Assembly: GCA_018433865.1 (NCBI GenBank)
Contig: JAHDQJ010000006.1
Span: 186,001 to 250,000, forward strand
Source: Spirochaetales bacterium
GTDB lineage: Bacteria; Spirochaetota; Spirochaetia; Sphaerochaetales; Sphaerochaetaceae
Reading direction: 5' to 3'
DNA: 64,000 bases
The stretch's first letter is position 1. Every line of letters starts with the position of its first letter. Below the pieces are notes generated by a model. It made no database searches, was not told the DNA's origin, and saw nothing but the letters and a program-made list of their open reading frames with translations. Of the stretch, positions 1-64,000 are shown one piece after another. Both the position numbers and the translations under genes were made by a program.

Positions 1-197
1 GCCAGCAATACAGACAACAGCCAATCGGGTTGCCTGAACCTCCAGTGGAGGGTGAGGACAAAGAGGGTGCAAAGAAAGAACAGGAGGGTCTCGGCCGTGT
101 TCCTGGGAACGATCAGAAGAGCGATCAGGAGAAACTGTATGCCGAGAATTGCCCAATGCAGACCGCTGGGACGTATCTCGCTTCTCGGCTTGCTCAC
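1..197 (-). CDS. Membrane protein, N-terminal part only (cut by window edge)
   Basis: On the minus strand a GTG at 195-197 opens a frame that runs off the left edge without a stop (about 65 residues visible). A GGAG lies 9 nt before the GTG, and the start sits just upstream of the end of the preceding exporter permease gene, so it is probably the fourth gene of that operon. The visible protein has a short basic N-terminus (SKPRSEIRPS) followed by two closely spaced hydrophobic segments separated by a short polar turn (PRNTAE). Exporters of this ABC-2 layout are often followed by a membrane sensor histidine kinase, and this N-terminus would fit one, but that is inference from context only. No catalytic part is visible. 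Confidence 0.55.
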   Translation of the reverse strand, partial: MSKPRSEIRPSGLHWAILGIQFLLIALLIVPRNTAETLLFFLCTLFVLTLHWRFRQPDWLLSVLL

Positions 198-199
198 TC

Positions 200-877
200 C
201 TAGAATCTCCTTTTGCTCCCGATCAACAGGAATATGGATGCAAATACCAATAGGATCGCGTGCGATTGCCAGAAAGCAACCATGTCGCCGGCATGTATGG
301 CATCCAATCCATGGGGGAGCCAGTAGGTCGGCAGGAACATGATATACCCGATGATGGAGCGGGGCAACAGGAAGAGGGGAATCGAGACGCCGCCCACGAG
401 ACAGAGCAAGGAAGCGAGACCGGCAAAGAGGCCGAACGAAATGTTGAAGGACCTGAACAGGGTATTCCAAGAGAGCGAGAGAGCGAGGCACATGATGCTG
501 AACGAGAGGTAGAGGGAGAGTATCGGCAACCGTCCGTGCACTGCATCGCCGTGTGCGATCATGCTTCCGATCATGAACAGGCTCATCTGGATGCCCAGAA
601 GGGTCAGATAGCCCAGCAGGTGACTTGCGAGATAGGTGAACGGTCTCACCGGTGATGCGGCGATGCGTGTGATGATGCCGTGCATCCGGTCTTCTGCCAC
701 TGGACGGGAGAGAAGGAACGATGAGTACATGATGACCATCCCATAGAGGCTGATCCCGAATGGATAGCTTCCCGCGTTGGCAGGGATGAAAAGAAGGGGG
801 ATGGGCAACAACAGGATCAGCAGGCTGTTCACCGGATGCCTCAGGTCTTCCTTGATGGCGAATGCATAGAATTTCAT
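200..877 (-). CDS. ABC-2 type exporter permease subunit (second)
   Basis: This 225-residue integral membrane protein is the second permease of an ABC exporter. It starts MKFYAF at 877, where the ATG overlaps the stop of the preceding permease gene (ATGA), indicating translational coupling. A longer in-frame reading starting at 1213 runs through the upstream permease gene and is rejected. The sequence has about six hydrophobic segments, with a DRMHGIITRIAASP stretch typical of the cytoplasmic loop of ABC-2 permeases, and ends in basic residues (GSKRRF). Together with the partner permease and the ATPase encoded upstream it should form a heteromeric exporter for a drug, peptide or lipid-like substrate. 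The substrate cannot be read from the sequence. Confidence 0.85.
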   Translation of the reverse strand: MKFYAFAIKEDLRHPVNSLLILLLPIPLLFIPANAGSYPFGISLYGMVIMYSSFLLSRPVAEDRMHGIITRIAASPVRPFTYLASHLLGYLTLLGIQMSLFMIGSMIAHGDAVHGRLPILSLYLSFSIMCLALSLSWNTLFRSFNISFGLFAGLASLLCLVGGVSIPLFLLPRSIIGYIMFLPTYWLPHGLDAIHAGDMVAFWQSHAILLVFASIFLLIGSKRRF

Positions 878-1617
878 CGTGTGACCCTCCCTACCAGGGG
901 TTTGAGGATGAGAAAGAGGAGGATGATCAGGACCAATAGCGGTGTCAGTGCCGAAAGCAACATTCCCGTGTCCTCGATGATGATGCCCCGGATCGCTGTG
1001 TTTGCCAGTGACATCGGTGTCGAAAACTGCCTGATGATGGCAAAGAGCTTGGTATCGGGCAAGGGGAAGTAGAGTCCGACGAGCATGGGGGCTACCGATC
1101 CATAGATGGTCGTCACGATGTTTGCCGTCTTGACTGAACGGGATGCGAGAAGGATCGCAGAACCGAAAAGCTGGTGGAAGATGATGGAAAGCAGCATGAT
1201 CACAAGAACCCATATCATGTGCACGATTCCTGTTCCCAGGACGATCACGGAGAAGAGCATGATCGCGAGCGTCTGTGCGAAGCTCACCACAGACGAGCTT
1301 ACGAGCGTGGTGATGATCATGCTCCTCAGGTTCGCCGGTGAACAGGCCAGCCTCTCGTGTATCGGAGAGAAAAAGTCGATACCGATGGTCTCGAAACTCA
1401 GTCCTGCGCCGTAAATCTGGAAGGTGAGCGCGAATCCCACGGTCAGAGTGGCCAGTAAATTCAATCGTTCACCCTGTATGCCGCTGATGATGTCGCTGTT
1501 CGTATAGACGAAATTGAAGAAGGCGATCAGTGCGATCGGAATGGCAATGAGGATCAGGTGACCCATGAAGTCCCGGCTGCTCCGTTTCAAGTTGAAGCCC
1601 AGCATATCATGCTCCAT
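874..1617 (-). CDS. ABC-2 type exporter permease subunit (first)
   Basis: A 247-residue hydrophobic protein with about six predicted membrane spans and an amphipathic cytoplasmic N-terminus (NLKRSSRDF). The segment FFSPIHERLACSPANLRSM resembles the conserved E/R-rich loop of ABC-2 permeases that contacts the ATPase. It overlaps the end of the ATPase gene by 11 nt and the start of the second permease by 4 nt, so the three genes form one tight operon transcribed leftward. It is most likely half of a heterodimeric membrane channel. Substrate unknown; the assignment to the ABC-2 superfamily rests on topology, context and this loop. Confidence 0.85.
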   Translation of the reverse strand: MEHDMLGFNLKRSSRDFMGHLILIAIPIALIAFFNFVYTNSDIISGIQGERLNLLATLTVGFALTFQIYGAGLSFETIGIDFFSPIHERLACSPANLRSMIITTLVSSSVVSFAQTLAIMLFSVIVLGTGIVHMIWVLVIMLLSIIFHQLFGSAILLASRSVKTANIVTTIYGSVAPMLVGLYFPLPDTKLFAIIRQFSTPMSLANTAIRGIIIEDTGMLLSALTPLLVLIILLFLILKPLVGRVTR

Positions 1618-2539
1618 CCCGCAGTTGCTTGCCCGTAAGGGTCAGAAATACATCCTCGAGATCAGGCTGCTTGGAATTGACGTTCACGATTGTCTGTCTG
1701 GCCAGGATCGGAAGGATCTTGTCGAACACAACGAGTCCCCCGGGGACGACGATATGATACCGGTTTCCTTCGAGCGTTGCCTCCTTGATCTCGGGAATGC
1801 CTTTGAGTTCTCCGAGGCTTTCCTCGTTCGAGATGCGTACATCGATCAGGATATGCGAATCTCCCTCGATCCGTGCGATAAGCTCGGGGATGGTACCGTT
1901 CGCGATCACGTGCCCTTGGTCCATGATGCAGATGCGGGATGCGACTGCCTCGACTTCATCGATGTAGTGGGAGGTGTAGAGTATCGTGGTTCCCTCGGCT
2001 GCCAGCCTTTTCACGAACTCGAGGATGAAATTCCTCGACTGAGGGTCGATGCCGACTGTCGGTTCGTCCAGGATGAGCAGTTTTGGGTCATGCATCAGCG
2101 AACAGCCGATGTTGAGTCGTCGTTTCATCCCGCCACTGAATTGCTTCGGCCTGTCCTTCAGCCGTCCTTCGAGTCCGATGAGCTTCGCCACTTCAGGGAT
2201 CTTCGCATCGATATCGGTTTTCGTCAGTCCATAGAGACTGGCAAAGAAGGCGAGGTTGTCCCGTGCACTCATCTCCTCATAGATCGTCAGCTCCTGCGTC
2301 ACATACCCGATTTGCCGCTTGATCTCCTTGTTCTTTCCATCCTGTGGGAGACCGAAGACCGAGACTGTTCCTTCATCGATGCCGATCAGTCCGATGATTG
2401 CTTTCAGACAAGTTGTCTTTCCTGCTCCGTTCGGTCCGAGAAGGCCGATCACCTCGCCTTTTTCCACGTGAAGATGGAAACAGTCGAGCGCAACCGTACG
2501 ACTATATCGCTTCATCACATCATCCATCCGTATCACCAT
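1607..2539 (-). CDS. ABC exporter ATP-binding protein
   Basis: This 310-residue cytoplasmic ATPase energises the exporter made by the two downstream permeases. It carries a Walker A motif at residues 35-43 (GPNGAGKTT), a Q-loop region (VTQE), a signature FSGGMKRR near residue 140, Walker B (LLILDEPTVGID) near 155-167 and the switch histidine (LYTSHY). The C-terminal 90 residues follow the pattern of drug-exporter ATPases (DrrA/CcmA-like), ending in the LEDVFLTLTG motif typical of that group. The ATG is preceded by AGGAG (CTCAAGAGGAGTTTCCT). It is the first gene of the leftward operon. The regulator is not visible nearby. Confidence 0.95.
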   Translation of the reverse strand: MVIRMDDVMKRYSRTVALDCFHLHVEKGEVIGLLGPNGAGKTTCLKAIIGLIGIDEGTVSVFGLPQDGKNKEIKRQIGYVTQELTIYEEMSARDNLAFFASLYGLTKTDIDAKIPEVAKLIGLEGRLKDRPKQFSGGMKRRLNIGCSLMHDPKLLILDEPTVGIDPQSRNFILEFVKRLAAEGTTILYTSHYIDEVEAVASRICIMDQGHVIANGTIPELIARIEGDSHILIDVRISNEESLGELKGIPEIKEATLEGNRYHIVVPGGLVVFDKILPILARQTIVNVNSKQPDLEDVFLTLTGKQLRDGA

Positions 2540-2936
2540 AGGAAACTCCTCTTGAGCCCAGTATAGAGAGGACGTGCAAAGAACTGTAGTGACAAATGTA
2601 ATGATTTTCGTGGGCGATGTTTGGCCGACTGTGTGAAAAGGACAAAGTGTCCTTTACCCGAAGAAGACCGGATTCCTTGCTGAACTCGGTCCGCCATTTC
2701 TCTCACCCAACGATGCGGTCACCGAGCAAGAGCGTAAACGGATTGCCGAGCTGGTCCACAAGTGCGAGGGCCGTTGCCAAGCCATCTGTGCAAGGACATC
2801 GAGCAGCATCCTGTGATGGCATTGAACGCCAGATTGTTCACCAGGTAGGCAAGGAATGCTCTTCTCATGGTATCAATGATCTCCCGATCCCATCATACCA
2901 CGGAGAATCTCCGACGGCTTAAATTTTTTCAGGCCC
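2540..2936. other. Gene-poor stretch with possible decayed coding remnants
   Basis: About 400 nt between the exporter operon and a small secreted protein hold no convincing gene. One start-less reading on the plus strand (about 2648-2815) gives KKTGFLAELGPPFLSP followed by NDAVTEQERKRIAELVHKC, which has the composition of a real protein but lacks a start and ends at a TGA. On the minus strand a short reading begins MRRAFLAYLVNNLAFNAI near 2870. Both look more like decayed fragments than functional genes. The exporter promoter should lie in the first 60 nt (a TATACT box is visible on the minus strand), but no good -35 partner was found. Confidence 0.3.
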
Positions 2937-3446
2937 TCATCGTGAACGATATGCAAGTCCGAGCGCGATTTGTCCTGCGATCGGAAATGGCAAGTCGGTG
3001 TAGATCGGCCGGATATCCTCGGAGAGGTAGAATGATTGGTTCATCTCCGTCATCGCCATCGCATGCACGTGCTTCTCGCGATCGAGCGGAATGTACAGTC
3101 CGAATCCCAGGCAGGGGAGGATTTCGGCATCGAAATCACGTTCGATGTGAGCCGAGGGATGCAGGAGATAGGAGATGCCGAGGTGGATGAACAGGTCTTG
3201 GTACAGGTAGGTGCGTATGTCCGTCACCCCCATGACCTCCCCATGGGTGAATCCATACCCGATCCGCTGTGCCAGTCCGATGGCAACATGCTCCGAGAGG
3301 TCGAGCTTGATCCCCGCATCGGCCGAAAGGTACCAGGAGAAGAATCCTACACTGGCAGTGAGGCCTCCGTGTATGGTCGGCCTCGAGGCATGCAGTGAGC
3401 TGATAAGAAGGAGAAGGACTACAGTAATCGCGATCTTTCTTGCCAC
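2937..3446 (-). CDS. Small secreted, beta-barrel-like protein of unknown function
   Basis: A 169-residue protein with a signal peptide (basic VARKIA, hydrophobic TVVLLLLISSL, then HASRP) followed by a chain rich in alternating polar and hydrophobic residues, glycines and aromatics (GGLTASVGFFSWYLS, IGYGFTHGEV, LGFGLYIPLD), ending in LALGLAYRSR. This pattern fits a small outer-membrane beta barrel of the kind common in spirochaetes. The start chosen is GTG at 3444-3446, preceded 5 nt upstream by GGGAGG; a longer reading beginning at 3494 would run into the tRNA terminator and would hide the signal peptide. No family could be named and no enzymatic motif is visible. A terminator hairpin separates it from tRNA-Arg. 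Confidence 0.7.
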   Translation of the reverse strand: MARKIAITVVLLLLISSLHASRPTIHGGLTASVGFFSWYLSADAGIKLDLSEHVAIGLAQRIGYGFTHGEVMGVTDIRTYLYQDLFIHLGISYLLHPSAHIERDFDAEILPCLGFGLYIPLDREKHVHAMAMTEMNQSFYLSEDIRPIYTDLPFPIAGQIALGLAYRSR

Positions 3447-3460
3447 GACACCTCCCACGG

Positions 3461-3500
3461 AATGAAAGAAGCCTTGCAAGCGGCGTGCCTGCAAGGCTTC
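3461..3500 (-). terminator. Rho-independent terminator of tRNA-Arg
   Basis: GAAGCCTTGCA (3468-3478) and TGCAAGGCTTC (3490-3500) form a perfect 11-bp stem with an 11-nt loop. Read on the minus strand it lies directly downstream of the tRNA and is followed by TTTCATT. It should end tRNA transcription before the small secreted protein gene. Confidence 0.7.
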
Positions 3501-3503
3501 GAT

Positions 3504-3580
3504 TGGTACCCCGAGCGCGATTCGAACGCGCGACCCCTTCCTTAGGAGGGAAGTGCTCTATCCAGCTGAGCTATCGGAGC
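3504..3580 (-). tRNA. tRNA-Arg (anticodon CCU)
   Basis: A complete 77-nt tRNA on the minus strand. The acceptor stem GCTCCGA pairs with TCGGGGT (with two G-U pairs), the D-arm is GCTC...GAGC, the anticodon stem CTTCC/GGAAG encloses the loop CTCCTAA with anticodon CCT (reads AGG), and the T-arm GCGCG-TTCGAAT-CGCGC is perfect. The 3' CCA is encoded. It lies downstream of and on the same strand as the pyrophosphatase gene and is followed by a strong hairpin terminator. Confidence 0.95.
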
Positions 3581-3628
3581 GCTGCAAACCAGATGATAGG
3601 AGATTCTGCGCCAGTTCGTCAACAACAT

Positions 3629-5710
3629 TCAGAACAACGAGACGGAAAGAAAGAGCGAAGCCATGATCGAAGAGACAAGCGATACTACAGTGATCTGTGT
3701 GTTCAGCGAAGGGCCCGCGGTATCCTTGAACGGATCTCCGACGGTGTCTCCGATGACTGCCGCCTTGTGTGCGTCCGATGCCCGGCCGCCGTGCTTGCCC
3801 GATTCGATGTATTTCTTGGCATTGTCCCACAATCCTCCGGCGTTCGACATGAAGAGTGCAAGCAACAGGCCGCTGATGATGTTTCCTGCAAGGAATCCTC
3901 CGATCGCCGTCACGCCTCCGATGAAGCCGACGGCAAGGGTAGCGAGTATCGCCATGAGACCTGCAGGAATCAACTCCCTGAGTGCGCCTACGGTTGCGAT
4001 GTTGATGCATGTCCGGTACTGAGGCATCACACCGGGACGCCCCTCCTTGAGTCCCGGGATCTCCTTGAATTGGCGGTGTATCTCCCGGACCATCCGTTGT
4101 GCGTTGCGATCGACTCCCATCATGAGCATCGCACTGAAGACTGCGGGTACGGCCGCCCCTGTCAGCAAGCCGAAAAAGACGTTCGGGTCCATGATGTCGA
4201 AACCGGTGATCATCCGGTCCTCAAGCCCGAGTTGTCGTGCAGCCGCATTGACCTCGGTCACGAACGCACCCAGCAGTGAGATGACGGTAAGACCCGCCGC
4301 CGCGATGGCGAATCCCTTGGTGATTGCCTTGACCGTATTGCCTGCGCTATCGAGCGCGTCTGTCACATCGAGTGCAGTCTCTCCCAAAGCTGCCATCTCA
4401 ACCAAGCCGCGGGCATTGTCGACGATCGGGCCGTATGCATCATTGCTGATGATCATGCCGACTATCGAGAGCATGCCCAATGCAGACATCGAGATGCCGA
4501 AGAATGGGTAGCCAGTTCCCAATGGAGCGCACAGAATGTAGGAACCCATTGCGGAGAGGGCGATTCCCACCATGCCAGGAAGCACGCTGAGCAGACCGTA
4601 GGACAATCCGCCAAGGATAGTGAAAGCAGGGCCGTTGCGCGAAGCGAGCGCTACTTGATGTACGGGACGCTTCGCATCGTTGGTGAAGTAGTCGCTTGCC
4701 AGTCCGATGACCGTTCCGACAGCGAGTCCGATGACGGTCGCTCCCCAAATTCTCCAGGGGAACGAGAACAGGATCGTGGCCAAGGCGCTGAGCAGGAGAT
4801 AGATCATGGTGGTCACATAGGTGCTGCTGTTGAGCGCATGTGAAGGATTCTCGTGACGCCCCATCCGCGCGGTTCCGACACCGATGATGGAGGCAAGCAG
4901 ACCGATGGTCGCATAACAGAGCACCATCATCGCATGCGTACCGACTATCCCGTTGTCCAGGGCGAGCGCCATCACGAGTGCCGCAGACATGGAAGCCACG
5001 TTCGAGTCGAAGAGGTCAGCCCCCATGCCCGCGACGTCACCGACGTTGTCTCCCACATTATCGGCTATCACGGCCGGATTGCGTGGGTCATCTTCGGGAA
5101 TGCCGAGCTCGACTTTACCCGTCAAGTCCGCACTGATGTCTGCGGTCTTGGTGAAGATGCCACCGCCCGCCTTTGCAAAGAGCGCAAGTGAGGAGGCTCC
5201 GAAGCTGAATCCCAAGAGCGTGGTGGCATCGCCGGTAAGCATCAGCAGGAGGGTGACTCCCAGGAGACTCGAACCGACTACGGCCATGCCCATCACTGCT
5301 CCACCGCGGAAGCCGGCGAGGAATGCAGGCCGGATTCCCACGGTTGCTGCCAACGCGGTTTTCCTGTTTGCAATCGTGGCAACCTGGATGCCCACCTTTC
5401 CTGCAAGTGCTGAAAAGCAGGTCCCAGCGATATATGCAAGCGCCATCACGACGTTCTCCCACCCTCCGGTCTTCCAGATGGGGTGGGGGATGCACAGAAG
5501 GATCAACGCCACCATGACCGTGCTGAAGCGTGCGAGTATGAGGTACTCGCGTCTCAGGAATGTGTTCGCTCCCTCGCAAATCAGCGAACCGATCATCTCG
5601 ATGCGATCATGCTTCACGCCCGGTTTCGCGACCCACGCGAACAACAGACCGGCTACGACAAAAGAGACCACCGAAACGGCAATCGCGGAGATTTCCATGA
5701 AGGTGACCAT
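3629..5710 (-). CDS. hppA: Membrane-bound ion-pumping pyrophosphatase
   Basis: This 693-residue protein hydrolyses pyrophosphate and couples this to ion export across the cytoplasmic membrane. It has about 16 membrane segments and the family's acidic catalytic motifs: DNVGDNVGDVAGMGADLFDS near residue 225, and IGDTVGDPFKDTAGPSLN near the C-terminus. At the position that separates potassium-dependent (Ala) from potassium-independent (Lys) enzymes it has GNTVKA, i.e. Lys, so it should be potassium-independent and more probably proton-pumping; the ion is inferred. The start MVTFMEIS at 5710 is preferred because AAGGAG lies 9 nt upstream; an ATG seven codons earlier has no ribosome site. It is a single-gene unit followed by tRNA-Arg. 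Confidence 0.95.
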   Translation of the reverse strand: MVTFMEISAIAVSVVSFVVAGLLFAWVAKPGVKHDRIEMIGSLICEGANTFLRREYLILARFSTVMVALILLCIPHPIWKTGGWENVVMALAYIAGTCFSALAGKVGIQVATIANRKTALAATVGIRPAFLAGFRGGAVMGMAVVGSSLLGVTLLLMLTGDATTLLGFSFGASSLALFAKAGGGIFTKTADISADLTGKVELGIPEDDPRNPAVIADNVGDNVGDVAGMGADLFDSNVASMSAALVMALALDNGIVGTHAMMVLCYATIGLLASIIGVGTARMGRHENPSHALNSSTYVTTMIYLLLSALATILFSFPWRIWGATVIGLAVGTVIGLASDYFTNDAKRPVHQVALASRNGPAFTILGGLSYGLLSVLPGMVGIALSAMGSYILCAPLGTGYPFFGISMSALGMLSIVGMIISNDAYGPIVDNARGLVEMAALGETALDVTDALDSAGNTVKAITKGFAIAAAGLTVISLLGAFVTEVNAAARQLGLEDRMITGFDIMDPNVFFGLLTGAAVPAVFSAMLMMGVDRNAQRMVREIHRQFKEIPGLKEGRPGVMPQYRTCINIATVGALRELIPAGLMAILATLAVGFIGGVTAIGGFLAGNIISGLLLALFMSNAGGLWDNAKKYIESGKHGGRASDAHKAAVIGDTVGDPFKDTAGPSLNTQITVVSLVSSIMASLFLSVSLF

Positions 5711-6015
5711 ATATGGACGCTCCTTTTCCAAGTGAACGTATCATCATCTTACGTCGGTCCGGTCACGGTGTCAATGAAACAGGATTTTCCCCATGATCGA
5801 AGGAAAGTTACGGAAACACCCTGTACGAAACGTGTAAGATACAGTATTTTCGGTTCTCATATACTTTTTTGGCTGATACAGATGAAAGAGTGTTGAATAA
5901 ATATACCGGATTATGTATATAATTCCGATAACTTTACCAAGATGCTTATCAAGTGCATGATTCCGATGGGAAAGCACCGGATACGGTCGAGGTCAACCAT
6001 ACGTAGGAGGTATGT
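5711..6015. promoter_or_regulatory. Intergenic region with candidate promoter of the liv operon
   Basis: This 305-nt divergent gap is noticeably more AT-rich than its flanks. On the plus strand TTGAAT (5893-5898) and TATAAT (5918-5923) are separated by 19 nt, long for a sigma-70 promoter but the best pair seen. The start codon of the binding-protein gene follows AGGAGG at 6006-6011. The pyrophosphatase promoter should also lie here on the minus strand, but no clear pair was found. No gene is supported; a 68-residue minus-strand reading at 5771-5977 lacks a ribosome site and looks random. Confidence 0.35.
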
Positions 6016-7194
6016 ATGAAAAAAGTTTTTGCTGCAATCATGATCGTTGCCCTGGTGGGCACGATGACACTGTTTGCTGCCGGCGGCCAGGAAGCCGCTC
6101 CCAGTTCCGTGAATGTAGGTTTCATCGGCCCGATGACCGGTGACTATGCCAATTATGGAAACCTGATTTCCAAGGGCGCCCTTGTCGCGATCGATGAGAA
6201 GAACGCTGCCGGTGGAATCGCTGGGAAGATCAAGATCAACCTTATCATCGAAGATTCCGAAGGTGAACCGCAGAAGGGTCTCGCGGGTATCGAGAAGCTT
6301 TCCAGTTCCGACAAGATCGTCGCGTTGATCGGCCCGGTATTCACCGGAGTGTCATTCGCGGTCGGCCAGCGTGTCCAGGACGAGGGCCTCATGATGGTCA
6401 CCCCCTCCGGCACACACAAGGACATCACCGAAATCGGTAACTATGTCTTCCGTACTGTTGCCAGTGATGGCCTGCAGGGTGATGTATCCGGACACTACTT
6501 CTATGAAGCGCTCGGGGTGAGGAATCTTGCGGTGCTCTATGTGAAGAACGACTACAGCCAGGGATTGTACGAGGGGACCAAGGCCAGCTTTGAGAGCCGC
6601 GGTGGAAAGGTGGTCATCGCGGAAACTGCCCAGATCGGCGATAAGGATTTCAAAACCCAGCTGACCAAGATCCGTGCTGCAGCTCCCGATGCGATCTACA
6701 TTCCGAACTACACGGCTGAGATGGCTCAGATCCTTGAGCAGGCCAGCCAGCTCGGCATGAAGATTCCGTTCCTCTCGAGTGATGGGTTCTCCAACCCCGA
6801 GATTTATGATCTGGCTCCCGCCTACACCGATGGCGTGATCTATGTGGGCCCGACCCAGGTTGCCGAGTCCGCAGCGTACAAGAAGTTCGTTGCCGACTAC
6901 ACTGCCAAGTGGGGTTTTGCTCCCGACTCCTTCGCGACCAACGCCTATGATGCCGCCTATATCCTCTTCGATGCACTCGAGAAGGTTTATGCACAGACTG
7001 GCAAGTTCGATCGCAAGGCCATCCGCGATGCGTTTGCCGCGACCAAGGACTTCCCCGGTGTGACCGGAACCATCAACTTCGCGGAAAATGGTGATCTGGT
7101 TGCCTACCAGGGCGTCTACAAGGTCGACAAGACCACGCCTAAGTACGTCGGTACCTTTACCGTCGTCGATGGGAAGCTCGTAGAGGTCAAGTAA
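6016..7194 (+). CDS. livJ: Branched-chain amino-acid ABC transporter, substrate-binding protein
   Basis: This 392-residue protein is exported by a signal peptide (MKKVFAAIMIVALVGTM, then LFAAGGQEAAP) and should bind leucine, isoleucine, valine or a related amino acid outside the cytoplasmic membrane. The mature part begins VNVGFIGPMTGDYANYG, the standard opening of the type I periplasmic binding fold of the Liv family, and contains GPVFTGVSFAVG and the VMMVTPSGTH-like ligand loop (LMMVTPSGTHKD). No lipobox cysteine is present, so it is not an obvious lipoprotein. The ATG lies 4 nt after AGGAGG. It is the first gene of livJHMGF, separated from livH by a 147-nt spacer with two hairpins. Confidence 0.93.
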   Translation: MKKVFAAIMIVALVGTMTLFAAGGQEAAPSSVNVGFIGPMTGDYANYGNLISKGALVAIDEKNAAGGIAGKIKINLIIEDSEGEPQKGLAGIEKLSSSDKIVALIGPVFTGVSFAVGQRVQDEGLMMVTPSGTHKDITEIGNYVFRTVASDGLQGDVSGHYFYEALGVRNLAVLYVKNDYSQGLYEGTKASFESRGGKVVIAETAQIGDKDFKTQLTKIRAAAPDAIYIPNYTAEMAQILEQASQLGMKIPFLSSDGFSNPEIYDLAPAYTDGVIYVGPTQVAESAAYKKFVADYTAKWGFAPDSFATNAYDAAYILFDALEKVYAQTGKFDRKAIRDAFAATKDFPGVTGTINFAENGDLVAYQGVYKVDKTTPKYVGTFTVVDGKLVEVK

Positions 7195-7210
7195 TTACGT
7201 TCGACAGGTA

Positions 7211-7236
7211 CGGGAACCGGATCGTGCCGGTTCCCG
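7211..7236 (+). terminator. Intercistronic hairpin downstream of livJ
   Basis: CGGGAACCGG (7211-7220) and CCGGTTCCCG (7227-7236) form a perfect 10-bp GC-rich stem with a 6-nt loop, 17 nt after the livJ stop. No T-run follows, so it is more likely a partial terminator or a 3' RNA-stabilising structure that keeps binding-protein transcript in excess over the permease genes. Confidence 0.6.
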
Positions 7237-7295
7237 ATGTCCTGGATTTGTTGCATAGTCGGCGCAACCTATGGTACTGTTGCTGCGTCGACACG

Positions 7296-7322
7296 CAGAC
7301 CTCCGCCTGTCGCGGAGGTCTG
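7296..7322 (+). other. Second intercistronic hairpin just before livH
   Basis: CAGACCTCCGC (7296-7306) and GCGGAGGTCTG (7312-7322) form a perfect 11-bp stem with a 5-nt loop. It ends 9 nt before the AAGGAG ribosome site of livH. It may attenuate transcription or hold back translation of the permease genes; the sequence alone does not decide. Confidence 0.55.
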
Positions 7323-7341
7323 ACTCGTTAAGGAGCCAATC

Positions 7342-8259
7342 GTGGGATCTAGCGCTGAATTTTTCCAACATCTGATGAATGGATTGACACTAGGGGGAAT
7401 CTACGCGCTCATCGCGCTCGGATACACCATGGTCTACGGTATCCTGAAGTTCATCAATTTTGCCCATGGCGATATCTTGATGGTCGGTTCCTATATCGGT
7501 CTGTTCATCTTCGATGCGATCCGAGGCCAATCATTGGGGCCATGGACCATCATCGCTTTTTTCATAGCCATGCTCGGCGGCATGATCTTCAGTGCAGGAC
7601 TCGGAATGGCGATCGAACGTATCGCCTACAAGCCGTTGCGGAAGGCCACACGGCTTGCCCCCCTGCTCTCTGCGATCGGAGTCTCCTTCATCCTGAGCAA
7701 CATGGCGGCGTGGATGTGGGGAACGAAGTCGAGGAAGCTCGAGTATCCGTTCGACAACTCTCCGCTCTATATCGGGGAAGTCTCCATCACCCCGCACCAA
7801 ATACTGATCCTCATCGTCGTCATCGTGATGATGATCTCCCTGAAGCTGTTTGTCGACCGCTCGAGGATCGGCAAGGCGATGCGTGCGACCAGTCTCGACC
7901 AGGATACGGCAAAACTGATGGGAATCAAGGCTGACCGGATCATCGCGATCACCTTTGCGATCGGTTCCGCACTCGCCGCTACCGCAGGATTCCTCATTGC
8001 ACTGGAAATCAAGGTCTATCCCTCCATGGGTACGATGACGGGGCTGAAAGCCTTCGTCGCCGCCGTTGTGGGCGGTATCGGGAACATTTCGGGAGCGATG
8101 GTCGGCGGGATTCTCCTCGGACTTCTCGAGACCTTTGGCGTCGCGCTGCTTGGCATTCCCTATGGCCTGCGCGACACCATCGCATTCGTAGCCCTCATCA
8201 TCATCCTTCTGGTCAAGCCTGAGGGGTTGTTGGGCAAGGTTGAGAAGGAGAAGGTATAA
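7342..8259 (+). CDS. livH: Branched-chain amino-acid ABC transporter permease LivH
   Basis: A 305-residue integral membrane permease, first of the two channel subunits of the amino-acid importer. It has about eight hydrophobic segments and the family hallmarks GIYALIALGYTMVYGILKFINFAHGD near the N-terminus (residues about 15-40) and the cytoplasmic ATPase-contact loop GIKADRIIAITFAIGSALAA. The start is GTG at 7342 with AAGGAG 6 nt upstream. It ends with the TAATG junction that starts livM, so the two are translated together. Substrate specificity comes from LivJ. Confidence 0.93.
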   Translation: MGSSAEFFQHLMNGLTLGGIYALIALGYTMVYGILKFINFAHGDILMVGSYIGLFIFDAIRGQSLGPWTIIAFFIAMLGGMIFSAGLGMAIERIAYKPLRKATRLAPLLSAIGVSFILSNMAAWMWGTKSRKLEYPFDNSPLYIGEVSITPHQILILIVVIVMMISLKLFVDRSRIGKAMRATSLDQDTAKLMGIKADRIIAITFAIGSALAATAGFLIALEIKVYPSMGTMTGLKAFVAAVVGGIGNISGAMVGGILLGLLETFGVALLGIPYGLRDTIAFVALIIILLVKPEGLLGKVEKEKV

Positions 8260-9173
8260 TGCTGAACTTCATCCTGCTGATATTGATCTATACCGGCATC
8301 TATGCCCTCATGGCGGTCGGACAGAACCTGATTACCGGCTATGTGGGACTCTTGTCGCTCACCCAGGCGGGATTCTTCGCCATCGGCAGTTATGCGACGG
8401 CTATCCTGAGCGTCACCTACGGGTGGAACTTCTGGATGACCCTCCCGGTAGCTGCCATTCTCGCCGGCTTCTTCGGATTCCTGATCGGATTGCCCACCCT
8501 TCGGTTGAAAGGGGATTACCTAGCGATCGCGACCTTGGGATTCGGAGAGATCGTTCGGAACATCCTGAACAACTGGGACAAGCTGACCAACGGTCCGATG
8601 GGAATCCAGCGCATCCCCATGATCTCCATCTTCGGCATGCGGGTCAGTCCCTACGCCAAGTGGGGATTCCTGATCTTGGTCTGGGTCTTCGTAGTCATAG
8701 CCTACCTGCTGTTCGAACGTCTTGCAAGAAGCCGGATCGGACGGGCGCTCGAGGCTATCAGGGAAGATGAGATCGCAGCCTCTTCGATGGGCATCAATGC
8801 CACCCGCTACAAGGTGTGGGCCTTCGTCTTCGGTGCGATGATCGCCGGTATCGCGGGCAGTCTCCAGGCGGTGTTCATCCTCTCGGTGACCCCGGGTGTC
8901 TTCACCTTCATGGTCTCCATCATGGTCCTTTGCATGGTGGTGCTCGGTGGCATGGGTAATTTCAAGGCGGTCGTCCTCGGTGCGTTCCTGATCCAGTTCG
9001 TCTCCTATTTTCCGCAATTGGTCGGGCTCTCGAATGTGATTCCACCGCAGTTCAAGCAGGTGCTATTCGGCTTGATATTGGTCGTGATGATGATCTGGCG
9101 GCCCCAAGGCATTCTCGGTCGTGAGCAGCGAAGTGCCCCAGGAAGGCTTTTCAAGAAAGGAGGCCGCTCATGA
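8259..9173 (+). CDS. livM: Branched-chain amino-acid ABC transporter permease LivM
   Basis: A 304-residue membrane permease that pairs with LivH. It contains the LivM signature GQNLITGYVGLLSLTQAGFF-like region near residues 22-42, the LPTLRLKGDYLAIATLGFGEI block and the coupling loop AIREDEIAASSMGINATRYK. About nine hydrophobic segments are visible. The ATG overlaps the livH stop by one base and follows GAGAAGGAGAAGG. The gene ends by overlapping the livG start (4 nt). Confidence 0.93.
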   Translation: MLNFILLILIYTGIYALMAVGQNLITGYVGLLSLTQAGFFAIGSYATAILSVTYGWNFWMTLPVAAILAGFFGFLIGLPTLRLKGDYLAIATLGFGEIVRNILNNWDKLTNGPMGIQRIPMISIFGMRVSPYAKWGFLILVWVFVVIAYLLFERLARSRIGRALEAIREDEIAASSMGINATRYKVWAFVFGAMIAGIAGSLQAVFILSVTPGVFTFMVSIMVLCMVVLGGMGNFKAVVLGAFLIQFVSYFPQLVGLSNVIPPQFKQVLFGLILVVMMIWRPQGILGREQRSAPGRLFKKGGRS

Positions 9174-9949
9174 TCCTGCTGGAAACCACGAAGCTTACCC
9201 GTGCATACGGTGGTGTGATCGCCGTCAGCCAAGTCGATTTCCAGGTCCGCGAAGGGCTGATCACCGGACTCATCGGACCGAACGGGGCGGGAAAGACGAC
9301 ACTGTTCAACAACATGACCGGTCTCGATACCCCTACCTCAGGGAAAGTGCATTTCAACGGAACTGATATCACCCGTCACCATGCACATACGATCTGCAGG
9401 ATGGGCATAGCCCGCACGTTCCAGAACATCAGGCTCTTCAAGGAGCTCTCGGTATTGGAGAACGTGATGGTCGGATTGCACTTCACCACCGGAAAGAGTC
9501 CGACCAAGGGCAGGGTTGCCGCGGTGGTGCGCAGCTACCTCAAGGCCAAGCAAGAGTACGATCTGATGCACGAGCAGGCGATGCGGTGGCTTGAGTTTTT
9601 CAAGCTTGACGGGTTTGCCGATGAGCTGGCGAAGAACCTGCCATACGGGCACCAGAGGGAGTTGGAGATCGCACGAGCCTTGGCCACGGAGCCGAAGATC
9701 CTCTTTCTCGACGAACCTGCAGCTGGCATGAACCCGCTGGAGACCGACTCGCTGATGAAGACGATCAGGCGCATCCGTGATCTGGGCATCACGGTGGTCC
9801 TGATCGAGCACGACATGAAGCTGGTGATGAATATCTGTGACACGATCACGGTACTGAACTACGGACAGAACATTGCCCAGGGGACCCCTGCTGAGATCCG
9901 TCACAATCCGAAAGTCATCGAAGCCTACCTTGGGAAGGAAGAAGCATGA
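9170..9949 (+). CDS. livG: Branched-chain amino-acid ABC transporter ATPase LivG
   Basis: A 259-residue cytoplasmic ATPase of the importer. It has Walker A (GPNGAGKTT, near residues 37-45), the Liv-type TFQNIRLFKELSVLENVMVG block, a signature region LPYGHQRELEIARALA in place of the canonical LSGGQ (usual for LivG), Walker B (KILFLDEPAAGMNP) and the switch histidine (VVLIEHDMKLVM). It begins with AAAGGAGG 6 nt upstream and overlaps livM and livF by 4 nt each, so the complex subunits are translationally coupled. Confidence 0.94.
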   Translation: MILLETTKLTRAYGGVIAVSQVDFQVREGLITGLIGPNGAGKTTLFNNMTGLDTPTSGKVHFNGTDITRHHAHTICRMGIARTFQNIRLFKELSVLENVMVGLHFTTGKSPTKGRVAAVVRSYLKAKQEYDLMHEQAMRWLEFFKLDGFADELAKNLPYGHQRELEIARALATEPKILFLDEPAAGMNPLETDSLMKTIRRIRDLGITVVLIEHDMKLVMNICDTITVLNYGQNIAQGTPAEIRHNPKVIEAYLGKEEA

Positions 9950-10728
9950 GTGAATTGTTGACCATAGATTCGATTAGCGTCTCATACGGAAACATCAAGG
10001 CACTGAGACAGGTCAGCATCCATGTCGATGAGGGTGATATCGTCTGTCTGATCGGAGCGAACGGAGCGGGGAAGAGTACGTTGCTCAAGGCCATCGTAGG
10101 CCTGGAACCGATCATCACCGGATCCATCGCATTCGAAGGAAGGCCCATCGCGGAATCCCATGCGCAGAACGGAGGCGGAAAGTTCCGGTTTCCCAAAAAG
10201 AGGACTCATGACACCCATACCTTGAGGACGGATGAGATCGCAGGATTGGGAGTAGCGCTGGTTCCTGAGGGGCGGAGAGTCTTTGCCGACATGACTGTCG
10301 AGGAGAACCTCGACATGGGCGCTTTCTTGGTGAAAGATGACGCGAAGATCGCTCGCAAGAAGGAAGAGATGTACGATTTCTTTCCGATCCTTGGTGCCCG
10401 GCGGAAGCAGAAGACCCGCTCGCTCAGCGGCGGAGAGCAACAGATGATGGCCATTGCGCGCGCGCTGATGAGCTCGCCGCGCCTGCTGCTCCTCGACGAA
10501 CCGGGTCTTGGGCTCGCTCCCCTGATCATCCAGGACATCTTCGAGAAGATCTCGATCATCAATAGGGAAGAGGGAGTTACCGTCTTCCTGGTCGAGCAGA
10601 ATGCCCGCATGGCGCTCAAGGCTTCCAAGGAGGGGTATGTCATGGAGAACGGTTCGATCGTCCTCTGTGACCTCAGTGCCAACCTCCTGGAGAATGAGCG
10701 GGTGAAGGCCGCCTACCTCGGGGAGTGA
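9946..10728 (+). CDS. livF: Branched-chain amino-acid ABC transporter ATPase LivF, with an insertion
   Basis: A 260-residue ATPase, the second nucleotide-binding subunit of the importer. Walker A (GANGAGKST) is near residues 37-45, followed by VALVPEGRRVFADMTVEENL, signature LSGGEQQMMAIARAL, Walker B (LLLLDEPGLGLAP) and switch histidine replaced in context by VEQNARMAL, as usual for LivF. LivF proteins are normally about 235 residues; here about 22 extra residues rich in Lys, His and Gly (AESHAQNGGGKFRFPKKRTH) sit between the FEGRPI strand and LRTDEIAGLG. The frame is intact and both flanks match the family, so this is an insertion rather than an error. Last gene of the operon. Confidence 0.92.
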   Translation: MSELLTIDSISVSYGNIKALRQVSIHVDEGDIVCLIGANGAGKSTLLKAIVGLEPIITGSIAFEGRPIAESHAQNGGGKFRFPKKRTHDTHTLRTDEIAGLGVALVPEGRRVFADMTVEENLDMGAFLVKDDAKIARKKEEMYDFFPILGARRKQKTRSLSGGEQQMMAIARALMSSPRLLLLDEPGLGLAPLIIQDIFEKISIINREEGVTVFLVEQNARMALKASKEGYVMENGSIVLCDLSANLLENERVKAAYLGE

Positions 10729-10747
10729 TCCGCGCAGAGGATTGCTG

Positions 10748-10776
10748 TGGAAATTCCAGCCACTCTGGGGTACAAT
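10748..10776 (+). promoter_or_regulatory. Candidate promoter of the CBS-ACT gene
   Basis: TGGAAA (10748-10753) and TACAAT (10771-10776) with a 17-nt spacer precede the CBS-ACT gene start by 40 nt. The -10 box is good, the -35 box weak. Confidence 0.4.
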
Positions 10777-10816
10777 CGAATCTAGCCCGTCGGCTTTCGT
10801 TTTGGTGGAGGTAGAG

Positions 10817-11461
10817 ATGATTATCGAAAGGCGCATGACGCGAAACCCTGTAACCGCGACTCCCGAGATGTCCGTGGCGGAGGCCTCGGCGCTGATGAAG
10901 CGTGAAAAGGTCCACCGGCTTCCGGTATTGGACAAGGATCGCAAGCTTGTCGGAATCATCAGTGAGAAGGATATCCTCTATGCCTCTCCCTCCCCGGTCA
11001 GCACACTTTCGATCCACGAGATGGCATACCTGCTCAGTCAACTGACCGTGAAGAAGCTCATGACCCGCGATGTCGTGACGATCACCAAGGACACCACGGT
11101 CGAGGAGGCAGCACGCCTCATGGTCGATCAGGACCTCTCCAGCCTTCCTGTCCTCGAGGACGGCAAGCTGATCGGAATCGTTTCGAAGAGCGATCTCTTC
11201 AAGATTCTCCTCGAGCTCTTCGGTGCCCGTCACTATGGAGTCAGGATGAGCTTCCTGGTTGAGGACAAACCTGGTGCGATAGCCCAGATTTCCAATACCT
11301 TGGCCTCGAATGGTGTGGATATCATTGCCTTCGGAACGTTCATGGGAACAGACTCCACCAATGCGGTCTGCACCATCAAGATGCAAGGCATCACCATGAC
11401 TAAGGCTGTGGACCTGATCAAACCCTTGGTCATGGAAGTGCTCGACGTTCGTGAGGTGTGA
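10817..11461 (+). CDS. CBS-pair and ACT domain protein (AcuB-like)
   Basis: A 214-residue cytoplasmic protein with two CBS domains (residues about 5-60 and 78-130; ERRMTRNPVTATPEMSV and KKLMTRDVVTITKDTT are the classic starts) followed by an ACT domain (about 140-212, beginning VRMSFLVEDKPGAIAQIS). CBS pairs bind adenine nucleotides and ACT domains bind amino acids, so it is probably a metabolite-sensing regulator. Its position directly after the branched-chain amino-acid importer suggests it senses amino acids, but no partner is identified. The ATG at 10817 follows GGAGGTAGAG; a longer in-frame start at 10742 lacks a ribosome site. The Smr gene begins right after its stop. Confidence 0.85.
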   Translation: MIIERRMTRNPVTATPEMSVAEASALMKREKVHRLPVLDKDRKLVGIISEKDILYASPSPVSTLSIHEMAYLLSQLTVKKLMTRDVVTITKDTTVEEAARLMVDQDLSSLPVLEDGKLIGIVSKSDLFKILLELFGARHYGVRMSFLVEDKPGAIAQISNTLASNGVDIIAFGTFMGTDSTNAVCTIKMQGITMTKAVDLIKPLVMEVLDVREV

Positions 11462-11911
11462 ATGGACTTCCAGGACATCCTAGAACAGTGGGAGAAGAGC
11501 CAAGAGGGAAGAAAAGCGGCTGATGATAGCCGCTTTTCCCATATTATGAGGGAAAAAGATGCTGGATTGCATCAATCAGAGCATCGGAAAGGAAGCGGAT
11601 ACAAGACAGGGAAAGCTTCTCTCGGACCGCTCAAGTCGATGCGGGCGCAAGATGAGCTCGATCTTCACGGTCATACAGGAGCCGAGGCCAAGGAGTTGGT
11701 CTCGGCATTCCTTGCCGAATCGGTGACGAAGAGACTGCAGAAGGTTCGGATCGTGCACGGACGCGGCTTGCACTCCCCGGATGGCAAGGCCGTGTTGAAG
11801 GATGTGGTCGACGAGGTGTTGCGTTCCTCCCCCTATGTACGGGCATACGGAAAGACGCCTCCTTCAGAGGGTGGATCGGGTGCTGTGTGGGTAATCTTGC
11901 AGAGAGGATGA
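11462..11911 (+). CDS. Smr-domain protein
   Basis: A 149-residue protein whose C-terminal half (about 60-149) is an Smr domain: the LDLHGHTGAEAKELVSAFL motif, KVRIVHGRGLHS (the conserved HGxG) and a terminal GAVWVILQR strand. Stand-alone Smr proteins are probable nucleases acting on nucleic acid or on stalled translation complexes; the LDxH and HGRG motifs are both present. The N-terminal 55 residues are charged and low in predicted structure. The ATG follows the stop of the CBS-ACT gene without a gap, so the two are co-transcribed. The gene ends 13 nt before the convergent infA stop. Confidence 0.85.
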   Translation: MDFQDILEQWEKSQEGRKAADDSRFSHIMREKDAGLHQSEHRKGSGYKTGKASLGPLKSMRAQDELDLHGHTGAEAKELVSAFLAESVTKRLQKVRIVHGRGLHSPDGKAVLKDVVDEVLRSSPYVRAYGKTPPSEGGSGAVWVILQRG

Positions 11912-11924
11912 GCCGGGGGAGTAT

Positions 11925-12143
11925 TTACCGTTCCCGGTAGATGATGCGTCCTCGGGTCAGGTCATACGGGGAGAGTGCAACGCGCACGGTATCACCGGGA
12001 ACGATCCGGATATAGTGCTTGCGCATCTTTCCGGATAGGTGAGCAAGGATCACGTGTCCATTTGGCAGTTCCACGCGGAACATGGTGTTCGGAAGGGCTT
12101 CGCGTACGATCCCTTCTACTTCGATTGCTTCTTCTTTAGCCAC
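11925..12143 (-). CDS. infA: Translation initiation factor IF-1
   Basis: A 72-residue protein, exactly the normal IF-1 length. It has the S1-like OB fold sequence of the family: [38 protein letters not shown] and [20 protein letters not shown], ending IIYRER. It binds the 30S A site during initiation. The start is GTG at 12141-12143, with GGAGG 5 nt upstream; the longer reading to 12455 runs into the IclR gene. It stands alone here, not in a ribosomal-protein operon. Confidence 0.96.
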
Positions 12144-12226
12144 AAAACCTCCGATAGTGTATATCCTTACTGCGACGCAGGACTTGGGAATTGTAGGAAA
12201 TGGTGTCTCTTTTGTCAACTGAACGA

Positions 12227-13006
12227 TCAGCGAAGTGTTTCGCCGAAATAGCCCATGTTCGCCGATATGCCCGAGGCGGCTTTCTTGACCAGCACAGCAA
12301 TCTGCTCGGGAACCATTTCGGGGTGTTGTTTCAGTATCCATGTCGTGCTGATCGAGGCGATGACATCTCCGCGGTAGTCGAGGATCGGCGCGGCCACACA
12401 GTTGATGTCGGGTTCGGCCTCCTGGTTGTCCAGGGCCCAGCCCCTGCGCCTGCATTCACGGATATCCTGCAAAAGGCTCTCCATGTTCGAGTGGGTGTAC
12501 GGCCCCCGTTTTTCGAATGCTTCGTGAGCAAGGAGCATCCTGATTTCGTCATCGGTCAATCCCATGAGCAAAGCCTTGCCCAAGCTGGTACAGAACAACG
12601 GTTTCTGTTGTCCGATGATCGAATACTTGCGGAGGCTGTTCACCTGTTCCTCGCTGTCGATGTAGACCATCTTGTCATGTTGCCGGATCGCGAGGAATAC
12701 CGTATTGCCGGTGGTGCGGGACAGTTCCGCCATGAATGGCGAACTTTCCGTCTTGAGTTCAAGGTTGTTCAAGTAGTGGCTGCACAGTCCGATGAAGCCG
12801 GGACCGAGCCGGTACCGATTGGTCTCAGGGGCTTTCCTGACAAATGCACGCTGGAGCAGTACCCCGAGAAGGCGGTGCACCGTGCTTTTCGGAAGATCGA
12901 GCCGCTCCGATATCTGGGCGAGGGTAAGCCCGTGCTGTTCGTCAGAGAGGATCTGCAGGATGTCAAAGGTCCTGTCGAGCGACTGTACGCGTATCTCCGT
13001 CTTCAC
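12227..13006 (-). CDS. IclR-family transcriptional regulator of the uronate locus
   Basis: A 259-residue regulator with an N-terminal winged helix (residues about 8-70; [20 protein letters not shown] is the recognition region) and a C-terminal IclR effector domain ([20 protein letters not shown] and the [20 protein letters not shown] block). The start is GTG at 13004-13006 with GGAG 6 nt upstream. It is divergent from a TRAP transporter operon carrying kduI and kduD, so it is very likely the KdgR-like repressor of that operon responding to a ketodeoxy-uronate; the effector is inferred. Its own promoter (TTGTCA 13053-13058, TATCAT 13030-13035, minus strand, 17-nt spacer) overlaps the -35 box of the divergent promoter. 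Confidence 0.92.
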
Positions 13007-13029
13007 TTCACACTCCTTCGCATGAGATG

Positions 13030-13079
13030 ATGATACTCCAAAAATTTTTTCTTGACAACTGACATTTCCTAATTATAAT
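13030..13079. promoter_or_regulatory. Divergent promoters of the IclR gene and the TRAP/kdu operon
   Basis: Plus strand: TTGACA (13052-13057), 16-nt spacer, TATAAT (13074-13079), both boxes perfect matches to sigma-70 consensus, driving the TRAP operon. Minus strand: TTGTCA (complement of 13053-13058), 17-nt spacer, TATCAT (complement of 13030-13035), driving the regulator. The two -35 boxes overlap by five bases, so the promoters should compete for polymerase. Confidence 0.75.
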
Positions 13080-13104
13080 GGAACATAGTTTCACAATATG
13101 GAAT
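13079..13104 (+). promoter_or_regulatory. Operator 1 for the IclR-family regulator
   Basis: TGGAA (13079-13083), TTTCA (13089-13093) and TGGAA (13099-13103) are spaced exactly 10 bp apart, alternating in orientation. The site begins on the last base of the -10 box, so bound regulator would block the TRAP/kdu promoter. The same arrangement recurs at 13160-13185. Confidence 0.7.
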
Positions 13105-13159
13105 AAAAAGCAGGTTCGTGCCGCTAGAATACTATTTAAGGCCAATATTACATAAATAA

Positions 13160-13185
13160 TGGAAGATAGTTTCACATAGTGGAAC
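13160..13185 (+). promoter_or_regulatory. Operator 2 for the IclR-family regulator
   Basis: TGGAA (13160-13164), TTTCA (13170-13174) and TGGAA (13180-13184) repeat the geometry of operator 1, 81 bp downstream. It ends 20 nt before the dctP start codon. Two copies in one leader suggest cooperative or looping repression. Confidence 0.7.
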
Positions 13186-13205
13186 TAACGAGAAAGGAGT
13201 GGATT

Positions 13206-14216
13206 ATGAAGAAAATGGTTCTCATGCTACTCTGCCTGCTGCTGGTGATGCCATCATTGATTGCGCAAGGGGCGGTTGAGGAGGAGGCGAAGCAAACCTT
13301 TGTCATGAAGCTGGGACATGCTTCCACGACAGAGTCGACACGCCACAAGGCGTTGCTCGAGATGGAGAAGTATGTGGAGGAGAAATCGGGAGGAAGGCTC
13401 CAGGTGGAGATCTACCCCGGTGCGCAGCTCGGTGATGAGACGGCGATGATCGAATCGATGAAGATGGGAACGCAGGAAGCCTTCGTGGGCGGAGTGTTCG
13501 CATCACAGACTCCGATGCTCGAGATCTATCTCATGCCGTTTTTCTTCCCGACACAGAGCGACCTCATGAAGGTCTCCCGCAGTGCGCTGGGCGACAGGAT
13601 CAGGGCGACGGCCGAAAAGTACAATATCAAGATGCTGGCGGTGGGTGATGGCGGAAGCCGGCAGATCACCAACAACATCCGTCCGGTCAGGACCCCTGCC
13701 GACATGAAGGGACTGAAGATCCGCACGCCACCGCTCGAGTCGATCATCAAGGCGATGGAGGCGCTCGGGGCAAGCGCCGTGTCGATTCCCTATGGCGATA
13801 CCTACATGGCGCTGAAGACCAATGTGGCCGACGGTCAGGAGAATCCGCTGGCGAACATCGGGGACATGAAATTCCAAGAGGTCCAGAAGTACATGACGAT
13901 GATCGATTACCAATTCCATCCGGAACCGTTCGATGTGAATCTTGACTTCTTCAACAGTCTCCCTGTCGACCTGCAGGAAATCCTCGAGGAGGGAGCTTGG
14001 CTCTATACGGACAAGCAGAACGAGCTCAGGCAGAACCTGAACGATTATTACTACAATATGATCGTTTCTGCGGGAGTACAGGTCTATGTTCCCAACGATG
14101 CGGAGCGAAAGCTCTTCATCGATGCCATGAAGCCGGTCTATGACCACTTCGTGAAAAAGGGAATATTCACCCAAGCCGATTTGGATGAGATGCGCAGGAT
14201 CGTTGCGCAGAAATGA
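13206..14216 (+). CDS. dctP: TRAP transporter substrate-binding protein
   Basis: A 336-residue exported binding protein (signal MKKMVLMLLCLLLVMPSLIAQGA) of the DctP family. Family blocks include KLGHASTTESTRHKALLEME, VEIYPGAQLGDETAMIESMK, and the region with the carboxylate-binding arginine, GLKIRTPPLESIIKAMEALGASAVSIPYGDTYMALKTNVADGQENPL (quoted in part). TRAP binding proteins bind organic acids; the kduI/kduD genes downstream suggest a uronate or unsaturated uronate oligomer product. The ATG at 13206 follows AAAGGAG by 7 nt; an ATG-like longer start at 13179 lies inside operator 2 and is rejected. Confidence 0.94.
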   Translation: MKKMVLMLLCLLLVMPSLIAQGAVEEEAKQTFVMKLGHASTTESTRHKALLEMEKYVEEKSGGRLQVEIYPGAQLGDETAMIESMKMGTQEAFVGGVFASQTPMLEIYLMPFFFPTQSDLMKVSRSALGDRIRATAEKYNIKMLAVGDGGSRQITNNIRPVRTPADMKGLKIRTPPLESIIKAMEALGASAVSIPYGDTYMALKTNVADGQENPLANIGDMKFQEVQKYMTMIDYQFHPEPFDVNLDFFNSLPVDLQEILEEGAWLYTDKQNELRQNLNDYYYNMIVSAGVQVYVPNDAERKLFIDAMKPVYDHFVKKGIFTQADLDEMRRIVAQK

Positions 14217-14230
14217 TTTGATGAGGACGT

Positions 14231-14259
14231 GCAAGCTCCGCTGTTGCAGCGGGGCTTGC
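14231..14259 (+). other. Intercistronic hairpin between dctP and dctQ
   Basis: GCAAGCTCCGCTG (14231-14243) and CAGCGGGGCTTGC (14247-14259) form a 13-bp stem (one G-U pair) with a 3-nt loop, 14 nt after the dctP stop. No T-run follows. It mirrors the hairpins after livJ and probably protects or uncouples the abundant binding-protein message from the permease message. Confidence 0.6.
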
Positions 14260-14288
14260 CTCTTGCACTGCACGGATGGGAGGCGCTC

Positions 14289-14786
14289 ATGAAAGGTTTG
14301 CTGCGGACAGTCGATACGATCTTCTCGTGGCTGGGGAAAATCCTGGTAGGATTTCTTGCCAGCGGCGTGATCCTTTCCGTCTTGCTCCGCTATATATTCT
14401 CCATTGCGTTCGTCTGGTCGGAGGAACTGCTGACGATGGTCTTTGTCGCCACCACGTTCTTCGGTGCAGCCTTGGGACTGCGAGAACGAGAGCACATAGC
14501 CATCACGGTGTTTGTCGAGAACGCAAGCAGGAAAGTTCGCAATATCTTCTTTGTCTTGGTGAATGTGGTGATCATCTTCGTGTCTGTGTTCGTGATCATC
14601 TACAGCATCAGGATGATCGGCAAGGTAGGGAACGTCCCATCACCGGCTACCGGTATCGTGAGGGGAGTCTACTACGCAATGATTCCCATCAGCTTCGTCT
14701 TGACCGCTTTCTATGCGATCGTGGGGGTGCTCGGTTGTTTCCTGACGAGCGTGGAACCTGACAATCTTCCGAAGAAGGAGGCCTGA
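14289..14786 (+). CDS. dctQ: TRAP transporter small permease subunit
   Basis: A 165-residue membrane protein with four hydrophobic segments, the DctQ topology. The motif YIFSIAFVWSEELLTMVFVATTFFGAALGLREREHI (in part) matches the family's conserved WxEEL...GAA...R..H block around residues 40-75. It pairs with the large permease downstream. The ATG at 14289 follows GGGAGG; a longer frame from 14229 would overlap the intercistronic hairpin. It is separated from dctM by one base. Confidence 0.92.
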   Translation: MKGLLRTVDTIFSWLGKILVGFLASGVILSVLLRYIFSIAFVWSEELLTMVFVATTFFGAALGLREREHIAITVFVENASRKVRNIFFVLVNVVIIFVSVFVIIYSIRMIGKVGNVPSPATGIVRGVYYAMIPISFVLTAFYAIVGVLGCFLTSVEPDNLPKKEA

Positions 14787-14787
14787 G

Positions 14788-16065
14788 GTGGAACTTGGCG
14801 TGATGTTCGCTTCGCTGGTCATCCTCTTGGTCGTGGGAGTTCCCATCGCCTATGCGATCGGAGCCTCCGGGATCATCTACATGTTGGTGACGAACCCGGT
14901 GTTCCTTCTTACGATGCCGCAGCGCATTTGGTCGGGTACGGAGAATTTCATCATCATCGCGATGCCGTTGTTCATGCTGACCGGGGAGTTGATGAACCAC
15001 AGCGGCCTTACCAAACGGTTGATCGACTTCGCGATGCTGACCGTGAAACCCATCCGCGGGGGACTCGGAGAGGTGAATGTGGTCGCCTCGATGATCTTCG
15101 GAGGCATATCGGGTTCGTCTGTCGCCGATACGTCGGCCTTGGGGAGCATTCTCATTCCCGATATGGTCCGCAAGGGCTATCCGCTCGGATTCTCGGCCGG
15201 GATCACCGTGGCATCGTCTACCATCGGGATGATCATCCCGCCGAGCGTCCCGATGCTGATGTATGCGATGGTCTCCGGAGCGTCGGTGGGCAAGCTGTTC
15301 CTTGCCGGGTTGCTTCCGGGAGTTCTCGTGGGATTGACCCAATTGATCCTGACGTATGTGATTTCCCGGAGGAACGGGTATCATCCGCCACGGGAAAGGA
15401 CCTCCCTCAGGGCTGCGGCGAAGGTAACGAAGGACGGAGCCTTGGCAGTGCTCATGCCGCTGTTGATCATCGTCAGCGTCTCCGGAGGAGTTGCCACTGC
15501 CAGCGAATCGGCTGGTGTGGCTGTCCTCTATGCCGCGGTCCTCGGATTCTTCGTGTACCGGGAGCTGAAGTGGCACGATGTGTTGAAGGCATTGAAGAAG
15601 ACCTTCATGATGTCCAGCTCCATCATGATCATCGGCGGATTCACGATGATCTTCACCTGGATTCTGGCCGTGGAGCAGGTCCCTGCGATGATCGGGAATT
15701 TCCTCGTCTCATCGGGCATACCGTGGTGGGTCGTGTTCCTCTTCTTCGATGTGCTGATCCTGATCCTCGGTACCTTCCTCGATGTCACTCCCTGTATCCT
15801 GCTGATCACCCCGATCCTCCTTCCGGTGTTGAAGCAATTCGGCATGGATGAGCTGCAGTTCGGTGCATTGCTCATCGTCGGGATGGCGATCGGATTGGTC
15901 ACGCCGCCGGTAGGAATGTGCCTCAACGTCGCAACGAAGATCTGCGGATTGTCCATCATCGAGATATTCAAGTCGGCAATCCCGTTCATCATCTGCAACA
16001 TCATCGTGTTGTTCATGGTGACATTCATACCGTTCGTCTCGCTCTGGTTGCCATCGTTGTTCTGA
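14788..16065 (+). CDS. dctM: TRAP transporter large permease subunit
   Basis: A 425-residue protein with about 12 membrane segments, the sodium-coupled channel subunit of the TRAP transporter. Characteristic blocks are FIIIAMPLFMLTGELMNHSGLTKRL, GGLGEVNVVASMIFGGISGSSVADTSALG (in part), GITVASSTIGMIIPPSVPMLMY and the C-terminal GMAIGLVTPPVGMCLNV. The start is GTG at 14788, 9 nt after AGGAGG (within the end of dctQ). It is followed after 30 nt by kduI. Confidence 0.94.
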   Translation: MELGVMFASLVILLVVGVPIAYAIGASGIIYMLVTNPVFLLTMPQRIWSGTENFIIIAMPLFMLTGELMNHSGLTKRLIDFAMLTVKPIRGGLGEVNVVASMIFGGISGSSVADTSALGSILIPDMVRKGYPLGFSAGITVASSTIGMIIPPSVPMLMYAMVSGASVGKLFLAGLLPGVLVGLTQLILTYVISRRNGYHPPRERTSLRAAAKVTKDGALAVLMPLLIIVSVSGGVATASESAGVAVLYAAVLGFFVYRELKWHDVLKALKKTFMMSSSIMIIGGFTMIFTWILAVEQVPAMIGNFLVSSGIPWWVVFLFFDVLILILGTFLDVTPCILLITPILLPVLKQFGMDELQFGALLIVGMAIGLVTPPVGMCLNVATKICGLSIIEIFKSAIPFIICNIIVLFMVTFIPFVSLWLPSLF

Positions 16066-16095
16066 TGCCAGACAGTGCAAGAAAAGGAGTCGCAC

Positions 16096-16926
16096 ATGGA
16101 AGTAAGGGAATATGTGAATTCGGCATTTGCCGAGAGGATGAACACCGCAGAGATGCGTCGTCACTTTCTCGTCGAGGATCTGTTCGGGCCGGGAAAGGTG
16201 TCGATGACCTACAGTCATGTCGACCGCATGATCACCGGAAGCATCGTTCCTGCCGCACACGAGCTTCTCTTGCCGGTTGGCAAGGAGTTGGGGACCGAGT
16301 TCTTCCTCGCCCGACGGGAAATTGGCATCATCAACATCGGGCAAGCGGGAATCGTTCGGATCGACGGATCGGAGTTCCGCATGGGACCGCGGGACGGCCT
16401 CTATATCGGAATGGGTGCCAAGGATGTCCGCTTCGCCAGCATCGAGCAGAAGCATCCGGCGAAGTTCTATTTCAATAGTGCTCCGGCACATCACGAATAT
16501 CCGTCCCGGCTGATCTCGCTCGGGGATGCCCGGGAAGTCGCACTGGGATCGATGGAGGAGGGGAACAAACGGGTGATACACCAATACCTGCACCCGGCGG
16601 TCCTCCCTACCTGCCAGTTGGTGATGGGCATGACGATGCTCGAACTGGGGTGTGTATGGAACACGATGCCCGTCCATACCCATGAACGTCGCATGGAGGT
16701 CTATCTCTATTTCGACATGCCGGAGGATCGACTCGTGTTCCATCTGTTCGGCAAGCCCGACCAGACGCGACACCTGGTGGTCCGTAACGAGCAAGCGGTG
16801 ATCAGTCCCTCGTGGTCCATCCACTCGGGGGTTGGTACCGGTTCCTACACGTTCATCTGGGGGATGGTGGGAGAGAATCAGACATTCGATGACATGGACC
16901 ACGTGCCCATGAAGAACCTGCTCTAG
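16096..16926 (+). CDS. kduI: 5-keto-4-deoxyuronate isomerase
   Basis: A 276-residue cupin enzyme that converts 5-keto-4-deoxyuronate to 2,5-diketo-3-deoxygluconate in the breakdown of pectin and other uronates. KduI features visible are FLVEDLFGPGKVSMTYSHVDRMI near residues 24-46, GTEFFLARREIGIINIG, YIGMGAKDVRF, and the metal site in MPVHTHERRMEVYLYFD (HxH...E, near residues 195-211). The ATG at 16096 follows AAAAGGAG; the longer start at 16075 has no ribosome site. It is the fourth gene of the TRAP operon and precedes kduD by 12 nt. Confidence 0.95.
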   Translation: MEVREYVNSAFAERMNTAEMRRHFLVEDLFGPGKVSMTYSHVDRMITGSIVPAAHELLLPVGKELGTEFFLARREIGIINIGQAGIVRIDGSEFRMGPRDGLYIGMGAKDVRFASIEQKHPAKFYFNSAPAHHEYPSRLISLGDAREVALGSMEEGNKRVIHQYLHPAVLPTCQLVMGMTMLELGCVWNTMPVHTHERRMEVYLYFDMPEDRLVFHLFGKPDQTRHLVVRNEQAVISPSWSIHSGVGTGSYTFIWGMVGENQTFDDMDHVPMKNLL

Positions 16927-16938
16927 GAGGATGATCAG

Positions 16939-17700
16939 ATGATCCTGGAAGATTTCAGATTGGATGGCAAGGTGGCCATCGTGACCGGAAGCAGCACCGG
17001 ACTCGGTCAGGGCGCCTGCATCGGATTTGCCCAAGCCGGAGCTGATATCGTGGGAGTCGATCATGTTGATTCGTGCGAGACGCAGGAGATGGTCGAGAAG
17101 CTGGGGAGGCGTTTCATCAACATGAAAGAAAACCTGCTCAGCATCGAACCGATCGCACGTATCGTCGCGCGGACGGTCGAGGAGTTCGGTCATCTGGATA
17201 TCCTGATGAACAACGCGGGAATCATCAGGCGGACTGATGCCATCGACTACACGGAGAAGGATTGGGACGAGGTGATGGCGATAAACAGCAAGACCGTCTT
17301 CTTTTTCAGCCAAGCGGCCGCGCGACAGTTCATCAAACAGGGAACAGGTGGTAAGATCATCAGTATCGCCAGCATGCTCAGCTACCAAGGAGGAATCCGT
17401 GTCCCCTCCTATACGGCGAGCAAGAGCGCGGTCATGGGCATTACCCGTGCGATGGCCAACGAGTGGGCAAAGTACGGCATACAGGTGAATGCCATCGCAC
17501 CCGGATACATGGCGACAAACAATACCGCGGCGTTGCGGGCGGATGAGAAACGCAGCGCGGAGATCCTCAGCCGGATTCCCGCCGGCCGATGGGGAACTCC
17601 GGAGGATATCCGGGGAGCTGCGGTATTCCTCGCTTCACGGGCCAGTGACTATATCCATGGGTATACACTGGCGGTAGACGGAGGCTGGTTGGCCCGATAA
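16939..17700 (+). CDS. kduD: 2-dehydro-3-deoxy-D-gluconate 5-dehydrogenase (SDR)
   Basis: A 253-residue short-chain dehydrogenase that should reduce 2,5-diketo-3-deoxygluconate to 2-keto-3-deoxygluconate, the step after KduI. It has the nucleotide-binding GSSTGLGQG (residues about 17-25), NNAG, the catalytic Ser in IASMLSYQGG and YTASK (Tyr-x3-Lys, near residues 158-162), and the C-terminal VDGGWLAR typical of KduD. The KduD call over a general SDR rests on its place directly after kduI. An AGGAGGATGATCAG ribosome site precedes the ATG. Confidence 0.92.
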   Translation: MILEDFRLDGKVAIVTGSSTGLGQGACIGFAQAGADIVGVDHVDSCETQEMVEKLGRRFINMKENLLSIEPIARIVARTVEEFGHLDILMNNAGIIRRTDAIDYTEKDWDEVMAINSKTVFFFSQAAARQFIKQGTGGKIISIASMLSYQGGIRVPSYTASKSAVMGITRAMANEWAKYGIQVNAIAPGYMATNNTAALRADEKRSAEILSRIPAGRWGTPEDIRGAAVFLASRASDYIHGYTLAVDGGWLAR

Positions 17701-17712
17701 GGAGAGCGTATC

Positions 17713-18171
17713 ATGATAATGGCTTCGATCAAGGATTTGCAGCGGTATCGCGGACTTTCCGTGAACCTCGACAGGGCTATCGATTGGATCGCGACGAAAG
17801 TGTATGCGGCGCATCAGGAAGACGGGCGGCTTGAAATCGATGGGGACAGGGTGTTCGCACTGTTCATGCGCTACGAGACGAAAGATCCTTCCGAGGCGCT
17901 GTTCGAGACGCACAGGCACCATATCGACATCCAGATGCTCTTGGAAGGTGCAGAACGTGTCGAGGTGGCGGATGCAACAGGACTGCAGACAGCGGTTCCC
18001 TATGTCGATGACATCGAATTCCAGCAGGTCCCCGATACTCCTGCCCACACTGTCATGCTTACCCCGGGAAACTCGGTCATCCTCTTTCCCGAAGATGCCC
18101 ACAGGCCCTCGCTTTCCGTGGGGTCCGGACGGACCGCCTGTCGGAAGGTAGTGGTGAAAGTAAGGATCTGA
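17713..18171 (+). CDS. YhcH/YjgK/YiaL (EbgC) family cupin, probable sugar anomerase
   Basis: A 152-residue protein of the YhcH/YiaL family. The hallmark block ETHRHHIDIQMLLEGAERVEV (quoted to 20 residues: ETHRHHIDIQMLLEGAERVE) near residues 73-93 and the metal-binding FPEDAHRPSLSVG near 132-144 are present. The E. coli relative NanQ opens N-acetylneuraminate as an anomerase, so this protein may speed ring opening of a uronate intermediate between KduI and KduD; that role is inferred. It is the last gene of the TRAP/kdu operon and is followed by a strong terminator. ATG at 17713 follows AAGGAG; an ATG two codons on is also possible. Confidence 0.88.
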   Translation: MIMASIKDLQRYRGLSVNLDRAIDWIATKVYAAHQEDGRLEIDGDRVFALFMRYETKDPSEALFETHRHHIDIQMLLEGAERVEVADATGLQTAVPYVDDIEFQQVPDTPAHTVMLTPGNSVILFPEDAHRPSLSVGSGRTACRKVVVKVRI

Positions 18172-18189
18172 TGCTTCATGGATAACAAC

Positions 18190-18212
18190 GGGGGCTGCCG
18201 TCGGCAGCCCCC
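18190..18212 (+). terminator. Terminator at the end of the TRAP/kdu operon
   Basis: GGGGGCTGCC (18190-18199) and GGCAGCCCCC (18203-18212) form a perfect 10-bp stem with a 3-nt loop, 18 nt after the last stop. The tail (TTGCCCTGTCT) is only moderately T-rich. It lies between convergent genes and may serve both strands. Confidence 0.7.
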
Positions 18213-18234
18213 TTGCCCTGTCTCCTGATGGATC

Positions 18235-19623
18235 CTACTTGGAAAGCAACGGATAGAAGATGTTCCAGTATCCCATGATGAATACCAGGAGCACCAATGC
18301 GGGCAGGATGTAGGTCACGTAGGTTCTTGCCCACTTCGGGAACTTGATGCCTTGTCCTGCGTCGGCTTCCTTGATGAACGCATTCCAACCCCAGCCGCGC
18401 TTCGAGCAACAGAAGAGCAGGAATACCAGCGAGCCGAGCGGCAACAGCGTGGAACTGACGATGAAATCCTCGAGATCAAGCACTCCGCTTCCCGGTCCGA
18501 GCGGCTGGAAGCCGGAGAGGATGTTGAAACCGAGAACGCATGGCATGGAGAGGACGATGATCGCCACGATATTGACGATGACCGCTTTCTTCCGTGACCA
18601 CCCTTTCACGTCGATCCAATAGCTGATGATATTCTCGAACACGGCAACCAGGGTGGAGAGTGCCGCGAAGCTCATGAAGACGAAGAACAGACTTCCCCAC
18701 AGCCGTCCGCCCTGCATCGCGTTGAAGATGTTGGGCAAGGTGATGAAGATCAGCGAAGGCCCTGCACCGGGAGAGACTCCGAAGGCGAAGGAGGCGGGAA
18801 AGATGATCAGGCCGCTCATCAACGCGACGAACGTATCGAGTGCGATGATGTTCACCGATTCACCGGTCAGGGTCCTTTCCTTGCCGATGTAGCTGCCGAA
18901 GATCGCCATGCTTCCGATACCGAGGCTCAAGGTGAAGAAAGCCTGACCCATCGCGGCGTAGATCGCATTCCACAGTCCGCTTTCCTGAAGCCGAGAGAAG
19001 TCGGGCAAAAGGTAGAATTTGAGGCCTTCGGATGCGCCGGGAAGGCTGACTGACTTGACTACCAACAGGAGCATGACGGCGAGCAGTGCGGTCATCATGT
19101 ACTTGGTGATCTTCTCGACTCCCTTCTGCAGTCCCATCCCGACGATTCCCAGTCCGAGCAGTGTGGCCAAGACCATCCAGAAGGTCATCATGCCTGCGTT
19201 GCCGAGCATGCCGCCGAAGTATGCTCCCACTTGGTCGGGAGTGAGTCCGACAAACGCTCCCTTGGCCATGGACCACAGGTAGGCGAACAGCCATCCGCTG
19301 ACGGTGGTGTAGAACATCATCAGTACATAGTTGCCTCCGATGGCGATCGGACCGTAGACATGCCATTTGGTACCTTTTGGTTGCAATGTTTTCATTGCAA
19401 GGCCGATGTTCTGCTGGCTAGCACGGCCGATGGCGAACTCCATGACCATGATCGGCAATCCGAAGATCAAGAGGAACAGGATGTAGATCAACACGAACGC
19501 GGCTCCTCCGTATTGTCCCGTGATGAACGGGAACCGCCAGACATTACCCAAGCCGATCGCACAACCTGCGGACAAGAAAATAAACCCGATGCGACTGGCT
19601 AGCCGCTCTCTCTGCTGAGACAT
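18235..19623 (-). CDS. Sodium-dependent symporter of the NSS (neurotransmitter:sodium) family
   Basis: A 462-residue transporter with 11-12 membrane segments. The first segment carries the NSS signature FLSAGCAIGLGNVWRFPF (residues about 15-32), which binds sodium and substrate; TLSLGIGSMAIFGSYIGKE and FAALSTLVAVFENIISY are the other family blocks. Bacterial members carry amino acids such as tryptophan, tyrosine or leucine. It is divergent from glyA/gcvH and could supply glycine or serine, but that is inferred from position. ATG at 19623 lies 5 nt after AGGAGG; the TTG one codon earlier is too close. A promoter TTGTCA-N17-TACAGT lies upstream. Confidence 0.92.
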   Translation of the reverse strand: MSQQRERLASRIGFIFLSAGCAIGLGNVWRFPFITGQYGGAAFVLIYILFLLIFGLPIMVMEFAIGRASQQNIGLAMKTLQPKGTKWHVYGPIAIGGNYVLMMFYTTVSGWLFAYLWSMAKGAFVGLTPDQVGAYFGGMLGNAGMMTFWMVLATLLGLGIVGMGLQKGVEKITKYMMTALLAVMLLLVVKSVSLPGASEGLKFYLLPDFSRLQESGLWNAIYAAMGQAFFTLSLGIGSMAIFGSYIGKERTLTGESVNIIALDTFVALMSGLIIFPASFAFGVSPGAGPSLIFITLPNIFNAMQGGRLWGSLFFVFMSFAALSTLVAVFENIISYWIDVKGWSRKKAVIVNIVAIIVLSMPCVLGFNILSGFQPLGPGSGVLDLEDFIVSSTLLPLGSLVFLLFCCSKRGWGWNAFIKEADAGQGIKFPKWARTYVTYILPALVLLVFIMGYWNIFYPLLSK

Positions 19624-19653
19624 CAAAACCTCCTAATTCCGTGACAAACCCAC

Positions 19654-19682
19654 ACTGTAGCGCAACAGCAGAAGCGTGACAA
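19654..19682 (-). promoter_or_regulatory. Promoter of the NSS symporter gene
   Basis: On the minus strand TTGTCA (complement of 19677-19682) and TACAGT (complement of 19654-19659) are 17 nt apart, 31 nt upstream of the start codon. Confidence 0.6.
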
Positions 19683-19703
19683 TATGTGTGTCAGTATGAT
19701 TTA

Positions 19704-19733
19704 TTGACAATGTTGCACAGATGGGGGCACAAT
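19704..19733 (+). promoter_or_regulatory. Promoter of the glyA-gcvH unit
   Basis: TTGACA (19704-19709) and CACAAT (19728-19733), 18-nt spacer, 35 nt before the glyA start codon. No glycine riboswitch fold was recognised in the short leader. Confidence 0.5.
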
Positions 19734-19768
19734 GCAATAGAAAAGTCATCATTTGCAAGGAGTCCTCC

Positions 19769-21286
19769 ATGAGCGCATCCCCTCTCTTGAAAGCATACTT
19801 GAAGAAGACCCCCATCGATTCGATCGATGGCAGCTTCGTCGCCTACCTCGCTGCCTTGGAACAAGTTGGAGCCGTCTCTCCCTTGGTGGCTTCCCACATC
19901 GTGAAGGAGCTGGCTGACCAGAGATCGCACCTGAAGCTCATCGCAAGCGAGAACTATTCGAGCCTTGCGTGCCAGCTGGCGATGGGAAACCTCCTGACAG
20001 ACAAGTATGCAGAAGGGTATGCCTACCATCGATTCTACGCGGGATGCGACAACGTGGATGCGATCGAGGATCATGCATGCAAGCTTGCGTGCGAACTTTT
20101 CGGAGCGGAACATGCCTATGTGCAACCGCACAGCGGAGCGGATGCGAACCTCACCGCCTATTGGGCAATCCTGAATACCCGCGTCCAGGTTCCGATGCTG
20201 GAGAAGCTTGGCATCACCAATCCCAGCGACCTGACAAGGGAACAGTGGGATCAGATCCGCCACGCCACGGGCAACCAACGACTGCTTGGGCTCGATTACT
20301 ACTCCGGTGGTCACCTGACCCACGGGTACCGGCAAAACGTCTCGGCACAGATGTTCGATGCCTACTCCTACACTGTGGATCGTGAAACCGGATTGCTCGA
20401 CTATGATGCGATTTCCAAGATGGCACAAGAGGTGAGGCCACTCATCCTCCTCGCGGGATACAGCGCTTACCCACGGCTGATCGATTTCAAGCGGATGAGC
20501 GAGATCGCCCGTTCGGTGGATGCAGTGTTCATGGTCGACATGGCCCACTTCGCAGGGTTGGTCGCAGGGAAGGCCATGACCGGGGATCATGACCCGGTCA
20601 AGTGGGCCGACGTGGTTACCACGACGACCCACAAGACACTCCGCGGTCCGCGCGGAGGCATGATTCTCTGCAAACAGGAATTCGCAGAGGCGGTGGACAA
20701 GGGCTGTCCTTTGGTGATCGGAGGACCGCTTCCTCACATGATCGCCGCGAAGGCCGTGGCATTCTCCGAGGCGTTGGACGGATCCTTCGTCACCTATGCC
20801 AGTCGTATCGTAGAGAACTCACGGGCACTGGCCGCCGCATGCATCGCCGAAGGAATTCCCGTGGCAACCGGTGGTTCGGACAACCATCTGATGCTCCTTG
20901 ACGTAAGAAGCTTCGGACTCAATGGCCGCCAAGCGGAGACGGCCTTGCGCGAGTGTGGCGTGACGCTCAATCGCAATGCGCTGCCATTCGATCCCAATGG
21001 ACCGTGGTATACCAGCGGACTGCGGGTCGGGACTCCTGCGGTGACGACACTCGGGATGGGCGTGCCCCAGATGCAGGAGATCGCTTCGATCATCAAGCTG
21101 GTGCTTGCCCATACCTCCCCATCGGTGATCACCAAGGGGGCGAAGGCCGGGCAGGTGAGCAAGGCGAAGGCCGATACCGATGCGAAGGCGGCACAAGAGG
21201 CGCGTGAGCGTGTCCAGGCCCTCCTTGGGCAGTTTGTATTGTATCCTGAGCTTGACCTGGAGCTCCTGCAGGAGTATGGTCGATAA
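19769..21286 (+). CDS. glyA: Serine hydroxymethyltransferase, long spirochaete/chlamydia form
   Basis: A 505-residue PLP enzyme interconverting serine and glycine with tetrahydrofolate. It has LKLIASENYSS, YAEGYAYHRFYAGC, the PLP lysine in VVTTTTHKTLRGPRGG (Lys 289) and the C-terminal GLRVGTPAVTTLGMG. Common bacterial GlyA is about 415 residues; this form has extra segments around residues 135-180 (between YWAILN and the GLDYYSGGHLTHGY block) as in chlamydial and some spirochaetal enzymes. The ATG at 19769 follows AAGGAG; a longer frame from 19721 overlaps the promoter. It is followed after 23 nt by gcvH, joining one-carbon and glycine metabolism. Confidence 0.94.
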   Translation: MSASPLLKAYLKKTPIDSIDGSFVAYLAALEQVGAVSPLVASHIVKELADQRSHLKLIASENYSSLACQLAMGNLLTDKYAEGYAYHRFYAGCDNVDAIEDHACKLACELFGAEHAYVQPHSGADANLTAYWAILNTRVQVPMLEKLGITNPSDLTREQWDQIRHATGNQRLLGLDYYSGGHLTHGYRQNVSAQMFDAYSYTVDRETGLLDYDAISKMAQEVRPLILLAGYSAYPRLIDFKRMSEIARSVDAVFMVDMAHFAGLVAGKAMTGDHDPVKWADVVTTTTHKTLRGPRGGMILCKQEFAEAVDKGCPLVIGGPLPHMIAAKAVAFSEALDGSFVTYASRIVENSRALAAACIAEGIPVATGGSDNHLMLLDVRSFGLNGRQAETALRECGVTLNRNALPFDPNGPWYTSGLRVGTPAVTTLGMGVPQMQEIASIIKLVLAHTSPSVITKGAKAGQVSKAKADTDAKAAQEARERVQALLGQFVLYPELDLELLQEYGR

Positions 21287-21309
21287 GAGAGTCTGAAAAG
21301 GAGAGGGGC

Positions 21310-21696
21310 ATGAGCAAGATTCCGGCTGAACTGCAGTATTCGAAGGATCATGAGTGGGTACGCATCGATGGCGATGTGTTGTATGTGGGCATCACCGATT
21401 ATGCACAGGATTCATTGGGTGAGGTCGTGTATGTGGAACTTCCTCCGGTGGGCGAGCGTTTCGCTGCTGATGAGGAGATCGCGAACGTGGAATCGGTCAA
21501 GGCCGCCAGCGCGATCTACAACCCCGTCGCAGGGATCGTCGATACCGTGAACGAGGAGTTGGACGGATCACCCGAGCTGATCAACGAGGATTGTTATGAA
21601 AATCACCTCTATACCCTGAAGGATTTTGATGCCGCGCATGTCGGGACCTTGCTCGATGCTGCCGGGTACGCGGAGTTCCTGAAGACGCTCGACTGA
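21310..21696 (+). CDS. gcvH: Glycine cleavage system H protein
   Basis: A 128-residue lipoyl carrier. KDHEWVRIDGDVLYVGITDYAQDSLGE is near the N-terminus and the lipoylated lysine is Lys 64 in IANVESVKAASAIYNPVAG. The protein carries the aminomethyl group from GcvP to GcvT. The ATG follows AAGGAGAGGGGC. It is the second gene of the glyA-gcvH unit; gcvPA/gcvPB lie 1 kb further on, interrupted by an unrelated secreted-protein gene. No gcvT or lipoamide dehydrogenase gene is in this window. Confidence 0.97.
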   Translation: MSKIPAELQYSKDHEWVRIDGDVLYVGITDYAQDSLGEVVYVELPPVGERFAADEEIANVESVKAASAIYNPVAGIVDTVNEELDGSPELINEDCYENHLYTLKDFDAAHVGTLLDAAGYAEFLKTLD

Positions 21697-21799
21697 TATA
21701 TCAATAATAATCAGGATTCGTCACACTTCTTGCTGGATGCTTCCTCGCGTTTCCATTACATTGTACTTATTCCAAAAAAGTATGCTAGCCGGAGGCGCT

Positions 21800-22665
21800 A
21801 TGAAGCGAATTGCATTCCTCATGATCCTGTTGTACGTTGCAGTGGGTTCCCTGTTTGCCGCGATCACGTTCGAACCGTTCGTTGAAACGGAACAGGGGAC
21901 GATCGCGATCCTGCACCACACCTATGAAAATGGGAAGACCGCAGGAAGCGGTACGAATTTCGATTTCCGCAACGAAGGTGGCCAGGACCTCCTTTATCCC
22001 TTCGAACGCTACGCGATCGGTGCGACAATCAACGGTCGCCACCGCGCAGGTTCACCTACCAGCCGCTCAACCTGGTGACCAACGTCACCTTCCGTGAGGA
22101 TGTCACTGTCGGAAAGGAAGAGGGCAATCCCGTGGATACCGCCCTTACCTTCGCAGCAGGTACTCCGATGGAGCTTACCTACAGTTTCCCCTTCTACCGG
22201 TTCTCCTATACCTATGATGTGTTGGGCAAGCATGAACACGCGACACTCGGACTCGGTCTGGTGTTGCAGATCCGCGATGCCTCGATCCGTTTCAAGGCGT
22301 TGGATGATACCAAGGGACTGTTCGTGTCGCAAAATGTCGGGCTTGTCCCCGCACTCGCCATCTACTCCTCGTACGAATTCCCGTTCGGTTTGCGTCTCAG
22401 CGCTGATATCGCCGGATCCTACGCCAGTTCCTCCTTCTTCAATGGTGCCGATTTCGATTTCACCGGTTCGATCCTCGACGCATCGCTGCGGATGGGGTAT
22501 ACGGTGAAGGATGAGCTCGAGCTGTTCGGCAACCTGCGATTCTTCGGTGGAACCGCGGAAGGAACCAGTGATGCGGAAACCTCATGGTCCGTGAGTTCCT
22601 ACAACTATACGAAGAACAACATCGCAGCCTTGACCGTGTCGGTCGGAGCACTCTGGTCGATGTGA
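21800..22665 (+). pseudogene. Secreted/outer-membrane protein gene with a frameshift
   Basis: The gene opens with ATG at 21800 after GGAGG and a signal peptide (MKRIAFLMILLYVAVGSLFA). The first frame runs to about 22040 (YAIGATINGRHR) and then reads into a stop at 22078. From about 22040 the protein continues in another frame as RRFTYQPLNLVTNVTFREDV and on to a proper C-terminus at 22665 (LTVSVGALWSM). Joined, it gives a protein of about 287 residues, rich in alternating beta-type sequence, consistent with a small outer-membrane barrel. One missing base near 22035-22050 would explain the break. It may be a real mutation or a sequencing error. It splits the gcv genes into two groups. Confidence 0.75.
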
Positions 22666-22671
22666 TTTGGA

Positions 22672-22700
22672 TTGCAAGACGCCTCCCCGTGTTCTACACT
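22672..22700 (+). promoter_or_regulatory. Promoter of the gcvPA-gcvPB unit
   Basis: TTGCAA (22672-22677) and TACACT (22695-22700) are 17 nt apart, 30 nt upstream of the gcvPA start. This implies gcvPA and the following genes are transcribed independently of glyA-gcvH. Confidence 0.55.
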
Positions 22701-22730
22701 TGAGTGGTCGAAACTCAATCGGGAGGCGTC

Positions 22731-24083
22731 ATGATTCCTTACATTCCCCACACGGATGCGGACAGGCGACACATGCTCGAAGCAATCGGGCTTGCGTCGA
22801 TGGACGATCTCTTCTCGGATATTCCCCAGGAGGTCCTCTATCGCGGGGACCTGGAGATCGATCCGGGCTTGTCGGAGGAGGAGGTCCTCAACCGTCTGCG
22901 CTCGCTGGCAGCGATGAACCGTATCGGTACCTGTTTCCTCGGCATGGGCTGCTATGACCGGATCATCCCCTCGACGGTCAAGAGCCTGGCGAGCTTGCCT
23001 TCGTTCGTGACCGCCTATACCCCATACCAGCCGGAAATCTCCCAAGGCCTCTTGCAGGCCATCTTCGAGTTTCAGTCGATGGTATGTTCGCTCACCGGGA
23101 TGGATGTTGCCAATGCCTCGCTCTACGACGGTCCCACCGCTGCCGCGGAGGCTGCGGCGATGATGCTTGCGTCGAAGCGCAAGAGCAACATGGTGCTGGT
23201 ATCGGAAACCGTGCACCCGTTCACGATCCAGGTGTTGCAGACTTGGGCTCTCGGAACCGGATTCGTCATCCGAATCGTACCTGAGCGTACGTGCGTTGCC
23301 GATGTGGAACTGATCGGTTCTTCCCTTGCACCGCACGTTGCCGGAGTGGTGGTGCAGAGTCCGAACCGCTATGGGTACCTGGAGGACTATAGCGGTCTCG
23401 CCGAGCGTGTGCATGAGACGGGAAGCCTGCTGACCATCTCTTCAGATCCTCTCTCACTGGTGTTGCAACGCTCACAGGCCGAGTGGGGAGCGGATATCGC
23501 GATCGGTGACATGCAACCGCTTGGGTTGCCCACCGCGTTCGGCGGCCCTTCTTGCGGGTATATGGCGGTTCGGGAGCCGCTGATGCGCAAGATCCCCGGG
23601 AGGATCGTCGGGCAGACCGTCGATATCGAGGGAAAGCGTGCCTATACCTTGACACTGCAGGCGAGGGAACAGCACATCAAGCGTGAGCGGGCAACCAGCA
23701 ATATCTGTTCCAACCAAGCACTCGCGGCACTGACCGCAACGATCCACATCACACTCGTCGGCTACAACGGAATGTTGGAGGCTGCTGCTCTGAGCCGGGA
23801 CAAGGCTGCCTACCTGGCACGGCTTCTGGAGAAACACAAGAGCCTGTCCGTCGGAAAAGCGGCACCCTTCTGGTGCGAGTTCCCGGTTGTCTTCCGGGAT
23901 GCCTCCCAGATGGAGCAGGTCCTGACAGCCTTGAAATCTCGTGATATCCACGGGGGAGTTCGCTTGGGAGCATTGACCGGCAGGGCAGAGGACGAGGCGA
24001 CGCTCATCGTCGCGGTCACCGAGAAGCGGACGCGCGAAGAGTTGGATACGTATGCACATGTGGTCGAGGAGGTGTTGGGATGA
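22731..24083 (+). CDS. gcvPA: Glycine dehydrogenase (decarboxylating) subunit 1
   Basis: A 450-residue subunit of the two-chain glycine decarboxylase; with GcvPB it removes CO2 from glycine and loads the aminomethyl group on GcvH. Family motifs: MIPYIPHTDADRRHMLEAIG at the N-terminus, FLGMGCYDRIIPSTVK, AYTPYQPEISQGLLQAIFEFQ (in part), NASLYDGPTAAAEA and RATSNICSNQALAAL. The PLP lysine lies in the partner subunit. ATG at 22731 follows GGAGGCGTC; the GTG/ATG-type start nine codons earlier lies in the promoter. The stop overlaps the gcvPB start by 4 nt. Confidence 0.96.
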   Translation: MIPYIPHTDADRRHMLEAIGLASMDDLFSDIPQEVLYRGDLEIDPGLSEEEVLNRLRSLAAMNRIGTCFLGMGCYDRIIPSTVKSLASLPSFVTAYTPYQPEISQGLLQAIFEFQSMVCSLTGMDVANASLYDGPTAAAEAAAMMLASKRKSNMVLVSETVHPFTIQVLQTWALGTGFVIRIVPERTCVADVELIGSSLAPHVAGVVVQSPNRYGYLEDYSGLAERVHETGSLLTISSDPLSLVLQRSQAEWGADIAIGDMQPLGLPTAFGGPSCGYMAVREPLMRKIPGRIVGQTVDIEGKRAYTLTLQAREQHIKRERATSNICSNQALAALTATIHITLVGYNGMLEAAALSRDKAAYLARLLEKHKSLSVGKAAPFWCEFPVVFRDASQMEQVLTALKSRDIHGGVRLGALTGRAEDEATLIVAVTEKRTREELDTYAHVVEEVLG

Positions 24084-25540
24084 GCGAGCAATCGGTATTC
24101 GAGTTGTCCAAGCCTGGAAGAAGGGGCTATGCATATCCCGTTTCCGATGTTCCGGTGGGACAGGATCTTCCGGCACATCTCAGGCGAAAGGATCCTCCGA
24201 AGCTTCCCGAGCTCTCGGAGCTGGCCACGGTCCGTCACTTTTCACGGCTGGCAAGGATGAGTTTCGGTGTCGATTACGGATTGTACCCATTGGGTTCATG
24301 CACGATGAAATACAACCCGAAGATGCACAACGAAGTTGCTGCGCTCGAGGGTTTTGCCCGCTTGCATCCGTTGCAGGATGACGATACGGTGCAAGGCGCC
24401 CTGATGGTGATGGAGCGTCTCACCGCATCGCTTGGTGCGATCACCGGCATGGCGGGTGGAACGGTCCAGCCATCTGCAGGTGCGCACGGAGAGTATACCG
24501 GTCTCAAGATCATCAGGGCTTACCATCTGGCGAGGGAAGATCACGCCAGGACGAAGATGATCGTTCCTGTTTCCGCGCATGGGACGAATCCGGCCTCCGC
24601 GGCATTGACCGGGTTCTCGATCGTCGAGGTTCCCACCGATGATCGCGGATTGGTCGACACGAAAGTCCTCGAGACGTTGCTGGACGAGACGGTTGCCGGC
24701 ATCATGCTCACCAACCCGAATACCTTGGGACTGTTCGAGCGGGACATCATGAAGATCGCCTCGATGGTTCACTCCTGCGGTGCCTTGCTCTACTATGACG
24801 GGGCGAACATGAACGCGATCATGGGAATGGTGCGCCCTGCAGACATGGGGTTCGATGTCGTGCATCTCAACCTGCACAAGACGTTCTCCACTCCCCACGG
24901 TGGCGGAGGGCCCGGCGCAGGACCGATACTGGTCACCAAGCGGTTGCTTCCCTTCCTTCCCAGGCCAGGGATCAAGAACATCGGGAATGCTCTTTGCATG
25001 GATTGGGAGGAGCGGTCTTCCATCGGCAAGGTCAGTGGGTTCTGGGGGAACTTCCTCGTACTGCTGCGAGCTTATGCCTATGTGCTGACCATGGGGTGTG
25101 AAGGGCTTCGAGAGGCTTCCCGGCACGCGGTACTGAACGCAAACTATCTTCGTGCCAGGATGAACGGAATGTTCTTGAGACCCTACGAGGGGCTATGCAT
25201 GCATGAATTCGTCGTGTCGGCACAGCGGTTCAAGGAACAATACGGCGTGGGTGCCCTCGACTTTTCAAAGGCATTGCTCGACCGGGGCATCCATCCGCCG
25301 ACGATGTATTTCCCCCTGATCGTCCATGAGGCCCTGATGATAGAGCCCACCGAAACGGAGTCGTTGGAGGATCTTGATGCGTTCGTGACGATCATGGCCG
25401 AGTTGGTCGGGTTGGCATCCACCGATCCCGACCACCTGTTGCGATCTCCTCTCCATACGGAGGTGCGGAGGTTGGATGAGGTAAGGGCTGCGAAGAATCC
25501 CTCCTTGCGCCATTGCATCGATGGGATGTGCACGACATAG
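24080..25540 (+). CDS. gcvPB: Glycine dehydrogenase (decarboxylating) subunit 2
   Basis: A 486-residue PLP-carrying subunit of glycine decarboxylase. It has DYGLYPLGSCTMKYNPKMHN, QPSAGAHGEYTGLKIIRAYH, VPVSAHGTNPASAA and the PLP lysine in VHLNLHKTFSTPHGGGGPGA (Lys 267). The length and motif order match the split form found in spirochaetes, Thermotoga and Gram-positives. Translation is coupled to gcvPA by an ATGA overlap. The next gene starts 9 nt later, so the flavoprotein is in the same operon. Confidence 0.97.
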   Translation: MSEQSVFELSKPGRRGYAYPVSDVPVGQDLPAHLRRKDPPKLPELSELATVRHFSRLARMSFGVDYGLYPLGSCTMKYNPKMHNEVAALEGFARLHPLQDDDTVQGALMVMERLTASLGAITGMAGGTVQPSAGAHGEYTGLKIIRAYHLAREDHARTKMIVPVSAHGTNPASAALTGFSIVEVPTDDRGLVDTKVLETLLDETVAGIMLTNPNTLGLFERDIMKIASMVHSCGALLYYDGANMNAIMGMVRPADMGFDVVHLNLHKTFSTPHGGGGPGAGPILVTKRLLPFLPRPGIKNIGNALCMDWEERSSIGKVSGFWGNFLVLLRAYAYVLTMGCEGLREASRHAVLNANYLRARMNGMFLRPYEGLCMHEFVVSAQRFKEQYGVGALDFSKALLDRGIHPPTMYFPLIVHEALMIEPTETESLEDLDAFVTIMAELVGLASTDPDHLLRSPLHTEVRRLDEVRAAKNPSLRHCIDGMCTT

Positions 25541-25549
25541 GAGTGCCAC

Positions 25550-27511
25550 ATGCATGACGAGTCTTTCGATGTCCTGGTGATCGGGTCGGGGCTCTCTGGC
25601 CTGACAGCTGCCGCACTGCTCGCCAAGCGCAATCTCAAGGTCCTGTGCGTGGAACAGCATACCCAACCGGGCGGTTCCTGCGGAGCATTCCGGATCGACG
25701 GAAGGACGATCGACCAAGGAACCGCCATGTTCTTCGGATTCGGGAGCGAAGGGTTCAATCCTCATCGCTACGTGATGGACCTGCTCGGGCAACCCATCGA
25801 TGTGCTGCGACATCGCTACATGTATCGCTTGGTCTACGGTGGTCATCCGATCCTCTTCCATGCCGATCTCGATGCGTACTTCGGTGAGTTGGCGACCTTG
25901 TTCCCCGATGAGATCGAGGACATCAAGCGGTTCTACGCCTACATCGGAGACCTCTATCATCATGTAATAGCCGCGGACAAGACCTACATGGCTCCTACCG
26001 AGATTCCCAAAGCAGAAGCCTTGGGACGGTTCGCGTGCCATCCGGTGCGTAACGTCAGGCTTCTCGCACTCCTTTCCAAGAGCGCGGGAGACCTGTTGCG
26101 CAAGTTCGTGGACTCGGAGCGGGTCGTACGTTTCTTCAGCAAGCTCACCTCGACTTACTGTTACACGACTTTGGACGAGACTCCTGCCATACTGGCCATC
26201 ACCATGTTCATGGAGAATCATATCGGCGGGTCCTATTACGCCGTCGGAGGCTCCCACCAACTTCCGGGAAAGCTTGAGTCGGCGTTTGAGCGGTACGGGG
26301 GAATCATCCGTTACCGGACGAAGGCAGTACAGGTCACGTTCACACATGGAGTTCCGGATGGTGCGATTCTCCGTGGTGATGAAGGGAACTATCGGGTGAA
26401 GGCGAAAACCATCCTTTACGGAGGCACGCTCCTGCAGCTTCATGAGCGGATGATCGTCGAATCCGAACGTGATCCCAAGCGGTTGGAGAGGATCAGGAAC
26501 CTCTCGATGTCCTATCCGAGCGTCGTGCTCTACTGCATCGTCGACAAGGAAGCGCTCATGCCGGGTACGCTCCCGATCGAGATGCTCGCCGACAATCCCG
26601 ATGCGTTGGACGAGAAGGAAGTGACCATGTATGCGTTCAGTCTCGCCGACCCTTCCCTCTGTGGTGCGGATGAGCACGTGGTGATGGCGATCGGTCCATC
26701 GCTACGACCGTGGCCTGAATGCACAGGAGATGCATATCGTGAGACCAAGGAAGCGGAAAAAGATCGCTTGCTGGGAATCCTCGAATCACACTTTCCCGCG
26801 TTTCGTTCCCATGTCCGGTATGCTTGCTTGGCAAGTCCCGCGACCATTGAGCGATTCGTGATGAAGGAAGGCGGTCATGTGGCCGGTCCGAAACAGGCGA
26901 TGGGACAGGAACTGTTGCATCGGCAAGGAGCGAAGAGCGAGTGGAAGAACCTCTATCACTGTGGCGAGGCTACCGTCATGGGTACGGGAAGCCTTGCGGT
27001 GACGATCAGTGGCATCAGTGCCGCGAACCAAATCCTTCGGGATCTCTCGGTTCCACAGTACCGTTGGACCCAGCCGGTCACGGAGATGACCCGTGTGGTC
27101 GGTTCTTCAGTGGATGAGGTCCGCATGACGGATGATGGGCGCCGTTTGCCTACCGCGAACGCACTGTCCGATACCGCCATGGTGATGCTGCACGACGCTG
27201 CCAGTGCGTGTCAGTGGTGCTTGGATGCACCGTGCATGAGCGCATGTTTCGACCATCATGAGATCCCTGCGATCATGCGACGTCTTGAGTGTGGCAATGT
27301 GGAGGGGGCGAAGAAACAGCTTGCGTTGAAAGGGGATCTGGATCGCTTGCGTTGCTTCGACTGTCCTGCCCCGTGCAAGGATGTCTGCCGTGCGAAGACA
27401 GTCCACGGGTATCCTGTCGCGATCGATACCATCCTGCAGAGGACCTGCACAGGGTCCGACCACATGATGCCACAGGAACGAAAAGGATTTGCCAATCCTC
27501 GTGCCCGATAG
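25550..27511 (+). CDS. CrtI-like FAD oxidoreductase fused to a GltD/DPD-type two-cluster Fe-S module
   Basis: A 653-residue composite redox protein. The first 500 residues resemble the phytoene-desaturase/retinol-saturase flavoprotein group: FAD motif VLVIGSGLSGLTAAALLAKR (residues about 9-28), then VEQHTQPGGSCGAF, and a closing NLYHCGEATVMGTGSLAVTI near 470-490. Residues 554-566 (CQWCLDAPCMSAC) and 602-613 (CFDCPAPCKDVC) each hold four cysteines in the pattern of the N-terminal [4Fe-4S] module of glutamate synthase small subunit and dihydropyrimidine dehydrogenase, where CPAPCxxxC recurs. Here the module is at the C-terminus. The reaction is unknown. It sits between gcvPB (9 nt) and a dihydropyrimidinase-like gene (13 nt), suggesting an electron-transfer or reductase step in amino-acid or pyrimidine/hydantoin breakdown. 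Confidence 0.75.
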   Translation: MHDESFDVLVIGSGLSGLTAAALLAKRNLKVLCVEQHTQPGGSCGAFRIDGRTIDQGTAMFFGFGSEGFNPHRYVMDLLGQPIDVLRHRYMYRLVYGGHPILFHADLDAYFGELATLFPDEIEDIKRFYAYIGDLYHHVIAADKTYMAPTEIPKAEALGRFACHPVRNVRLLALLSKSAGDLLRKFVDSERVVRFFSKLTSTYCYTTLDETPAILAITMFMENHIGGSYYAVGGSHQLPGKLESAFERYGGIIRYRTKAVQVTFTHGVPDGAILRGDEGNYRVKAKTILYGGTLLQLHERMIVESERDPKRLERIRNLSMSYPSVVLYCIVDKEALMPGTLPIEMLADNPDALDEKEVTMYAFSLADPSLCGADEHVVMAIGPSLRPWPECTGDAYRETKEAEKDRLLGILESHFPAFRSHVRYACLASPATIERFVMKEGGHVAGPKQAMGQELLHRQGAKSEWKNLYHCGEATVMGTGSLAVTISGISAANQILRDLSVPQYRWTQPVTEMTRVVGSSVDEVRMTDDGRRLPTANALSDTAMVMLHDAASACQWCLDAPCMSACFDHHEIPAIMRRLECGNVEGAKKQLALKGDLDRLRCFDCPAPCKDVCRAKTVHGYPVAIDTILQRTCTGSDHMMPQERKGFANPRAR

Positions 27512-27524
27512 TATGCTGGAGGGC

Positions 27525-28919
27525 ATGAAGACAATACTGATACGCAATGGTTCGGTGGCAACCGCACAGGGCATGAGCAAGGCCGATCTGTTGGTCGAGG
27601 GCGAGAAGATCGCGAGGATCGCAGAAAATATTCCGGTCTCACAGCTTCCCAAAGGTTCCGAGGTGGTCGATGCCAGTGAACTGATCGTTCTGCCAGGTCT
27701 CATAGACGCACACACACATTACCATCTGGTATCGCGGGGAACCGTCACCGCAGACAGTTTTGCCGAAGGCTCTCTGCTGGCAGCATTCGGCGGAGTGACC
27801 ACGGTCATTGACTTCTCCGATCATGACAAGGGCAAACCGCTCGTGGATTCGGCACTTGCGAGGATCGATGCCATGAAAGCGGGCATGGCCATCGATTTCG
27901 CATTGCACCAGGGTGTATACGGGATGCATGAAAGGATCGCCGATGAGCTTGCAGTCTTGGCCCGTTCAGGCATCACCACGATCAAGATATTCACCACCTA
28001 CAAGAATGTCGGGTACCTGATCGAGATGGATGGGTTGCGCGAACTTTTCGCCGCATGCAAGAGATACAAAGTCATGGTGAGTGTCCACTGCGAGGACGAT
28101 GCACTGATAGAGCGGACCAATGAAGCGCATCGGGGAACCTATACCCCCGCAGACCATGCACTGCTTCGTCCCTCCGAGGCTGAATCTCGTGCGATCGCAT
28201 CGGTCGGAAGTCTAGCCCGGGAGGTAGGCATTCCGCTCTATGTGGTGCATCTTTCGAGTGCAAAGGGCTTGGAAGCAGTCAGGAAACTCCGGGAACAGGG
28301 AGGGCATCTTGTCGTAGAGACGACTCCCCACTACCTCCTGCTTGACGATTCCCGTCTTGCCGGTTCCGATGGGCCGCTCTACGTCATGACACCCCCCTTG
28401 AGGAAACAAGATGACAACAGAGAGTTGCAGGAGGCATTGCTGGCGGGAGAGATCCAAGTGGTGGCGACCGACCACTGTTCCTTCACCCGTGAGCAGAAAC
28501 TTGCATCGCGCGATTGCCGGACCATCTTCCCCGGCATCCCCGGAACCGAGGAGCTGTTTCCTTTGATGCACACACTCGCGATCTCGTCGAAGAGGATGAG
28601 TTTCGGACAGCTCGTGGACCTGCTCTCGACTGCACCGGCGAAAGCGTTCGGACTGTATCCGAGGAAAGGAACCTTGCAGGTTGGAAGCGATGCGGATATC
28701 GTGCTGTTCGATCCAGCCTTCACGTGGCGACTCGATTCACGGACGATCCACAGCGGTGCGCACTACACGCCGTACGAGGGATTCGACGTGACCGGCAAGG
28801 TGGTACGGACATACCGGCGGGGAGAGTTGCTCGTATGCGACGGTGTCTATCACGGTAGGTCGGGTAGCGGACACTTCATCAAAGCCGGGAAACCCGGGCC
28901 GTATGAAGGTACGTCCTAG
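27525..28919 (+). CDS. Dihydropyrimidinase/hydantoinase-family amidohydrolase
   Basis: A 464-residue cyclic amidohydrolase. All metal ligands of the dihydropyrimidinase family are visible: HxH in LIDAHTHYHL (near residue 60), the carbamylated lysine in GITTIKIFTTYKN (near 150), His in VSVHCEDD, His in YVVHLSSAKGL and Asp in VATDHCSF. It opens rings such as dihydrouracil or hydantoin; the exact substrate cannot be read. The ATG at 27525 follows GGAGGGC. It ends the gcvPA-gcvPB-flavoprotein unit. No N-carbamoyl amidohydrolase is adjacent. Its stop shares CTAG with the stop of the convergent SDR gene. Confidence 0.88.
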   Translation: MKTILIRNGSVATAQGMSKADLLVEGEKIARIAENIPVSQLPKGSEVVDASELIVLPGLIDAHTHYHLVSRGTVTADSFAEGSLLAAFGGVTTVIDFSDHDKGKPLVDSALARIDAMKAGMAIDFALHQGVYGMHERIADELAVLARSGITTIKIFTTYKNVGYLIEMDGLRELFAACKRYKVMVSVHCEDDALIERTNEAHRGTYTPADHALLRPSEAESRAIASVGSLAREVGIPLYVVHLSSAKGLEAVRKLREQGGHLVVETTPHYLLLDDSRLAGSDGPLYVMTPPLRKQDDNRELQEALLAGEIQVVATDHCSFTREQKLASRDCRTIFPGIPGTEELFPLMHTLAISSKRMSFGQLVDLLSTAPAKAFGLYPRKGTLQVGSDADIVLFDPAFTWRLDSRTIHSGAHYTPYEGFDVTGKVVRTYRRGELLVCDGVYHGRSGSGHFIKAGKPGPYEGTS

Positions 28920-29758
28920 CGTTCCTTCGGCAGGTACATGCTGCTGAGTACCTGTTCGGCCAGTCGATCGGGGAGTATGCGCTTGAGGAACATGAGCAGG
29001 GTATAGGAGAATCCTACAGCCTGCCTCACCGGCGGATTCTTTTTCAGCGCCACGTGCAGGACCGCCCGGGCAACTCTCTCAGGAAGGTAGCCGTTCCTTT
29101 CATCCTTCTCCATCCTTGCCACCGAGCGTACCGCTTGCGCACGATAGACGGATCCTTCGGGGATTGCCATCCTCCTTCTGGCGGTGAATTCGGTTTTCGT
29201 GTCCCCGGCCTCGATGATGGCGGCGCGGATGCCGAAGTGCTTTCCCTCCATCCTCAAGGCCTCGATGTAAGCCTCGACGGCAAACTTGGTTGCACTGTAG
29301 TGACTTTGGAAGGGTATGCTGATCCTTCCTGCGATCGATCCGAGGACGATCACCAGGGAATCACCCCGCTCGCGCATGAGCGGCAAGAGTACGCGATCGA
29401 CTCGCAACACGCCGAAGTAGTTCGTGTCGAACTGGCTGGCTACATCGGCGATCGGCGTGTCCTCGGCCGCTCCACCGATACCGAATCCGGCGCAGTGTAT
29501 CACCGTACCGATTCCCGTTCCCGTTTCCCGTTCAGCCTCATCCCAAATCCTCCGTATACCTGTTTCAACCGACTGTTCGTCGGTCACGTCCAACACGGAA
29601 AGACGCGCTGCATCAGGAAGGCTCACGGCAGAGGTTCCGGAGCGGGAGACTCCCCACACACGAAACCCCCGTTCGCAAAAGAGCAAGAGACAGGCGAGTC
29701 CGATTCCCGAACTCGCCCCTGTTATGAGTACATTGTTGCCGTATGGCCGTGCGGTCAT
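28916..29758 (-). CDS. Short-chain dehydrogenase/reductase
   Basis: A 280-residue SDR. N-terminal VLITGASSGIGLACLLLF (NAD(P)-binding TGxxxGIG), HCAGFGIGG (NNAG position), catalytic Ser in GSIAGRISIPF and YSATK (Tyr-x3-Lys, near residues 154-158), then IEAGDTKTEF. The C-terminal part (LLMFLKRILPDRLAEQVLSSM) resembles the DltE/YqjQ-like classical SDRs with a C-terminal hydrophobic helix. Substrate unknown. It is convergent with the hydrolase gene and 3 nt downstream of mscL on the same strand, so it is probably co-transcribed with mscL. Confidence 0.82.
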   Translation of the reverse strand: MTARPYGNNVLITGASSGIGLACLLLFCERGFRVWGVSRSGTSAVSLPDAARLSVLDVTDEQSVETGIRRIWDEAERETGTGIGTVIHCAGFGIGGAAEDTPIADVASQFDTNYFGVLRVDRVLLPLMRERGDSLVIVLGSIAGRISIPFQSHYSATKFAVEAYIEALRMEGKHFGIRAAIIEAGDTKTEFTARRRMAIPEGSVYRAQAVRSVARMEKDERNGYLPERVARAVLHVALKKNPPVRQAVGFSYTLLMFLKRILPDRLAEQVLSSMYLPKER

Positions 29759-29761
29759 GCG

Positions 29762-30214
29762 TCAACCCTTCTTCTTGAGCAGATCCCTGATCTCGGTAAG
29801 CAACACGACATCGGCGGGGATTACCACCGGAGCGGGAGGAGCCGCCGCTGCTGCTTCTTCGGCCTGCTTCTTCAGAAGCTTTTCCTTTTTCTCCCGGAAG
29901 CTGTTGAAGCTGCGTACGATCATGAATACCACGAACGCAATCAACAGGAAGTCGATGATCGCCTGGATGAAATTGCCGTAGGTAAGGGCAAGCTCGGGAC
30001 GGTCCAACGCTGCCTTGCGAATCACGATCTTGAGAGTGGTGAAATTCACACCGCCCATGACCATGCCGATTACCGGCATGATGATGTCATTGACCAATGA
30101 CTTCACGATTGCAGTGAAGGCCGAGCCGATGATCAAGCCGACGGCCAGATCCATGACGTTTCCCCGGGAAATGAACGTCTTGAACTCATCTACGAATTTT
30201 TTCTTTTCTGCCAT
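29762..30214 (-). CDS. mscL: Large-conductance mechanosensitive channel
   Basis: A 150-residue channel protein. The N-terminal amphipathic helix and first pore helix (FKTFISRGNVMDLAVGLIIG) and the second span (NFIQAIIDFLLIAFVVFMIV) match MscL, followed by a charged C-terminal helix (EKLLKKQAEEAAA, then LTEIRDLLKKKG). It opens under membrane tension to relieve osmotic shock. The start at 30214 (MAEKKKF) is 8 nt after AGGAGG; an ATG two codons earlier would be too close to that site. Confidence 0.97.
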   Translation of the reverse strand: MAEKKKFVDEFKTFISRGNVMDLAVGLIIGSAFTAIVKSLVNDIIMPVIGMVMGGVNFTTLKIVIRKAALDRPELALTYGNFIQAIIDFLLIAFVVFMIVRSFNSFREKKEKLLKKQAEEAAAAAPPAPVVIPADVVLLTEIRDLLKKKG

Positions 30215-30280
30215 ATTCATCCCCTCCTAGTGGGATTGCCCACATCATAGCATACCTTGATGTGTACAACATAGATGTTG

Positions 30281-31846
30281 TCACGACTTCGTCCCCACTG
30301 TGGTGTCGAACTCTTTTTGGATCGCCTTGGATGGCGCGGGAGAAAGGAGGCTCGCAACCACGATGCACAGGGCGCTGAACAGGAAGGCCGGAAGCAACTC
30401 ATAGATCCCCCAGCCGCCGCCGAGGGGTGCGATCAGGTTTTTCCATCCGACGACTCCGACAAAGCCTCCCACCATGCCCGCGATCGCACCGGCGATCGTC
30501 GTGCGCTTCCAGAAGAGACTGAACAGCATCAAGGGCCCGAATGCTGCGCCGAATCCTGCCCACGCATAGCTTACGATGCCGAAGATGGAAGAGTTGGGAT
30601 CATTTGCCAGGAAGGCACCGATGAGAGCCACCACGATGATCGTGATCCGCGAGACCCAAAGGACCTGGCGATCGGTCGCATCCTTCTTGAGGACACCCTT
30701 GAAGAAATTCTGAGAGACCGCGGAGGCGGTCACCAAGAGCTGGGAATCGCTGGTACTCATCGTTGCGGCGAGGATTCCGCTGAGTATCACGCCGACCAAG
30801 AGGACGAAGACGGGTGAGTACCGTGCAAGCAGTTGCGTCATCACGATGAATATCGTCTCGCTCTTCGAGGACATTTCGGATGCAGTGGCTCCGTCGAGCA
30901 GGTTCGGTACCGCGGCAATCCCGACGGCACCGATGCAGACCGCGGCGGCGAGAGAGATCACGACCCAGACCATCGCGATCCGCCGGGAGCGGTTCAGCTC
31001 AGCGGCATCCCTGATCGCCATGAAGCGAAGGAGTATGTGGGGCATCCCGAAGTAGCCGAGTCCCCAGGCCATGGAGGAGGCGATCTCAAGGAAGGAGACC
31101 ACGCTTTTGGTTCCGTCGGATCGCTGGTGGCTCGTCAGCAGGCTGCCGAATCCTTCCAGGCTTCCGATCTTGGTGGCGACTTCCGAGAATCCCCCTGCCT
31201 CGACGATCCCTGCGGTGAGGATGAGGATCAACGAGAAGAACATCAACGTTCCTTGCATGAAGTCGGTCGTACTTTCCGCGAGGAATCCTCCCACGATGGT
31301 GTAGATGACGACCACGATCATGCCGATGATCATCATCAGCGTATAGTCGAATCCGAAGAGGCTGTTGAACAGCTTGCCGAGTGCAGCGAATCCGCTTGAC
31401 GTGTAGATGATGAAAAAGAAGAAGATGATGACTGCAGAGATGATCATGAGGATCCTTTTCTGGTCATGAAACCGGTTCGAGAAGAAATCGGGCAGGGTGA
31501 TTGAGTTTCCTGCGACGTGACTGTAGGTTCTCAACCGGTAGGAAACGAATCTCCAGTTGAACCAGGTTCCGACCGCCAGGCCGATCGCCGTCCAACCTGC
31601 GCTGGCGAATCCGGACAGATAGGCGAGGCCGGGAAGTCCCATGAGCAGCCAGCTGCTCATGTCCGAAGCCTCGGCACTCATGGCGGTGACCCAAGGTCCC
31701 AATGACCTTCCGCCGAGGAAAAAGTCCTCGGTACTCTTGTTTCGCTTGCTGTAGATCAGTCCGACGATGACCACGAGGGCCATGTAGAGGACCATCCCGA
31801 TGAATGCGATGGTCTTCTGTCCCGATGTGAGGATGTTCAAGTTCAT
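30281..31846 (-). CDS. putP: Sodium/proline symporter
   Basis: A 521-residue sodium:solute symporter with 13 membrane segments. PutP blocks include YSKRNKSTEDFFLGGRSLGP, SAEASDMSSWLLMGLPGLAY, RPVSYRLR-like WRFVSYRLRTYSHVAGN, and the C-terminal PNSSIFGIVSYAWAGFGAAFGPL. These closely follow PutP rather than pantothenate or glucose symporters. The start MNLNILTS at 31846 follows AAGGAATATGCC; the longer frame to 31999 runs into the trpS leader. It is divergent from trpS. Proline may serve as nutrient or osmolyte. Confidence 0.93.
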   Translation of the reverse strand: MNLNILTSGQKTIAFIGMVLYMALVVIVGLIYSKRNKSTEDFFLGGRSLGPWVTAMSAEASDMSSWLLMGLPGLAYLSGFASAGWTAIGLAVGTWFNWRFVSYRLRTYSHVAGNSITLPDFFSNRFHDQKRILMIISAVIIFFFFIIYTSSGFAALGKLFNSLFGFDYTLMMIIGMIVVVIYTIVGGFLAESTTDFMQGTLMFFSLILILTAGIVEAGGFSEVATKIGSLEGFGSLLTSHQRSDGTKSVVSFLEIASSMAWGLGYFGMPHILLRFMAIRDAAELNRSRRIAMVWVVISLAAAVCIGAVGIAAVPNLLDGATASEMSSKSETIFIVMTQLLARYSPVFVLLVGVILSGILAATMSTSDSQLLVTASAVSQNFFKGVLKKDATDRQVLWVSRITIIVVALIGAFLANDPNSSIFGIVSYAWAGFGAAFGPLMLFSLFWKRTTIAGAIAGMVGGFVGVVGWKNLIAPLGGGWGIYELLPAFLFSALCIVVASLLSPAPSKAIQKEFDTTVGTKS

Positions 31847-31900
31847 GGCATATTCCTTTTTTTCGATGATAGCGCAAATGTGCGGCATATGGAATAAAAT

Positions 31901-31916
31901 TTGTATAATTATACAA
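31901..31916. promoter_or_regulatory. 16-bp palindrome between putP and trpS
   Basis: TTGTATAATTATACAA is a perfect 16-bp palindrome in the divergent spacer. It contains TATAAT on both strands and so may be a pair of -10 boxes, an operator, or both. No well-spaced -35 partner was found. Confidence 0.4.
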
Positions 31917-32026
31917 TAAAATCGAGAGACAAAGTCTTTCGAAGATTTCTCGCTGCGCGTTCCTACTTTCTTCTCCCCATCGATTTGTTGTATACTCACC
32001 GCAAGTCACTGACGAGGGGGCATCGA

Positions 32027-33019
32027 ATGGATGTGCAGAAGAAGAGGATACTCACCGGAGACAGAACCACCGGAAGATTGCATCTGGGGCATTATGTGGG
32101 GAGTCTCAAGAGCAGGGTGGAGTTGCAGGACGAGTACGACACCTTCATCCTCCTTGCCGATATCCAGGCTCTCACCACCCACTTCGAAAATCCCCAGTTG
32201 CTCTATACGAGCATCTTCGATGTCACGATCGACAACCTCTCTGTGGGACTCGATCCCCACAAGGTCACGATCGTGCAGCAGAGCGCGGTCAAGGCAATCG
32301 CCGAGATGACCGTATTCTATTCCATGTTGGTGAGTGTGAATGCGCTGCGTCACAATCCGACGATCAAGACCGAAGCCAAGCAGTACGGATACAGCGAGAT
32401 GAGCTACGGATTCCTCGGATACCCGGTCAGCCAGGCCGCGGATATCACGTTCTGCAATGCACATCTGGTACCTGTCGGGGAAGACCAACTCCCCCATATC
32501 GAACTCTCGAGAAAGATCGTCCGCAAGTTCAATGAAATGTACGGGACGAACATCGTGGAGCCGCAGGCGAAACTGAGTTCCGTATCCCGGCTCGCCGGTC
32601 TGGACGGAAACGCGAAGATGGGCAAAAGCCTGGGCAATGCGATCTATCTCTCCGATTCCGCGAAGGAGGTCGAACAGAAGGTGCGCATGGCGGTCACCGA
32701 TCCCGCGCGCGTCACGATCGATATCCCCGGCACACCTGAGATTTGCAACGTAGGCAAGTACCACAAGATATTCACGGTCGACCAGTGCGACGACATATGG
32801 GAGCGCTGCAGGACCGCGAAGATCGGCTGTGTCGCATGCAAGAAGATCCTGACGAACAGTCTCAATACACTGCTCGATCCGATGCGGGAGAGACGGGCCT
32901 ATTACGAATCGCATAGGGATGAGGTGAAGGATATCATCGTCACCGGAACGAAGAAGGCGAGCGAGATCGGGGATGCACAGGTTGCAACGATGCGCGAGGC
33001 GATGCACCTGGCCATCTAG
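32027..33019 (+). CDS. trpS: Tryptophanyl-tRNA synthetase
   Basis: A 330-residue class I synthetase. It has the HIGH-type motif in TGRLHLGHYVGSL (residues about 15-27), ALRHNPTIKTEAKQYG, GYPVSQAADITFCNAHLVPVGEDQ (in part) and the KMSKS-type motif AKMGKSLGNAI near residue 205. The length is that of compact bacterial TrpS. The ATG at 32027 follows GAGGGGGCATCGA; an earlier in-frame start at 31901 lies in the palindrome. Its stop shares CTAG with the stop of the convergent MFS gene. No leader peptide or T-box was recognised. Confidence 0.96.
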   Translation: MDVQKKRILTGDRTTGRLHLGHYVGSLKSRVELQDEYDTFILLADIQALTTHFENPQLLYTSIFDVTIDNLSVGLDPHKVTIVQQSAVKAIAEMTVFYSMLVSVNALRHNPTIKTEAKQYGYSEMSYGFLGYPVSQAADITFCNAHLVPVGEDQLPHIELSRKIVRKFNEMYGTNIVEPQAKLSSVSRLAGLDGNAKMGKSLGNAIYLSDSAKEVEQKVRMAVTDPARVTIDIPGTPEICNVGKYHKIFTVDQCDDIWERCRTAKIGCVACKKILTNSLNTLLDPMRERRAYYESHRDEVKDIIVTGTKKASEIGDAQVATMREAMHLAI

Positions 33020-34242
33020 GCCGATTGCCCGCTCCATCGTTTCCCTCGGAATGCGAACGGGATCAGTGCCGATGCGATCACCACGGAGCTGATGATCCAA
33101 AGTTCGCCGATACCCCGGCCTTCGCTCGCGAGAAACCACGCAGCGAAGGCGGAGGAAGCCAAGCCTCCTGCCTGCAGACAGAACGATGAGACGGAGAGCA
33201 CGGATGCACGCAGGTGATTCGGGATGAGGCGATTGAGCATGACCTGCTCGGGAATTCCCGCCAAGCCCAGTACCAGGTAGAACAACCCGTAACTCACGCC
33301 ATATCCCATGCCACCGGTACTGAGTGCCAATGCGATGGCAGCTCCCGAAAGTACGATGCGCCAGAGGATGAACAGTGGAACCACCGAGGATTTTCTCGTG
33401 CCAGTCAGATGGCCCGAGAGGATCGTGCCGCCCAATGCACTGATGAAACCAACGAACGCGAGTAGGCCGAGCAGCACGGTCGTGTGTTCCTGCTTCCCGC
33501 CGATCGCGAGCAGTCGCGGTTGCCAGTATTTCTCGATCGAGGAGAGGATGAATCCCGTCGCGATGGCGCTGAGCATCAAGGCGGCGAGCAATCCTTGGTG
33601 TCGCAAGAATCGGAAGACCGGAGCGAATCCGGTTCCCTCTGTTCGTCTTGTGCCCTTTTTCGACTCTTCGATCCAGAACCAGGAGAGCAGGAACAAGAGG
33701 GCATTGAGCATGCCGCTGAGCAGGAAGTTGCCGTCATACGGCCCGTCGAGTGCAAGCAAGCGATTCGATCCGATCGTCACGAATCCTGCGACGAGCGCAC
33801 CCGCCGAGAGTCCGACGGTATCCCAGATCGAGATCAGCGTGGTGATCCTGTGAAGCGCGAGTTGCCCGAATCGTTCGTTGTGCCAATCGATCACAAGCGC
33901 TTCGAACGAACCGGAGATGAATGCGCGTGCAAGTGCAAGGCTCACGATGGCGATGACGAAGAGCACATCGTTGCGGGCAATCGCAAGCAGTACCGATCCC
34001 AAGGCAGTGCATCCTTTCGCAAGGAGGAAGCAGGCTTTCCTGCCATACGTGTCGCCGATGATACCGCTCGGGATCTCCATCACGACCACTGCGATACCAT
34101 AGGCTCCCATCACCACTGCCAAGCCGCTCAGGTCGAATCCCCGGTCCAAGACCAGGAGACTGAGTACCGGTATGGTGATTCCGAGTGCGAATGAGGAGAG
34201 CGTGAAGATCGTCCCCACCTGGAATATGTGCATCCTCTTCAT
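33016..34242 (-). CDS. MFS transporter
   Basis: A 408-residue transporter with 12 membrane segments. The loop 2-3 motif is EIPSGIIGDTYGRKACFLLAKG (in part; GxxxDxxGRK near residues 60-70), typical of drug or efflux MFS proteins. A charged loop (EESKKGTRRTEGTGF) separates the two halves. Its start overlaps by 4 nt the stop of the ArsR-like regulator upstream, so the regulator probably controls it. The substrate is unknown; efflux is more likely than uptake given the family and the paired regulator. Confidence 0.88.
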   Translation of the reverse strand: MKRMHIFQVGTIFTLSSFALGITIPVLSLLVLDRGFDLSGLAVVMGAYGIAVVVMEIPSGIIGDTYGRKACFLLAKGCTALGSVLLAIARNDVLFVIAIVSLALARAFISGSFEALVIDWHNERFGQLALHRITTLISIWDTVGLSAGALVAGFVTIGSNRLLALDGPYDGNFLLSGMLNALLFLLSWFWIEESKKGTRRTEGTGFAPVFRFLRHQGLLAALMLSAIATGFILSSIEKYWQPRLLAIGGKQEHTTVLLGLLAFVGFISALGGTILSGHLTGTRKSSVVPLFILWRIVLSGAAIALALSTGGMGYGVSYGLFYLVLGLAGIPEQVMLNRLIPNHLRASVLSVSSFCLQAGGLASSAFAAWFLASEGRGIGELWIISSVVIASALIPFAFRGKRWSGQSA

Positions 34243-34814
34243 GGTGCGGGGACCTCATGGAAGAGCAATGCATATTCCCAAGGCCTCTCTGTCCCTGCAT
34301 GAGGTGTCATGTGTGCATCGAGAAACTCACGGAGGATACGGTAGCACTCCTTCGCGTCCTCGTTGCTGAGGTGGGCGATTCCGCACAGGAGGTCTCCGGT
34401 GAATAGCGAGGGATCCTCCTTCATCCGTTCCCTCTGTGCTTTCATGGTCTTCTTGAACCGGTTCGCGACATCGGACAGCATCGATGCAGCAACCGCCTCC
34501 CGTTGACTTGTGAGCTCATCATCGGTATTGGTGCCGATCGAGACAGTCACATCGGCGGCCTTCAGATATTCGGCACGGATTCCATTGATCATCTCGAATC
34601 GGTCGTGTTCCACGAGTCCGATCTCCCGCAGGCGCAGGATATGGTGCCGCGCGGAAGAGGGAGAGATGTCCAGTTCGTCTGCAATCTGTTTGGATGTGAC
34701 GCTCTTTCCATGGATCCGCATGCTTCTGAGAATCCGCTGCCTGAGCGGCAGCATGTAGATGCGCAGTTGTGTCTCCGTCTCCAGCCTGATCACCGGTTTT
34801 GCTTTCTGGGTCAT
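34239..34814 (-). CDS. ArsR-like winged-helix regulator
   Basis: A 191-residue protein with an N-terminal winged helix (residues about 15-85): LRQRILRSMRIHGKSVTSKQ, then the recognition helix in LDISPSSARHHILRLREIGLVEHD. The C-terminal 100 residues (SMLSDVANRFKKTMKAQRERMKEDP, quoted in part) are helical, probably for dimerisation and ligand sensing. No metal-binding cysteines are seen. The ATG follows AAGGAGGAGCG. It is translated just before the MFS transporter and is divergent from azlCD; a perfect 17-bp palindrome in its promoter is the likely operator. Confidence 0.85.
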   Translation of the reverse strand: MTQKAKPVIRLETETQLRIYMLPLRQRILRSMRIHGKSVTSKQIADELDISPSSARHHILRLREIGLVEHDRFEMINGIRAEYLKAADVTVSIGTNTDDELTSQREAVAASMLSDVANRFKKTMKAQRERMKEDPSLFTGDLLCGIAHLSNEDAKECYRILREFLDAHMTPHAGTERPWEYALLFHEVPAP

Positions 34815-34828
34815 CGCTCCTCCTTGTC

Positions 34829-34863
34829 GTTACAATATATGTAACATAATAATTTCTGTAACG
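34829..34863. promoter_or_regulatory. Operator for the ArsR-like regulator
   Basis: GTTACAATATATGTAAC (34829-34845) is a 17-bp inverted repeat and a further half-site CTGTAAC lies at 34857-34863. On the minus strand TTGCGT and TACATA (17-nt spacer) form the regulator's own promoter, with the palindrome over the -10 box, implying autoregulation. Confidence 0.6.
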
Positions 34864-34878
34864 CAAGATGCCTCTCTG

Positions 34879-34907
34879 TTGACAGCTTCGGATACTGGTG
34901 GTACAAC
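34879..34907 (+). promoter_or_regulatory. Promoter of azlCD
   Basis: TTGACA (34879-34884), 17-nt spacer, TACAAC (34902-34907); 33 nt before the azlC start codon. The upstream operator of the ArsR-like regulator lies just beyond the -35 box. Confidence 0.6.
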
Positions 34908-34940
34908 AGGACAACCGTTGCCTGTCCGAAGGAGTTCACG

Positions 34941-35633
34941 ATGCCTGCAAGGCGGATTATCAAGCAAGCGTTCCTCCGTACCATTCCTGTCATGATGGGC
35001 TACTTGGTGCTGGGAATCGCCTTCGGATTGCTCCTGCAACGGGCAGGGTACCACTGGCTGTGGGCCTTGGGCATCAGCATCTTCGTCTTCGCGGGTTCCA
35101 TGCAGTTCGTCCTTGTCGGGCTCTTGGTCCAGCAGGAACCGCTTGCGACTGTCGCCATCACCACGCTGTTGGTCAACTCCCGTCACCTCTTTTACGGTCT
35201 CTCGTTCATCGAACGGTTCAAGGCGATGGGCAGGCGGGGACGATATATGATTTTCGCCCTCACCGATGAGACGTATGCACTGCTCTGTTCGGTAGGAGAG
35301 GCCGGATCCCAGGAAGATCGGGACGATCTGTTCTTCTGGACCGCTCTGCTCGATCAATCCTACTGGGTAGCCGGTTCCGTGATCGGGGCATTGCTCGGCT
35401 CGTTCATCCGCTTCAATGTCGCGGGGATAGAGTTCGCGATGACTGCGCTCTTCACCGTGATCGTCGTGGAACAGTGGTTGACGAGCAATCGGCATGCGAG
35501 CGCAATCATCGGTCTGCTTTGCGGCATATCCTCCTTGGTCCTGCTCGGTCCGCAACGATTCCTCCTCCCTGCACTGCTCGTGAGCGTGGCCATCCTGCTC
35601 ATCACGCGCGGAATTTCTGGAGGCAGGACATGA
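34941..35633 (+). CDS. azlC: AzlC-type amino-acid exporter, large subunit
   Basis: A 230-residue membrane protein of the AzlC family. MGYLVLGIAFGLLLQRAGYH and the long conserved block FVFAGSMQFVLVGLLVQQEP, TTLLVNSRHLFYGLSFIERF, ALTDETYALLC are visible (residues about 20-120). With AzlD it exports branched-chain amino acids or analogues such as azaleucine. The ATG follows GAAGGAGTTCACG. It overlaps azlD by 4 nt. It may share control with the divergent regulator-MFS unit. Confidence 0.92.
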   Translation: MPARRIIKQAFLRTIPVMMGYLVLGIAFGLLLQRAGYHWLWALGISIFVFAGSMQFVLVGLLVQQEPLATVAITTLLVNSRHLFYGLSFIERFKAMGRRGRYMIFALTDETYALLCSVGEAGSQEDRDDLFFWTALLDQSYWVAGSVIGALLGSFIRFNVAGIEFAMTALFTVIVVEQWLTSNRHASAIIGLLCGISSLVLLGPQRFLLPALLVSVAILLITRGISGGRT

Positions 35634-35962
35634 ACATCTGGCCATCTTTGCTGATCGTCGCGGTCACCGCGATCAGTACCCTCGCCACACGGGCACTTCC
35701 GTTCATCCTCTTCGGAAACAAAAAGCGACAGGTCTCCGAGCCTATCTTGTATCTGGGAAGGGTCCTTCCTCCCGCGGTCATGGCGATCCTCGTCGTCTAT
35801 AGCCTGAAGGATATTTCTTTCGGCTCGGCAGCTTCCTGGGCGAATCCGATCATCTGTGTGGCAGTGACCGCTGCGGTACATCTGCTCAGGCGCAACACCT
35901 TGCTGAGCATCGGGATCGGGACCGTGTGCTACATGGTGCTGGTCCAAGGCGCATTCTTCTGA
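35630..35962 (+). CDS. azlD: AzlD-type amino-acid exporter, small subunit
   Basis: A 110-residue hydrophobic protein with four membrane segments. VAVTAISTLATRALPFILFG (residues about 9-28), the conserved VPYLGRVLPPAVMAILVVYS-like block (ILYLGRVLPPAVMAILVVYS) and a closing VCYMVLVQGAFF fit AzlD. The start is the ATGA overlap with azlC; an earlier in-frame start at 35474 lies within azlC. It forms the exporter with AzlC. Confidence 0.9.
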   Translation: MNIWPSLLIVAVTAISTLATRALPFILFGNKKRQVSEPILYLGRVLPPAVMAILVVYSLKDISFGSAASWANPIICVAVTAAVHLLRRNTLLSIGIGTVCYMVLVQGAFF

Positions 35963-36015
35963 ATACCAGAGAGTTTTCTTGCTCCATCCTTGCATCAGGT
36001 GTATGATTTCCCATC

Positions 36016-38241
36016 ATGAACAGAATACCGATCAATGAATATGGCTATGGGTTCATTCCCCCCCAATACTTGGGGAAGGAACGGGACGAGTACTGGTTGC
36101 GCAACCGCCAGATCGAAGGATGGAATGTCACGTGGAGACCGCTGGTCGCAGAGGAACGGCAGCAGCTGGAACGACAGGGAAATATCTGCCCGAATTGGAA
36201 CGACGTGCTGGTGGAGGATCCTATCGACCTGAGCCTCATCCGGGACAGTGCTTTCTACGGATTGGTCCGCATCGGTTCGATGGAACCGTATGCGGTAAGT
36301 TATCATGACTTCGTCCTCCCCGAAGGCATCCGGGACAGCCATGTGATCTCCTGCGACATCGGGCGCCACAGCAGCATCCACCGTGTCGGGTACCTTTCGC
36401 ACTACATCATCGGTGAACAGTGCATGCTCAGCGAGATCGATGAGATGGATTCGACGAACCACGCCAAATTCGGAAACGGTATCCTCAAGGAGGGTGAAGA
36501 GGAATCGGTGCGGATCCGCTTGAGCGTCATGAACGAGTCGGAGACACGGGCGATCCTCCCCTTTGAGTCGATGACTTGCGCCGATGCGTGGCTGTGGGGG
36601 ACCTATCGGGAACACCCTCAGTTGCTCAAGCGCCTGGAGGAGTTCACCGAAAACGAGGGTGATTCTTTCCGGGGGTGGTACGGTGAGGTGGGGCCCTGTT
36701 CGGTGATCAAGTCCTGTCGGGTGATCAAGGATGTGAAATTCGGAAGCTACTCCTACGTAAAGGGAGCGAACAAGCTCAAGAACCTTACCATCCGCTCGCA
36801 CGAACAATCGCCGAGCCAGATCGGGGAGGGCGTTGAGCTGGTGAACGGCATCATCGGATACGGTTGTCATGTATTCTACGGGGTGAAGGCTGTCCGCTTC
36901 ATCATGGGCAACAACAGCAACCTCAAGTACGGTGCACGTCTGCTCAATTCGCTCCTTGGAGACAATTCCACCATCAGCTGTTGCGAAGTCCTCAACACCT
37001 TGGTGTTTCCGTTCCATGAGCAACACCACAACAACTCGTTTCTCATCGCCGCGCTCGTCCAAGGGCAATCCAACATGGCTGCGGGGGCCAACATCGGCTC
37101 GAACCACAACACGCGTGGCAACGACGGGGAAATGCAGGCGAAACGGGGCTTCTGGCCCGCCTTGTCAAGCTCGATCAAGTACAACAGCAAGTTCGCATCG
37201 TTCACGCTGATCACGAAAGGTGATTACCCGCATGAGCTCGATGTCCCCATCCCCTTCTCGATGATCAGCTATGAGGAGGGAACAGGAAGAATCGCCATCA
37301 TGCCCGCCTATTGGTGGATGTACAACAGGTATGCCTTGGAACGCAACGGGTGGAAGTTCAAGACCCGTGACAAACGGAAGTTCGTCTCCCAAAGGATCGA
37401 GACCGACTACCTCGCTCCCGATACCATGGAGGAGCTGTTGCATGCGTTGGACCTGTTGAGCCTCTGGGTCGGCAAAGCGGCTGTCACGGCATCCCTGATC
37501 ACTCCCACGGTGGTCTCGAATGACGAGGCATTGCGTGAGCAGGGCCGGATACTGCTCGAGACCCACCCCGAACAGGTCGGGGACCTGGAAGTCCTGGCAA
37601 TGGGAATCGAGCGGTCTTCCCACCGCGCCGTGGTCCTCAAGAGTGCGGAAGGGTATCGCGCTTACAAGGAGATGCTGATCTTCGGAGCGGTCAGGATACT
37701 GTTGCAGTATCTTGATGCACAGGGGATGACCATCTCGGCATTCCAGGAAGAGACGATGAACCGGATCGCTACGCATCCCTCACAGCGGCAAGGTGTTCGC
37801 GGTCCGTTCGTGAATGTCGGAGGACAGGTGGTATCGGAGCCTTTGGTGACCGATTTGATCCGCGATATCGAGGAGCAGCGGGTGAAAAGCTGGGAAGAGA
37901 TACATGAGCGGTATGAGATGTGGTGGTCCGCCTATCCTTTGGTGAAGGCGACGGTAGCGCTTCAGGTCTTGCAGCGGCTTGTCCGTACGGTGCGTCTCGA
38001 AAGCTCCCAATGGGAGTATCTTGTCGATCGCTTCATGATACTCTGCGACCAGAACGCATTGGAGGTATACCGTTCGAGAAAGAAGGATCATGACGATCCC
38101 TTCAGAAAGATCGTCTACCGCTCCGAGGAGGAGATGGTTGCGGTGCTTGGGAAACCCGAGGAGAATGCGTTCGTGAGGCAGAGCAGGTCCGACATGGAGG
38201 AGCTCAAGGCTCTCGCCCGACGCTTTCCTCCTTGGACCTGA
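36016..38241 (+). CDS. DUF4954-family left-handed beta-helix protein
   Basis: A 741-residue cytoplasmic protein recognised as DUF4954-like. The middle part (about 90-370) is built from hexapeptide-type repeats resembling UDP-GlcNAc acyltransferase folds (SHVISCDIGRHSSIHRVGYL, IGEQCMLSEIDEM, IIGYGCHVFYGVKAV, LLGDNSTISCCEVLN), followed by the highly conserved QSNMAAGANIGSNHNTRGND and a C-terminal helical part (about 480-740). No acyltransferase catalytic histidine could be assigned. Function is unknown; distribution as recalled is Bacteroidetes and spirochaetes. It follows azlD after 53 nt with its own ATG and a weak ribosome site. Confidence 0.8.
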   Translation: MNRIPINEYGYGFIPPQYLGKERDEYWLRNRQIEGWNVTWRPLVAEERQQLERQGNICPNWNDVLVEDPIDLSLIRDSAFYGLVRIGSMEPYAVSYHDFVLPEGIRDSHVISCDIGRHSSIHRVGYLSHYIIGEQCMLSEIDEMDSTNHAKFGNGILKEGEEESVRIRLSVMNESETRAILPFESMTCADAWLWGTYREHPQLLKRLEEFTENEGDSFRGWYGEVGPCSVIKSCRVIKDVKFGSYSYVKGANKLKNLTIRSHEQSPSQIGEGVELVNGIIGYGCHVFYGVKAVRFIMGNNSNLKYGARLLNSLLGDNSTISCCEVLNTLVFPFHEQHHNNSFLIAALVQGQSNMAAGANIGSNHNTRGNDGEMQAKRGFWPALSSSIKYNSKFASFTLITKGDYPHELDVPIPFSMISYEEGTGRIAIMPAYWWMYNRYALERNGWKFKTRDKRKFVSQRIETDYLAPDTMEELLHALDLLSLWVGKAAVTASLITPTVVSNDEALREQGRILLETHPEQVGDLEVLAMGIERSSHRAVVLKSAEGYRAYKEMLIFGAVRILLQYLDAQGMTISAFQEETMNRIATHPSQRQGVRGPFVNVGGQVVSEPLVTDLIRDIEEQRVKSWEEIHERYEMWWSAYPLVKATVALQVLQRLVRTVRLESSQWEYLVDRFMILCDQNALEVYRSRKKDHDDPFRKIVYRSEEEMVAVLGKPEENAFVRQSRSDMEELKALARRFPPWT

Positions 38242-38258
38242 TGTGTTACATTAGGAGC

Positions 38259-39380
38259 ATGAGAGATACCGGTTACCGAATGCCGACAAGAGAAATGCAT
38301 CCCTCCCCTGTATTCACCGACGACCTGCTGAGGAGTGTCATGGATACCGATCCCCTTTTGAACCATGAGTTGCTCGGAAATGCGGCGATACACGGTTCCT
38401 CCTCCGTGAACCTTGCCGCGTGTCTCGGATCCTATACCAAGGACTATCTGCAGGAGTTGGCCCGGGATCACGAGCTCACGTTGCCAGGTTCCACCAGGAA
38501 ACAGCATCTGGTCGATTCCCTGACCGGCAAGATCATCGAGCGGTTCCCCAAGATGCTACCGTTCCTTCCGGCGGCGAACCTTGAGTTCCTCAGCCGTTTC
38601 TCCGATGACCGGATGGAACTCGAGTTCGACTCCGATTCGCTGGCATTCCGTGATATCTCGCATGTGCACAACTTCGGGTTCCTCTTCCTCTTCAGGAAGC
38701 ATGATGTCTTCACCGCGGTGGTACCGAAGGAACTGTTGCCGACGTTGCGCCTGCTTTCCGACAAGAATGTGTGGGAATCGGCTTCGATCCACCAGCGGAT
38801 GGATGCGTATGCAGTGTCGCTTTCCAATCTGTACGGCGTGCTCGACATCGACCAATACGCGGTGATCTGGAACCGTTTCGAGTCGGAGCGGCTGACTCCC
38901 GCCATGGTCCAGGATGAGTTGCACGAGTTGGGGAAGGTCCAGTACTACTGGTGGTTCGATGACGAGCTGATCATCTCCTCTTTCTTCAGGGATTCCGATG
39001 AGGTCGTCGAGTTCCTCACGAAAGTGAACCAGGTCTCCTATTATGTGCCATCGAGAGAGGATCTGGTTTCCTATTTCAAGGCTCCGTACGATGACGATTC
39101 GCCGACCGTGAGTGCGATGATGGAGTTTCTCTCAGGCTATCGATTGGCCAACGGAGAGCAGATCGAGGATCTCATGGATGAGATATCGGACACCTGCATC
39201 GTAGGTAACGGCATGCAGGAGGTATTCGAGCTGCTCAATGAGTATGGACTGCTCTTATCGGGCATGGATGAGATCAACCGGTTCACCGAGCTGTACGTGC
39301 AGATGAATGAGCACTGTCGCAAGTGGGAGTTGCGGGGACATACCCCGAACGCGCTGAAGAACCAGCGTCGTGTCCGGTAA
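38259..39380 (+). CDS. Protein of unknown function with a SAP-like helix pair
   Basis: A protein of about 373 residues with no recognised catalytic family. Residues about 55-88 (YTKDYLQELARDHELTLPGS, then TRKQHLVDSLTGKI) resemble a SAP or Rho-N type helix-turn-helix that binds nucleic acid. The rest is acidic and helical with several aromatic pairs (VQYYWWFDDELIISSFF). The C-terminal WELRGHTPNAL matches the GHTPNEL-like tail seen in some SEC-C-type proteins, but no zinc-binding SEC-C motif is present. The start is uncertain: ATG at 38259 has AGGAG only one base away, ATG 38241 and later methionines are alternatives. Its stop lies 2 nt from the convergent accA stop. Confidence 0.65.
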   Translation: MRDTGYRMPTREMHPSPVFTDDLLRSVMDTDPLLNHELLGNAAIHGSSSVNLAACLGSYTKDYLQELARDHELTLPGSTRKQHLVDSLTGKIIERFPKMLPFLPAANLEFLSRFSDDRMELEFDSDSLAFRDISHVHNFGFLFLFRKHDVFTAVVPKELLPTLRLLSDKNVWESASIHQRMDAYAVSLSNLYGVLDIDQYAVIWNRFESERLTPAMVQDELHELGKVQYYWWFDDELIISSFFRDSDEVVEFLTKVNQVSYYVPSREDLVSYFKAPYDDDSPTVSAMMEFLSGYRLANGEQIEDLMDEISDTCIVGNGMQEVFELLNEYGLLLSGMDEINRFTELYVQMNEHCRKWELRGHTPNALKNQRRVR

Positions 39381-39382
39381 AG

Positions 39383-40318
39383 TCAGCGCAAGTCCTGTGT
39401 ACGGCCGAAGACCTCCAGGAGCGTATTCCACCAGCTCTCGGTTCCCTCGAAATCGCCGATTCCCCTGATCTTCCTGATCCGGTACCTCACCAGATTCTTC
39501 GGTGGCTTGGCACAGAGTATGGCAAGGTCCCTGAGGATGGTCTTCTTGATGATGTTCGCGGTGAACGAAGGATCCTTGTGTGCTCCTTCGGGGACCTCCT
39601 TGATGATGTCGTGGATGATATTGAACCGCTTCAGGTCCTTGGCGGTCATCTTCATCGCCTGCGCGGCTTCTTTCGCACGGGACGGATCCCTGAGCAATAT
39701 CGAAGCGAATCCCTCGGGCGTGATGACCGAATAGACAGCGTTCTCGAGCATGTACAACTTGTCTCCCACCCCGATACCGAGCGCTCCGCCGCTCCCTCCC
39801 TCCCCGATGATGAACACGAGTATGGGCACCTTGATCATCGCGAATTCCTTGAGATTCCGTGCGATCGCCTCTCCGATTCCCCGTTCCTCCGCTCCGAGTC
39901 CCGGGTACGCTCCCGGAGTATCGATGAAACAGACGATGGGCCTGGAAAATTTCTCCGCCTGCCTTGCTGCACGCAAGGCCTTCCGGTATCCCTCGGGATT
40001 GCTCATGCCGTAGTTGCAGGTGATGTTCTCACGGAGATTCGTCCCCTTGCGGTTGCCGATGAAGGTGACCGCCTTCCCGCCGATCATCCCGATCCCGGTG
40101 ATCATCGCCCGGTCGTCGCCGTAAGTCCTGTCGCCATGGAGTTCGAAAAACTCATCGCAGATCAGGGAAATGTATGTCGCCGCTCCCGGTCGTCCCTGTT
40201 GTCTGCTGAGCATGACACAGTCCCACGAGGAGCGTTCGTTTGCCACAGGTTCGAGCGTGGCCATCCGTTCCAATAGATCCACGGAATCCTTCAGTTGCAG
40301 TTCGACAGGCTTAGTCAT
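39383..40318 (-). CDS. accA: Acetyl-CoA carboxylase carboxyltransferase subunit alpha
   Basis: A 311-residue subunit that with AccD transfers CO2 from carboxybiotin to acetyl-CoA. The crotonase-fold core shows FFELHGDRTYGDDRAMITGI, GNRKGTNLRENITCNYGMSNPEGYRKALR (in part), CFIDTPGAYPGLGAEERGIGEAIARNL (in part) and IGEGGSGGALGIGVGD. It is the last gene of the leftward accBCDA operon and overlaps the accD stop by 8 nt. Confidence 0.97.
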   Translation of the reverse strand: MTKPVELQLKDSVDLLERMATLEPVANERSSWDCVMLSRQQGRPGAATYISLICDEFFELHGDRTYGDDRAMITGIGMIGGKAVTFIGNRKGTNLRENITCNYGMSNPEGYRKALRAARQAEKFSRPIVCFIDTPGAYPGLGAEERGIGEAIARNLKEFAMIKVPILVFIIGEGGSGGALGIGVGDKLYMLENAVYSVITPEGFASILLRDPSRAKEAAQAMKMTAKDLKRFNIIHDIIKEVPEGAHKDPSFTANIIKKTILRDLAILCAKPPKNLVRYRIRKIRGIGDFEGTESWWNTLLEVFGRTQDLR

Positions 40319-41093
40319 GGCAAGTTCCTTTGTGTGTCCGAATCAGGAATGCAAGTGTGGAGCGCAACCGGTCCCTGGAGACGATTGCATCGACGAATCC
40401 CTTTTCCAATTGGAACTCGGCGGTCTGGAATCCCTCGGGCAATTGTTGGCCGATCGTTCCCTCGATGACACGCGGTCCTGCAAATCCGATCAGGGCTCCC
40501 GGTTCCGCGAGTATCACATCCCCGAGCATGGCGAACGAGGCGGTTACCCCTCCGGTTGTGGGATGGGTCAGGACGATGAACAGCGGCACGACAGTCTGTT
40601 CCAGCAACGCCGCCGCGCTTGCGGTCTTCGCCATCTGCATGAGGCTGAAAATACCTTCTTGCATGCGTGCCCCGCCGCTTGCGGTGAAGATGATGACCGC
40701 TTTCTTCTCCAACGCTCCCTCGAACATCGCTTGGGTGATCTTCTCCCCGACGACGGAACCCATGCTCCCCCCCATGAAATCGAACGACATGACCGCGACT
40801 ACGGCAAGTTCCCCTTCGATGGTGCAATTCCCTGTCACTACCGCTTCGTTCATGGAGGATTGCTTCCTGTGTTGCATCAGTTTTTCATCGTAGCCGGCGA
40901 GATCGATCGGGTTTCGCGAGCGAAGATCGGCTCCGAACTCCCGGAAAGATCCCGGATCGGCAATCTGGGCTATCCGCAAGGCGGCTTCGAGGCGATCATG
41001 GTGACCGCAGTGCGGGCACACCATCAGCGAATGCTCCCAGGTTGCGGCCGGGCTCTGTTGGTGACAGGCCGGACAAGCTCGTGTAGCTTCCAT
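40311..41093 (-). CDS. accD: Acetyl-CoA carboxylase carboxyltransferase subunit beta
   Basis: A 260-residue subunit with the N-terminal zinc ribbon of AccD (CPACHQQSP...CPHCG, residues about 8-34) and the carboxyltransferase core (RNPIDLAGYDEKL, VAVMSFDFMGGSMGSVVGEKI, SGGARMQEGIFSLMQMAK). The acyl-CoA site GGARMQEG is intact. ATG at 41093 follows AGAGGTAAAGTCC. It lies 5 nt after accC. Confidence 0.97.
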   Translation of the reverse strand: MEATRACPACHQQSPAATWEHSLMVCPHCGHHDRLEAALRIAQIADPGSFREFGADLRSRNPIDLAGYDEKLMQHRKQSSMNEAVVTGNCTIEGELAVVAVMSFDFMGGSMGSVVGEKITQAMFEGALEKKAVIIFTASGGARMQEGIFSLMQMAKTASAAALLEQTVVPLFIVLTHPTTGGVTASFAMLGDVILAEPGALIGFAGPRVIEGTIGQQLPEGFQTAEFQLEKGFVDAIVSRDRLRSTLAFLIRTHKGTCHD

Positions 41094-41098
41094 GGACT

Positions 41099-42427
41099 TT
41101 ACCTCTTTTTCTCTTCAGGAAACAGGCGTGCATGCAGATCGGTCCCGAACGAACCCGATCTGAACTGCTTCGATCGCAAGATGACCAATTGTGAGGGGAT
41201 GTTCGTGGTGATTCCCCCGATGTCGAACTCGATCAGCGCACGGATCATCGCATCGATGCTCCGCTGCCGTTCAGGAGTGTGCACGATGACCTTCGCGACC
41301 AATGAGTCATAGAACGGGCTGATGGTTGCACCTTGGAAAAGGTGGGTATCCACGCGTACCGCAGGCCCCAACGGAGGGTTGAACAGGGTGACCTTTCCGG
41401 GAGTCAGGGCATTCACACGGCACTCGAGTGCATGCCCGTACAGCCGTGTCGTCCGATCGGGAAGTTCCAAGGATTTTCCCGAAGCGACAAGCAACTGTTG
41501 CCTGATGATGTCGGTGTTGCTTACCAACTCGGTCACCGGATGTTCCACTTGGACACGGGCATTCACCTCCATGAACCAGTAGGACCCGTCTTGCACCAGG
41601 AATTCGATCGTTCCTGCTCCCTTGTACCCGAGTTGCCTGAACAGGCGGATCGCATCGGACCCCATCCGTTCACGCATGTGATCGTCGATGATCGGGGAGG
41701 GACTCTCCTCGATCAGCTTCTGATGATTCTTCTGGACCGAGCAATCCCGCTCCCCAAGATGAACCACATGCCCCTTGCCATCAGCGAGAAGCTGGATCTC
41801 GATGTGGCGCGGATTGGTGAGGTATTTTTCCATGTGGACCGTTCCGTCGCTGAAGAATGCGAGCGCTTCGCGGGATGCAATGGAAATCGCTTGCTCCAGT
41901 TCCTGCTCTTCCTTCACGATCCGCATGCCTCTCCCGCCACCTCCCGCAGATGCCTTGAGGATCACGGGATACCCGATTTCCTTGGCAATGCGCTTGGCCT
42001 CTTTCAGGCTTCCGATCGACTCCATGCTTCCCGGTGTCACGGGAACCTGTGCTTTCAGTGCCGAATGTCGTGCTTGTATCTTGTCCCCCAAAAGCCTGAT
42101 CGTCTCTGCCTCAGGACCGACGAATAGCAAGCCTGCATCACGCACGGCCTGTGCAAACCCAGCGTTCTCCGAGAGGAACCCTACGCCAGGATGGATCGCA
42201 TCACAGCGGGTTGCACAGGCTGCACTGATGATGTTCCTGACATTGAGATAGCTTTCCGAGGAATCATGCGGGCCGATGCACACGCTTTGGTCTGCAAGCC
42301 GGGTGTGCAGGGAACCGGCATCGGCACTCGAATGCACTGTTACTGTCCTGATTCCCATCTCCCTGCAGGTCCTGATGATGCGTACGGCTATTTCACCCCT
42401 GTTCGCGATCAGCAAGGACCGGATCAT
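41099..42427 (-). CDS. accC: Acetyl-CoA carboxylase, biotin carboxylase subunit
   Basis: A 442-residue ATP-grasp enzyme that carboxylates biotin on AccB. It opens MIRSLLIANRGEIAVRIIRTC and has ASAGGGGRGMRIV (ATP loop), HLGERDCSVQKNHQKLIEES, and FMEVNARVQVEHPVTE (metal and catalytic Arg). The start at 42427 overlaps the accB stop (ATGA); the longer frame to 42505 lies inside accB. Confidence 0.97.
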   Translation of the reverse strand: MIRSLLIANRGEIAVRIIRTCREMGIRTVTVHSSADAGSLHTRLADQSVCIGPHDSSESYLNVRNIISAACATRCDAIHPGVGFLSENAGFAQAVRDAGLLFVGPEAETIRLLGDKIQARHSALKAQVPVTPGSMESIGSLKEAKRIAKEIGYPVILKASAGGGGRGMRIVKEEQELEQAISIASREALAFFSDGTVHMEKYLTNPRHIEIQLLADGKGHVVHLGERDCSVQKNHQKLIEESPSPIIDDHMRERMGSDAIRLFRQLGYKGAGTIEFLVQDGSYWFMEVNARVQVEHPVTELVSNTDIIRQQLLVASGKSLELPDRTTRLYGHALECRVNALTPGKVTLFNPPLGPAVRVDTHLFQGATISPFYDSLVAKVIVHTPERQRSIDAMIRALIEFDIGGITTNIPSQLVILRSKQFRSGSFGTDLHARLFPEEKKR

Positions 42428-42852
42428 AACGGTTTGACCTCGAACAGCGGTTGGCCGAACTCCACCAGGACTCCTTGGTCCGCGAGGATGGCAACAATCT
42501 CGCAATCGTATTCCGCTTCAAGTTGGTTCATCAATTTCATGGCCTCGAGCGTACAGAGGACAGCCCCTTTGGTGATCCTGTCGCCCGGTTGGACATACGG
42601 AGGAGCATCAGGGGAGGGTGTCCGATAGAATGTGCCGACGATCGGGCTCGTGATGATCTTCGTCTCGGGTTTCCTCTCCGTTGCGCCAGGCGTCTCAGTC
42701 GTCGACCGGGGTGTGGGGACGGTGGCCGTTCCCTCCGTGTGGGCAGGTCTTTTCATGTGAACGGAATACTCCTCGCAGGTGATCTCAAGCTCACACAGCG
42801 GGGAACGCTCGAACATGGTGATCATCTGTTGCAATTCTTCCCGGTCCATCAT
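42424..42852 (-). CDS. accB: Biotin carboxyl carrier protein
   Basis: A 142-residue carrier. The N-terminal helix (DREELQQMITMFERSPLCEL) is followed by a Thr/Pro-rich linker (residues about 38-65) and the biotinyl domain with Lys 106 in LEAMKLMNQLEAEYDCEI. The start is the ATG after AGGAGGAA. It is the first gene of the acc operon, driven by a near-consensus promoter that shares a palindrome with the fab promoter. Confidence 0.96.
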   Translation of the reverse strand: MMDREELQQMITMFERSPLCELEITCEEYSVHMKRPAHTEGTATVPTPRSTTETPGATERKPETKIITSPIVGTFYRTPSPDAPPYVQPGDRITKGAVLCTLEAMKLMNQLEAEYDCEIVAILADQGVLVEFGQPLFEVKPL

Positions 42853-42894
42853 TTCCTCCTGCGGCCTGGGTTGCCTGGCCGATCTTTCGGCATG

Positions 42895-42953
42895 ATAGTA
42901 ACAATGCAGATGTATTGTGTCAATATTGACAAAAAAAGAAATAATGTAATAAT
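42895..42953. promoter_or_regulatory. Divergent acc and fab promoters sharing one palindrome
   Basis: TGTCAATATTGACA (42918-42931) is a perfect 14-bp palindrome that supplies TTGACA to both strands. Leftward: -35 complement of 42918-42923, 17-nt spacer, -10 TACTAT (complement of 42895-42900). Rightward: -35 TTGACA 42926-42931, 16-nt spacer, -10 AATAAT (42948-42953). A repressor bound to the palindrome would switch off both operons together, consistent with FabT/FapR-like logic; the regulator gene is not in the window. Confidence 0.75.
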
Positions 42954-43001
42954 AAGGAGGCGAGACACGAGTACCATACGAACCATGCGGAGGACCAAAG
43001 G

Positions 43002-43994
43002 ATGATCAAACCGGCTCATGTCCAGATAAGGGCAGTCGGCGCATATGTGCCACCAAGGCGGGTGACGAATGAAGAACTTGCCGAATCCGTGGAAACCAGT
43101 GACGAGTGGATCCGCTCCCATACCGGAATAGGGGCCCGTCACCTCGCTGAGGACGACGTTGCGACCAGTGACCTTGCAGTCGGTGCCGTCCGCGATATGC
43201 TCAGGCGGCACGGATTGCATACCGAACACATCGGTGCGATCATCTGTGCCACCGCGACCCAAGATTACCCGGGATTCCCTGCGACGGCATGCGTGATACA
43301 GGACAAGCTCGGCCTCCGGACCATACCTGCATTCGATATCTCAGCCGGATGCACGGGGTTCATCTACGCGCTTGAGTTGGCCAGGGGGTTGGTCTCCATG
43401 GGAACCGTAGGATCCGTCGTTGTCGTCGGAGCCGAGAAACTTTCCGCGGTGACCGACTGGAGTGATCGGAATACCTGTGTCCTGTTCGGCGACGGAGCCG
43501 GTTGTGTGTTGGTGGAACCTTCGGACGAGCAGGGAAGCGATATCCTTGACAGTGTCCTTCATGCGGAAGGCAGCGGTGCGGGCTATCTATGCATTCCCCG
43601 GGGAGGGACAAGATCTCCACTGGATCCCGGTGTGGTTCCTGAGGGGATGAAGTTGAAGATGGACGGCAGGGCAGTCTATAACTTTGCCGTCGGGGTGCTC
43701 GGAGAAGTGGTGGATGAATTGCTCAGTCGCAACCAGTTGACGATCGAGGATATCGATTGGATCGTTCCCCACCAGGCCAACAGCAGGATCATCAGCGCAG
43801 CCGCGAAGCGGTTGAAGATCGACCAAGGGAAATTTTTCGTGAATATTGCCGATTATGCGAATACCTCGTCAGCCTCCATTCCGATCGCCTTGCGTGACAT
43901 GGAGGAGCAGGGATTGTTGAAACGCGGGCAGTTGATCATGACGATCGGGTTCGGAGCAGGACTCACGTATGGAGGGAATCTATTACGATGGTAG
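43002..43994 (+). CDS. fabH: 3-oxoacyl-ACP synthase III
   Basis: A 330-residue condensing enzyme that starts fatty-acid synthesis from acetyl-CoA and malonyl-ACP. The catalytic triad is visible: Cys 117 in FDISAGCTGFIYAL, His in IVPHQANSRI (near 255) and Asn in NIADYANTSSAS (near 287). It ends in the typical GFGAGLTYGGNLLRW. The ATG at 43002 follows GGAGGACCAAAGG. It is the first gene of the fab operon and overlaps fabD by 7 nt. Confidence 0.97.
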   Translation: MIKPAHVQIRAVGAYVPPRRVTNEELAESVETSDEWIRSHTGIGARHLAEDDVATSDLAVGAVRDMLRRHGLHTEHIGAIICATATQDYPGFPATACVIQDKLGLRTIPAFDISAGCTGFIYALELARGLVSMGTVGSVVVVGAEKLSAVTDWSDRNTCVLFGDGAGCVLVEPSDEQGSDILDSVLHAEGSGAGYLCIPRGGTRSPLDPGVVPEGMKLKMDGRAVYNFAVGVLGEVVDELLSRNQLTIEDIDWIVPHQANSRIISAAAKRLKIDQGKFFVNIADYANTSSASIPIALRDMEEQGLLKRGQLIMTIGFGAGLTYGGNLLRW

Positions 43995-44935
43995 GATATG
44001 TGGCATGCTACCCCGGCCAAGGGGCACAGAAGGAACAGATGGCGCTGGACCTGTATGCGCGACACCCTCGGGTGAGAGAGTTGTTCACACTTGCGTCCGA
44101 TATCTCGGGTACCGATGTCTTGCGCTTGCTCACGGAAGCTGATGGACCGACATTGCAGAAGACGGAGGTCGCACAGCTTGCCATCACCGTCGCGAATCGC
44201 AGCGCAAGCATGGCTCTTGCAGAAAGGTCCCTCCCGATTGCCTGTCACGCCGGATTCAGTCTCGGCGAACTCACTGCATATGCGGCAGCGGGAGCGCTCG
44301 ACGATGAGAATCTTTTCAGGATCGTAGCAAAACGTGCTTCCCTGATGGCCCAAGCGAGCAAGGATGCACTCAGGATCCATGGAGAGCTCGGGATGTCCGC
44401 GGTGCTTGGAATTGGATTCGATGTGGTTTCCCGCATCCTTCAGGATGCCGGATCGACACAGGTGTTCTGTGCAAACGACAATGGTCCGAAGCAGGTGGTG
44501 ATCGCAGGAACCTTGGCCCATATCGAACAACTTTCCGAGCGGATCAAAGCCGCAGGAGCGCGGAAGATTGTCCCGTTACGGGTCTCCGGGCCGTTCCACA
44601 CCCCGTTCATGATACCGGCGGAGAATGAGTTCGGAAGCTTCTTGCAGGATATCCCATTCTCAGATCCGGTTGCTCCATTGTATGTGAATGTCTCGGGAGA
44701 TCGGGTCATGACCGCAGCGGCAGTCAAGAGCAGTTGCATCTCACAGCTCTCCTCTCCCGTCCGGTGGACACGTATCATGCAATCCATCGTTGATGCGCAT
44801 GAGGTGAGCGGTGTCCTTGAGGTCGGTCCCGGCACAGTCCTTTCCGGGCTGTGGCAAGCGGGAGGATACGGATTGTCCTGCCACAAGGCAGGAACCTGCG
44901 AGGATATGGATACATTGACGGAGGAAACAACATGA
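43988..44935 (+). CDS. fabD: Malonyl-CoA:ACP transacylase
   Basis: A 315-residue transacylase. CYPGQGAQKEQMALDLY is the N-terminal family motif, the nucleophile serine is in GFSLGELTAYAAAGAL (Phe in place of the more usual His before Ser), and the catalytic histidine is in GPFHTPFM near residue 202. The ATG overlaps the end of fabH, and its stop overlaps the fabG start by 4 nt. Confidence 0.95.
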   Translation: MVGYVACYPGQGAQKEQMALDLYARHPRVRELFTLASDISGTDVLRLLTEADGPTLQKTEVAQLAITVANRSASMALAERSLPIACHAGFSLGELTAYAAAGALDDENLFRIVAKRASLMAQASKDALRIHGELGMSAVLGIGFDVVSRILQDAGSTQVFCANDNGPKQVVIAGTLAHIEQLSERIKAAGARKIVPLRVSGPFHTPFMIPAENEFGSFLQDIPFSDPVAPLYVNVSGDRVMTAAAVKSSCISQLSSPVRWTRIMQSIVDAHEVSGVLEVGPGTVLSGLWQAGGYGLSCHKAGTCEDMDTLTEETT

Positions 44936-45666
44936 GCCGGACGGCACTGGTAACTGGCGGATCACGGGGGATAGGGAAGGAGATCGTACTCTCCCTGTTG
45001 CGAGACGACATTGAGGTCTGGTACCTCTCACGCTCGGAAGGCGAGGGGCCGGACCGGTTGTGTGAACAAGCGGGCGTCGCTGCCGGCAAGGCCCATTGGG
45101 TGCCTTGCGACATGGGGAATGCTCAGTCGGTCGCCGAAGCGCTCGATACGGTTCTCGCTGCCACCAATCGCGTCGATGTCCTGGTGAACAACGCGGGAAT
45201 CACGAGGGACGGCCTGATCATGCGGATGAAAGATGAATCATGGGAGGAGGTCCTCCGGGTCAACCTCACCGGTGCGTTCTTGACCTGCCGGAGGATCGGA
45301 CGGGTCATGGCCGCACAGAGATCGGGTGCGATCGTCAACGTATCCTCAGTGGTAGGCATCATGGGGAACGCGGGACAGACCAACTACGCTGCCTCGAAGG
45401 CCGGGCTCATCGGATTCTCAAAGAGCCTCGCACGCGAGCTGGCAGGCCGCTCGGTACGGGTGAATGTGGTTGCGCCCGGATTCATCGCTACCGACATGAC
45501 CTCCGTACTTCCCGAAACGGTGCGCCAGGAATTGGAAACACGTATTCCGCTGGGGCGGATCGGGCAGGCGAGGGAGGTTGCACAGGCTATTGCGTTCCTC
45601 TGTTCGGAGGGAGCTTCCTACATCACCGGCCAAGTACTCGCCATCGATGGCGGGATGGCCATGTAA
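44932..45666 (+). CDS. fabG: 3-oxoacyl-ACP reductase
   Basis: A 244-residue SDR acting on 3-oxoacyl-ACP. TGGSRGIGKE (cofactor), NNAGITRDGLIMRM (FabG-specific), catalytic Ser in VSSVVGIMGNAGQTNYAASK with the Tyr-x3-Lys, and VAPGFIATDM are all present. Its position between fabD and fabF supports FabG over a general SDR. The start is the ATGA overlap with fabD; the longer frame from 44851 lies in fabD. Confidence 0.96.
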   Translation: MSRTALVTGGSRGIGKEIVLSLLRDDIEVWYLSRSEGEGPDRLCEQAGVAAGKAHWVPCDMGNAQSVAEALDTVLAATNRVDVLVNNAGITRDGLIMRMKDESWEEVLRVNLTGAFLTCRRIGRVMAAQRSGAIVNVSSVVGIMGNAGQTNYAASKAGLIGFSKSLARELAGRSVRVNVVAPGFIATDMTSVLPETVRQELETRIPLGRIGQAREVAQAIAFLCSEGASYITGQVLAIDGGMAM

Positions 45667-45679
45667 AAGGAGAGAGGAT

Positions 45680-46930
45680 ATGAGACGAGTCGTGGTTACG
45701 GGGATGGGAACGGTGAATCCGCTCGGGACCCGTGTAGAGGAGTTCTGGCAGAATATCAAGGCGGGAAAGAGTGGGATAGGTCCCCTTACGAAGTTCGATG
45801 TGACCGAATATCCTGCTAAGATAGCCGGAGAGATCCGGAATTTTGATCCTTCGGATCTGCTGGATCGCAAGGAAGTGCGTTCCATGGCCGATTTCACCCA
45901 GTATGCGATGTATGCTGCGGTGCAGGCCATGCAACAAGCGGGACTCGACCAGCTTGATGATGCACCATTCGATCCCGAACGCTCCGGTGTATATATGGGC
46001 AATGGAATCGGAGGGTTTGAGGTTGTCGAGGACAATCTGGAGAAACTGTTCGAACGGGGTCCGCGTGCGGTGGCTCCCCTGACGATTCCCAAGCTGATCG
46101 CGAACGAAGCCGCGGGAAATATTGCGATGAAGTATGGGTTCAAGGGGCCATGCCACACCACGGTGACCGCCTGTGCCTCGGGTACCGATGCAATCGGGGA
46201 AGCATTCCATGCGATCAAGTTCGGCTTGGTAGACCTGGCGATCACCGGAGGGACCGAAGGAGCGATCACCAAGCTCGCTGTCGCAGGATTCTGTCGAATC
46301 CAGGCGCTCTCGACCGCGTGGAATGAAGAACCCGAGCTTGCCTGCCGTCCCTTTGATGCGAAGCGGGATGGATTTGTCATCGGAGAGGGAGCGGGGATCC
46401 TCATCCTTGAGGAGCTGGAACATGCGAAGGCCAGAGGTGCTGCCATTCTCGGAGAGATCGTGGGGTATGGGATGACCTGTGATGCCTTTCACCTCACCGC
46501 ACCCGACCCCGAAGGTTTCGGAGCGGCGCGTGCGATGAAGATCGCGATGCGCGAAGCGGGCATCGAGCCGACGATGGTGGATTATATCAACGCGCATGGA
46601 ACGAGCACGGAGGCGAACGACGTGATGGAGACGAAGGCGATCAAGCATGCGTTCGGCTCTCATGCGTACAACCTGAAAGTATCCTCCACCAAGTCGATGA
46701 CTGCCCACTTGATCGCGGCGGCCGGAGCCGTCGAGGCAATCGTCTCTCTCCTTGCGATCCGCGATTCGTTCATCCCCTGTACCTTGAACCTTTCCGAACC
46801 TGATCCTGCATGTGACCTTGATTATGTGCCGAACATCGGACAACATGGTACCATACGCTATGCACTCAGCGAATCGCTTGGCTTCGGCGGGCACAACGGA
46901 GCGTTGGTGTTTACAGGCTATGACGAGTAA
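45680..46930 (+). CDS. fabF: 3-oxoacyl-ACP synthase II
   Basis: A 416-residue condensing enzyme for chain elongation. Catalytic Cys 165 in TVTACASGTDAIGEA, the two histidines in INAHGTSTEAND and STKSMTAHLIAAAGAVEA (quoted in part), and the C-terminal SLGFGGHNGALVF match FabF. The ATG at 45680 follows AAAGGAGAGAGG; an earlier frame from 45578 lies in fabG. An acpP gene, which often sits between fabG and fabF, is not here. Confidence 0.97.
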   Translation: MRRVVVTGMGTVNPLGTRVEEFWQNIKAGKSGIGPLTKFDVTEYPAKIAGEIRNFDPSDLLDRKEVRSMADFTQYAMYAAVQAMQQAGLDQLDDAPFDPERSGVYMGNGIGGFEVVEDNLEKLFERGPRAVAPLTIPKLIANEAAGNIAMKYGFKGPCHTTVTACASGTDAIGEAFHAIKFGLVDLAITGGTEGAITKLAVAGFCRIQALSTAWNEEPELACRPFDAKRDGFVIGEGAGILILEELEHAKARGAAILGEIVGYGMTCDAFHLTAPDPEGFGAARAMKIAMREAGIEPTMVDYINAHGTSTEANDVMETKAIKHAFGSHAYNLKVSSTKSMTAHLIAAAGAVEAIVSLLAIRDSFIPCTLNLSEPDPACDLDYVPNIGQHGTIRYALSESLGFGGHNGALVFTGYDE

Positions 46931-46941
46931 AGGAGAGGCTC

Positions 46942-47397
46942 ATGGACAAGACATACGAACCGGTCGAAAATCTGTTGATCCACCGGTATCCCTTTCTCTA
47001 CGTGGATGAATTGTTGGAGGTGACGGAGGCAAAGACGGTCGGGAAACGATACTTCGGTCCCGATGAACCGTTCTTCAAAGGTCACTTTCCCGGGTATCCG
47101 ATCGTTCCGGGTGTCATCCTCATCGAGACGATGGCGCAATGCGGAGGCGCAGGGTTGAAGCAGCTGGGTGTATTGGACGACGCGGCGATGTTCGTGCTCG
47201 GTACGGTGGAGAAAGCAAAGTTTCGCAACCAGGTACGTCCCGGAGATACCGCACGCATCGAAGTGGAGAATGTCCGTGTCTCGAAGATGATGATCCGCCA
47301 AAGCGGAAAGATACTCGTTGACGACGCGGTTGCTGCCGAAGCCACGTGGATGTGCCTGGTGGCTTCGAAGCCGGAAGAAGAGGGGGTGGTCGGATGA
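46942..47397 (+). CDS. fabZ: 3-hydroxyacyl-ACP dehydratase
   Basis: A 151-residue hot-dog-fold dehydratase. HRYPFLYVDELLEV and the active-site block FFKGHFPGYPIVPGVILIET (His and Glu catalytic residues, near 53-72) identify FabZ. The ATG follows AAAGGAGAGGCTC. It overlaps fabV by 4 nt. It makes the trans-2-enoyl-ACP that FabV reduces. Confidence 0.96.
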   Translation: MDKTYEPVENLLIHRYPFLYVDELLEVTEAKTVGKRYFGPDEPFFKGHFPGYPIVPGVILIETMAQCGGAGLKQLGVLDDAAMFVLGTVEKAKFRNQVRPGDTARIEVENVRVSKMMIRQSGKILVDDAVAAEATWMCLVASKPEEEGVVG

Positions 47398-48581
47398 TCA
47401 TCAAGCAGAAAATCATGCGCAATGTCTCGCTGACAGCCCACCCTGCCGGATGTGCTGCCTATGTGGCTGAACAGGTAGCTTTCCTTGATGCCCAATCACG
47501 TCCGTCCGCTCCGGAAAATCTCCCGAAGCGGGTGCTCGTCATCGGGGGTTCGACCGGATACGGTCTGGCGTCGAGGATGGTCGGTGCGCTCATCGGAGGT
47601 GCCGCTACCCTCAACGTCTCGTTCGAACGCGAGCCGTCGGAGAACAAGGTGGCGACTCCCGGCTGGTACAACACCAAGGCGTTCGAGCGCGTGGCACACG
47701 AGCGGGGATTGTATGCGCAAAGTCTCTTCGGGGATGCGTTCTCCGCGGAGATGAAGGAACGGGTCGCTCGCGAGATCCGCGAACAGATGGGTCAAGTGGA
47801 CCTGATCGTCTACAGTCTGGCCTCTCCCATGCGCATCGATCCGGTGACCGGACAGACCTACAAATCGGTGCTCAAGCCGATCGGGAAACCCTATGCGGCA
47901 CTCTCGGTGGATGTGCCGAGCGGTATCGTGGAGACTGCGGTGATAGAACCGGCCGAGGATTCCCAGATCGAGGATGCGGTGAAGGTCATGGGTGGTGAGG
48001 ATTGGCAACTTTGGATCGACCATCTGCATGCCGAAGGTTTGCTCGCAGAGGGTGTGAAGACGGTAGCATATTCCTACATAGGTCCTCAGATCACCTATCC
48101 GGTGTACCGCGAGGGAACGATCGGGAAGGCCAAGGAGCATCTTGAGTCGACCGCTTCGCTTCTCACTGATCGGATGCGTGGGATAGGAGGATCTGCGTAT
48201 GTCTCGGTGAACAAGGCACTGGTCACACGAGCCAGCGCGGTCATTCCGGTGGTTCCCCTGTATATCGCGCTGCTCTATCAGGTCATGAAGGAGAAGGGGT
48301 TGCACGAGGATTGCACCCGACAGATGTACCGTCTCTTCATCGACCGACTCTATGCCGGTCCTGCCGTTCCCGTGGATGACGAGGGAAGGATCCGCTTGGA
48401 TGACTGGGAGATGCGGACGGATGTACAGGAGGAAGTCGACCGACGATGGAACATGCAACGCGAGGGTGAGCAGATGATCGGAGGAGACCTTGCGGGTTTC
48501 AAGGAGGAATACGACCATATCCATGGATTCGGATACTCCTCGATCGATTATGAACGTGATGTCGATCCCCGATCGATCTGA
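47394..48581 (+). CDS. fabV: Trans-2-enoyl-ACP/CoA reductase FabV
   Basis: A 395-residue enoyl reductase of the FabV type, unrelated in length to FabI. It has VLVIGGSTGYGLASRM (NADH site), SLASPMRIDPVTGQTYKSVL and the catalytic Tyr-x8-Lys in PVYREGTIGKAKEHL. FabV enzymes are resistant to triclosan, a family property. The start at 47394 (MIIKQKIMRN) overlaps fabZ; the longer frame from 47346 is inside fabZ. It is the last gene of the fab operon and the only enoyl reductase in it. Confidence 0.95.
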   Translation: MIIKQKIMRNVSLTAHPAGCAAYVAEQVAFLDAQSRPSAPENLPKRVLVIGGSTGYGLASRMVGALIGGAATLNVSFEREPSENKVATPGWYNTKAFERVAHERGLYAQSLFGDAFSAEMKERVAREIREQMGQVDLIVYSLASPMRIDPVTGQTYKSVLKPIGKPYAALSVDVPSGIVETAVIEPAEDSQIEDAVKVMGGEDWQLWIDHLHAEGLLAEGVKTVAYSYIGPQITYPVYREGTIGKAKEHLESTASLLTDRMRGIGGSAYVSVNKALVTRASAVIPVVPLYIALLYQVMKEKGLHEDCTRQMYRLFIDRLYAGPAVPVDDEGRIRLDDWEMRTDVQEEVDRRWNMQREGEQMIGGDLAGFKEEYDHIHGFGYSSIDYERDVDPRSI

Positions 48582-48676
48582 GACATGAATGAACCGGCCG
48601 GTCCTCCATGCATCGCGAAGGGGACCGGACTTGCATCCCGATCCGTATGTCGGATGAACGCATGCACGGATTTCTC

Positions 48677-48705
48677 TTGAAGAACCACTATACATATGTT
48701 ACCAT
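48677..48705 (+). promoter_or_regulatory. Candidate promoter of the radical-SAM gene
   Basis: TTGAAG (48677-48682) and TACCAT (48700-48705) with a 17-nt spacer end 6 nt before the ATG at 48712. No ribosome site precedes that ATG, so the transcript could be leaderless. Confidence 0.4.
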
Positions 48706-48711
48706 GGATGC

Positions 48712-49887
48712 ATGGACACCGCCTCCAAGCTCGATATCCTTGCAAGGGATGCTCAGTACGACCTCTCATGTGCATGTTCGACGAAAAGGCCTGAGGAGCA
48801 TCGAAAGCGTACCGATTCCGGATCCTGGCTCTATCCCGTCACCGTAGCAAGCGGCGGATCGGGCATCATGCTCAAGACACTGATGTCGAACATGTGTACG
48901 AACGATTGCAAGTACTGTCCCCTTCGGGAGTGCAATGACACCAGCAGGATATCGCTCCAACCGGAGGAACTCGCCAGGTTCTTCATGCAGCTTCAGGCAC
49001 AACGAAACCTGATCGGCATATTCCTCAGCTCCGGTGTCATCGGAAGTCCGGACAAGACGATGGATCGGCTGGTCGCAACGGCACAATTGCTTCGGAAACA
49101 GTATCGGTACCGAGGATATATCCATATCAAGATGATTCCGGGGGCCTCCCATGCGGCGATGGATGCCGCGCTCTCGCTCGCCTCCGCCGTCTCGTTGAAC
49201 ATCGAGACTCCGGGTGCTGCTCACTGTGCCAAACTCTCGGGCGCGAAGGACTATGAGAAGGATATCATCGGAGGATTGACCTATATCAGTGAGAAGACCG
49301 CGCCTGCAAGCCCATACGCCCGGGTCAACAAGACCAGTCAGTTCATTGTCGGGGCTTCGGATGAGTCGGACAAGGAGATACTCGCCTATACGTGGGGAAT
49401 GTATCGGCGGCTCGATTTCGATCGCCTGTACTACAGTGCCTACCAAGCAGGCTTGGGAGACCCTTCAATTCCAGGGGAACGACACCAAATGCCATCGGTG
49501 CTGCCTTCGGACATGCTGCCGTTGGCTGAGTTGCGCATGCCGCAGGGAAATCCTGCGATACTGATGCGTGAGCATCGGCTCTACCAAGCGGACTTCCTGT
49601 TCCGCCAATACGGATTCACCTACGGTGACCTCTTTTTCGACCATGGAGGGAATCTCGATCTCAGTGTAGACCCGAAACTGATGTGGGCCCAACGGAATCC
49701 CGATCGCTTCCCAGTGTCACTCTCGCGTGCTTCGAAAGAGGATCTGCTGCGCGTTCCCGGCATAGGACCGGTCATGGCCAAGAAGATCGTCGCGCATCGG
49801 AAGCATACCCCGATCAGCTCATTGGAGAGTCTTCGATTGCCGGAATACCTGCTGGAGCGGGCGAAGCCATATCTGGTTCTCCATTAA
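48712..49887 (+). CDS. Radical-SAM protein with helix-hairpin-helix, putative DNA modification/repair type
   Basis: A 391-residue radical-SAM enzyme. The [4Fe-4S] motif is Cys 62, 66 and 69 (CTNDCKYC), preceded by KLDILARDAQYDLSCACSTK and SGIMLKTLMSN as in the family of putative DNA repair radical-SAM proteins that are usually encoded beside a uracil-DNA glycosylase-like partner. Near residues 346-364 it has a helix-hairpin-helix (LRVPGIGPVMAKKIVAHRK) that should bind DNA backbone. No such glycosylase partner lies next to it here. It is flanked by fabV and a Na/Pi symporter. The family call is from recalled motifs. Confidence 0.85.
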   Translation: MDTASKLDILARDAQYDLSCACSTKRPEEHRKRTDSGSWLYPVTVASGGSGIMLKTLMSNMCTNDCKYCPLRECNDTSRISLQPEELARFFMQLQAQRNLIGIFLSSGVIGSPDKTMDRLVATAQLLRKQYRYRGYIHIKMIPGASHAAMDAALSLASAVSLNIETPGAAHCAKLSGAKDYEKDIIGGLTYISEKTAPASPYARVNKTSQFIVGASDESDKEILAYTWGMYRRLDFDRLYYSAYQAGLGDPSIPGERHQMPSVLPSDMLPLAELRMPQGNPAILMREHRLYQADFLFRQYGFTYGDLFFDHGGNLDLSVDPKLMWAQRNPDRFPVSLSRASKEDLLRVPGIGPVMAKKIVAHRKHTPISSLESLRLPEYLLERAKPYLVLH

Positions 49888-50009
49888 TTGGAATCATTTT
49901 AAAATCATTGCAGTCAAACAGTAATAGGCAACAACGGCTCCGATTGTGCCCCCTTTTCAATCCAATCCTACTCTGATACAGTCTAGGGTGGTTTGAACGA
50001 GGAGCTCGC

Positions 50010-51677
50010 ATGGTCTATCAAGTATTGCTGGTAATCGGGAGTCTTGGGCTGTTTCTTTTTGGCATGAGGACAATGAGCGACGGAATCCAGAAGGCTGCCG
50101 GTGAACGGCTCCAATCCGTCCTGAACTTCATGACCGGCAATCGGGTCGCAGCGATCCTCACCGGATTTGCCATCACCGCCATCGTCCAATCTTCCTCCGC
50201 AACCACGGTCATGGTGGTCAGTTTTGTCAACGCAGGGCTCTTGCAGCTTACCCAATCGATCGGTGTGATCATGGGAGCGAACATCGGTACCACCATCACC
50301 GGATGGATCGTGGCCATCCTGGGTTTCAAGGTAAGCATGAGTGCCGCTGCATTGCCAGCGATCGGGATAGGGTTCGTCCTCATGATGGTCAAGAAGCTGA
50401 ACAAGGAACACTTCGGTGAATTCTTGGTCGGTTTCGGACTGCTGTTCATGGGTCTCGATTTCCTGAAGAATTCTGTTCCGGACATCAGCCGACACCCTGA
50501 ATTGCTGCAAGCGCTGGGGAATCTGACCGGACACGGGCTCGCCTCATACTTTCTTTTCATCATCGTCGGAACGTTGCTGACCATCATCGTCCAGTCTTCT
50601 TCCGCTGCGATGGCAATCACGCTGACCATGGCCTATGCCGGGTGGATAGATTATCCTACTGCCGCTGCGATCGTCCTGGGAGAGAATATCGGAACTACCG
50701 TCACCGCCTATCTCGCATCGCTCGGGACAACCGTGAATGCACGGCGCGCCAGCCGAGCACATACCTTGTTCAATATCTTCGGTGTCCTATGGATGACCCC
50801 GATGTTCGCCCTTTTCCTGAACCTGGTGAACACCATCGTGCCTGGAGACATCTATGCGGTCGGTGGTGCGAAGCTGTTGCCCGCGCACCTTGCGATGTTC
50901 CATACCCTGTTCAACATCGTGAACACGTTCATCTGCAGTTTCTTCGTCCCACAGTTCGCCAAACTGGTCACCATGTTGGTCCCGGATGAGGAAAAAGCCC
51001 CCGGTCCCTACAAGCTGAAGTACATACGGGCGACCTTGCAGGATACTCCCGAGCTCTATCTGCTTACGGTCAAGCGGGAACTCTCCAACATGGCGGATAT
51101 CATCGCCGACATGTTCACCCGCTTCTGGGATATCTTCAGCCATCCGGAAAAACCGATGCAGGATGAGATCGAAACCCAGAAGCGTATGGAGGACCTCACC
51201 GACGAGATGCAGGAAGAAATCACGAAATTCCTCTCCCAATGCAGCATGGACAACATGAACCATGTCAGTGCACAGAATGTCTACAGCATGATGAGGATCA
51301 CCAATGAGTTGGAGAGCATCGGCGACAGCTGCTACAACCTGATGATCCTCGCTGACAGGAGAAACAAGCAGAAGATCGAGATCGACATACTTGCGGTCGA
51401 GAAGCTGCTTCCTTATGTGGATTTGGTGAATCAGTTCATCCGCTTCATCCGCAGTCACCTGAACGAACATGTCACCAGTGAGAACATGGCCGTGGCGGTG
51501 AAGCTGGAGGACAGCATCAACAAGATGCGGAACATCCTCAAGCAATCGGCCTCGAAGCGGTTGCAGAACGGTGCGAACGTCCGTTCCGAGCTGCTCTACA
51601 TCGATATCGTCCGTCACGTGGAGCAGATCGGAGACCACTGCCTCAATATCGTGCAGAGTCTTGCAAAATTGGGCTAG
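50010..51677 (+). CDS. Na/Pi cotransporter family protein with PhoU-like tail
   Basis: A 555-residue protein. The first 330 residues hold two repeated hydrophobic blocks typical of the NptA/YjbB family, each with QSSSA motifs (TAIVQSSSATTVMVVSFVNA and TIIVQSSSAAMAITLTMAYA) and GANIGTTITG / GENIGTTVTAY. Residues about 350-555 form a helical PhoU-like domain (RELSNMADIIADMF, ITNELESIGDSCYNLMILAD). It takes up or exports phosphate with sodium. ATG follows GAGGAGCTCGC. Its 3' end overlaps the convergent membrane-protein gene by 35 nt. Confidence 0.92.
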   Translation: MVYQVLLVIGSLGLFLFGMRTMSDGIQKAAGERLQSVLNFMTGNRVAAILTGFAITAIVQSSSATTVMVVSFVNAGLLQLTQSIGVIMGANIGTTITGWIVAILGFKVSMSAAALPAIGIGFVLMMVKKLNKEHFGEFLVGFGLLFMGLDFLKNSVPDISRHPELLQALGNLTGHGLASYFLFIIVGTLLTIIVQSSSAAMAITLTMAYAGWIDYPTAAAIVLGENIGTTVTAYLASLGTTVNARRASRAHTLFNIFGVLWMTPMFALFLNLVNTIVPGDIYAVGGAKLLPAHLAMFHTLFNIVNTFICSFFVPQFAKLVTMLVPDEEKAPGPYKLKYIRATLQDTPELYLLTVKRELSNMADIIADMFTRFWDIFSHPEKPMQDEIETQKRMEDLTDEMQEEITKFLSQCSMDNMNHVSAQNVYSMMRITNELESIGDSCYNLMILADRRNKQKIEIDILAVEKLLPYVDLVNQFIRFIRSHLNEHVTSENMAVAVKLEDSINKMRNILKQSASKRLQNGANVRSELLYIDIVRHVEQIGDHCLNIVQSLAKLG

Positions 51678-52080
51678 CCTTCCTCCCCAGATTCTCAGCC
51701 CAACGTTCAGGAAACCGTTCAAGATACTTCTTTGGCAGCCTGTGGTATTTCCTTGCATGCCAGGTTGCATGGGCGGCGAGAAAGAATGAGGGAAGGCCCA
51801 CCACGATCAGGTAGAAGGGGCCGAGAAGCTGTGATTGCATGCTATGCCCGTATTCGTGTCGCATGATCGGATCGATACCCGCTGTACTTCGCGAGGGGCT
51901 GAAAAAGATGAACATGCCCAGGCTGACATTCACCGGTGCACGGATGAACAGGCGTTCGTGATCGCAGGTGATCTTCACCGGTCGTCCCGCCGCACGCAAA
52001 AATCCCAGCACGATTGCTCCCAGGAGGTTCTGTGGAAATTCCCAGAGCAAGCAGACCATGCGGCGGAACGTTCTTGTCAT
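51643..52080 (-). CDS. Small membrane protein with HExxH motif
   Basis: A 145-residue protein with an N-terminal hydrophobic segment and the motif IMRHEYGHSMQSQLLGPFYL near residues 78-97, followed by a second hydrophobic segment (LIVVGLPSFFLAAHA) and a basic tail (RKYHRLPKKYLERFPERWAE). The HEYGH signature is that of zinc metallopeptidases, and similar short proteins (HE(F/Y)GHxxQS...GPxY) occur in several phyla without known function. The start MTRTFRRM at 52080 is preferred; a longer frame to 52113 has no ribosome site. The two genes at this locus overlap tail to tail by 35 nt. Confidence 0.7.
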   Translation of the reverse strand: MTRTFRRMVCLLWEFPQNLLGAIVLGFLRAAGRPVKITCDHERLFIRAPVNVSLGMFIFFSPSRSTAGIDPIMRHEYGHSMQSQLLGPFYLIVVGLPSFFLAAHATWHARKYHRLPKKYLERFPERWAENLGRKASPILQDSARY

Positions 52081-52119
52081 GGCAGAATTATAGCATGAAA
52101 TGGTGGTGCGCACCTCCTG

Positions 52120-52155
52120 TTGACAGGGAGTTAGTAAATTAGTAAATTAGTAAAA
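52120..52155 (+). promoter_or_regulatory. Promoter containing an 8-bp tandem repeat
   Basis: TTGACA (52120-52125), 17-nt spacer and TAAATT (52143-52148) form a good promoter for the next gene. From 52131 to 52155 the unit TTAGTAAA is repeated three times, covering part of the spacer, the -10 box and the start region. Confidence 0.55.
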
Positions 52156-52169
52156 TCCGGAGGAACAGG

Positions 52170-52514
52170 ATGGAAAGGAAGCACAGAAGGGAATTGGCAC
52201 AACAATACCAGGAAAGGACCTTGGTGGGAGGCGTCTGTGCGATCGTGAACACTGTCAACGGCAGACGGCTGGTCGTTTCGGCAACAGAGATCGAACGATT
52301 GCGCAATCTCTTCGACTTCTCCGTATCAACCGGAAGGTTTTCCTATCTCGAGTTGCAATCGGATGCCAAGGTGCATGGCATGCAATCGTTCCGGTTCGAA
52401 GTGCTGGAGACGCTGGAAAAGAAAGAGTTGCAATCCTTGCAACAGTTCAAGGAGGACATCGAAATTCTCACCGATCTGTGGAAAGCCAAGTACGATCCTG
52501 ACGTTCTGTATTGA
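52170..52514 (+). CDS. Short GIY-YIG-like protein, degenerate
   Basis: A 114-residue protein that resembles the small GIY-YIG family members built as RxLxxxY...GVYxIxNxxNGKxxVGSS: here GGVCAIVNTVNGRRLVVSAT near residues 19-38, then FRFEVLETLEKKELQSLQQF and a closing IEILTDLWKAKYDP. The first GIY is GVC and the second YIG is lost (LVVSA), so nuclease activity is doubtful. Function unknown. The ATG follows CCGGAGGAACAGG. A promoter with tandem repeats lies directly upstream, and vsr starts 51 nt downstream. Confidence 0.65.
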   Translation: MERKHRRELAQQYQERTLVGGVCAIVNTVNGRRLVVSATEIERLRNLFDFSVSTGRFSYLELQSDAKVHGMQSFRFEVLETLEKKELQSLQQFKEDIEILTDLWKAKYDPDVLY

Positions 52515-52565
52515 AGCGGCATGATTGTCGGATTCCTCGCGCGCGAATTCGGTGTAAGATGGGGC

Positions 52566-53018
52566 ATGGGAGATTTCTTGACGCCGCAGCGACGCAGTGC
52601 GATGATGGCACGGATTCGTGCGAAGGATACCAAGCCCGAACTGACTGTCAGGCAGTATTTGTTCCGGTGTGGATTCCGCTTCCGCATCCATGACAAGCGA
52701 CTCCCCGGGACTCCCGATATCGTGTTGCCCAAGTATCGGACGGTCATATTCGTCCACGGCTGTTTCTGGCATGGGCACCACGGATGTACCCACTTCCGCT
52801 TGCCCTCGTCGCATGTCGATTTCTGGAGAGCGAAGATACTGCGCAATCGGGAACGTGATCAAGAGCATCTCGACCGATTGGAAAGCCTCTCATGGCGTGT
52901 GATTGTCGTCTGGGAGTGTGAATTGCGGAACAAGAGCATCAGGGAGGCCACATTGCACGGATTGGTCAACGAAATCTGGGAAGTGCCACGTGATGCAAAC
53001 CGCAATCGTGGTGATTGA
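52566..53018 (+). CDS. vsr: Very short patch repair endonuclease
   Basis: A 150-residue endonuclease that nicks at T:G mismatches produced by deamination of 5-methylcytosine. LTPQRRSAMMARIRAKDTKPE (in part, residues 5-25), catalytic Asp 51 in LPGTPDIVLPKYRTVIFVHG, the zinc and active-site run CFWHGHHGC (66-74) and VDFWRAKILRNRERDQEHLD match Vsr closely. The ATG at 52566 (MGDFLTPQ) fits the normal N-terminus better than the one at 52521. No Dcm-type cytosine methyltransferase gene is adjacent or elsewhere in the window. Confidence 0.94.
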   Translation: MGDFLTPQRRSAMMARIRAKDTKPELTVRQYLFRCGFRFRIHDKRLPGTPDIVLPKYRTVIFVHGCFWHGHHGCTHFRLPSSHVDFWRAKILRNRERDQEHLDRLESLSWRVIVVWECELRNKSIREATLHGLVNEIWEVPRDANRNRGD

Positions 53019-53050
53019 CGCACCCAGGTCGAAATCAGTATCTATGGAGC

Positions 53051-54226
53051 ATGGAGAAGCCCGTCTCACGCATCGCATTCCTCAAGGATGTCCTGACGTG
53101 TTCGCTCGTTTCCTACGGAGGTCCTGAGGCTCATATCAGTGTATTCCTCGATATCCTCTCGGTGAAAAGAAGGTATCTGACCGAAGAGGAATTGATGGAA
53201 TTGGTCGCACTGTGCAGCATTCTGCCGGGTCCGACCAGCACACAGACGATCGTAGCGGTCGGACACAAGATCGGAGGACCGCAGCTCGCCTTGCTCACGA
53301 TGCTGGTGTGGGCCCTGCCGGCACTCATCGTGATGGGTACACTCTCATTCATGTCCCAGATCTTGGGTCTTTTCCAGGTATCCCAGGAGGTCCTGCGCTT
53401 CATCGGGCCGATGGCTGTAGGATTCATCATCCTCACTGCCTTCCGAATCGGCAAGAAGGTGGTCGTCGATCCCCTGAGCGCCTCATTGATGGTCCTCTCG
53501 TTGGTGGTCACGCTCTTCATCCGTTCCCCCTGGATCTTCCCCCTGGTCCTTTTGACCGGAGGAGCGATCTCCCTGCTCACCAGCGGTGAGAAGGATCTGT
53601 TCAACCGCGTGACGGTGCGACCGCCGTGGATATATCTCATCATGTTCATCGCGATCGCATTGATCCTTCTGGTGGGTACGTTCGCGATCGATCGGAGGAT
53701 CATCCATCTTGCAGAGAGTTTTTATCGCTATGGGTACCTTGTCTTCGGAGGAGGGCAGGTCGTCGTTCCGGTGATGCATAGCGAGCTGGTGGGGACTCAC
53801 CAGTACATGACAGACATGGAATTCCTTACCGGCTACGGATTGGTCCAGGGCCTTCCCGGTCCGATGTTCAGTTTTGCCGCTTATGCCGGCGGCATGGCCG
53901 CACGGGACATGGGATGGCCGGTTCAGGTTGCCGGAGCGATCGCCGGCGGGATGGGCATCTTCCTGCCCGGTACGCTTCTGATCTTCTTCGTCTATCCTGT
54001 GTGGGAACAACTGAAACGGATACGTGCGATCAAGGTTGCCCTGAAAGGGATCGCTGCGGTGGCTGGGGGCATGATCGCTGCCGCTGCAGTCGTACTGCTG
54101 AGGACGAGCGGCCTTGAACCGATCAATCTTGCGGTGAGTGCGATTTCCGTAATCCTGCTCGCATCGCGGAAAGTACCTGCCCCGCTGATCGTACTGCTGG
54201 CTTTGGTCGCGGGTATCCTTCTCTGA
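53051..54226 (+). CDS. chrA: Chromate-transporter (CHR) family protein
   Basis: A 391-residue protein made of two homologous halves of about six spans each, the long form of the CHR family. The N-half signature is SLVSYGGPEAHISVFLDILS and CSILPGPTSTQTIVAVGHKI; the C-half has YLVFGGGQVVVPVMHSELVG and GYGLVQGLPGPMFSFAAYAG. It may export chromate or another oxyanion. The start is uncertain: ATG 53051 (MEKPVSR) or the TTG at 53015 that overlaps the vsr stop. It lies immediately after vsr. Confidence 0.88.
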   Translation: MEKPVSRIAFLKDVLTCSLVSYGGPEAHISVFLDILSVKRRYLTEEELMELVALCSILPGPTSTQTIVAVGHKIGGPQLALLTMLVWALPALIVMGTLSFMSQILGLFQVSQEVLRFIGPMAVGFIILTAFRIGKKVVVDPLSASLMVLSLVVTLFIRSPWIFPLVLLTGGAISLLTSGEKDLFNRVTVRPPWIYLIMFIAIALILLVGTFAIDRRIIHLAESFYRYGYLVFGGGQVVVPVMHSELVGTHQYMTDMEFLTGYGLVQGLPGPMFSFAAYAGGMAARDMGWPVQVAGAIAGGMGIFLPGTLLIFFVYPVWEQLKRIRAIKVALKGIAAVAGGMIAAAAVVLLRTSGLEPINLAVSAISVILLASRKVPAPLIVLLALVAGILL

Positions 54227-54241
54227 ACAGGTGTTGCCGAT

Positions 54242-54823
54242 TCAGCGCTCCTTGGTCCGCAATCTCAACATGATCCCCTGCGCGGTCGCCTGTTCCTGCA
54301 AGGCGATGACCATCGCTGCGGCTCGTTCTGCCGTAGTCTTCAGGTCCAGTTTTTCCACTGCATCCGTAACTTCACGCAGACGCTCGAGCTGAAGGAGGTT
54401 TGCCGCCAGGCAGTAGAATCCCTTTCGTCTGCCATCATCACAGGTATGCAGCAGGTGTTCGAGGATGGTCTTTCTCTCTGCCAATCGTGCGAGGTACGTA
54501 TCGAGGCCTTCGGACGCTGCTTGCTTTTGGTCATCCAGACGAGTGCTATAGCTGATGAAGGAGTCGTGCGAGGGTGTTCCTTCGTAGCGTTCACAGGGAT
54601 AGATATCACATGCGTGGCAGAATTCGACGTTTCCCTGTGTACGGCTGCAACGGATGATGGGACAGGAGGGATGAAGCTCGGAGAACCGGGGACCTCCGCA
54701 TCCCGGGCAACGGGAGGGTCCTTGTGTGTGATACCTGGGACAGAGGGCACAGTTCAACCCACATAATGAGAAATCGGGATAGGTCCTGACGTACGATTCC
54801 AATTTTTTTCTCGTCCTCCTCAT
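54242..54823 (-). CDS. DUF3795-like cysteine-rich protein
   Basis: A protein of about 193 residues whose N-terminal half has the cysteine arrangement of DUF3795-type proteins: LCGLNCALCPRY, RCPGCGGP, CPIIRCS, FCHACDIYPCERY (residues about 22-80), likely a metal-binding module. The remainder is helical (LDTYLARLAERKTILEHLLH, RKGFYCLAANLLQLERLREV). No function is known. The start is uncertain; MRRTRKK at 54823 is used, with MMMLSL at 54874 an alternative. Convergent with chrA (15-nt gap) and divergent from the next membrane-protein gene. Confidence 0.7.
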   Translation of the reverse strand: MRRTRKKLESYVRTYPDFSLCGLNCALCPRYHTQGPSRCPGCGGPRFSELHPSCPIIRCSRTQGNVEFCHACDIYPCERYEGTPSHDSFISYSTRLDDQKQAASEGLDTYLARLAERKTILEHLLHTCDDGRRKGFYCLAANLLQLERLREVTDAVEKLDLKTTAERAAAMVIALQEQATAQGIMLRLRTKER

Positions 54824-54921
54824 CCCGGATATATTGCCAGTCGCCCCGCTCACGCGTAAGCTGAGCATCATCATAATCCTGCGAAGCCCATGATGCAAAT
54901 CAAAACAGAGGAGGTTCCCCG

Positions 54922-55632
54922 ATGAACCGTCCACAACCGAAACCAAGTCTCCGCCTCGATGGGACCTATCGAGCACTCCTTGTAGCGGGTGCCGTCAGCG
55001 CACTGACCATGGTATGTTTCATGATCATCCAGATAGCGGTGTTTTCAGCATGGCCGCCTCCGACCGATGTCGAAGGGATGTTCTCGCTGTTCCGGGACAA
55101 TTGGTTTTTGGGCCTCTTGAGCATGGACTTGCTGTATATTGTCGACAGTGTCTTGTTGATCATCATCTATCTTGCGATGTACCGGACACTGCAGGAGTAT
55201 GCTCCTGCGGCCATGTTGGTCGGTACTGTCCTGGCGATCGTCGGGGTGGGAGGCTATTTTGCATCAAATACCGCATTCGAGATGTTTTCGTTGGCCCGTC
55301 AACATGCACTTGCTGCGGACATGGAGCAGAAACGCCTGTATGTTGCAGCTGGGATGGGCATGATGGCGACCTATAGTGGAACCTCTTTCAACGTATACTA
55401 CGTGTTGAACACCATCATCCTCTTCATCTATGTGTTCGTGATGCGACGCGCGGGTATATACGGGAAAGCGATTCCCCGTTATACATTGGCCGCGGGTCTG
55501 CTCATGATCATTCCCTCATCAGTCGGCATGATCGGCATGATATTCTCACTCGCATCGCTCGTGCCGTGGGCAATCTGGTTGGTACTGGTCGCACGACGGT
55601 TGCTCAGCTTCGTGCGAACCGGGCCCGCATGA
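54922..55632 (+). CDS. Membrane protein, DUF4386-like
   Basis: A 236-residue protein with six to seven membrane segments. The order of segments and the blocks LLSMDLLYIVDSVLLIIIYL and LARQHALAADMEQKRLYVAA resemble DUF4386-type membrane proteins, a group of unknown function. The ATG follows GAGGAGGTTCCCCG. Its end overlaps the convergent acetyltransferase gene by 29 nt. Confidence 0.65.
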   Translation: MNRPQPKPSLRLDGTYRALLVAGAVSALTMVCFMIIQIAVFSAWPPPTDVEGMFSLFRDNWFLGLLSMDLLYIVDSVLLIIIYLAMYRTLQEYAPAAMLVGTVLAIVGVGGYFASNTAFEMFSLARQHALAADMEQKRLYVAAGMGMMATYSGTSFNVYYVLNTIILFIYVFVMRRAGIYGKAIPRYTLAAGLLMIIPSSVGMIGMIFSLASLVPWAIWLVLVARRLLSFVRTGPA

Positions 55633-56137
55633 TGATGCCCTCTGCCGCATCGGGAAAGCAACAGGGGATCCGCTGTACTTCGGTGAAGCCCCACTGTCGG
55701 TAGATTTCCCTCGCAGCGGTCCACTGGTCGGATACGAGGAGGATTGCCGACTCGACAGTGCAAGTCCTGTGCATATGGTCCATCGCGAGGAAAAAGGCCT
55801 GCTTTCCCCGAAGTTCATTCCGGTACGATCCATCCAGTGCGAAGCTGGAGATATACAGGTCCGTCCCATCCCGATCGAAAAACCGCGTGATGTCATGGGA
55901 AAGACGGAATCTCTCGACATCGTATTCCCTTTCATGGCGCCACAGTTCGCTGCAGAAGAATCCGATCAACAAACCGTTGAAAAAGAATCCGAGATTTCCC
56001 TGCGGGAAGGTTTCGATCCTGCGCCGGTAGACCCCGGCATCCTCACACACCTTTTCATGGAAGCTGAGGCGTTCGATCTGCATGATGCGTTCGCTATGGG
56101 AAATCTCCAATGGATGCAACACGATGGACATGGCCAA
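55604..56137 (-). CDS. GNAT-family acetyltransferase
   Basis: A 177-residue protein with a degenerate GNAT fold: an N-terminal strand-helix (IVLHPLEISHSERIMQIERL), central strands (NLGFFFNGLLIGFFCSELWR; DLYISSFALDGSYRNELRGK, where the acetyl-CoA loop R/QxxGxG/A is replaced by RNELRGKQ) and the C-terminal AAREIYRQWGFTEVQRIPCC. The substrate is unknown. ATG at 56137 or 56131. Tail-to-tail overlap with the upstream membrane protein gene. Confidence 0.7.
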   Translation of the reverse strand: MAMSIVLHPLEISHSERIMQIERLSFHEKVCEDAGVYRRRIETFPQGNLGFFFNGLLIGFFCSELWRHEREYDVERFRLSHDITRFFDRDGTDLYISSFALDGSYRNELRGKQAFFLAMDHMHRTCTVESAILLVSDQWTAAREIYRQWGFTEVQRIPCCFPDAAEGIIMRARFARS

Positions 56138-56222
56138 CTATCCCATAATCCTGGAATCGACTCAACTCCCTGAAGGCCCCGAGGGCTTCTGACATCGGAC
56201 ATGCACGAAAATTCCTCCTTTG

Positions 56223-56251
56223 TGAAACCATTGCCCCGTTCATGCGTATAA
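56223..56251 (+). promoter_or_regulatory. Candidate ECF-dependent promoter before the sigma gene
   Basis: TGAAAC (56223-56228) and CGTATAA (56245-56251) are separated by 16 nt, the layout of ECF sigma promoters (AAC-type -35, CGT-type -10). The same motif pair with the same spacing recurs at 56928-56955. It lies 34 nt before the sigma start codon. Confidence 0.65.
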
Positions 56252-56284
56252 CAAAGAGAATACTCTGTATCAGGCGGTAATTCG

Positions 56285-56926
56285 GTGGACGAGAAATCGC
56301 GATACTCCCAGTCTCGTGAACCCATGAAGCCAGGCTCCTGTGATGAGTCCGAGACAGTGAGGTCGATCCTGCATGGGGATACCGAGTCCTTCCGGAGGAT
56401 CGTGGAATCCTACACCCCACCATTTCATGGACTCGCAAAGCGAATGCTGCCCGATCGTTCACCCGAGAATATCGAGGATGCCTTGCAGGAGATTTTCCTC
56501 CTTATGTTCAAAGCACTGCCTCGCTACGATCAGGAAAGACCGTTTTTCACCTGGGCTTATACGATCGCCTTGAACTACTTCCGATCACGGATACGGAAGG
56601 GCAAGCGCACCGCCAAGCACCTTGCGAGTATTCCGTATGATGAAGATATCGGTGTCTTGCAGGGAAACGGACATCAGTACCAGCCTGAGGATGCATTGAT
56701 TGCTTCGGAAGCTGATCGCATCCTTGACCAGGCGATCCGTTCCTTGAAGCCGAAGTACCGAGAGGTGTTCATACTCAGGCAGTTGCAGGATATGTCCGTC
56801 ACCGATACCGCCCGGACTCTGCACATTCCGGAAGGCACGGTCAAGACACTGCTGTTTCGCGCAAGACAGCAGCTGAGGCGATTCCTTTCCGATCGTACCT
56901 GGATTTCGGGAGATTGGGAATCTTGA
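56285..56926 (+). CDS. ECF-type RNA polymerase sigma factor
   Basis: A 213-residue sigma-70 family protein lacking regions 1 and 3. Region 2 spans about 40-110 (FRRIVESYTPPFHGLAKRML, ENIEDALQEIFLLMFKALPR, RPFFTWAYTIALNYFRSRIR) and region 4 about 150-205 (LKPKYREVFILRQLQDMSVT, RTLHIPEGTVKTLLFRARQQ). The start is GTG at 56285 with AGGCGG upstream; ATG at 56324 is possible. The next gene encodes a zinc anti-sigma factor, and candidate ECF promoters precede both, suggesting positive autoregulation. Confidence 0.92.
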   Translation: MDEKSRYSQSREPMKPGSCDESETVRSILHGDTESFRRIVESYTPPFHGLAKRMLPDRSPENIEDALQEIFLLMFKALPRYDQERPFFTWAYTIALNYFRSRIRKGKRTAKHLASIPYDEDIGVLQGNGHQYQPEDALIASEADRILDQAIRSLKPKYREVFILRQLQDMSVTDTARTLHIPEGTVKTLLFRARQQLRRFLSDRTWISGDWES

Positions 56927-56927
56927 A

Positions 56928-56955
56928 TGAAACGGATGCTTGTCACCCGCGTATA
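56928..56955 (+). promoter_or_regulatory. Second candidate ECF promoter, before the anti-sigma gene
   Basis: TGAAAC (56928-56933) and CGTATA (56950-56955), again with a 16-nt spacer. It overlaps the stop region of the sigma gene and precedes the anti-sigma start by about 30 nt, so the downstream genes could be induced separately from the sigma gene. Confidence 0.6.
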
Positions 56956-56986
56956 TATTGGGTGATGGGCAGGAGGAAGAGATGTG

Positions 56987-57643
56987 ATGGACTGCAATGA
57001 ATGCAAGGCATGTATCGACCGCTGGCTTGACGCATGCTTGTCGGGAGAATGGACTGATGGTCCGGACCATCACCTGGATCGACGGATCTCCGACCATCTC
57101 TCCCGGTGTCCCGACTGCAAGTTGCATCTGGAACTGGCCGAACGCATCGCCGGAACGTCGATTCGGAAGGAATCGACTTCACCTGAGCTGGTCCGACGTG
57201 TTTCAGACTCGGTTCTTGTGCGCATACAGGAAGAACAGCGATTCTCCCAGGCCCGTACCCACCGGGGATCGCATGTGCAGAAGTATCTGGTGGTGGCGGC
57301 TGCGCTGGTGATGATCACCCTTCCGCTTCTCAAGAAAGGAGATGGAGGGTTTGTGCAGGGCAAGGATCCCGGGACCGATCTTGCACAGGTCATCTTGCGA
57401 TTGGACGCTCCTCAAGCCGAGCAGGTTGTGGTTGTCGGAGATTGGAATGATTGGGAGGTGGGTGCCCAACGTCTCGCGAAGAGTGAGAATGACAGGACTT
57501 GGAGCATCGAGATGGAATTGGAACGAGGTAAGGAATACCGTTACCAGTTCGTGATCGATGGAGAACGGTGGATCGCCGATCCGAATGCCTACATGCAAGT
57601 GGATGATGGATTCGGAGGCGTGAACTCCCTATTGGAGATGTAG
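56987..57643 (+). CDS. Zinc anti-sigma factor with membrane span and glycogen-binding-like (CBM48) domain
   Basis: A 218-residue three-part protein. Residues about 1-55 form a zinc anti-sigma domain with the H-x3-C-x2-C motif (DHLSRCPDCKLHL). One hydrophobic segment (YLVVAAALVMITLPLL, near 100-116) anchors it in the cytoplasmic membrane. Residues about 133-218 match the AMPK-beta/isoamylase early-set fold: VVVVGDWNDWEVGAQRL, WSIEMELERGKEYRYQFVID, GERWIADPNAY. The orientation implied puts that domain outside. It should hold the ECF sigma inactive until a carbohydrate or other signal is met; the ligand is inferred. Start: ATG 56987, or GTG 56984 which is better spaced from AGGAGG. Confidence 0.85.
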   Translation: MDCNECKACIDRWLDACLSGEWTDGPDHHLDRRISDHLSRCPDCKLHLELAERIAGTSIRKESTSPELVRRVSDSVLVRIQEEQRFSQARTHRGSHVQKYLVVAAALVMITLPLLKKGDGGFVQGKDPGTDLAQVILRLDAPQAEQVVVVGDWNDWEVGAQRLAKSENDRTWSIEMELERGKEYRYQFVIDGERWIADPNAYMQVDDGFGGVNSLLEM

Positions 57644-57653
57644 GAGAAATCAG

Positions 57654-58259
57654 ATGAAACAGGTAATCGCATTGGTCTTGGTCTTGGTGTTGACCATGGG
57701 GATACTTGCCGCGGAAGTGGCGCTTTCGGAAGAGGATACTGTGTTCTTGGAAGAACTGGCCTTTCAGCTGCGAAACCGCGGATGGGATGAAGAGGAACTG
57801 GCCCCGCTCATGGAGCAGGCCCGTCATATGCGGTGGGATGAGGCTCCTGTCGCAGATCCTGCGGTGATTGCTTTCGCACTGCACTATGGCACTTCTGATG
57901 AGGAAGGAAGTCCCGGCGAATTGGCGACCATGCGGGCGCGGTTGGCTTTGGAACTGGCATTCTCCACCGAGGAGATGAAACGGTTGGGGTATGGAGTCCA
58001 GGCGATAGCACAAGGTTCCGCATTGGGTTTGGCGGAGGCTGTAGCACAATTGCGAGCTGAGAAAAAGTCTCTTGGTGATGATGCTCCCGGTACACAGGTG
58101 CGTACTATGGTGCGGGAGAAAATTTCCCAACAGGTTGCATTGCGTCAGAAAGCAACCGATAGGGTAGGTTTGGGATCGATGAAACAGATCCAGGTCAAGG
58201 GGAGACCGGATTTCGCCGGATCGTCGAATCGTCCTGCTTCTGCAGGTCCCGCGAGATAG
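57654..58259 (+). CDS. Exported protein of unknown function in the ECF operon
   Basis: A 201-residue protein with a signal peptide (MKQVIALVLVLVLTMGILAA). The mature part is acidic and alpha-helical (EVALSEEDTVFLEELAFQLR, RARLALELAFSTEEMKRLGY) and ends in a basic, Gly/Pro-rich tail (RPDFAGSSNRPASAGPAR). No family recognised. ATG follows GTAGGAGAAATCAG. It lies 10 nt after the anti-sigma gene and so belongs to the same unit. It could be a periplasmic partner or target of the ECF system. Confidence 0.7.
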   Translation: MKQVIALVLVLVLTMGILAAEVALSEEDTVFLEELAFQLRNRGWDEEELAPLMEQARHMRWDEAPVADPAVIAFALHYGTSDEEGSPGELATMRARLALELAFSTEEMKRLGYGVQAIAQGSALGLAEAVAQLRAEKKSLGDDAPGTQVRTMVREKISQQVALRQKATDRVGLGSMKQIQVKGRPDFAGSSNRPASAGPAR

Positions 58260-58274
58260 CAGGAAAGGAAGCGT

Positions 58275-58982
58275 GTGGTGTTGATGAAGCGGTTACAAGC
58301 CAAACCTCTTCTCGTTATACTGTGGGTCCTGTCAGCGAGCTTGCTCGCTGGCGGGACCTGGTCCGATCGTGTGCAACAGAGCATGGATTCGATTCACATG
58401 CAGGAACCCGACCGCCAACAAGTGAAGCATATATTCAGCCTTGCCGAAGCGGAACAACTCCCCTTGGCGCCACTTGAGCTCAAGTTGAACGAAGGCGTGG
58501 CAAAGAGAGTCGATACCTCCTTGTTGATCGATGCACTTCATCAGCAGATGGATATGTATGCGAAGGTGCGTTCTCTGCTGCAAGCTGCCTTCGGCATGCA
58601 GGAAACCGAAGCGATCCTTGGTATCCGGACAGTGTGGGATCGTACGGTCCTGCTGCATCAACAAGGTGTGGGTGAAGACGACTTGGTCACCTTGCTCATG
58701 AATTTCAGGCAACAAGGCAGCGAGGATCGGTGGAACAACTTCCGGTATGGGGGAGGGCTGTTGCTTGCGCTGAGACAATGGGGTCTCTCGGAAGAAGATT
58801 CCCTATCCGTCGTCGTGGCGTTGTCCCGGTCTCGGATGGCAGGGGGCGACTACCCCAGGGTGTTGGACCTGCTCAACAACGCGATTCTCCAGCGCATCAG
58901 CCTGGAGGATATGGTGAAGAGAATCATCGAAAGCGCACCGAAAAGCCGTTCCTTCACGGTGTTGGAACGCATGGTGCGATAG
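58275..58982 (+). CDS. Exported helical protein of unknown function in the ECF operon
   Basis: A protein of about 235 residues (GTG at 58275; ATG 58284 is an alternative) with an N-terminal hydrophobic export signal (LLVILWVLSASLLAGGTWSD). The rest is helical with repeated 40-residue units of leucine-rich character (DRQQVKHIFSLAEAEQLPLA, LLLALRQWGLSEEDSLSVVV, NNAILQRISLEDMVKRIIES). It shares size, topology and charge style with the preceding exported protein, suggesting a related role. No family was recognised. It lies 15 nt downstream of the previous gene. Confidence 0.68.
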   Translation: MVLMKRLQAKPLLVILWVLSASLLAGGTWSDRVQQSMDSIHMQEPDRQQVKHIFSLAEAEQLPLAPLELKLNEGVAKRVDTSLLIDALHQQMDMYAKVRSLLQAAFGMQETEAILGIRTVWDRTVLLHQQGVGEDDLVTLLMNFRQQGSEDRWNNFRYGGGLLLALRQWGLSEEDSLSVVVALSRSRMAGGDYPRVLDLLNNAILQRISLEDMVKRIIESAPKSRSFTVLERMVR

Positions 58983-58996
58983 CAAGGAGCGTCTGT

Positions 58997-59935
58997 ATGT
59001 ATCTTGGAAAATCATGGGTGATCCTGTTGTTGCTGTGTGTCGGGATCTTGGGCCAGCTTCCTGCGGGTCAGACTGATGCATTCGTCGGAATTTCCGGATC
59101 GTACCGTTATGCCGAAGATCCCTCATTCCCGGTGCGCGGGGCTACCGTGGACATGCAGGGAAACCTCGGGCACAGGATGCTCTTGGGAGAAACCGGATTT
59201 CTCGGTTTTTCCCTCTACGGTACCGTATCACTCGACCCGGCAACGTACTCAGTCTCTGACCATTTGCTTGCTGGGATCACGAATTCGTGGTTTTTCGATG
59301 TAGGAGTGATGGAATTTGCTGTTGAGGTTGATCAATCCTTTTTCGGTTCGGAAGGTGGCGGCGCCTTCACAGTTCCCTCATGGAGCGCTTCGTACGGGTG
59401 GGAGCGCGGGTATCGGACGATCAATCCCTTCGTACAGTACAGAGGGTCCGCCACAAGCGGAGGTTCCCAGCATGGTCTTGAGCTCGGGTTCTCGTACAGT
59501 CCCTCCGTAGAACTCACCTACTCAACGACTGTCGGTGGAACGTATGCAACCTCCTTGCCCGACTTTCTCGCTACGATTGCGTTCGGAGCCGAAGGTCTGG
59601 TGGGGTATCTCTTCAATTGGGAATTTGGCGCGGAGGCTGCATATCGGTTCGCCGAGGATCCGACGGACGAATCCCTTTCCTTGCGGGCTTCCGCCCTGTT
59701 CGGCTACACTCCCTCACGTCGCATGCACATCCGGTTCTCTCCCGCGTTGGCCGCCACGCGAGAGCGTGCATCCGGAGCATGGACCATCGATGGGGAAGCA
59801 CTCCTTCGCGCAGATGTCGCGATCAAGGGCAACCTCTATTGGTATGTGGAGACAGGAGCGTTCTCGAGCTTGGTACAAGACACGGTTCCTACATGGTATG
59901 TCCAGGTACGTACGGGAGTGGATGTGAGCTTCTGA
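58997..59935 (+). CDS. Predicted outer-membrane beta-barrel protein in the ECF operon
   Basis: A 312-residue protein with a signal peptide (MYLGKSWVILLLLCVGILGQ) followed by alternating short beta-type segments with Gly and aromatic residues (DAFVGISGSYRYAEDPSF, GLELGFSYSPSVELTYSTT, WEFGAEAAYRFAEDP) and a terminal strand ending in Phe (TWYVQVRTGVDVSF), the usual barrel ending. It is probably an outer-membrane protein whose level is set by the ECF sigma. The ATG at 58997 follows AAGGAGCGTCTGT; a longer frame from 58730 lies inside the previous gene. Confidence 0.75.
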   Translation: MYLGKSWVILLLLCVGILGQLPAGQTDAFVGISGSYRYAEDPSFPVRGATVDMQGNLGHRMLLGETGFLGFSLYGTVSLDPATYSVSDHLLAGITNSWFFDVGVMEFAVEVDQSFFGSEGGGAFTVPSWSASYGWERGYRTINPFVQYRGSATSGGSQHGLELGFSYSPSVELTYSTTVGGTYATSLPDFLATIAFGAEGLVGYLFNWEFGAEAAYRFAEDPTDESLSLRASALFGYTPSRRMHIRFSPALAATRERASGAWTIDGEALLRADVAIKGNLYWYVETGAFSSLVQDTVPTWYVQVRTGVDVSF

Positions 59936-59948
59936 ACGATTCAGCACA

Positions 59949-61136
59949 TCAGCTGACTACTGTTCCGTACACCATCCCGGCAAGGGTGGAGCATGCCACC
60001 ACCAAGACGACATATGCAGAGGTCTTCTTGATTCCCAACTCTCCGGCTATGATCAGGATCGAGGGAAGCGAAAGACTCGGACCGGCAAGCAGGAGTGCCA
60101 GTGCAGGCCCTTCTCCCATTCCCGCCCCAAGCAACCCCTGGACGATCGGAATTTCCGTGAGGGTGGCAAAGTACATGAAAGCACCCGCCACCGAAGCGAA
60201 GAAATTGGCAAGGAGAGAATTCCCTCCTACCAGGGAAGCGATCCACTGGGAGGGAATCAATGCCTCCTCTCCCGGTCTTCCGAGCAGGAAACCGGCAATC
60301 AGCACTCCGGCGAACAGGAGAGGAAGGGTTTGCAGGGCAAAATCCCGGGTGGAAGAACCCCACTCTTGCAGATCTTCCTTGGTAAACCACCTGACCAATG
60401 CATACACGAGCAAGAGTGCGAATACTCCGGTGATCCCATACTTCGCTCGATAGAGGAAGTCCCAGCCGGTGCTCGTTCCGCTAGACGGAGCCCAATTGAG
60501 GAATACCAGGATACCGATCATCGAAGCCATGAACAGGCTTGTCTGCCCGAGAGTACGGGTTCCGGATTCTCCCGGGTCCTTGAACAGCCGTTCATCGGAA
60601 AGCCTTTTCTCATCTTCTTTCCTGAAAAGTGCCTGCATGATCAAACCTATCAGGATGGCTATGATTATCGAAGCGACCATCCTGGTCATTCCGAGCTTCC
60701 AGCCGAACACCTTGTAGGAGAGAATGATCGCCAGGATATTGATCGCCGGTCCGGAATAGAGGAATGAGACCGCAGGCCCGAGTCCCGCACCCTTCTTGTA
60801 GATACCCTTGAACAGCGGCAAGACCGTACAGGAACACACAGCGAGTATGGCACCGGAAACCGATGCGACCGAATAGGCGACCAGCTTGTTGGCTTTTGGC
60901 CCGAGATACTTCATCACCGCTTGCCGATTGAGGAATACGACCACCGCACCGGCGATGAAAAGAGCAGGGACCACGCATAGCAGTACGTGTTCATGGGCAT
61001 AGTCGGAGAGCATGAGGAATGCCTCCCGTATCGCTCCTGTGACGCGTGGATGGGAAAACGGGATGAAGAATGCTGCAAGGAACACTCCTGCGACGACCAA
61101 GAGCTTCTTGTTTTCCGAAAGTTGTTTCATCGCCAT
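59949..61136 (-). CDS. ArsP/UPF0718-type permease
   Basis: A 395-residue membrane protein with about ten spans of the permease family that includes ArsP (organoarsenical efflux). The conserved block SGAILAVCSCTVLPLFKGIYKKGAGLGPAVSFLYSGPAINI (quoted in parts: AVCSCTVLPLFKGIYKKGAG) near residues 90-130 carries the paired cysteines typical of the family, repeated in weaker form in the second half. It lies beside a thioredoxin-like protein, an ArsR-ArsC fusion and ACR3, so arsenic export is likely. Start at 61136 (MAMKQLS), AAGGTG upstream. Confidence 0.85.
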   Translation of the reverse strand: MAMKQLSENKKLLVVAGVFLAAFFIPFSHPRVTGAIREAFLMLSDYAHEHVLLCVVPALFIAGAVVVFLNRQAVMKYLGPKANKLVAYSVASVSGAILAVCSCTVLPLFKGIYKKGAGLGPAVSFLYSGPAINILAIILSYKVFGWKLGMTRMVASIIIAILIGLIMQALFRKEDEKRLSDERLFKDPGESGTRTLGQTSLFMASMIGILVFLNWAPSSGTSTGWDFLYRAKYGITGVFALLLVYALVRWFTKEDLQEWGSSTRDFALQTLPLLFAGVLIAGFLLGRPGEEALIPSQWIASLVGGNSLLANFFASVAGAFMYFATLTEIPIVQGLLGAGMGEGPALALLLAGPSLSLPSILIIAGELGIKKTSAYVVLVVACSTLAGMVYGTVVS

Positions 61137-61181
61137 GACATCACCTTGTTGCCGGTTGTGTGGCATGCATGCCTGCCAACA

Positions 61182-61421
61182 TCAGTTGGCGGCAAGGATA
61201 ATTGCTACTATCTGGTCTCTGGTGAGCAGTTTGCCGGAACTTTTCACCTCGCCGTCGATAGCCAAGGCGGGAGTGATCATGACTCCCATGTCCATGATCC
61301 GATCGATGTCATCGATCTTCTCGACAATCGCATCGATGGCAGTCTCCGCAATGGCCTGCCTGGCGTTTGCCTCGAGGGCTTTGCATTTGGGACATCCGGT
61401 CCCGAGAATCTGTATGCGCAT
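61182..61421 (-). CDS. Small thioredoxin-like (redox-active disulfide) protein
   Basis: A 79-residue protein. MRIQILGTGCPKCKALEANA places CPKC at residues 10-13, followed by a thioredoxin half-fold and the cis-Pro region GVMITPALAIDGEVKSSGKL. Such small proteins commonly sit next to UPF0718/ArsP permeases. It could reduce the permease, the ArsC fusion or arsenicals. ATG at 61421 follows GGAGGCACCTC; the longer frame to 61496 would pass through the operator. Confidence 0.88.
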   Translation of the reverse strand: MRIQILGTGCPKCKALEANARQAIAETAIDAIVEKIDDIDRIMDMGVMITPALAIDGEVKSSGKLLTRDQIVAIILAAN

Positions 61422-61436
61422 GAGGTGCCTCCATGA

Positions 61437-61506
61437 GTTTCCATTATTGGAAACTGTTCCGGACGTGTCAAGCGAAACGATTGACAAAGTTTCCAATTAT
61501 TGCAAC
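61437..61506. promoter_or_regulatory. ArsR operators and divergent promoter region
   Basis: GTTTCC-ATTATT-GGAAAC (61437-61454) is an 18-bp inverted repeat. GTTTCCAATTATTGCAAC (61489-61506) is an imperfect second copy. On the minus strand TTGACA (complement of 61466-61471), 17-nt spacer and AATAAT (complement of 61443-61448) form the promoter of the thioredoxin-permease genes, its -10 box buried in the first repeat. A rightward TTGACA is at 61481-61486 but lacks a clear -10. Both units should be repressed by the fused ArsR. Confidence 0.7.
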
Positions 61507-61515
61507 CTTTCTCTC

Positions 61516-62271
61516 ATGGATAGGAAGCGATACGAAGAATCGGCAAAGATGCTGCGGGCCCTTGGCCACCCGATGCGGCTGGCGATGGTCGAAGCGTTGA
61601 GGAAGCGATCGTGGTGCGTATGCGAGCTCGCTGCGATCTTGGGCTTGGGCAAGTCTGCCGCATCAAAACACCTGTCTTCATTGAGACAAGTGGGCGTCAT
61701 CCGCATGGAACGTCAGGGAACCCAGGTCATCTGCACCCTTGCCATGCCCTGTGTCGTCGATATGATGGCGTGTTCCATCGATCGGCAGGGCCGGAGTTCC
61801 GAGGAAATACAGGACTGTTGTTCCGTTGAGAAGGAGATTTCCATGGTATCAAGCCAACGTATCATGTTTGTGTGCATCCATAACTCGGCACGGAGCCAGA
61901 TGTGCGAAGCGTTCGTTCGGCACTTTGCAGCCGATAGGTTCGAAGTCCATAGCAGTGGTATCGAATCCGGCAAGCTCAACCCGCTTGTCGTCCAGGCAAT
62001 GGCTGAGATAGGCCTATCCATGGAAGGGCACCATGCAAAACGGGCGCAAGAGTATATTGACCGCAAGGAAGAATTCGACTATGTGGTTACGGTCTGTGAT
62101 GAAAGCAGCGCAGAGCGGTGCCCGATGTTTCCCGGCAAGCACCAGCGCTTGCACTGGGGTTTCCCCGACCCGAGTGCGATCCAAGGAACCGATGAGGAGA
62201 AGTTGGTTGGCATTCGGGTGATCCGGGATGCGATCAAGACCAAGGTTGAGTCCTGGCTCGATCAGACCTGA
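61516..62271 (+). CDS. ArsR regulator fused to arsenate reductase (LMW-phosphatase type ArsC)
   Basis: A 251-residue fusion. Residues about 5-85 form an ArsR winged helix (ALGHPMRLAMVEALRKRSWC, VCELAAILGLGKSAASKHLS), with Cys 34 and Cys 36 as possible metalloid ligands. Residues about 113-251 form an ArsC of the low-molecular-weight phosphatase fold: P-loop VCIHNSARSQMCEAF (Cys 120, Arg), the cysteines of VTVCDESSAERCPMFPG (Cys 194, Cys 202) and catalytic Asp in GFPDPS. It thus senses arsenic and reduces arsenate in one chain. The region 85-112 is a linker with a CC pair. Start at 61516 (MDRKRYEES), no strong ribosome site. Confidence 0.92.
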   Translation: MDRKRYEESAKMLRALGHPMRLAMVEALRKRSWCVCELAAILGLGKSAASKHLSSLRQVGVIRMERQGTQVICTLAMPCVVDMMACSIDRQGRSSEEIQDCCSVEKEISMVSSQRIMFVCIHNSARSQMCEAFVRHFAADRFEVHSSGIESGKLNPLVVQAMAEIGLSMEGHHAKRAQEYIDRKEEFDYVVTVCDESSAERCPMFPGKHQRLHWGFPDPSAIQGTDEEKLVGIRVIRDAIKTKVESWLDQT

Positions 62272-62712
62272 TCTTCGGATGTGGTGCCACTCTTTCTTTG
62301 ATACAGTGGATGCTGTCGCGATGATCGAGAGTATCCGGTCTGTCGGAGGCGCGTTTCATGGAGCGCAAGAGAACGGTTGGGATGGCAAGCCTCATGCAAG
62401 TGAGGGTGCTGGGACTCGGATGCATGGCATCGGATTGCACGCAGAACCACTGTGTGAGTGCGAGATCCTCGCAACCCCGACATCGGGGTACCCTTTGAGG
62501 ATGCTTGGTGAACGTTCATGGGGTGACTTTCGACGGGAAGGCAGGGGCATGCACCCGTCGCCCGATCTCTCGAATCACCACAGGTTGCTGGCGTGCCTGA
62601 TGCACGTGTCCGGACCGGGAAACAGACCTGGGTCGATCATGGGAAAGGATGTGCGCATGGCCGAAAGATATCGGAGTGCTGATACGGTATCAGTAAGACC
62701 CGGAGGTAAGAT
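62272..62712. other. Spacer between arsR-arsC fusion and arsenite pump, with a small cysteine-bearing reading
   Basis: This 441-nt stretch lacks a convincing gene. At 62394-62498 a 34-residue reading starts MQVRVLGLGCMASDCTQNHC, whose first ten residues recall the start of the small thioredoxin-like protein (MRIQILGTGC), but the active site is not CxxC and no ribosome site is seen; it may be a decayed copy. A short inverted repeat (ACCCCGA...CGGGGT, near 62474-62489) follows. A longer reading at 62228-62767 overlaps both neighbours and looks random. The ACR3 ribosome site is CCGGAGGTAAG. Confidence 0.3.
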
Positions 62713-63786
62713 ATGGGAAAGAAATCCGGCACGAGACAGGGTATGGGGTTCTTTGAGCGGTATCTGACACTGTGGGTGCTTCTCTGCATGGCTATCGGGG
62801 TGTTGATCGGCGTGTATCTGCCGCAAATTCCCGGATTCCTCTCGCGTTTCGAGTATGCGAATGTTTCCATTCCCGTTGCGGTCCTCATCTGGCTCATGAT
62901 CTACCCGATGATGCTCAAGGTAGATTTTCACAGCATCCGACAGGTAGGGCAGAATCCTCGTGGCCTGATCATCACGTGGATTACGAATTGGTTGATCAAA
63001 CCGTTCACCATGTATGCGATCGCGATGTTTTTCTTTTATGTCGTGTATCGTTCGATCATCCCCAAGGATCTTGCGAGACAGTATCTTGCCGGCGCGGTGC
63101 TGTTGGGAGCTGCTCCGTGTACTGCCATGGTCTTCGTATGGAGCCATCTCACCAAAGGGAATCCTGCCTATACCTTGGTACAGGTTGCTACGAACGACCT
63201 CATCATCCTTGCTGCATTCGTGCCGATCGTGGCACTGTTGTTGGGCATCTCCGGTATTTCGATACCGTGGATGACGCTTTTCCTCTCTGTCGTCCTCTTC
63301 GTGGTCATTCCTCTCGGTGCAGGGTGGTTTTCCCGTGTGATCATCACGAGAAAACGTGGATCGGACTATTTCGAACAGACATTCATTCCGAAGTTCTCAC
63401 AAGTCACCATCACCGGACTGTTGCTCACGCTCATCATCATATTCTCATTCCAGGGACAGACCATCGTGGACAATCCCTTGAACATCGTCCTCATCGCGAT
63501 TCCTTTGGTCATACAGACTTTCCTCATCTTTTTCGTGGCATACCTCTGGGCAAAGGCCTGGAAACTCCCGCATGAGATCGCAGCACCCGCAGGGATGATC
63601 GGGGCTTCGAACTTCTTTGAGCTGGCAGTGGCAGTCGCCATCTCTGTGTTCGGCTTGAGTTCTCCTGCAACAGTCACGACAGTCGTGGGCGTATTGGTGG
63701 AAGTTCCGGTCATGCTTACCTTGGTCAAGATTGCCAACAGTACCTTCCATTGGTTCAAGGAGCATCCTGAACCAACAACCCTGTAG
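62713..63786 (+). CDS. Arsenite efflux pump of the ACR3 family
   Basis: A 357-residue membrane protein with ten spans. The ACR3 signature is complete: LIWLMIYPMMLKVDF (near 58-72), NPRGLIITWITNWLIKPFTM, and the catalytic Cys 136 in LLGAAPCTAMVFVWSHLTKG, then VATNDLIILAAFVPIV and the C-terminal IGASNFFELAVAVAISVFG with the conserved Glu. It expels arsenite produced by the ArsC fusion. The ATG follows GGAGGTAAGAT. It ends 78 nt before a PadR-type gene whose leader contains a 36-bp palindrome that may also terminate this transcript. Confidence 0.95.
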   Translation: MGKKSGTRQGMGFFERYLTLWVLLCMAIGVLIGVYLPQIPGFLSRFEYANVSIPVAVLIWLMIYPMMLKVDFHSIRQVGQNPRGLIITWITNWLIKPFTMYAIAMFFFYVVYRSIIPKDLARQYLAGAVLLGAAPCTAMVFVWSHLTKGNPAYTLVQVATNDLIILAAFVPIVALLLGISGISIPWMTLFLSVVLFVVIPLGAGWFSRVIITRKRGSDYFEQTFIPKFSQVTITGLLLTLIIIFSFQGQTIVDNPLNIVLIAIPLVIQTFLIFFVAYLWAKAWKLPHEIAAPAGMIGASNFFELAVAVAISVFGLSSPATVTTVVGVLVEVPVMLTLVKIANSTFHWFKEHPEPTTL

Positions 63787-63797
63787 CAAAGAACCGA

Positions 63798-63845
63798 TTG
63801 ACAGTATATATACCTAGCACTACAATGCATTGTAGTGCTAGGTAT
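63798..63845 (+). promoter_or_regulatory. Promoter and 36-bp palindromic operator of the PadR-type gene
   Basis: TTGACA (63798-63803), 17-nt spacer and TACAAT (63821-63826) make a near-consensus promoter. From 63810 to 63845 the sequence is a perfect 36-bp palindrome centred between 63827 and 63828, covering the spacer's end, the -10 box and the start site. It is most likely the PadR-type operator for autorepression. Confidence 0.75.
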
Positions 63846-63864
63846 GAGGCACGATGGGAGAATC

Positions 63865-64000
63865 ATGGTACTGCCAAAGGATCTGGTTGCAGCTTCAGCC
63901 ACTCCGATCATCCTCGCGTTGCTCAAGAAGGGTGACAGCTATGGATATGAGATCATCGGGAAGGTCCGAGAGGTATCCGATGATCATATCGCATGGACCG
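63865..64000 (+). CDS. PadR-family transcriptional regulator, N-terminal part (cut by window edge)
   Basis: From ATG at 63865 (preceded by GGGAG) 45 residues are visible before the right edge: MVLPKDLVAASATPIILALL, then KKGDSYGYEIIGKVREVSDD. The sequence matches the first winged-helix segment of PadR-type repressors (SYGYEI motif). It follows the ACR3 gene on the same strand but has its own strong promoter and a palindrome, so it probably regulates itself and a downstream, unseen gene. Confidence 0.85.
   Translation, partial: MVLPKDLVAASATPIILALLKKGDSYGYEIIGKVREVSDDHIAWT

Follow-up and report, generated by a model that had tools for sequence, protein, structure and literature searches.

A candidate ECF sigma/zinc anti-sigma module with a CBM48 domain predicted to face outward in a spirochaete

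Anti-sigma factors that carry an outward carbohydrate-binding module (CBM) are already known as a principle. In the RsgI anti-sigma-I factors of Clostridium thermocellum, a CBM lies outside the membrane and the sigma factor also reads its own promoter (PMC4711584), as predicted for the module described here. On the other hand, RsgI has an RsgI-N domain where the present protein has a zinc domain, and serves a SigI-type rather than an ECF sigma factor, in a Gram-positive host, with other CBM families and with cellulosome CAZymes as targets. ECF52 proteins, such as SCO4117 of Streptomyces coelicolor, likewise combine an ECF sigma factor, a zinc anti-sigma domain, a membrane helix and an outer carbohydrate-binding domain, but these are actinobacterial and fused in one polypeptide, whereas the present locus has two separate genes (PMC8999054, PMC5826349).

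ECF sigma factors of the SigW/RpoE type with membrane anti-sigma factors resemble the module in operon layout, autoregulation and a TGAAAC-type −35 element, but differ in their target genes, and to our knowledge no anti-sigma factor of these systems bears a CBM48. The glycogen-binding domain of AMPK-beta and SNF1-beta and the CBM48 of plant PTST have in common with it the fold and a tryptophan pair of the W100/W133 type. These proteins, however, are cytoplasmic or plastid and do not regulate transcription, and the Lys126 of AMPK is replaced in the spirochaetal protein.

A literature search returned no anti-sigma factor with a glycogen-binding, CBM48 or AMPK1_CBM domain; the 2021 ECF reclassification lay outside this search, and the sigma factor may already have an ECF group number. 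The initial annotation had named no described pathway with this layout, which holds for the literature searched, although the principle itself has precedents in RsgI and ECF52. The module is real and conserved, and apparently undescribed in that literature. New here are the conserved gene order, the promoter motif, the ECF/CBM48 pairs with X2 in other phyla, and the fold of X2.

Five closely spaced genes

The window, a stretch of 64,000 nucleotides from a genome of 2.9 Mb, contains on its + strand, from 56285 to 59935, the genes for an ECF sigma factor, a zinc anti-sigma factor, two exported proteins (X1 and X2, export predicted) and a barrel-like protein, in this order and 10 to 60 bases apart (Table 1). 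Genes on the − strand flank the unit, one GNAT-like (55604-56137) and one for an ArsP-type permease (59949-61166). Judged from related genomes, the five-gene arrangement is not a matter of chance, because the same gene order recurs in many genera.

Table 1 Predicted features of the sigma/anti-sigma unit, with positions in the window
Feature	Position	Strand	Basis
Predicted sigma-dependent promoter 1 (TGAAAC-N16-CGTATA), 5′ of the sigma gene	56223..56250	+	exact motif match
ECF sigma factor, 213 aa, GTG start	56285..56926	+	Sigma70_r2, Sigma70_r4_2, TIGR02937
Predicted sigma-dependent promoter 2, between the sigma and anti-sigma genes	56928..56955	+	exact motif match
Zinc anti-sigma factor with C-terminal CBM48, 218 aa	56987..57643	+	Pfam, alignment, AlphaFold model, Foldseek
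Predicted cytoplasmic anti-sigma domain, residues 1-92, ligands H37, C41, C44	56987..57262	+	model helices, alignment
Anti-sigma transmembrane helix, residues 99-115	57281..57331	+	hydropathy 2.11; model helix 97-115
CBM48/AMPK-beta-like domain, predicted extracytoplasmic, residues 131-218	57377..57640	+	Pfam, AlphaFold, Foldseek
X1, predicted exported protein, 201 aa	57654..58259	+	signal-peptide-like start; Spirochaetia gene order
X2, predicted exported all-helical protein, 235 aa	58275..58982	+	signal-peptide-like start, structure model
Barrel-like protein, predicted exported, 312 aa	58997..59935	+	alternating segments, C-terminal -GVDVSF

The sigma factor matches Sigma70_r2 with 54 bits and Sigma70_r4_2 with 65 bits in Pfam, and TIGR02937 (sigma70-ECF) with 108.6 bits, with partial similarity to SigW models. 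It has sigma70 regions 2 and 4 without region 3 and adjoins an anti-sigma gene, as ECF sigma factors do. The anti-sigma gene starts at 56987 or at an alternative GTG at 56984. Its zinc triad, H37-x3-C41-x2-C44, aligns in 25 of 27 homologues and lies in a helical N-terminal domain next to an ECF gene, the arrangement of zinc anti-sigma (ZAS) factors. PF13490 (zf-HC2) matches 4 of the 27 class members, the window protein not among them, and the RsgI N-terminal domain finds no Pfam match at E ≤ 1 in the window proteins. Pfam, alignment and gene order thus agree with the initial annotation on an ECF sigma factor, an H-x3-C-x2-C anti-sigma factor with one membrane span, and closely spaced genes for exported proteins.

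Both X1 and X2 begin with a signal-peptide-like stretch. They had been taken for two helical exported proteins; the model of X2 is indeed all-helical (pLDDT 94.6, pTM 0.83), and in X1 the signal-peptide-like start fits export. X1, which adjoins the anti-sigma gene in other Spirochaetia, has no Pfam match over the cut-off and belongs to no known family. X2 has no match in the PDB by Foldseek at E ≤ 0.001, and the window protein falls in no Pfam family; among 28 X2 members, Pfam gave just scattered matches (best E 0.0025). X2 thus represents a widespread family of predicted exported proteins for which no relative in fold is known. We know of no X1, X2 or barrel genes with ECF52.

The start of the barrel-like gene is placed at 58997 rather than at the upstream start of a 401-aa open frame. 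The protein contains 14 alternating, beta-barrel-like segments as compared with 7.0 in shuffles, and an excess of about twofold is also seen in its closest relatives. Together with the C-terminal end, this agrees with the original description of the last gene as barrel-like. Neither Pfam nor a profile search against the PDB matched it.

Two further gene groups were observed in the window. An arsenic-type cluster at 59949-63786 starts with the ArsP-type permease and includes a thioredoxin-like protein, an SBF/ACR3-type transporter and one open frame that joins an ArsR-type regulator to a low-molecular-weight (LMW) phosphatase domain of the arsenate reductase type. At 52521-54226, a chromate transporter gene is overlapped by a Vsr mismatch endonuclease gene.

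The CBM48 domain and its predicted side of the membrane

Residues 131-218 of the anti-sigma factor match AMPK1_CBM with 36 bits (cut-off 26.8) and CBM_48 with 34.6 bits (cut-off 22.4) in Pfam, and CBM48 is matched in all 27 homologues, in whose alignment no other part of the protein is as well conserved. A PDB sequence search with the anti-sigma factor returned an alpha-amylase with CBM48, and AMPK-beta. AlphaFold models the domain with pLDDT of about 96 as an early-set beta-sandwich, and the best Foldseek match is AMPK-beta (4cfe, E 4.5e-7, rmsd 1.4), with SNF1-beta, a plant glucan phosphatase and branching enzymes also among the top matches. Profile and fold therefore both place the domain in CBM48, as the initial annotation had proposed from the C-terminal sequence.

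In AMPK-beta, two tryptophans stack on glucose units, and the contact residues have been listed (PMC9788615); starch binding by plant PTST depends on the equivalent pair (PMC4339375). By sequence alignment with the AMPK-beta PDB match, W156 and W195 correspond to W100 and W133 of AMPK and are invariant in 27/27 homologues. At the position of L146 stands F209, a phenylalanine in all 27, and 19 of 27 retain N150. The position of Lys126 is occupied by Q in 18 and N in 9. Thus the proposed comparison with the glycogen-binding residues upholds both stacking tryptophans but not the lysine. Because of the Gln/Asn at the Lys126 position and of N150 being kept in 19/27 only, ligand or affinity may differ from those of AMPK-beta. 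In anti-sigma homologues of other phyla, the tryptophans are kept in 15/15 and 14/15, and the aromatic set (W156/W195 and F209) is largely kept.

The AlphaFold model, built with the 27 homologues, has cytoplasmic-type helices at residues 3-18, 32-40, 42-57 and 66-92, followed by the single membrane helix, a flexible linker and the CBM48. Lysine plus arginine is richer on the N side of the span in 26 of 27 homologues; from this excess we infer an N-in/C-out topology, with the zinc domain in the cytoplasm and the CBM48 outside, as in RsgI. This and the CBM48 domains on predicted exported proteins of related operons (below) back the earlier claim that the domain faces outward. Prediction gave neither a fold other than early-set/CBM48 nor a cytoplasmic location, the two outcomes that had been named as contrary to the initial reading.

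A promoter motif and its predicted targets

The upstream regions compared have TGAAACC...CGTATA in common, and the sigma factor has a recognisable promoter, TGAAAC-N16-CGTATA, which it would presumably use. In the whole genome, TGAAAC-N15-17-CGTATA has just two exact matches, both inside the module. The one before the sigma gene itself is of ECF type, pointing at sequence level to autoregulation. With one mismatch allowed, the genome has 8 matches, no excess over the 8 of a reversed-pattern control, and therefore no further targets are claimed there.

Of the class loci examined for TGAAAC-N15-17-NGTATA, 12 of 27 have it 5′ of the ECF gene and 12 of 34 just 5′ of the anti-sigma gene, where single-base shuffles give 0.01 in either case; the loci with the motif are mutually related, yet their spacer sequences differ. 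The strict motif is missing from roughly half of the class loci. In 13 module-bearing genomes, TGAAACC-N14-16-CGTATA matches 22 times, 10 of them in the module, compared with one match of the reversed pattern, and it has no match in five genomes without an anti-sigma match. A similar motif was not found 5′ of the ECF genes of other phyla.

Outside the module, the promoter precedes X1 paralogues in two genomes (G110 and G051), DUF4382 lipoprotein genes in two others (G001 and G002) and genes for predicted small exported proteins. DUF4382 lipoprotein genes are also divergent to the ECF gene in loci L030 and L036. These lipoproteins may be a second target of the sigma family in module-bearing spirochaetes; DUF4382 has no match in the window's own genome. 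The predicted targets, namely the module's own exported genes, X1 paralogues and DUF4382 lipoproteins, fit the earlier proposal that the module sets outer-membrane composition.

DUF4382 (PF14321) lipoprotein genes stand behind the same or a related motif in L145-L147, L030 (about 2838-3060) and L036 (about 2830-3007). A second locus group (L036, L037, L039 and L040) has a variant, TGCAACC-N15-17-GTATA, which partly faces the divergent DUF4382 gene and suggests a shifted sigma specificity. At L169 (G125:C81), a candidate sigma promoter (5412-5439) is found about 160 bases 5′ of a gene for an exported protein that resembles GH11 xylanases and weakly matches CBM60; its position there could be due to chance.

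Conservation, mechanism and alternatives

In about 30 inspected Spirochaetia loci, the ECF gene adjoins the CBM48 anti-sigma gene, followed by X2 in most and with X1 in about 20. The gene-order survey that the initial annotation had called for thus finds the order kept across many Spirochaetia genera, with the barrel recognisable by sequence in the nearest relatives (L014-L018). Some match is present in 121 of 395 genomes of the class scan, which is not the module frequency, as many of these matches are stand-alone CBM48 domains or enzymes.

Among the matches listed, ECF/CBM48 anti-sigma pairs occur in Gemmatimonadota, Nitrospirota, Myxococcota, Deltaproteobacteria, Eisenbacteria and Salinivenus. 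In these listed loci, an ECF gene is followed by an anti-sigma-like gene with C-terminal CBM48, mostly lacking the zinc motif, and then by an X2 relative, often along with a predicted exported barrel-like protein that itself ends in a CBM48 (Gemmatimonadota and others). In Nitrospira (L056:2806-3192), the place of the barrel is taken by a short lipoprotein-like protein consisting of a signal stretch and one CBM48. The CBM48 on such signal-bearing proteins supports an extracytoplasmic role in those operons. No homology was detectable between the window barrel and those barrels of other phyla that bear a CBM48 (hhalign probability 0.1%). A 674-aa barrel-like protein of another spirochaete (L021:7652-9676) carries a CBM48-like stretch, with no ECF match nearby.

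We consider it more probable than not that the locus is a self-contained, autoregulated signalling module with the CBM48 as a periplasmic glycan sensor. The N-terminal zinc domain would hold the sigma factor at the inner membrane, this binding being presumed, and one helix would pass through the membrane to the CBM48 in the periplasm. With its AMPK-beta-type two-tryptophan face, the CBM48 would sense a glycan, of which an alpha-glucan-like polymer or oligosaccharide is the most likely kind. A change in ligand occupancy would then release the sigma factor, by intramembrane proteolysis or by conformational change. A site-2 protease family member is encoded in the genome, as in most bacteria, and therefore does not discriminate between readings. 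The freed sigma factor would read the two TGAAAC-N16-CGTATA promoters that precede the sigma and the anti-sigma gene, thereby amplifying itself, restoring its inhibitor and expressing X1, X2 and the barrel-like protein.

Because the tryptophans are invariant, ligand sensing is the most economical reading of the CBM48, and an extracytoplasmic glycan, which may be an alpha-glucan, is its likely ligand. Speaking against a glycan sensor, the module has no CAZyme or sugar transporter gene, and, in contrast to RsgI regulons, few of its predicted targets are sugar genes. The other alpha-glucan proteins found in the genome, GH13-type enzymes, are encoded elsewhere, with no link to the module locus seen. 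The main rival draws on the same facts. There the CBM48, which often acts as a structural domain, would be a beta-sandwich put to new use, with a protein as its binding partner (X2, a mislocalised outer-membrane protein or the barrel), and the locus would be an envelope-stress module. The predicted targets are exported or barrel proteins and paralogues, the promoter resembles those of envelope stress (SigW-like), the sigma factor is partly similar to SigW models, and X2 follows the ECF/CBM48 pair in several phyla among the matches listed. A pure scaffold, however, would need no exposed tryptophan pair, yet both tryptophans are invariant in the class and kept almost throughout the homologues of other phyla, and we regard this rival as rather unlikely.

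Zinc anti-sigma factors can respond to oxidation, and the motif is widely kept in the class, so that the protein could be mainly a redox or zinc sensor with an incidental outer domain. This is improbable, since two class members and most of the listed homologues from other phyla retain the CBM48 without a recognisable zinc motif, and since the CBM48 is what the anti-sigma factor conserves best. Most improbable is a cytoplasmic CBM48 reading the cell's own glycogen. In its favour, stand-alone and branching-enzyme CBM48 domains are cytoplasmic and the genome encodes GH13 enzymes. Against it, the zinc domain can hold the sigma factor only from the cytoplasmic side, one span separates the two domains, and both the charge excess and the CBM48 on exported proteins of related operons point outward. 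Cytoplasmic glycogen sensing was rejected on this predicted topology.

Structure, charge distribution and the exported relatives support the earlier reading of a regulated envelope module. If the CBM48 is the sensor in it, a domain known for glycogen and starch would serve an ECF sigma switch as its outward-facing detector, and such a CBM48 switch would exist in at least about six bacterial phyla, spirochaetes included. More tentatively, the outward-CBM48 ECF pairs that would control X2, a new family of exported helical proteins, plus a CBM48 barrel in Gemmatimonadota and others, might form a hitherto undescribed cross-phylum class of Gram-negative glycan sensors, in which sensor and product could contend for a single envelope glycan or pass it from one to the other. 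The spirochaetal module would then offer a small, testable system with one sensor, two strong predicted promoters and few targets, and its promoter motif would allow targets to be listed in related genomes.
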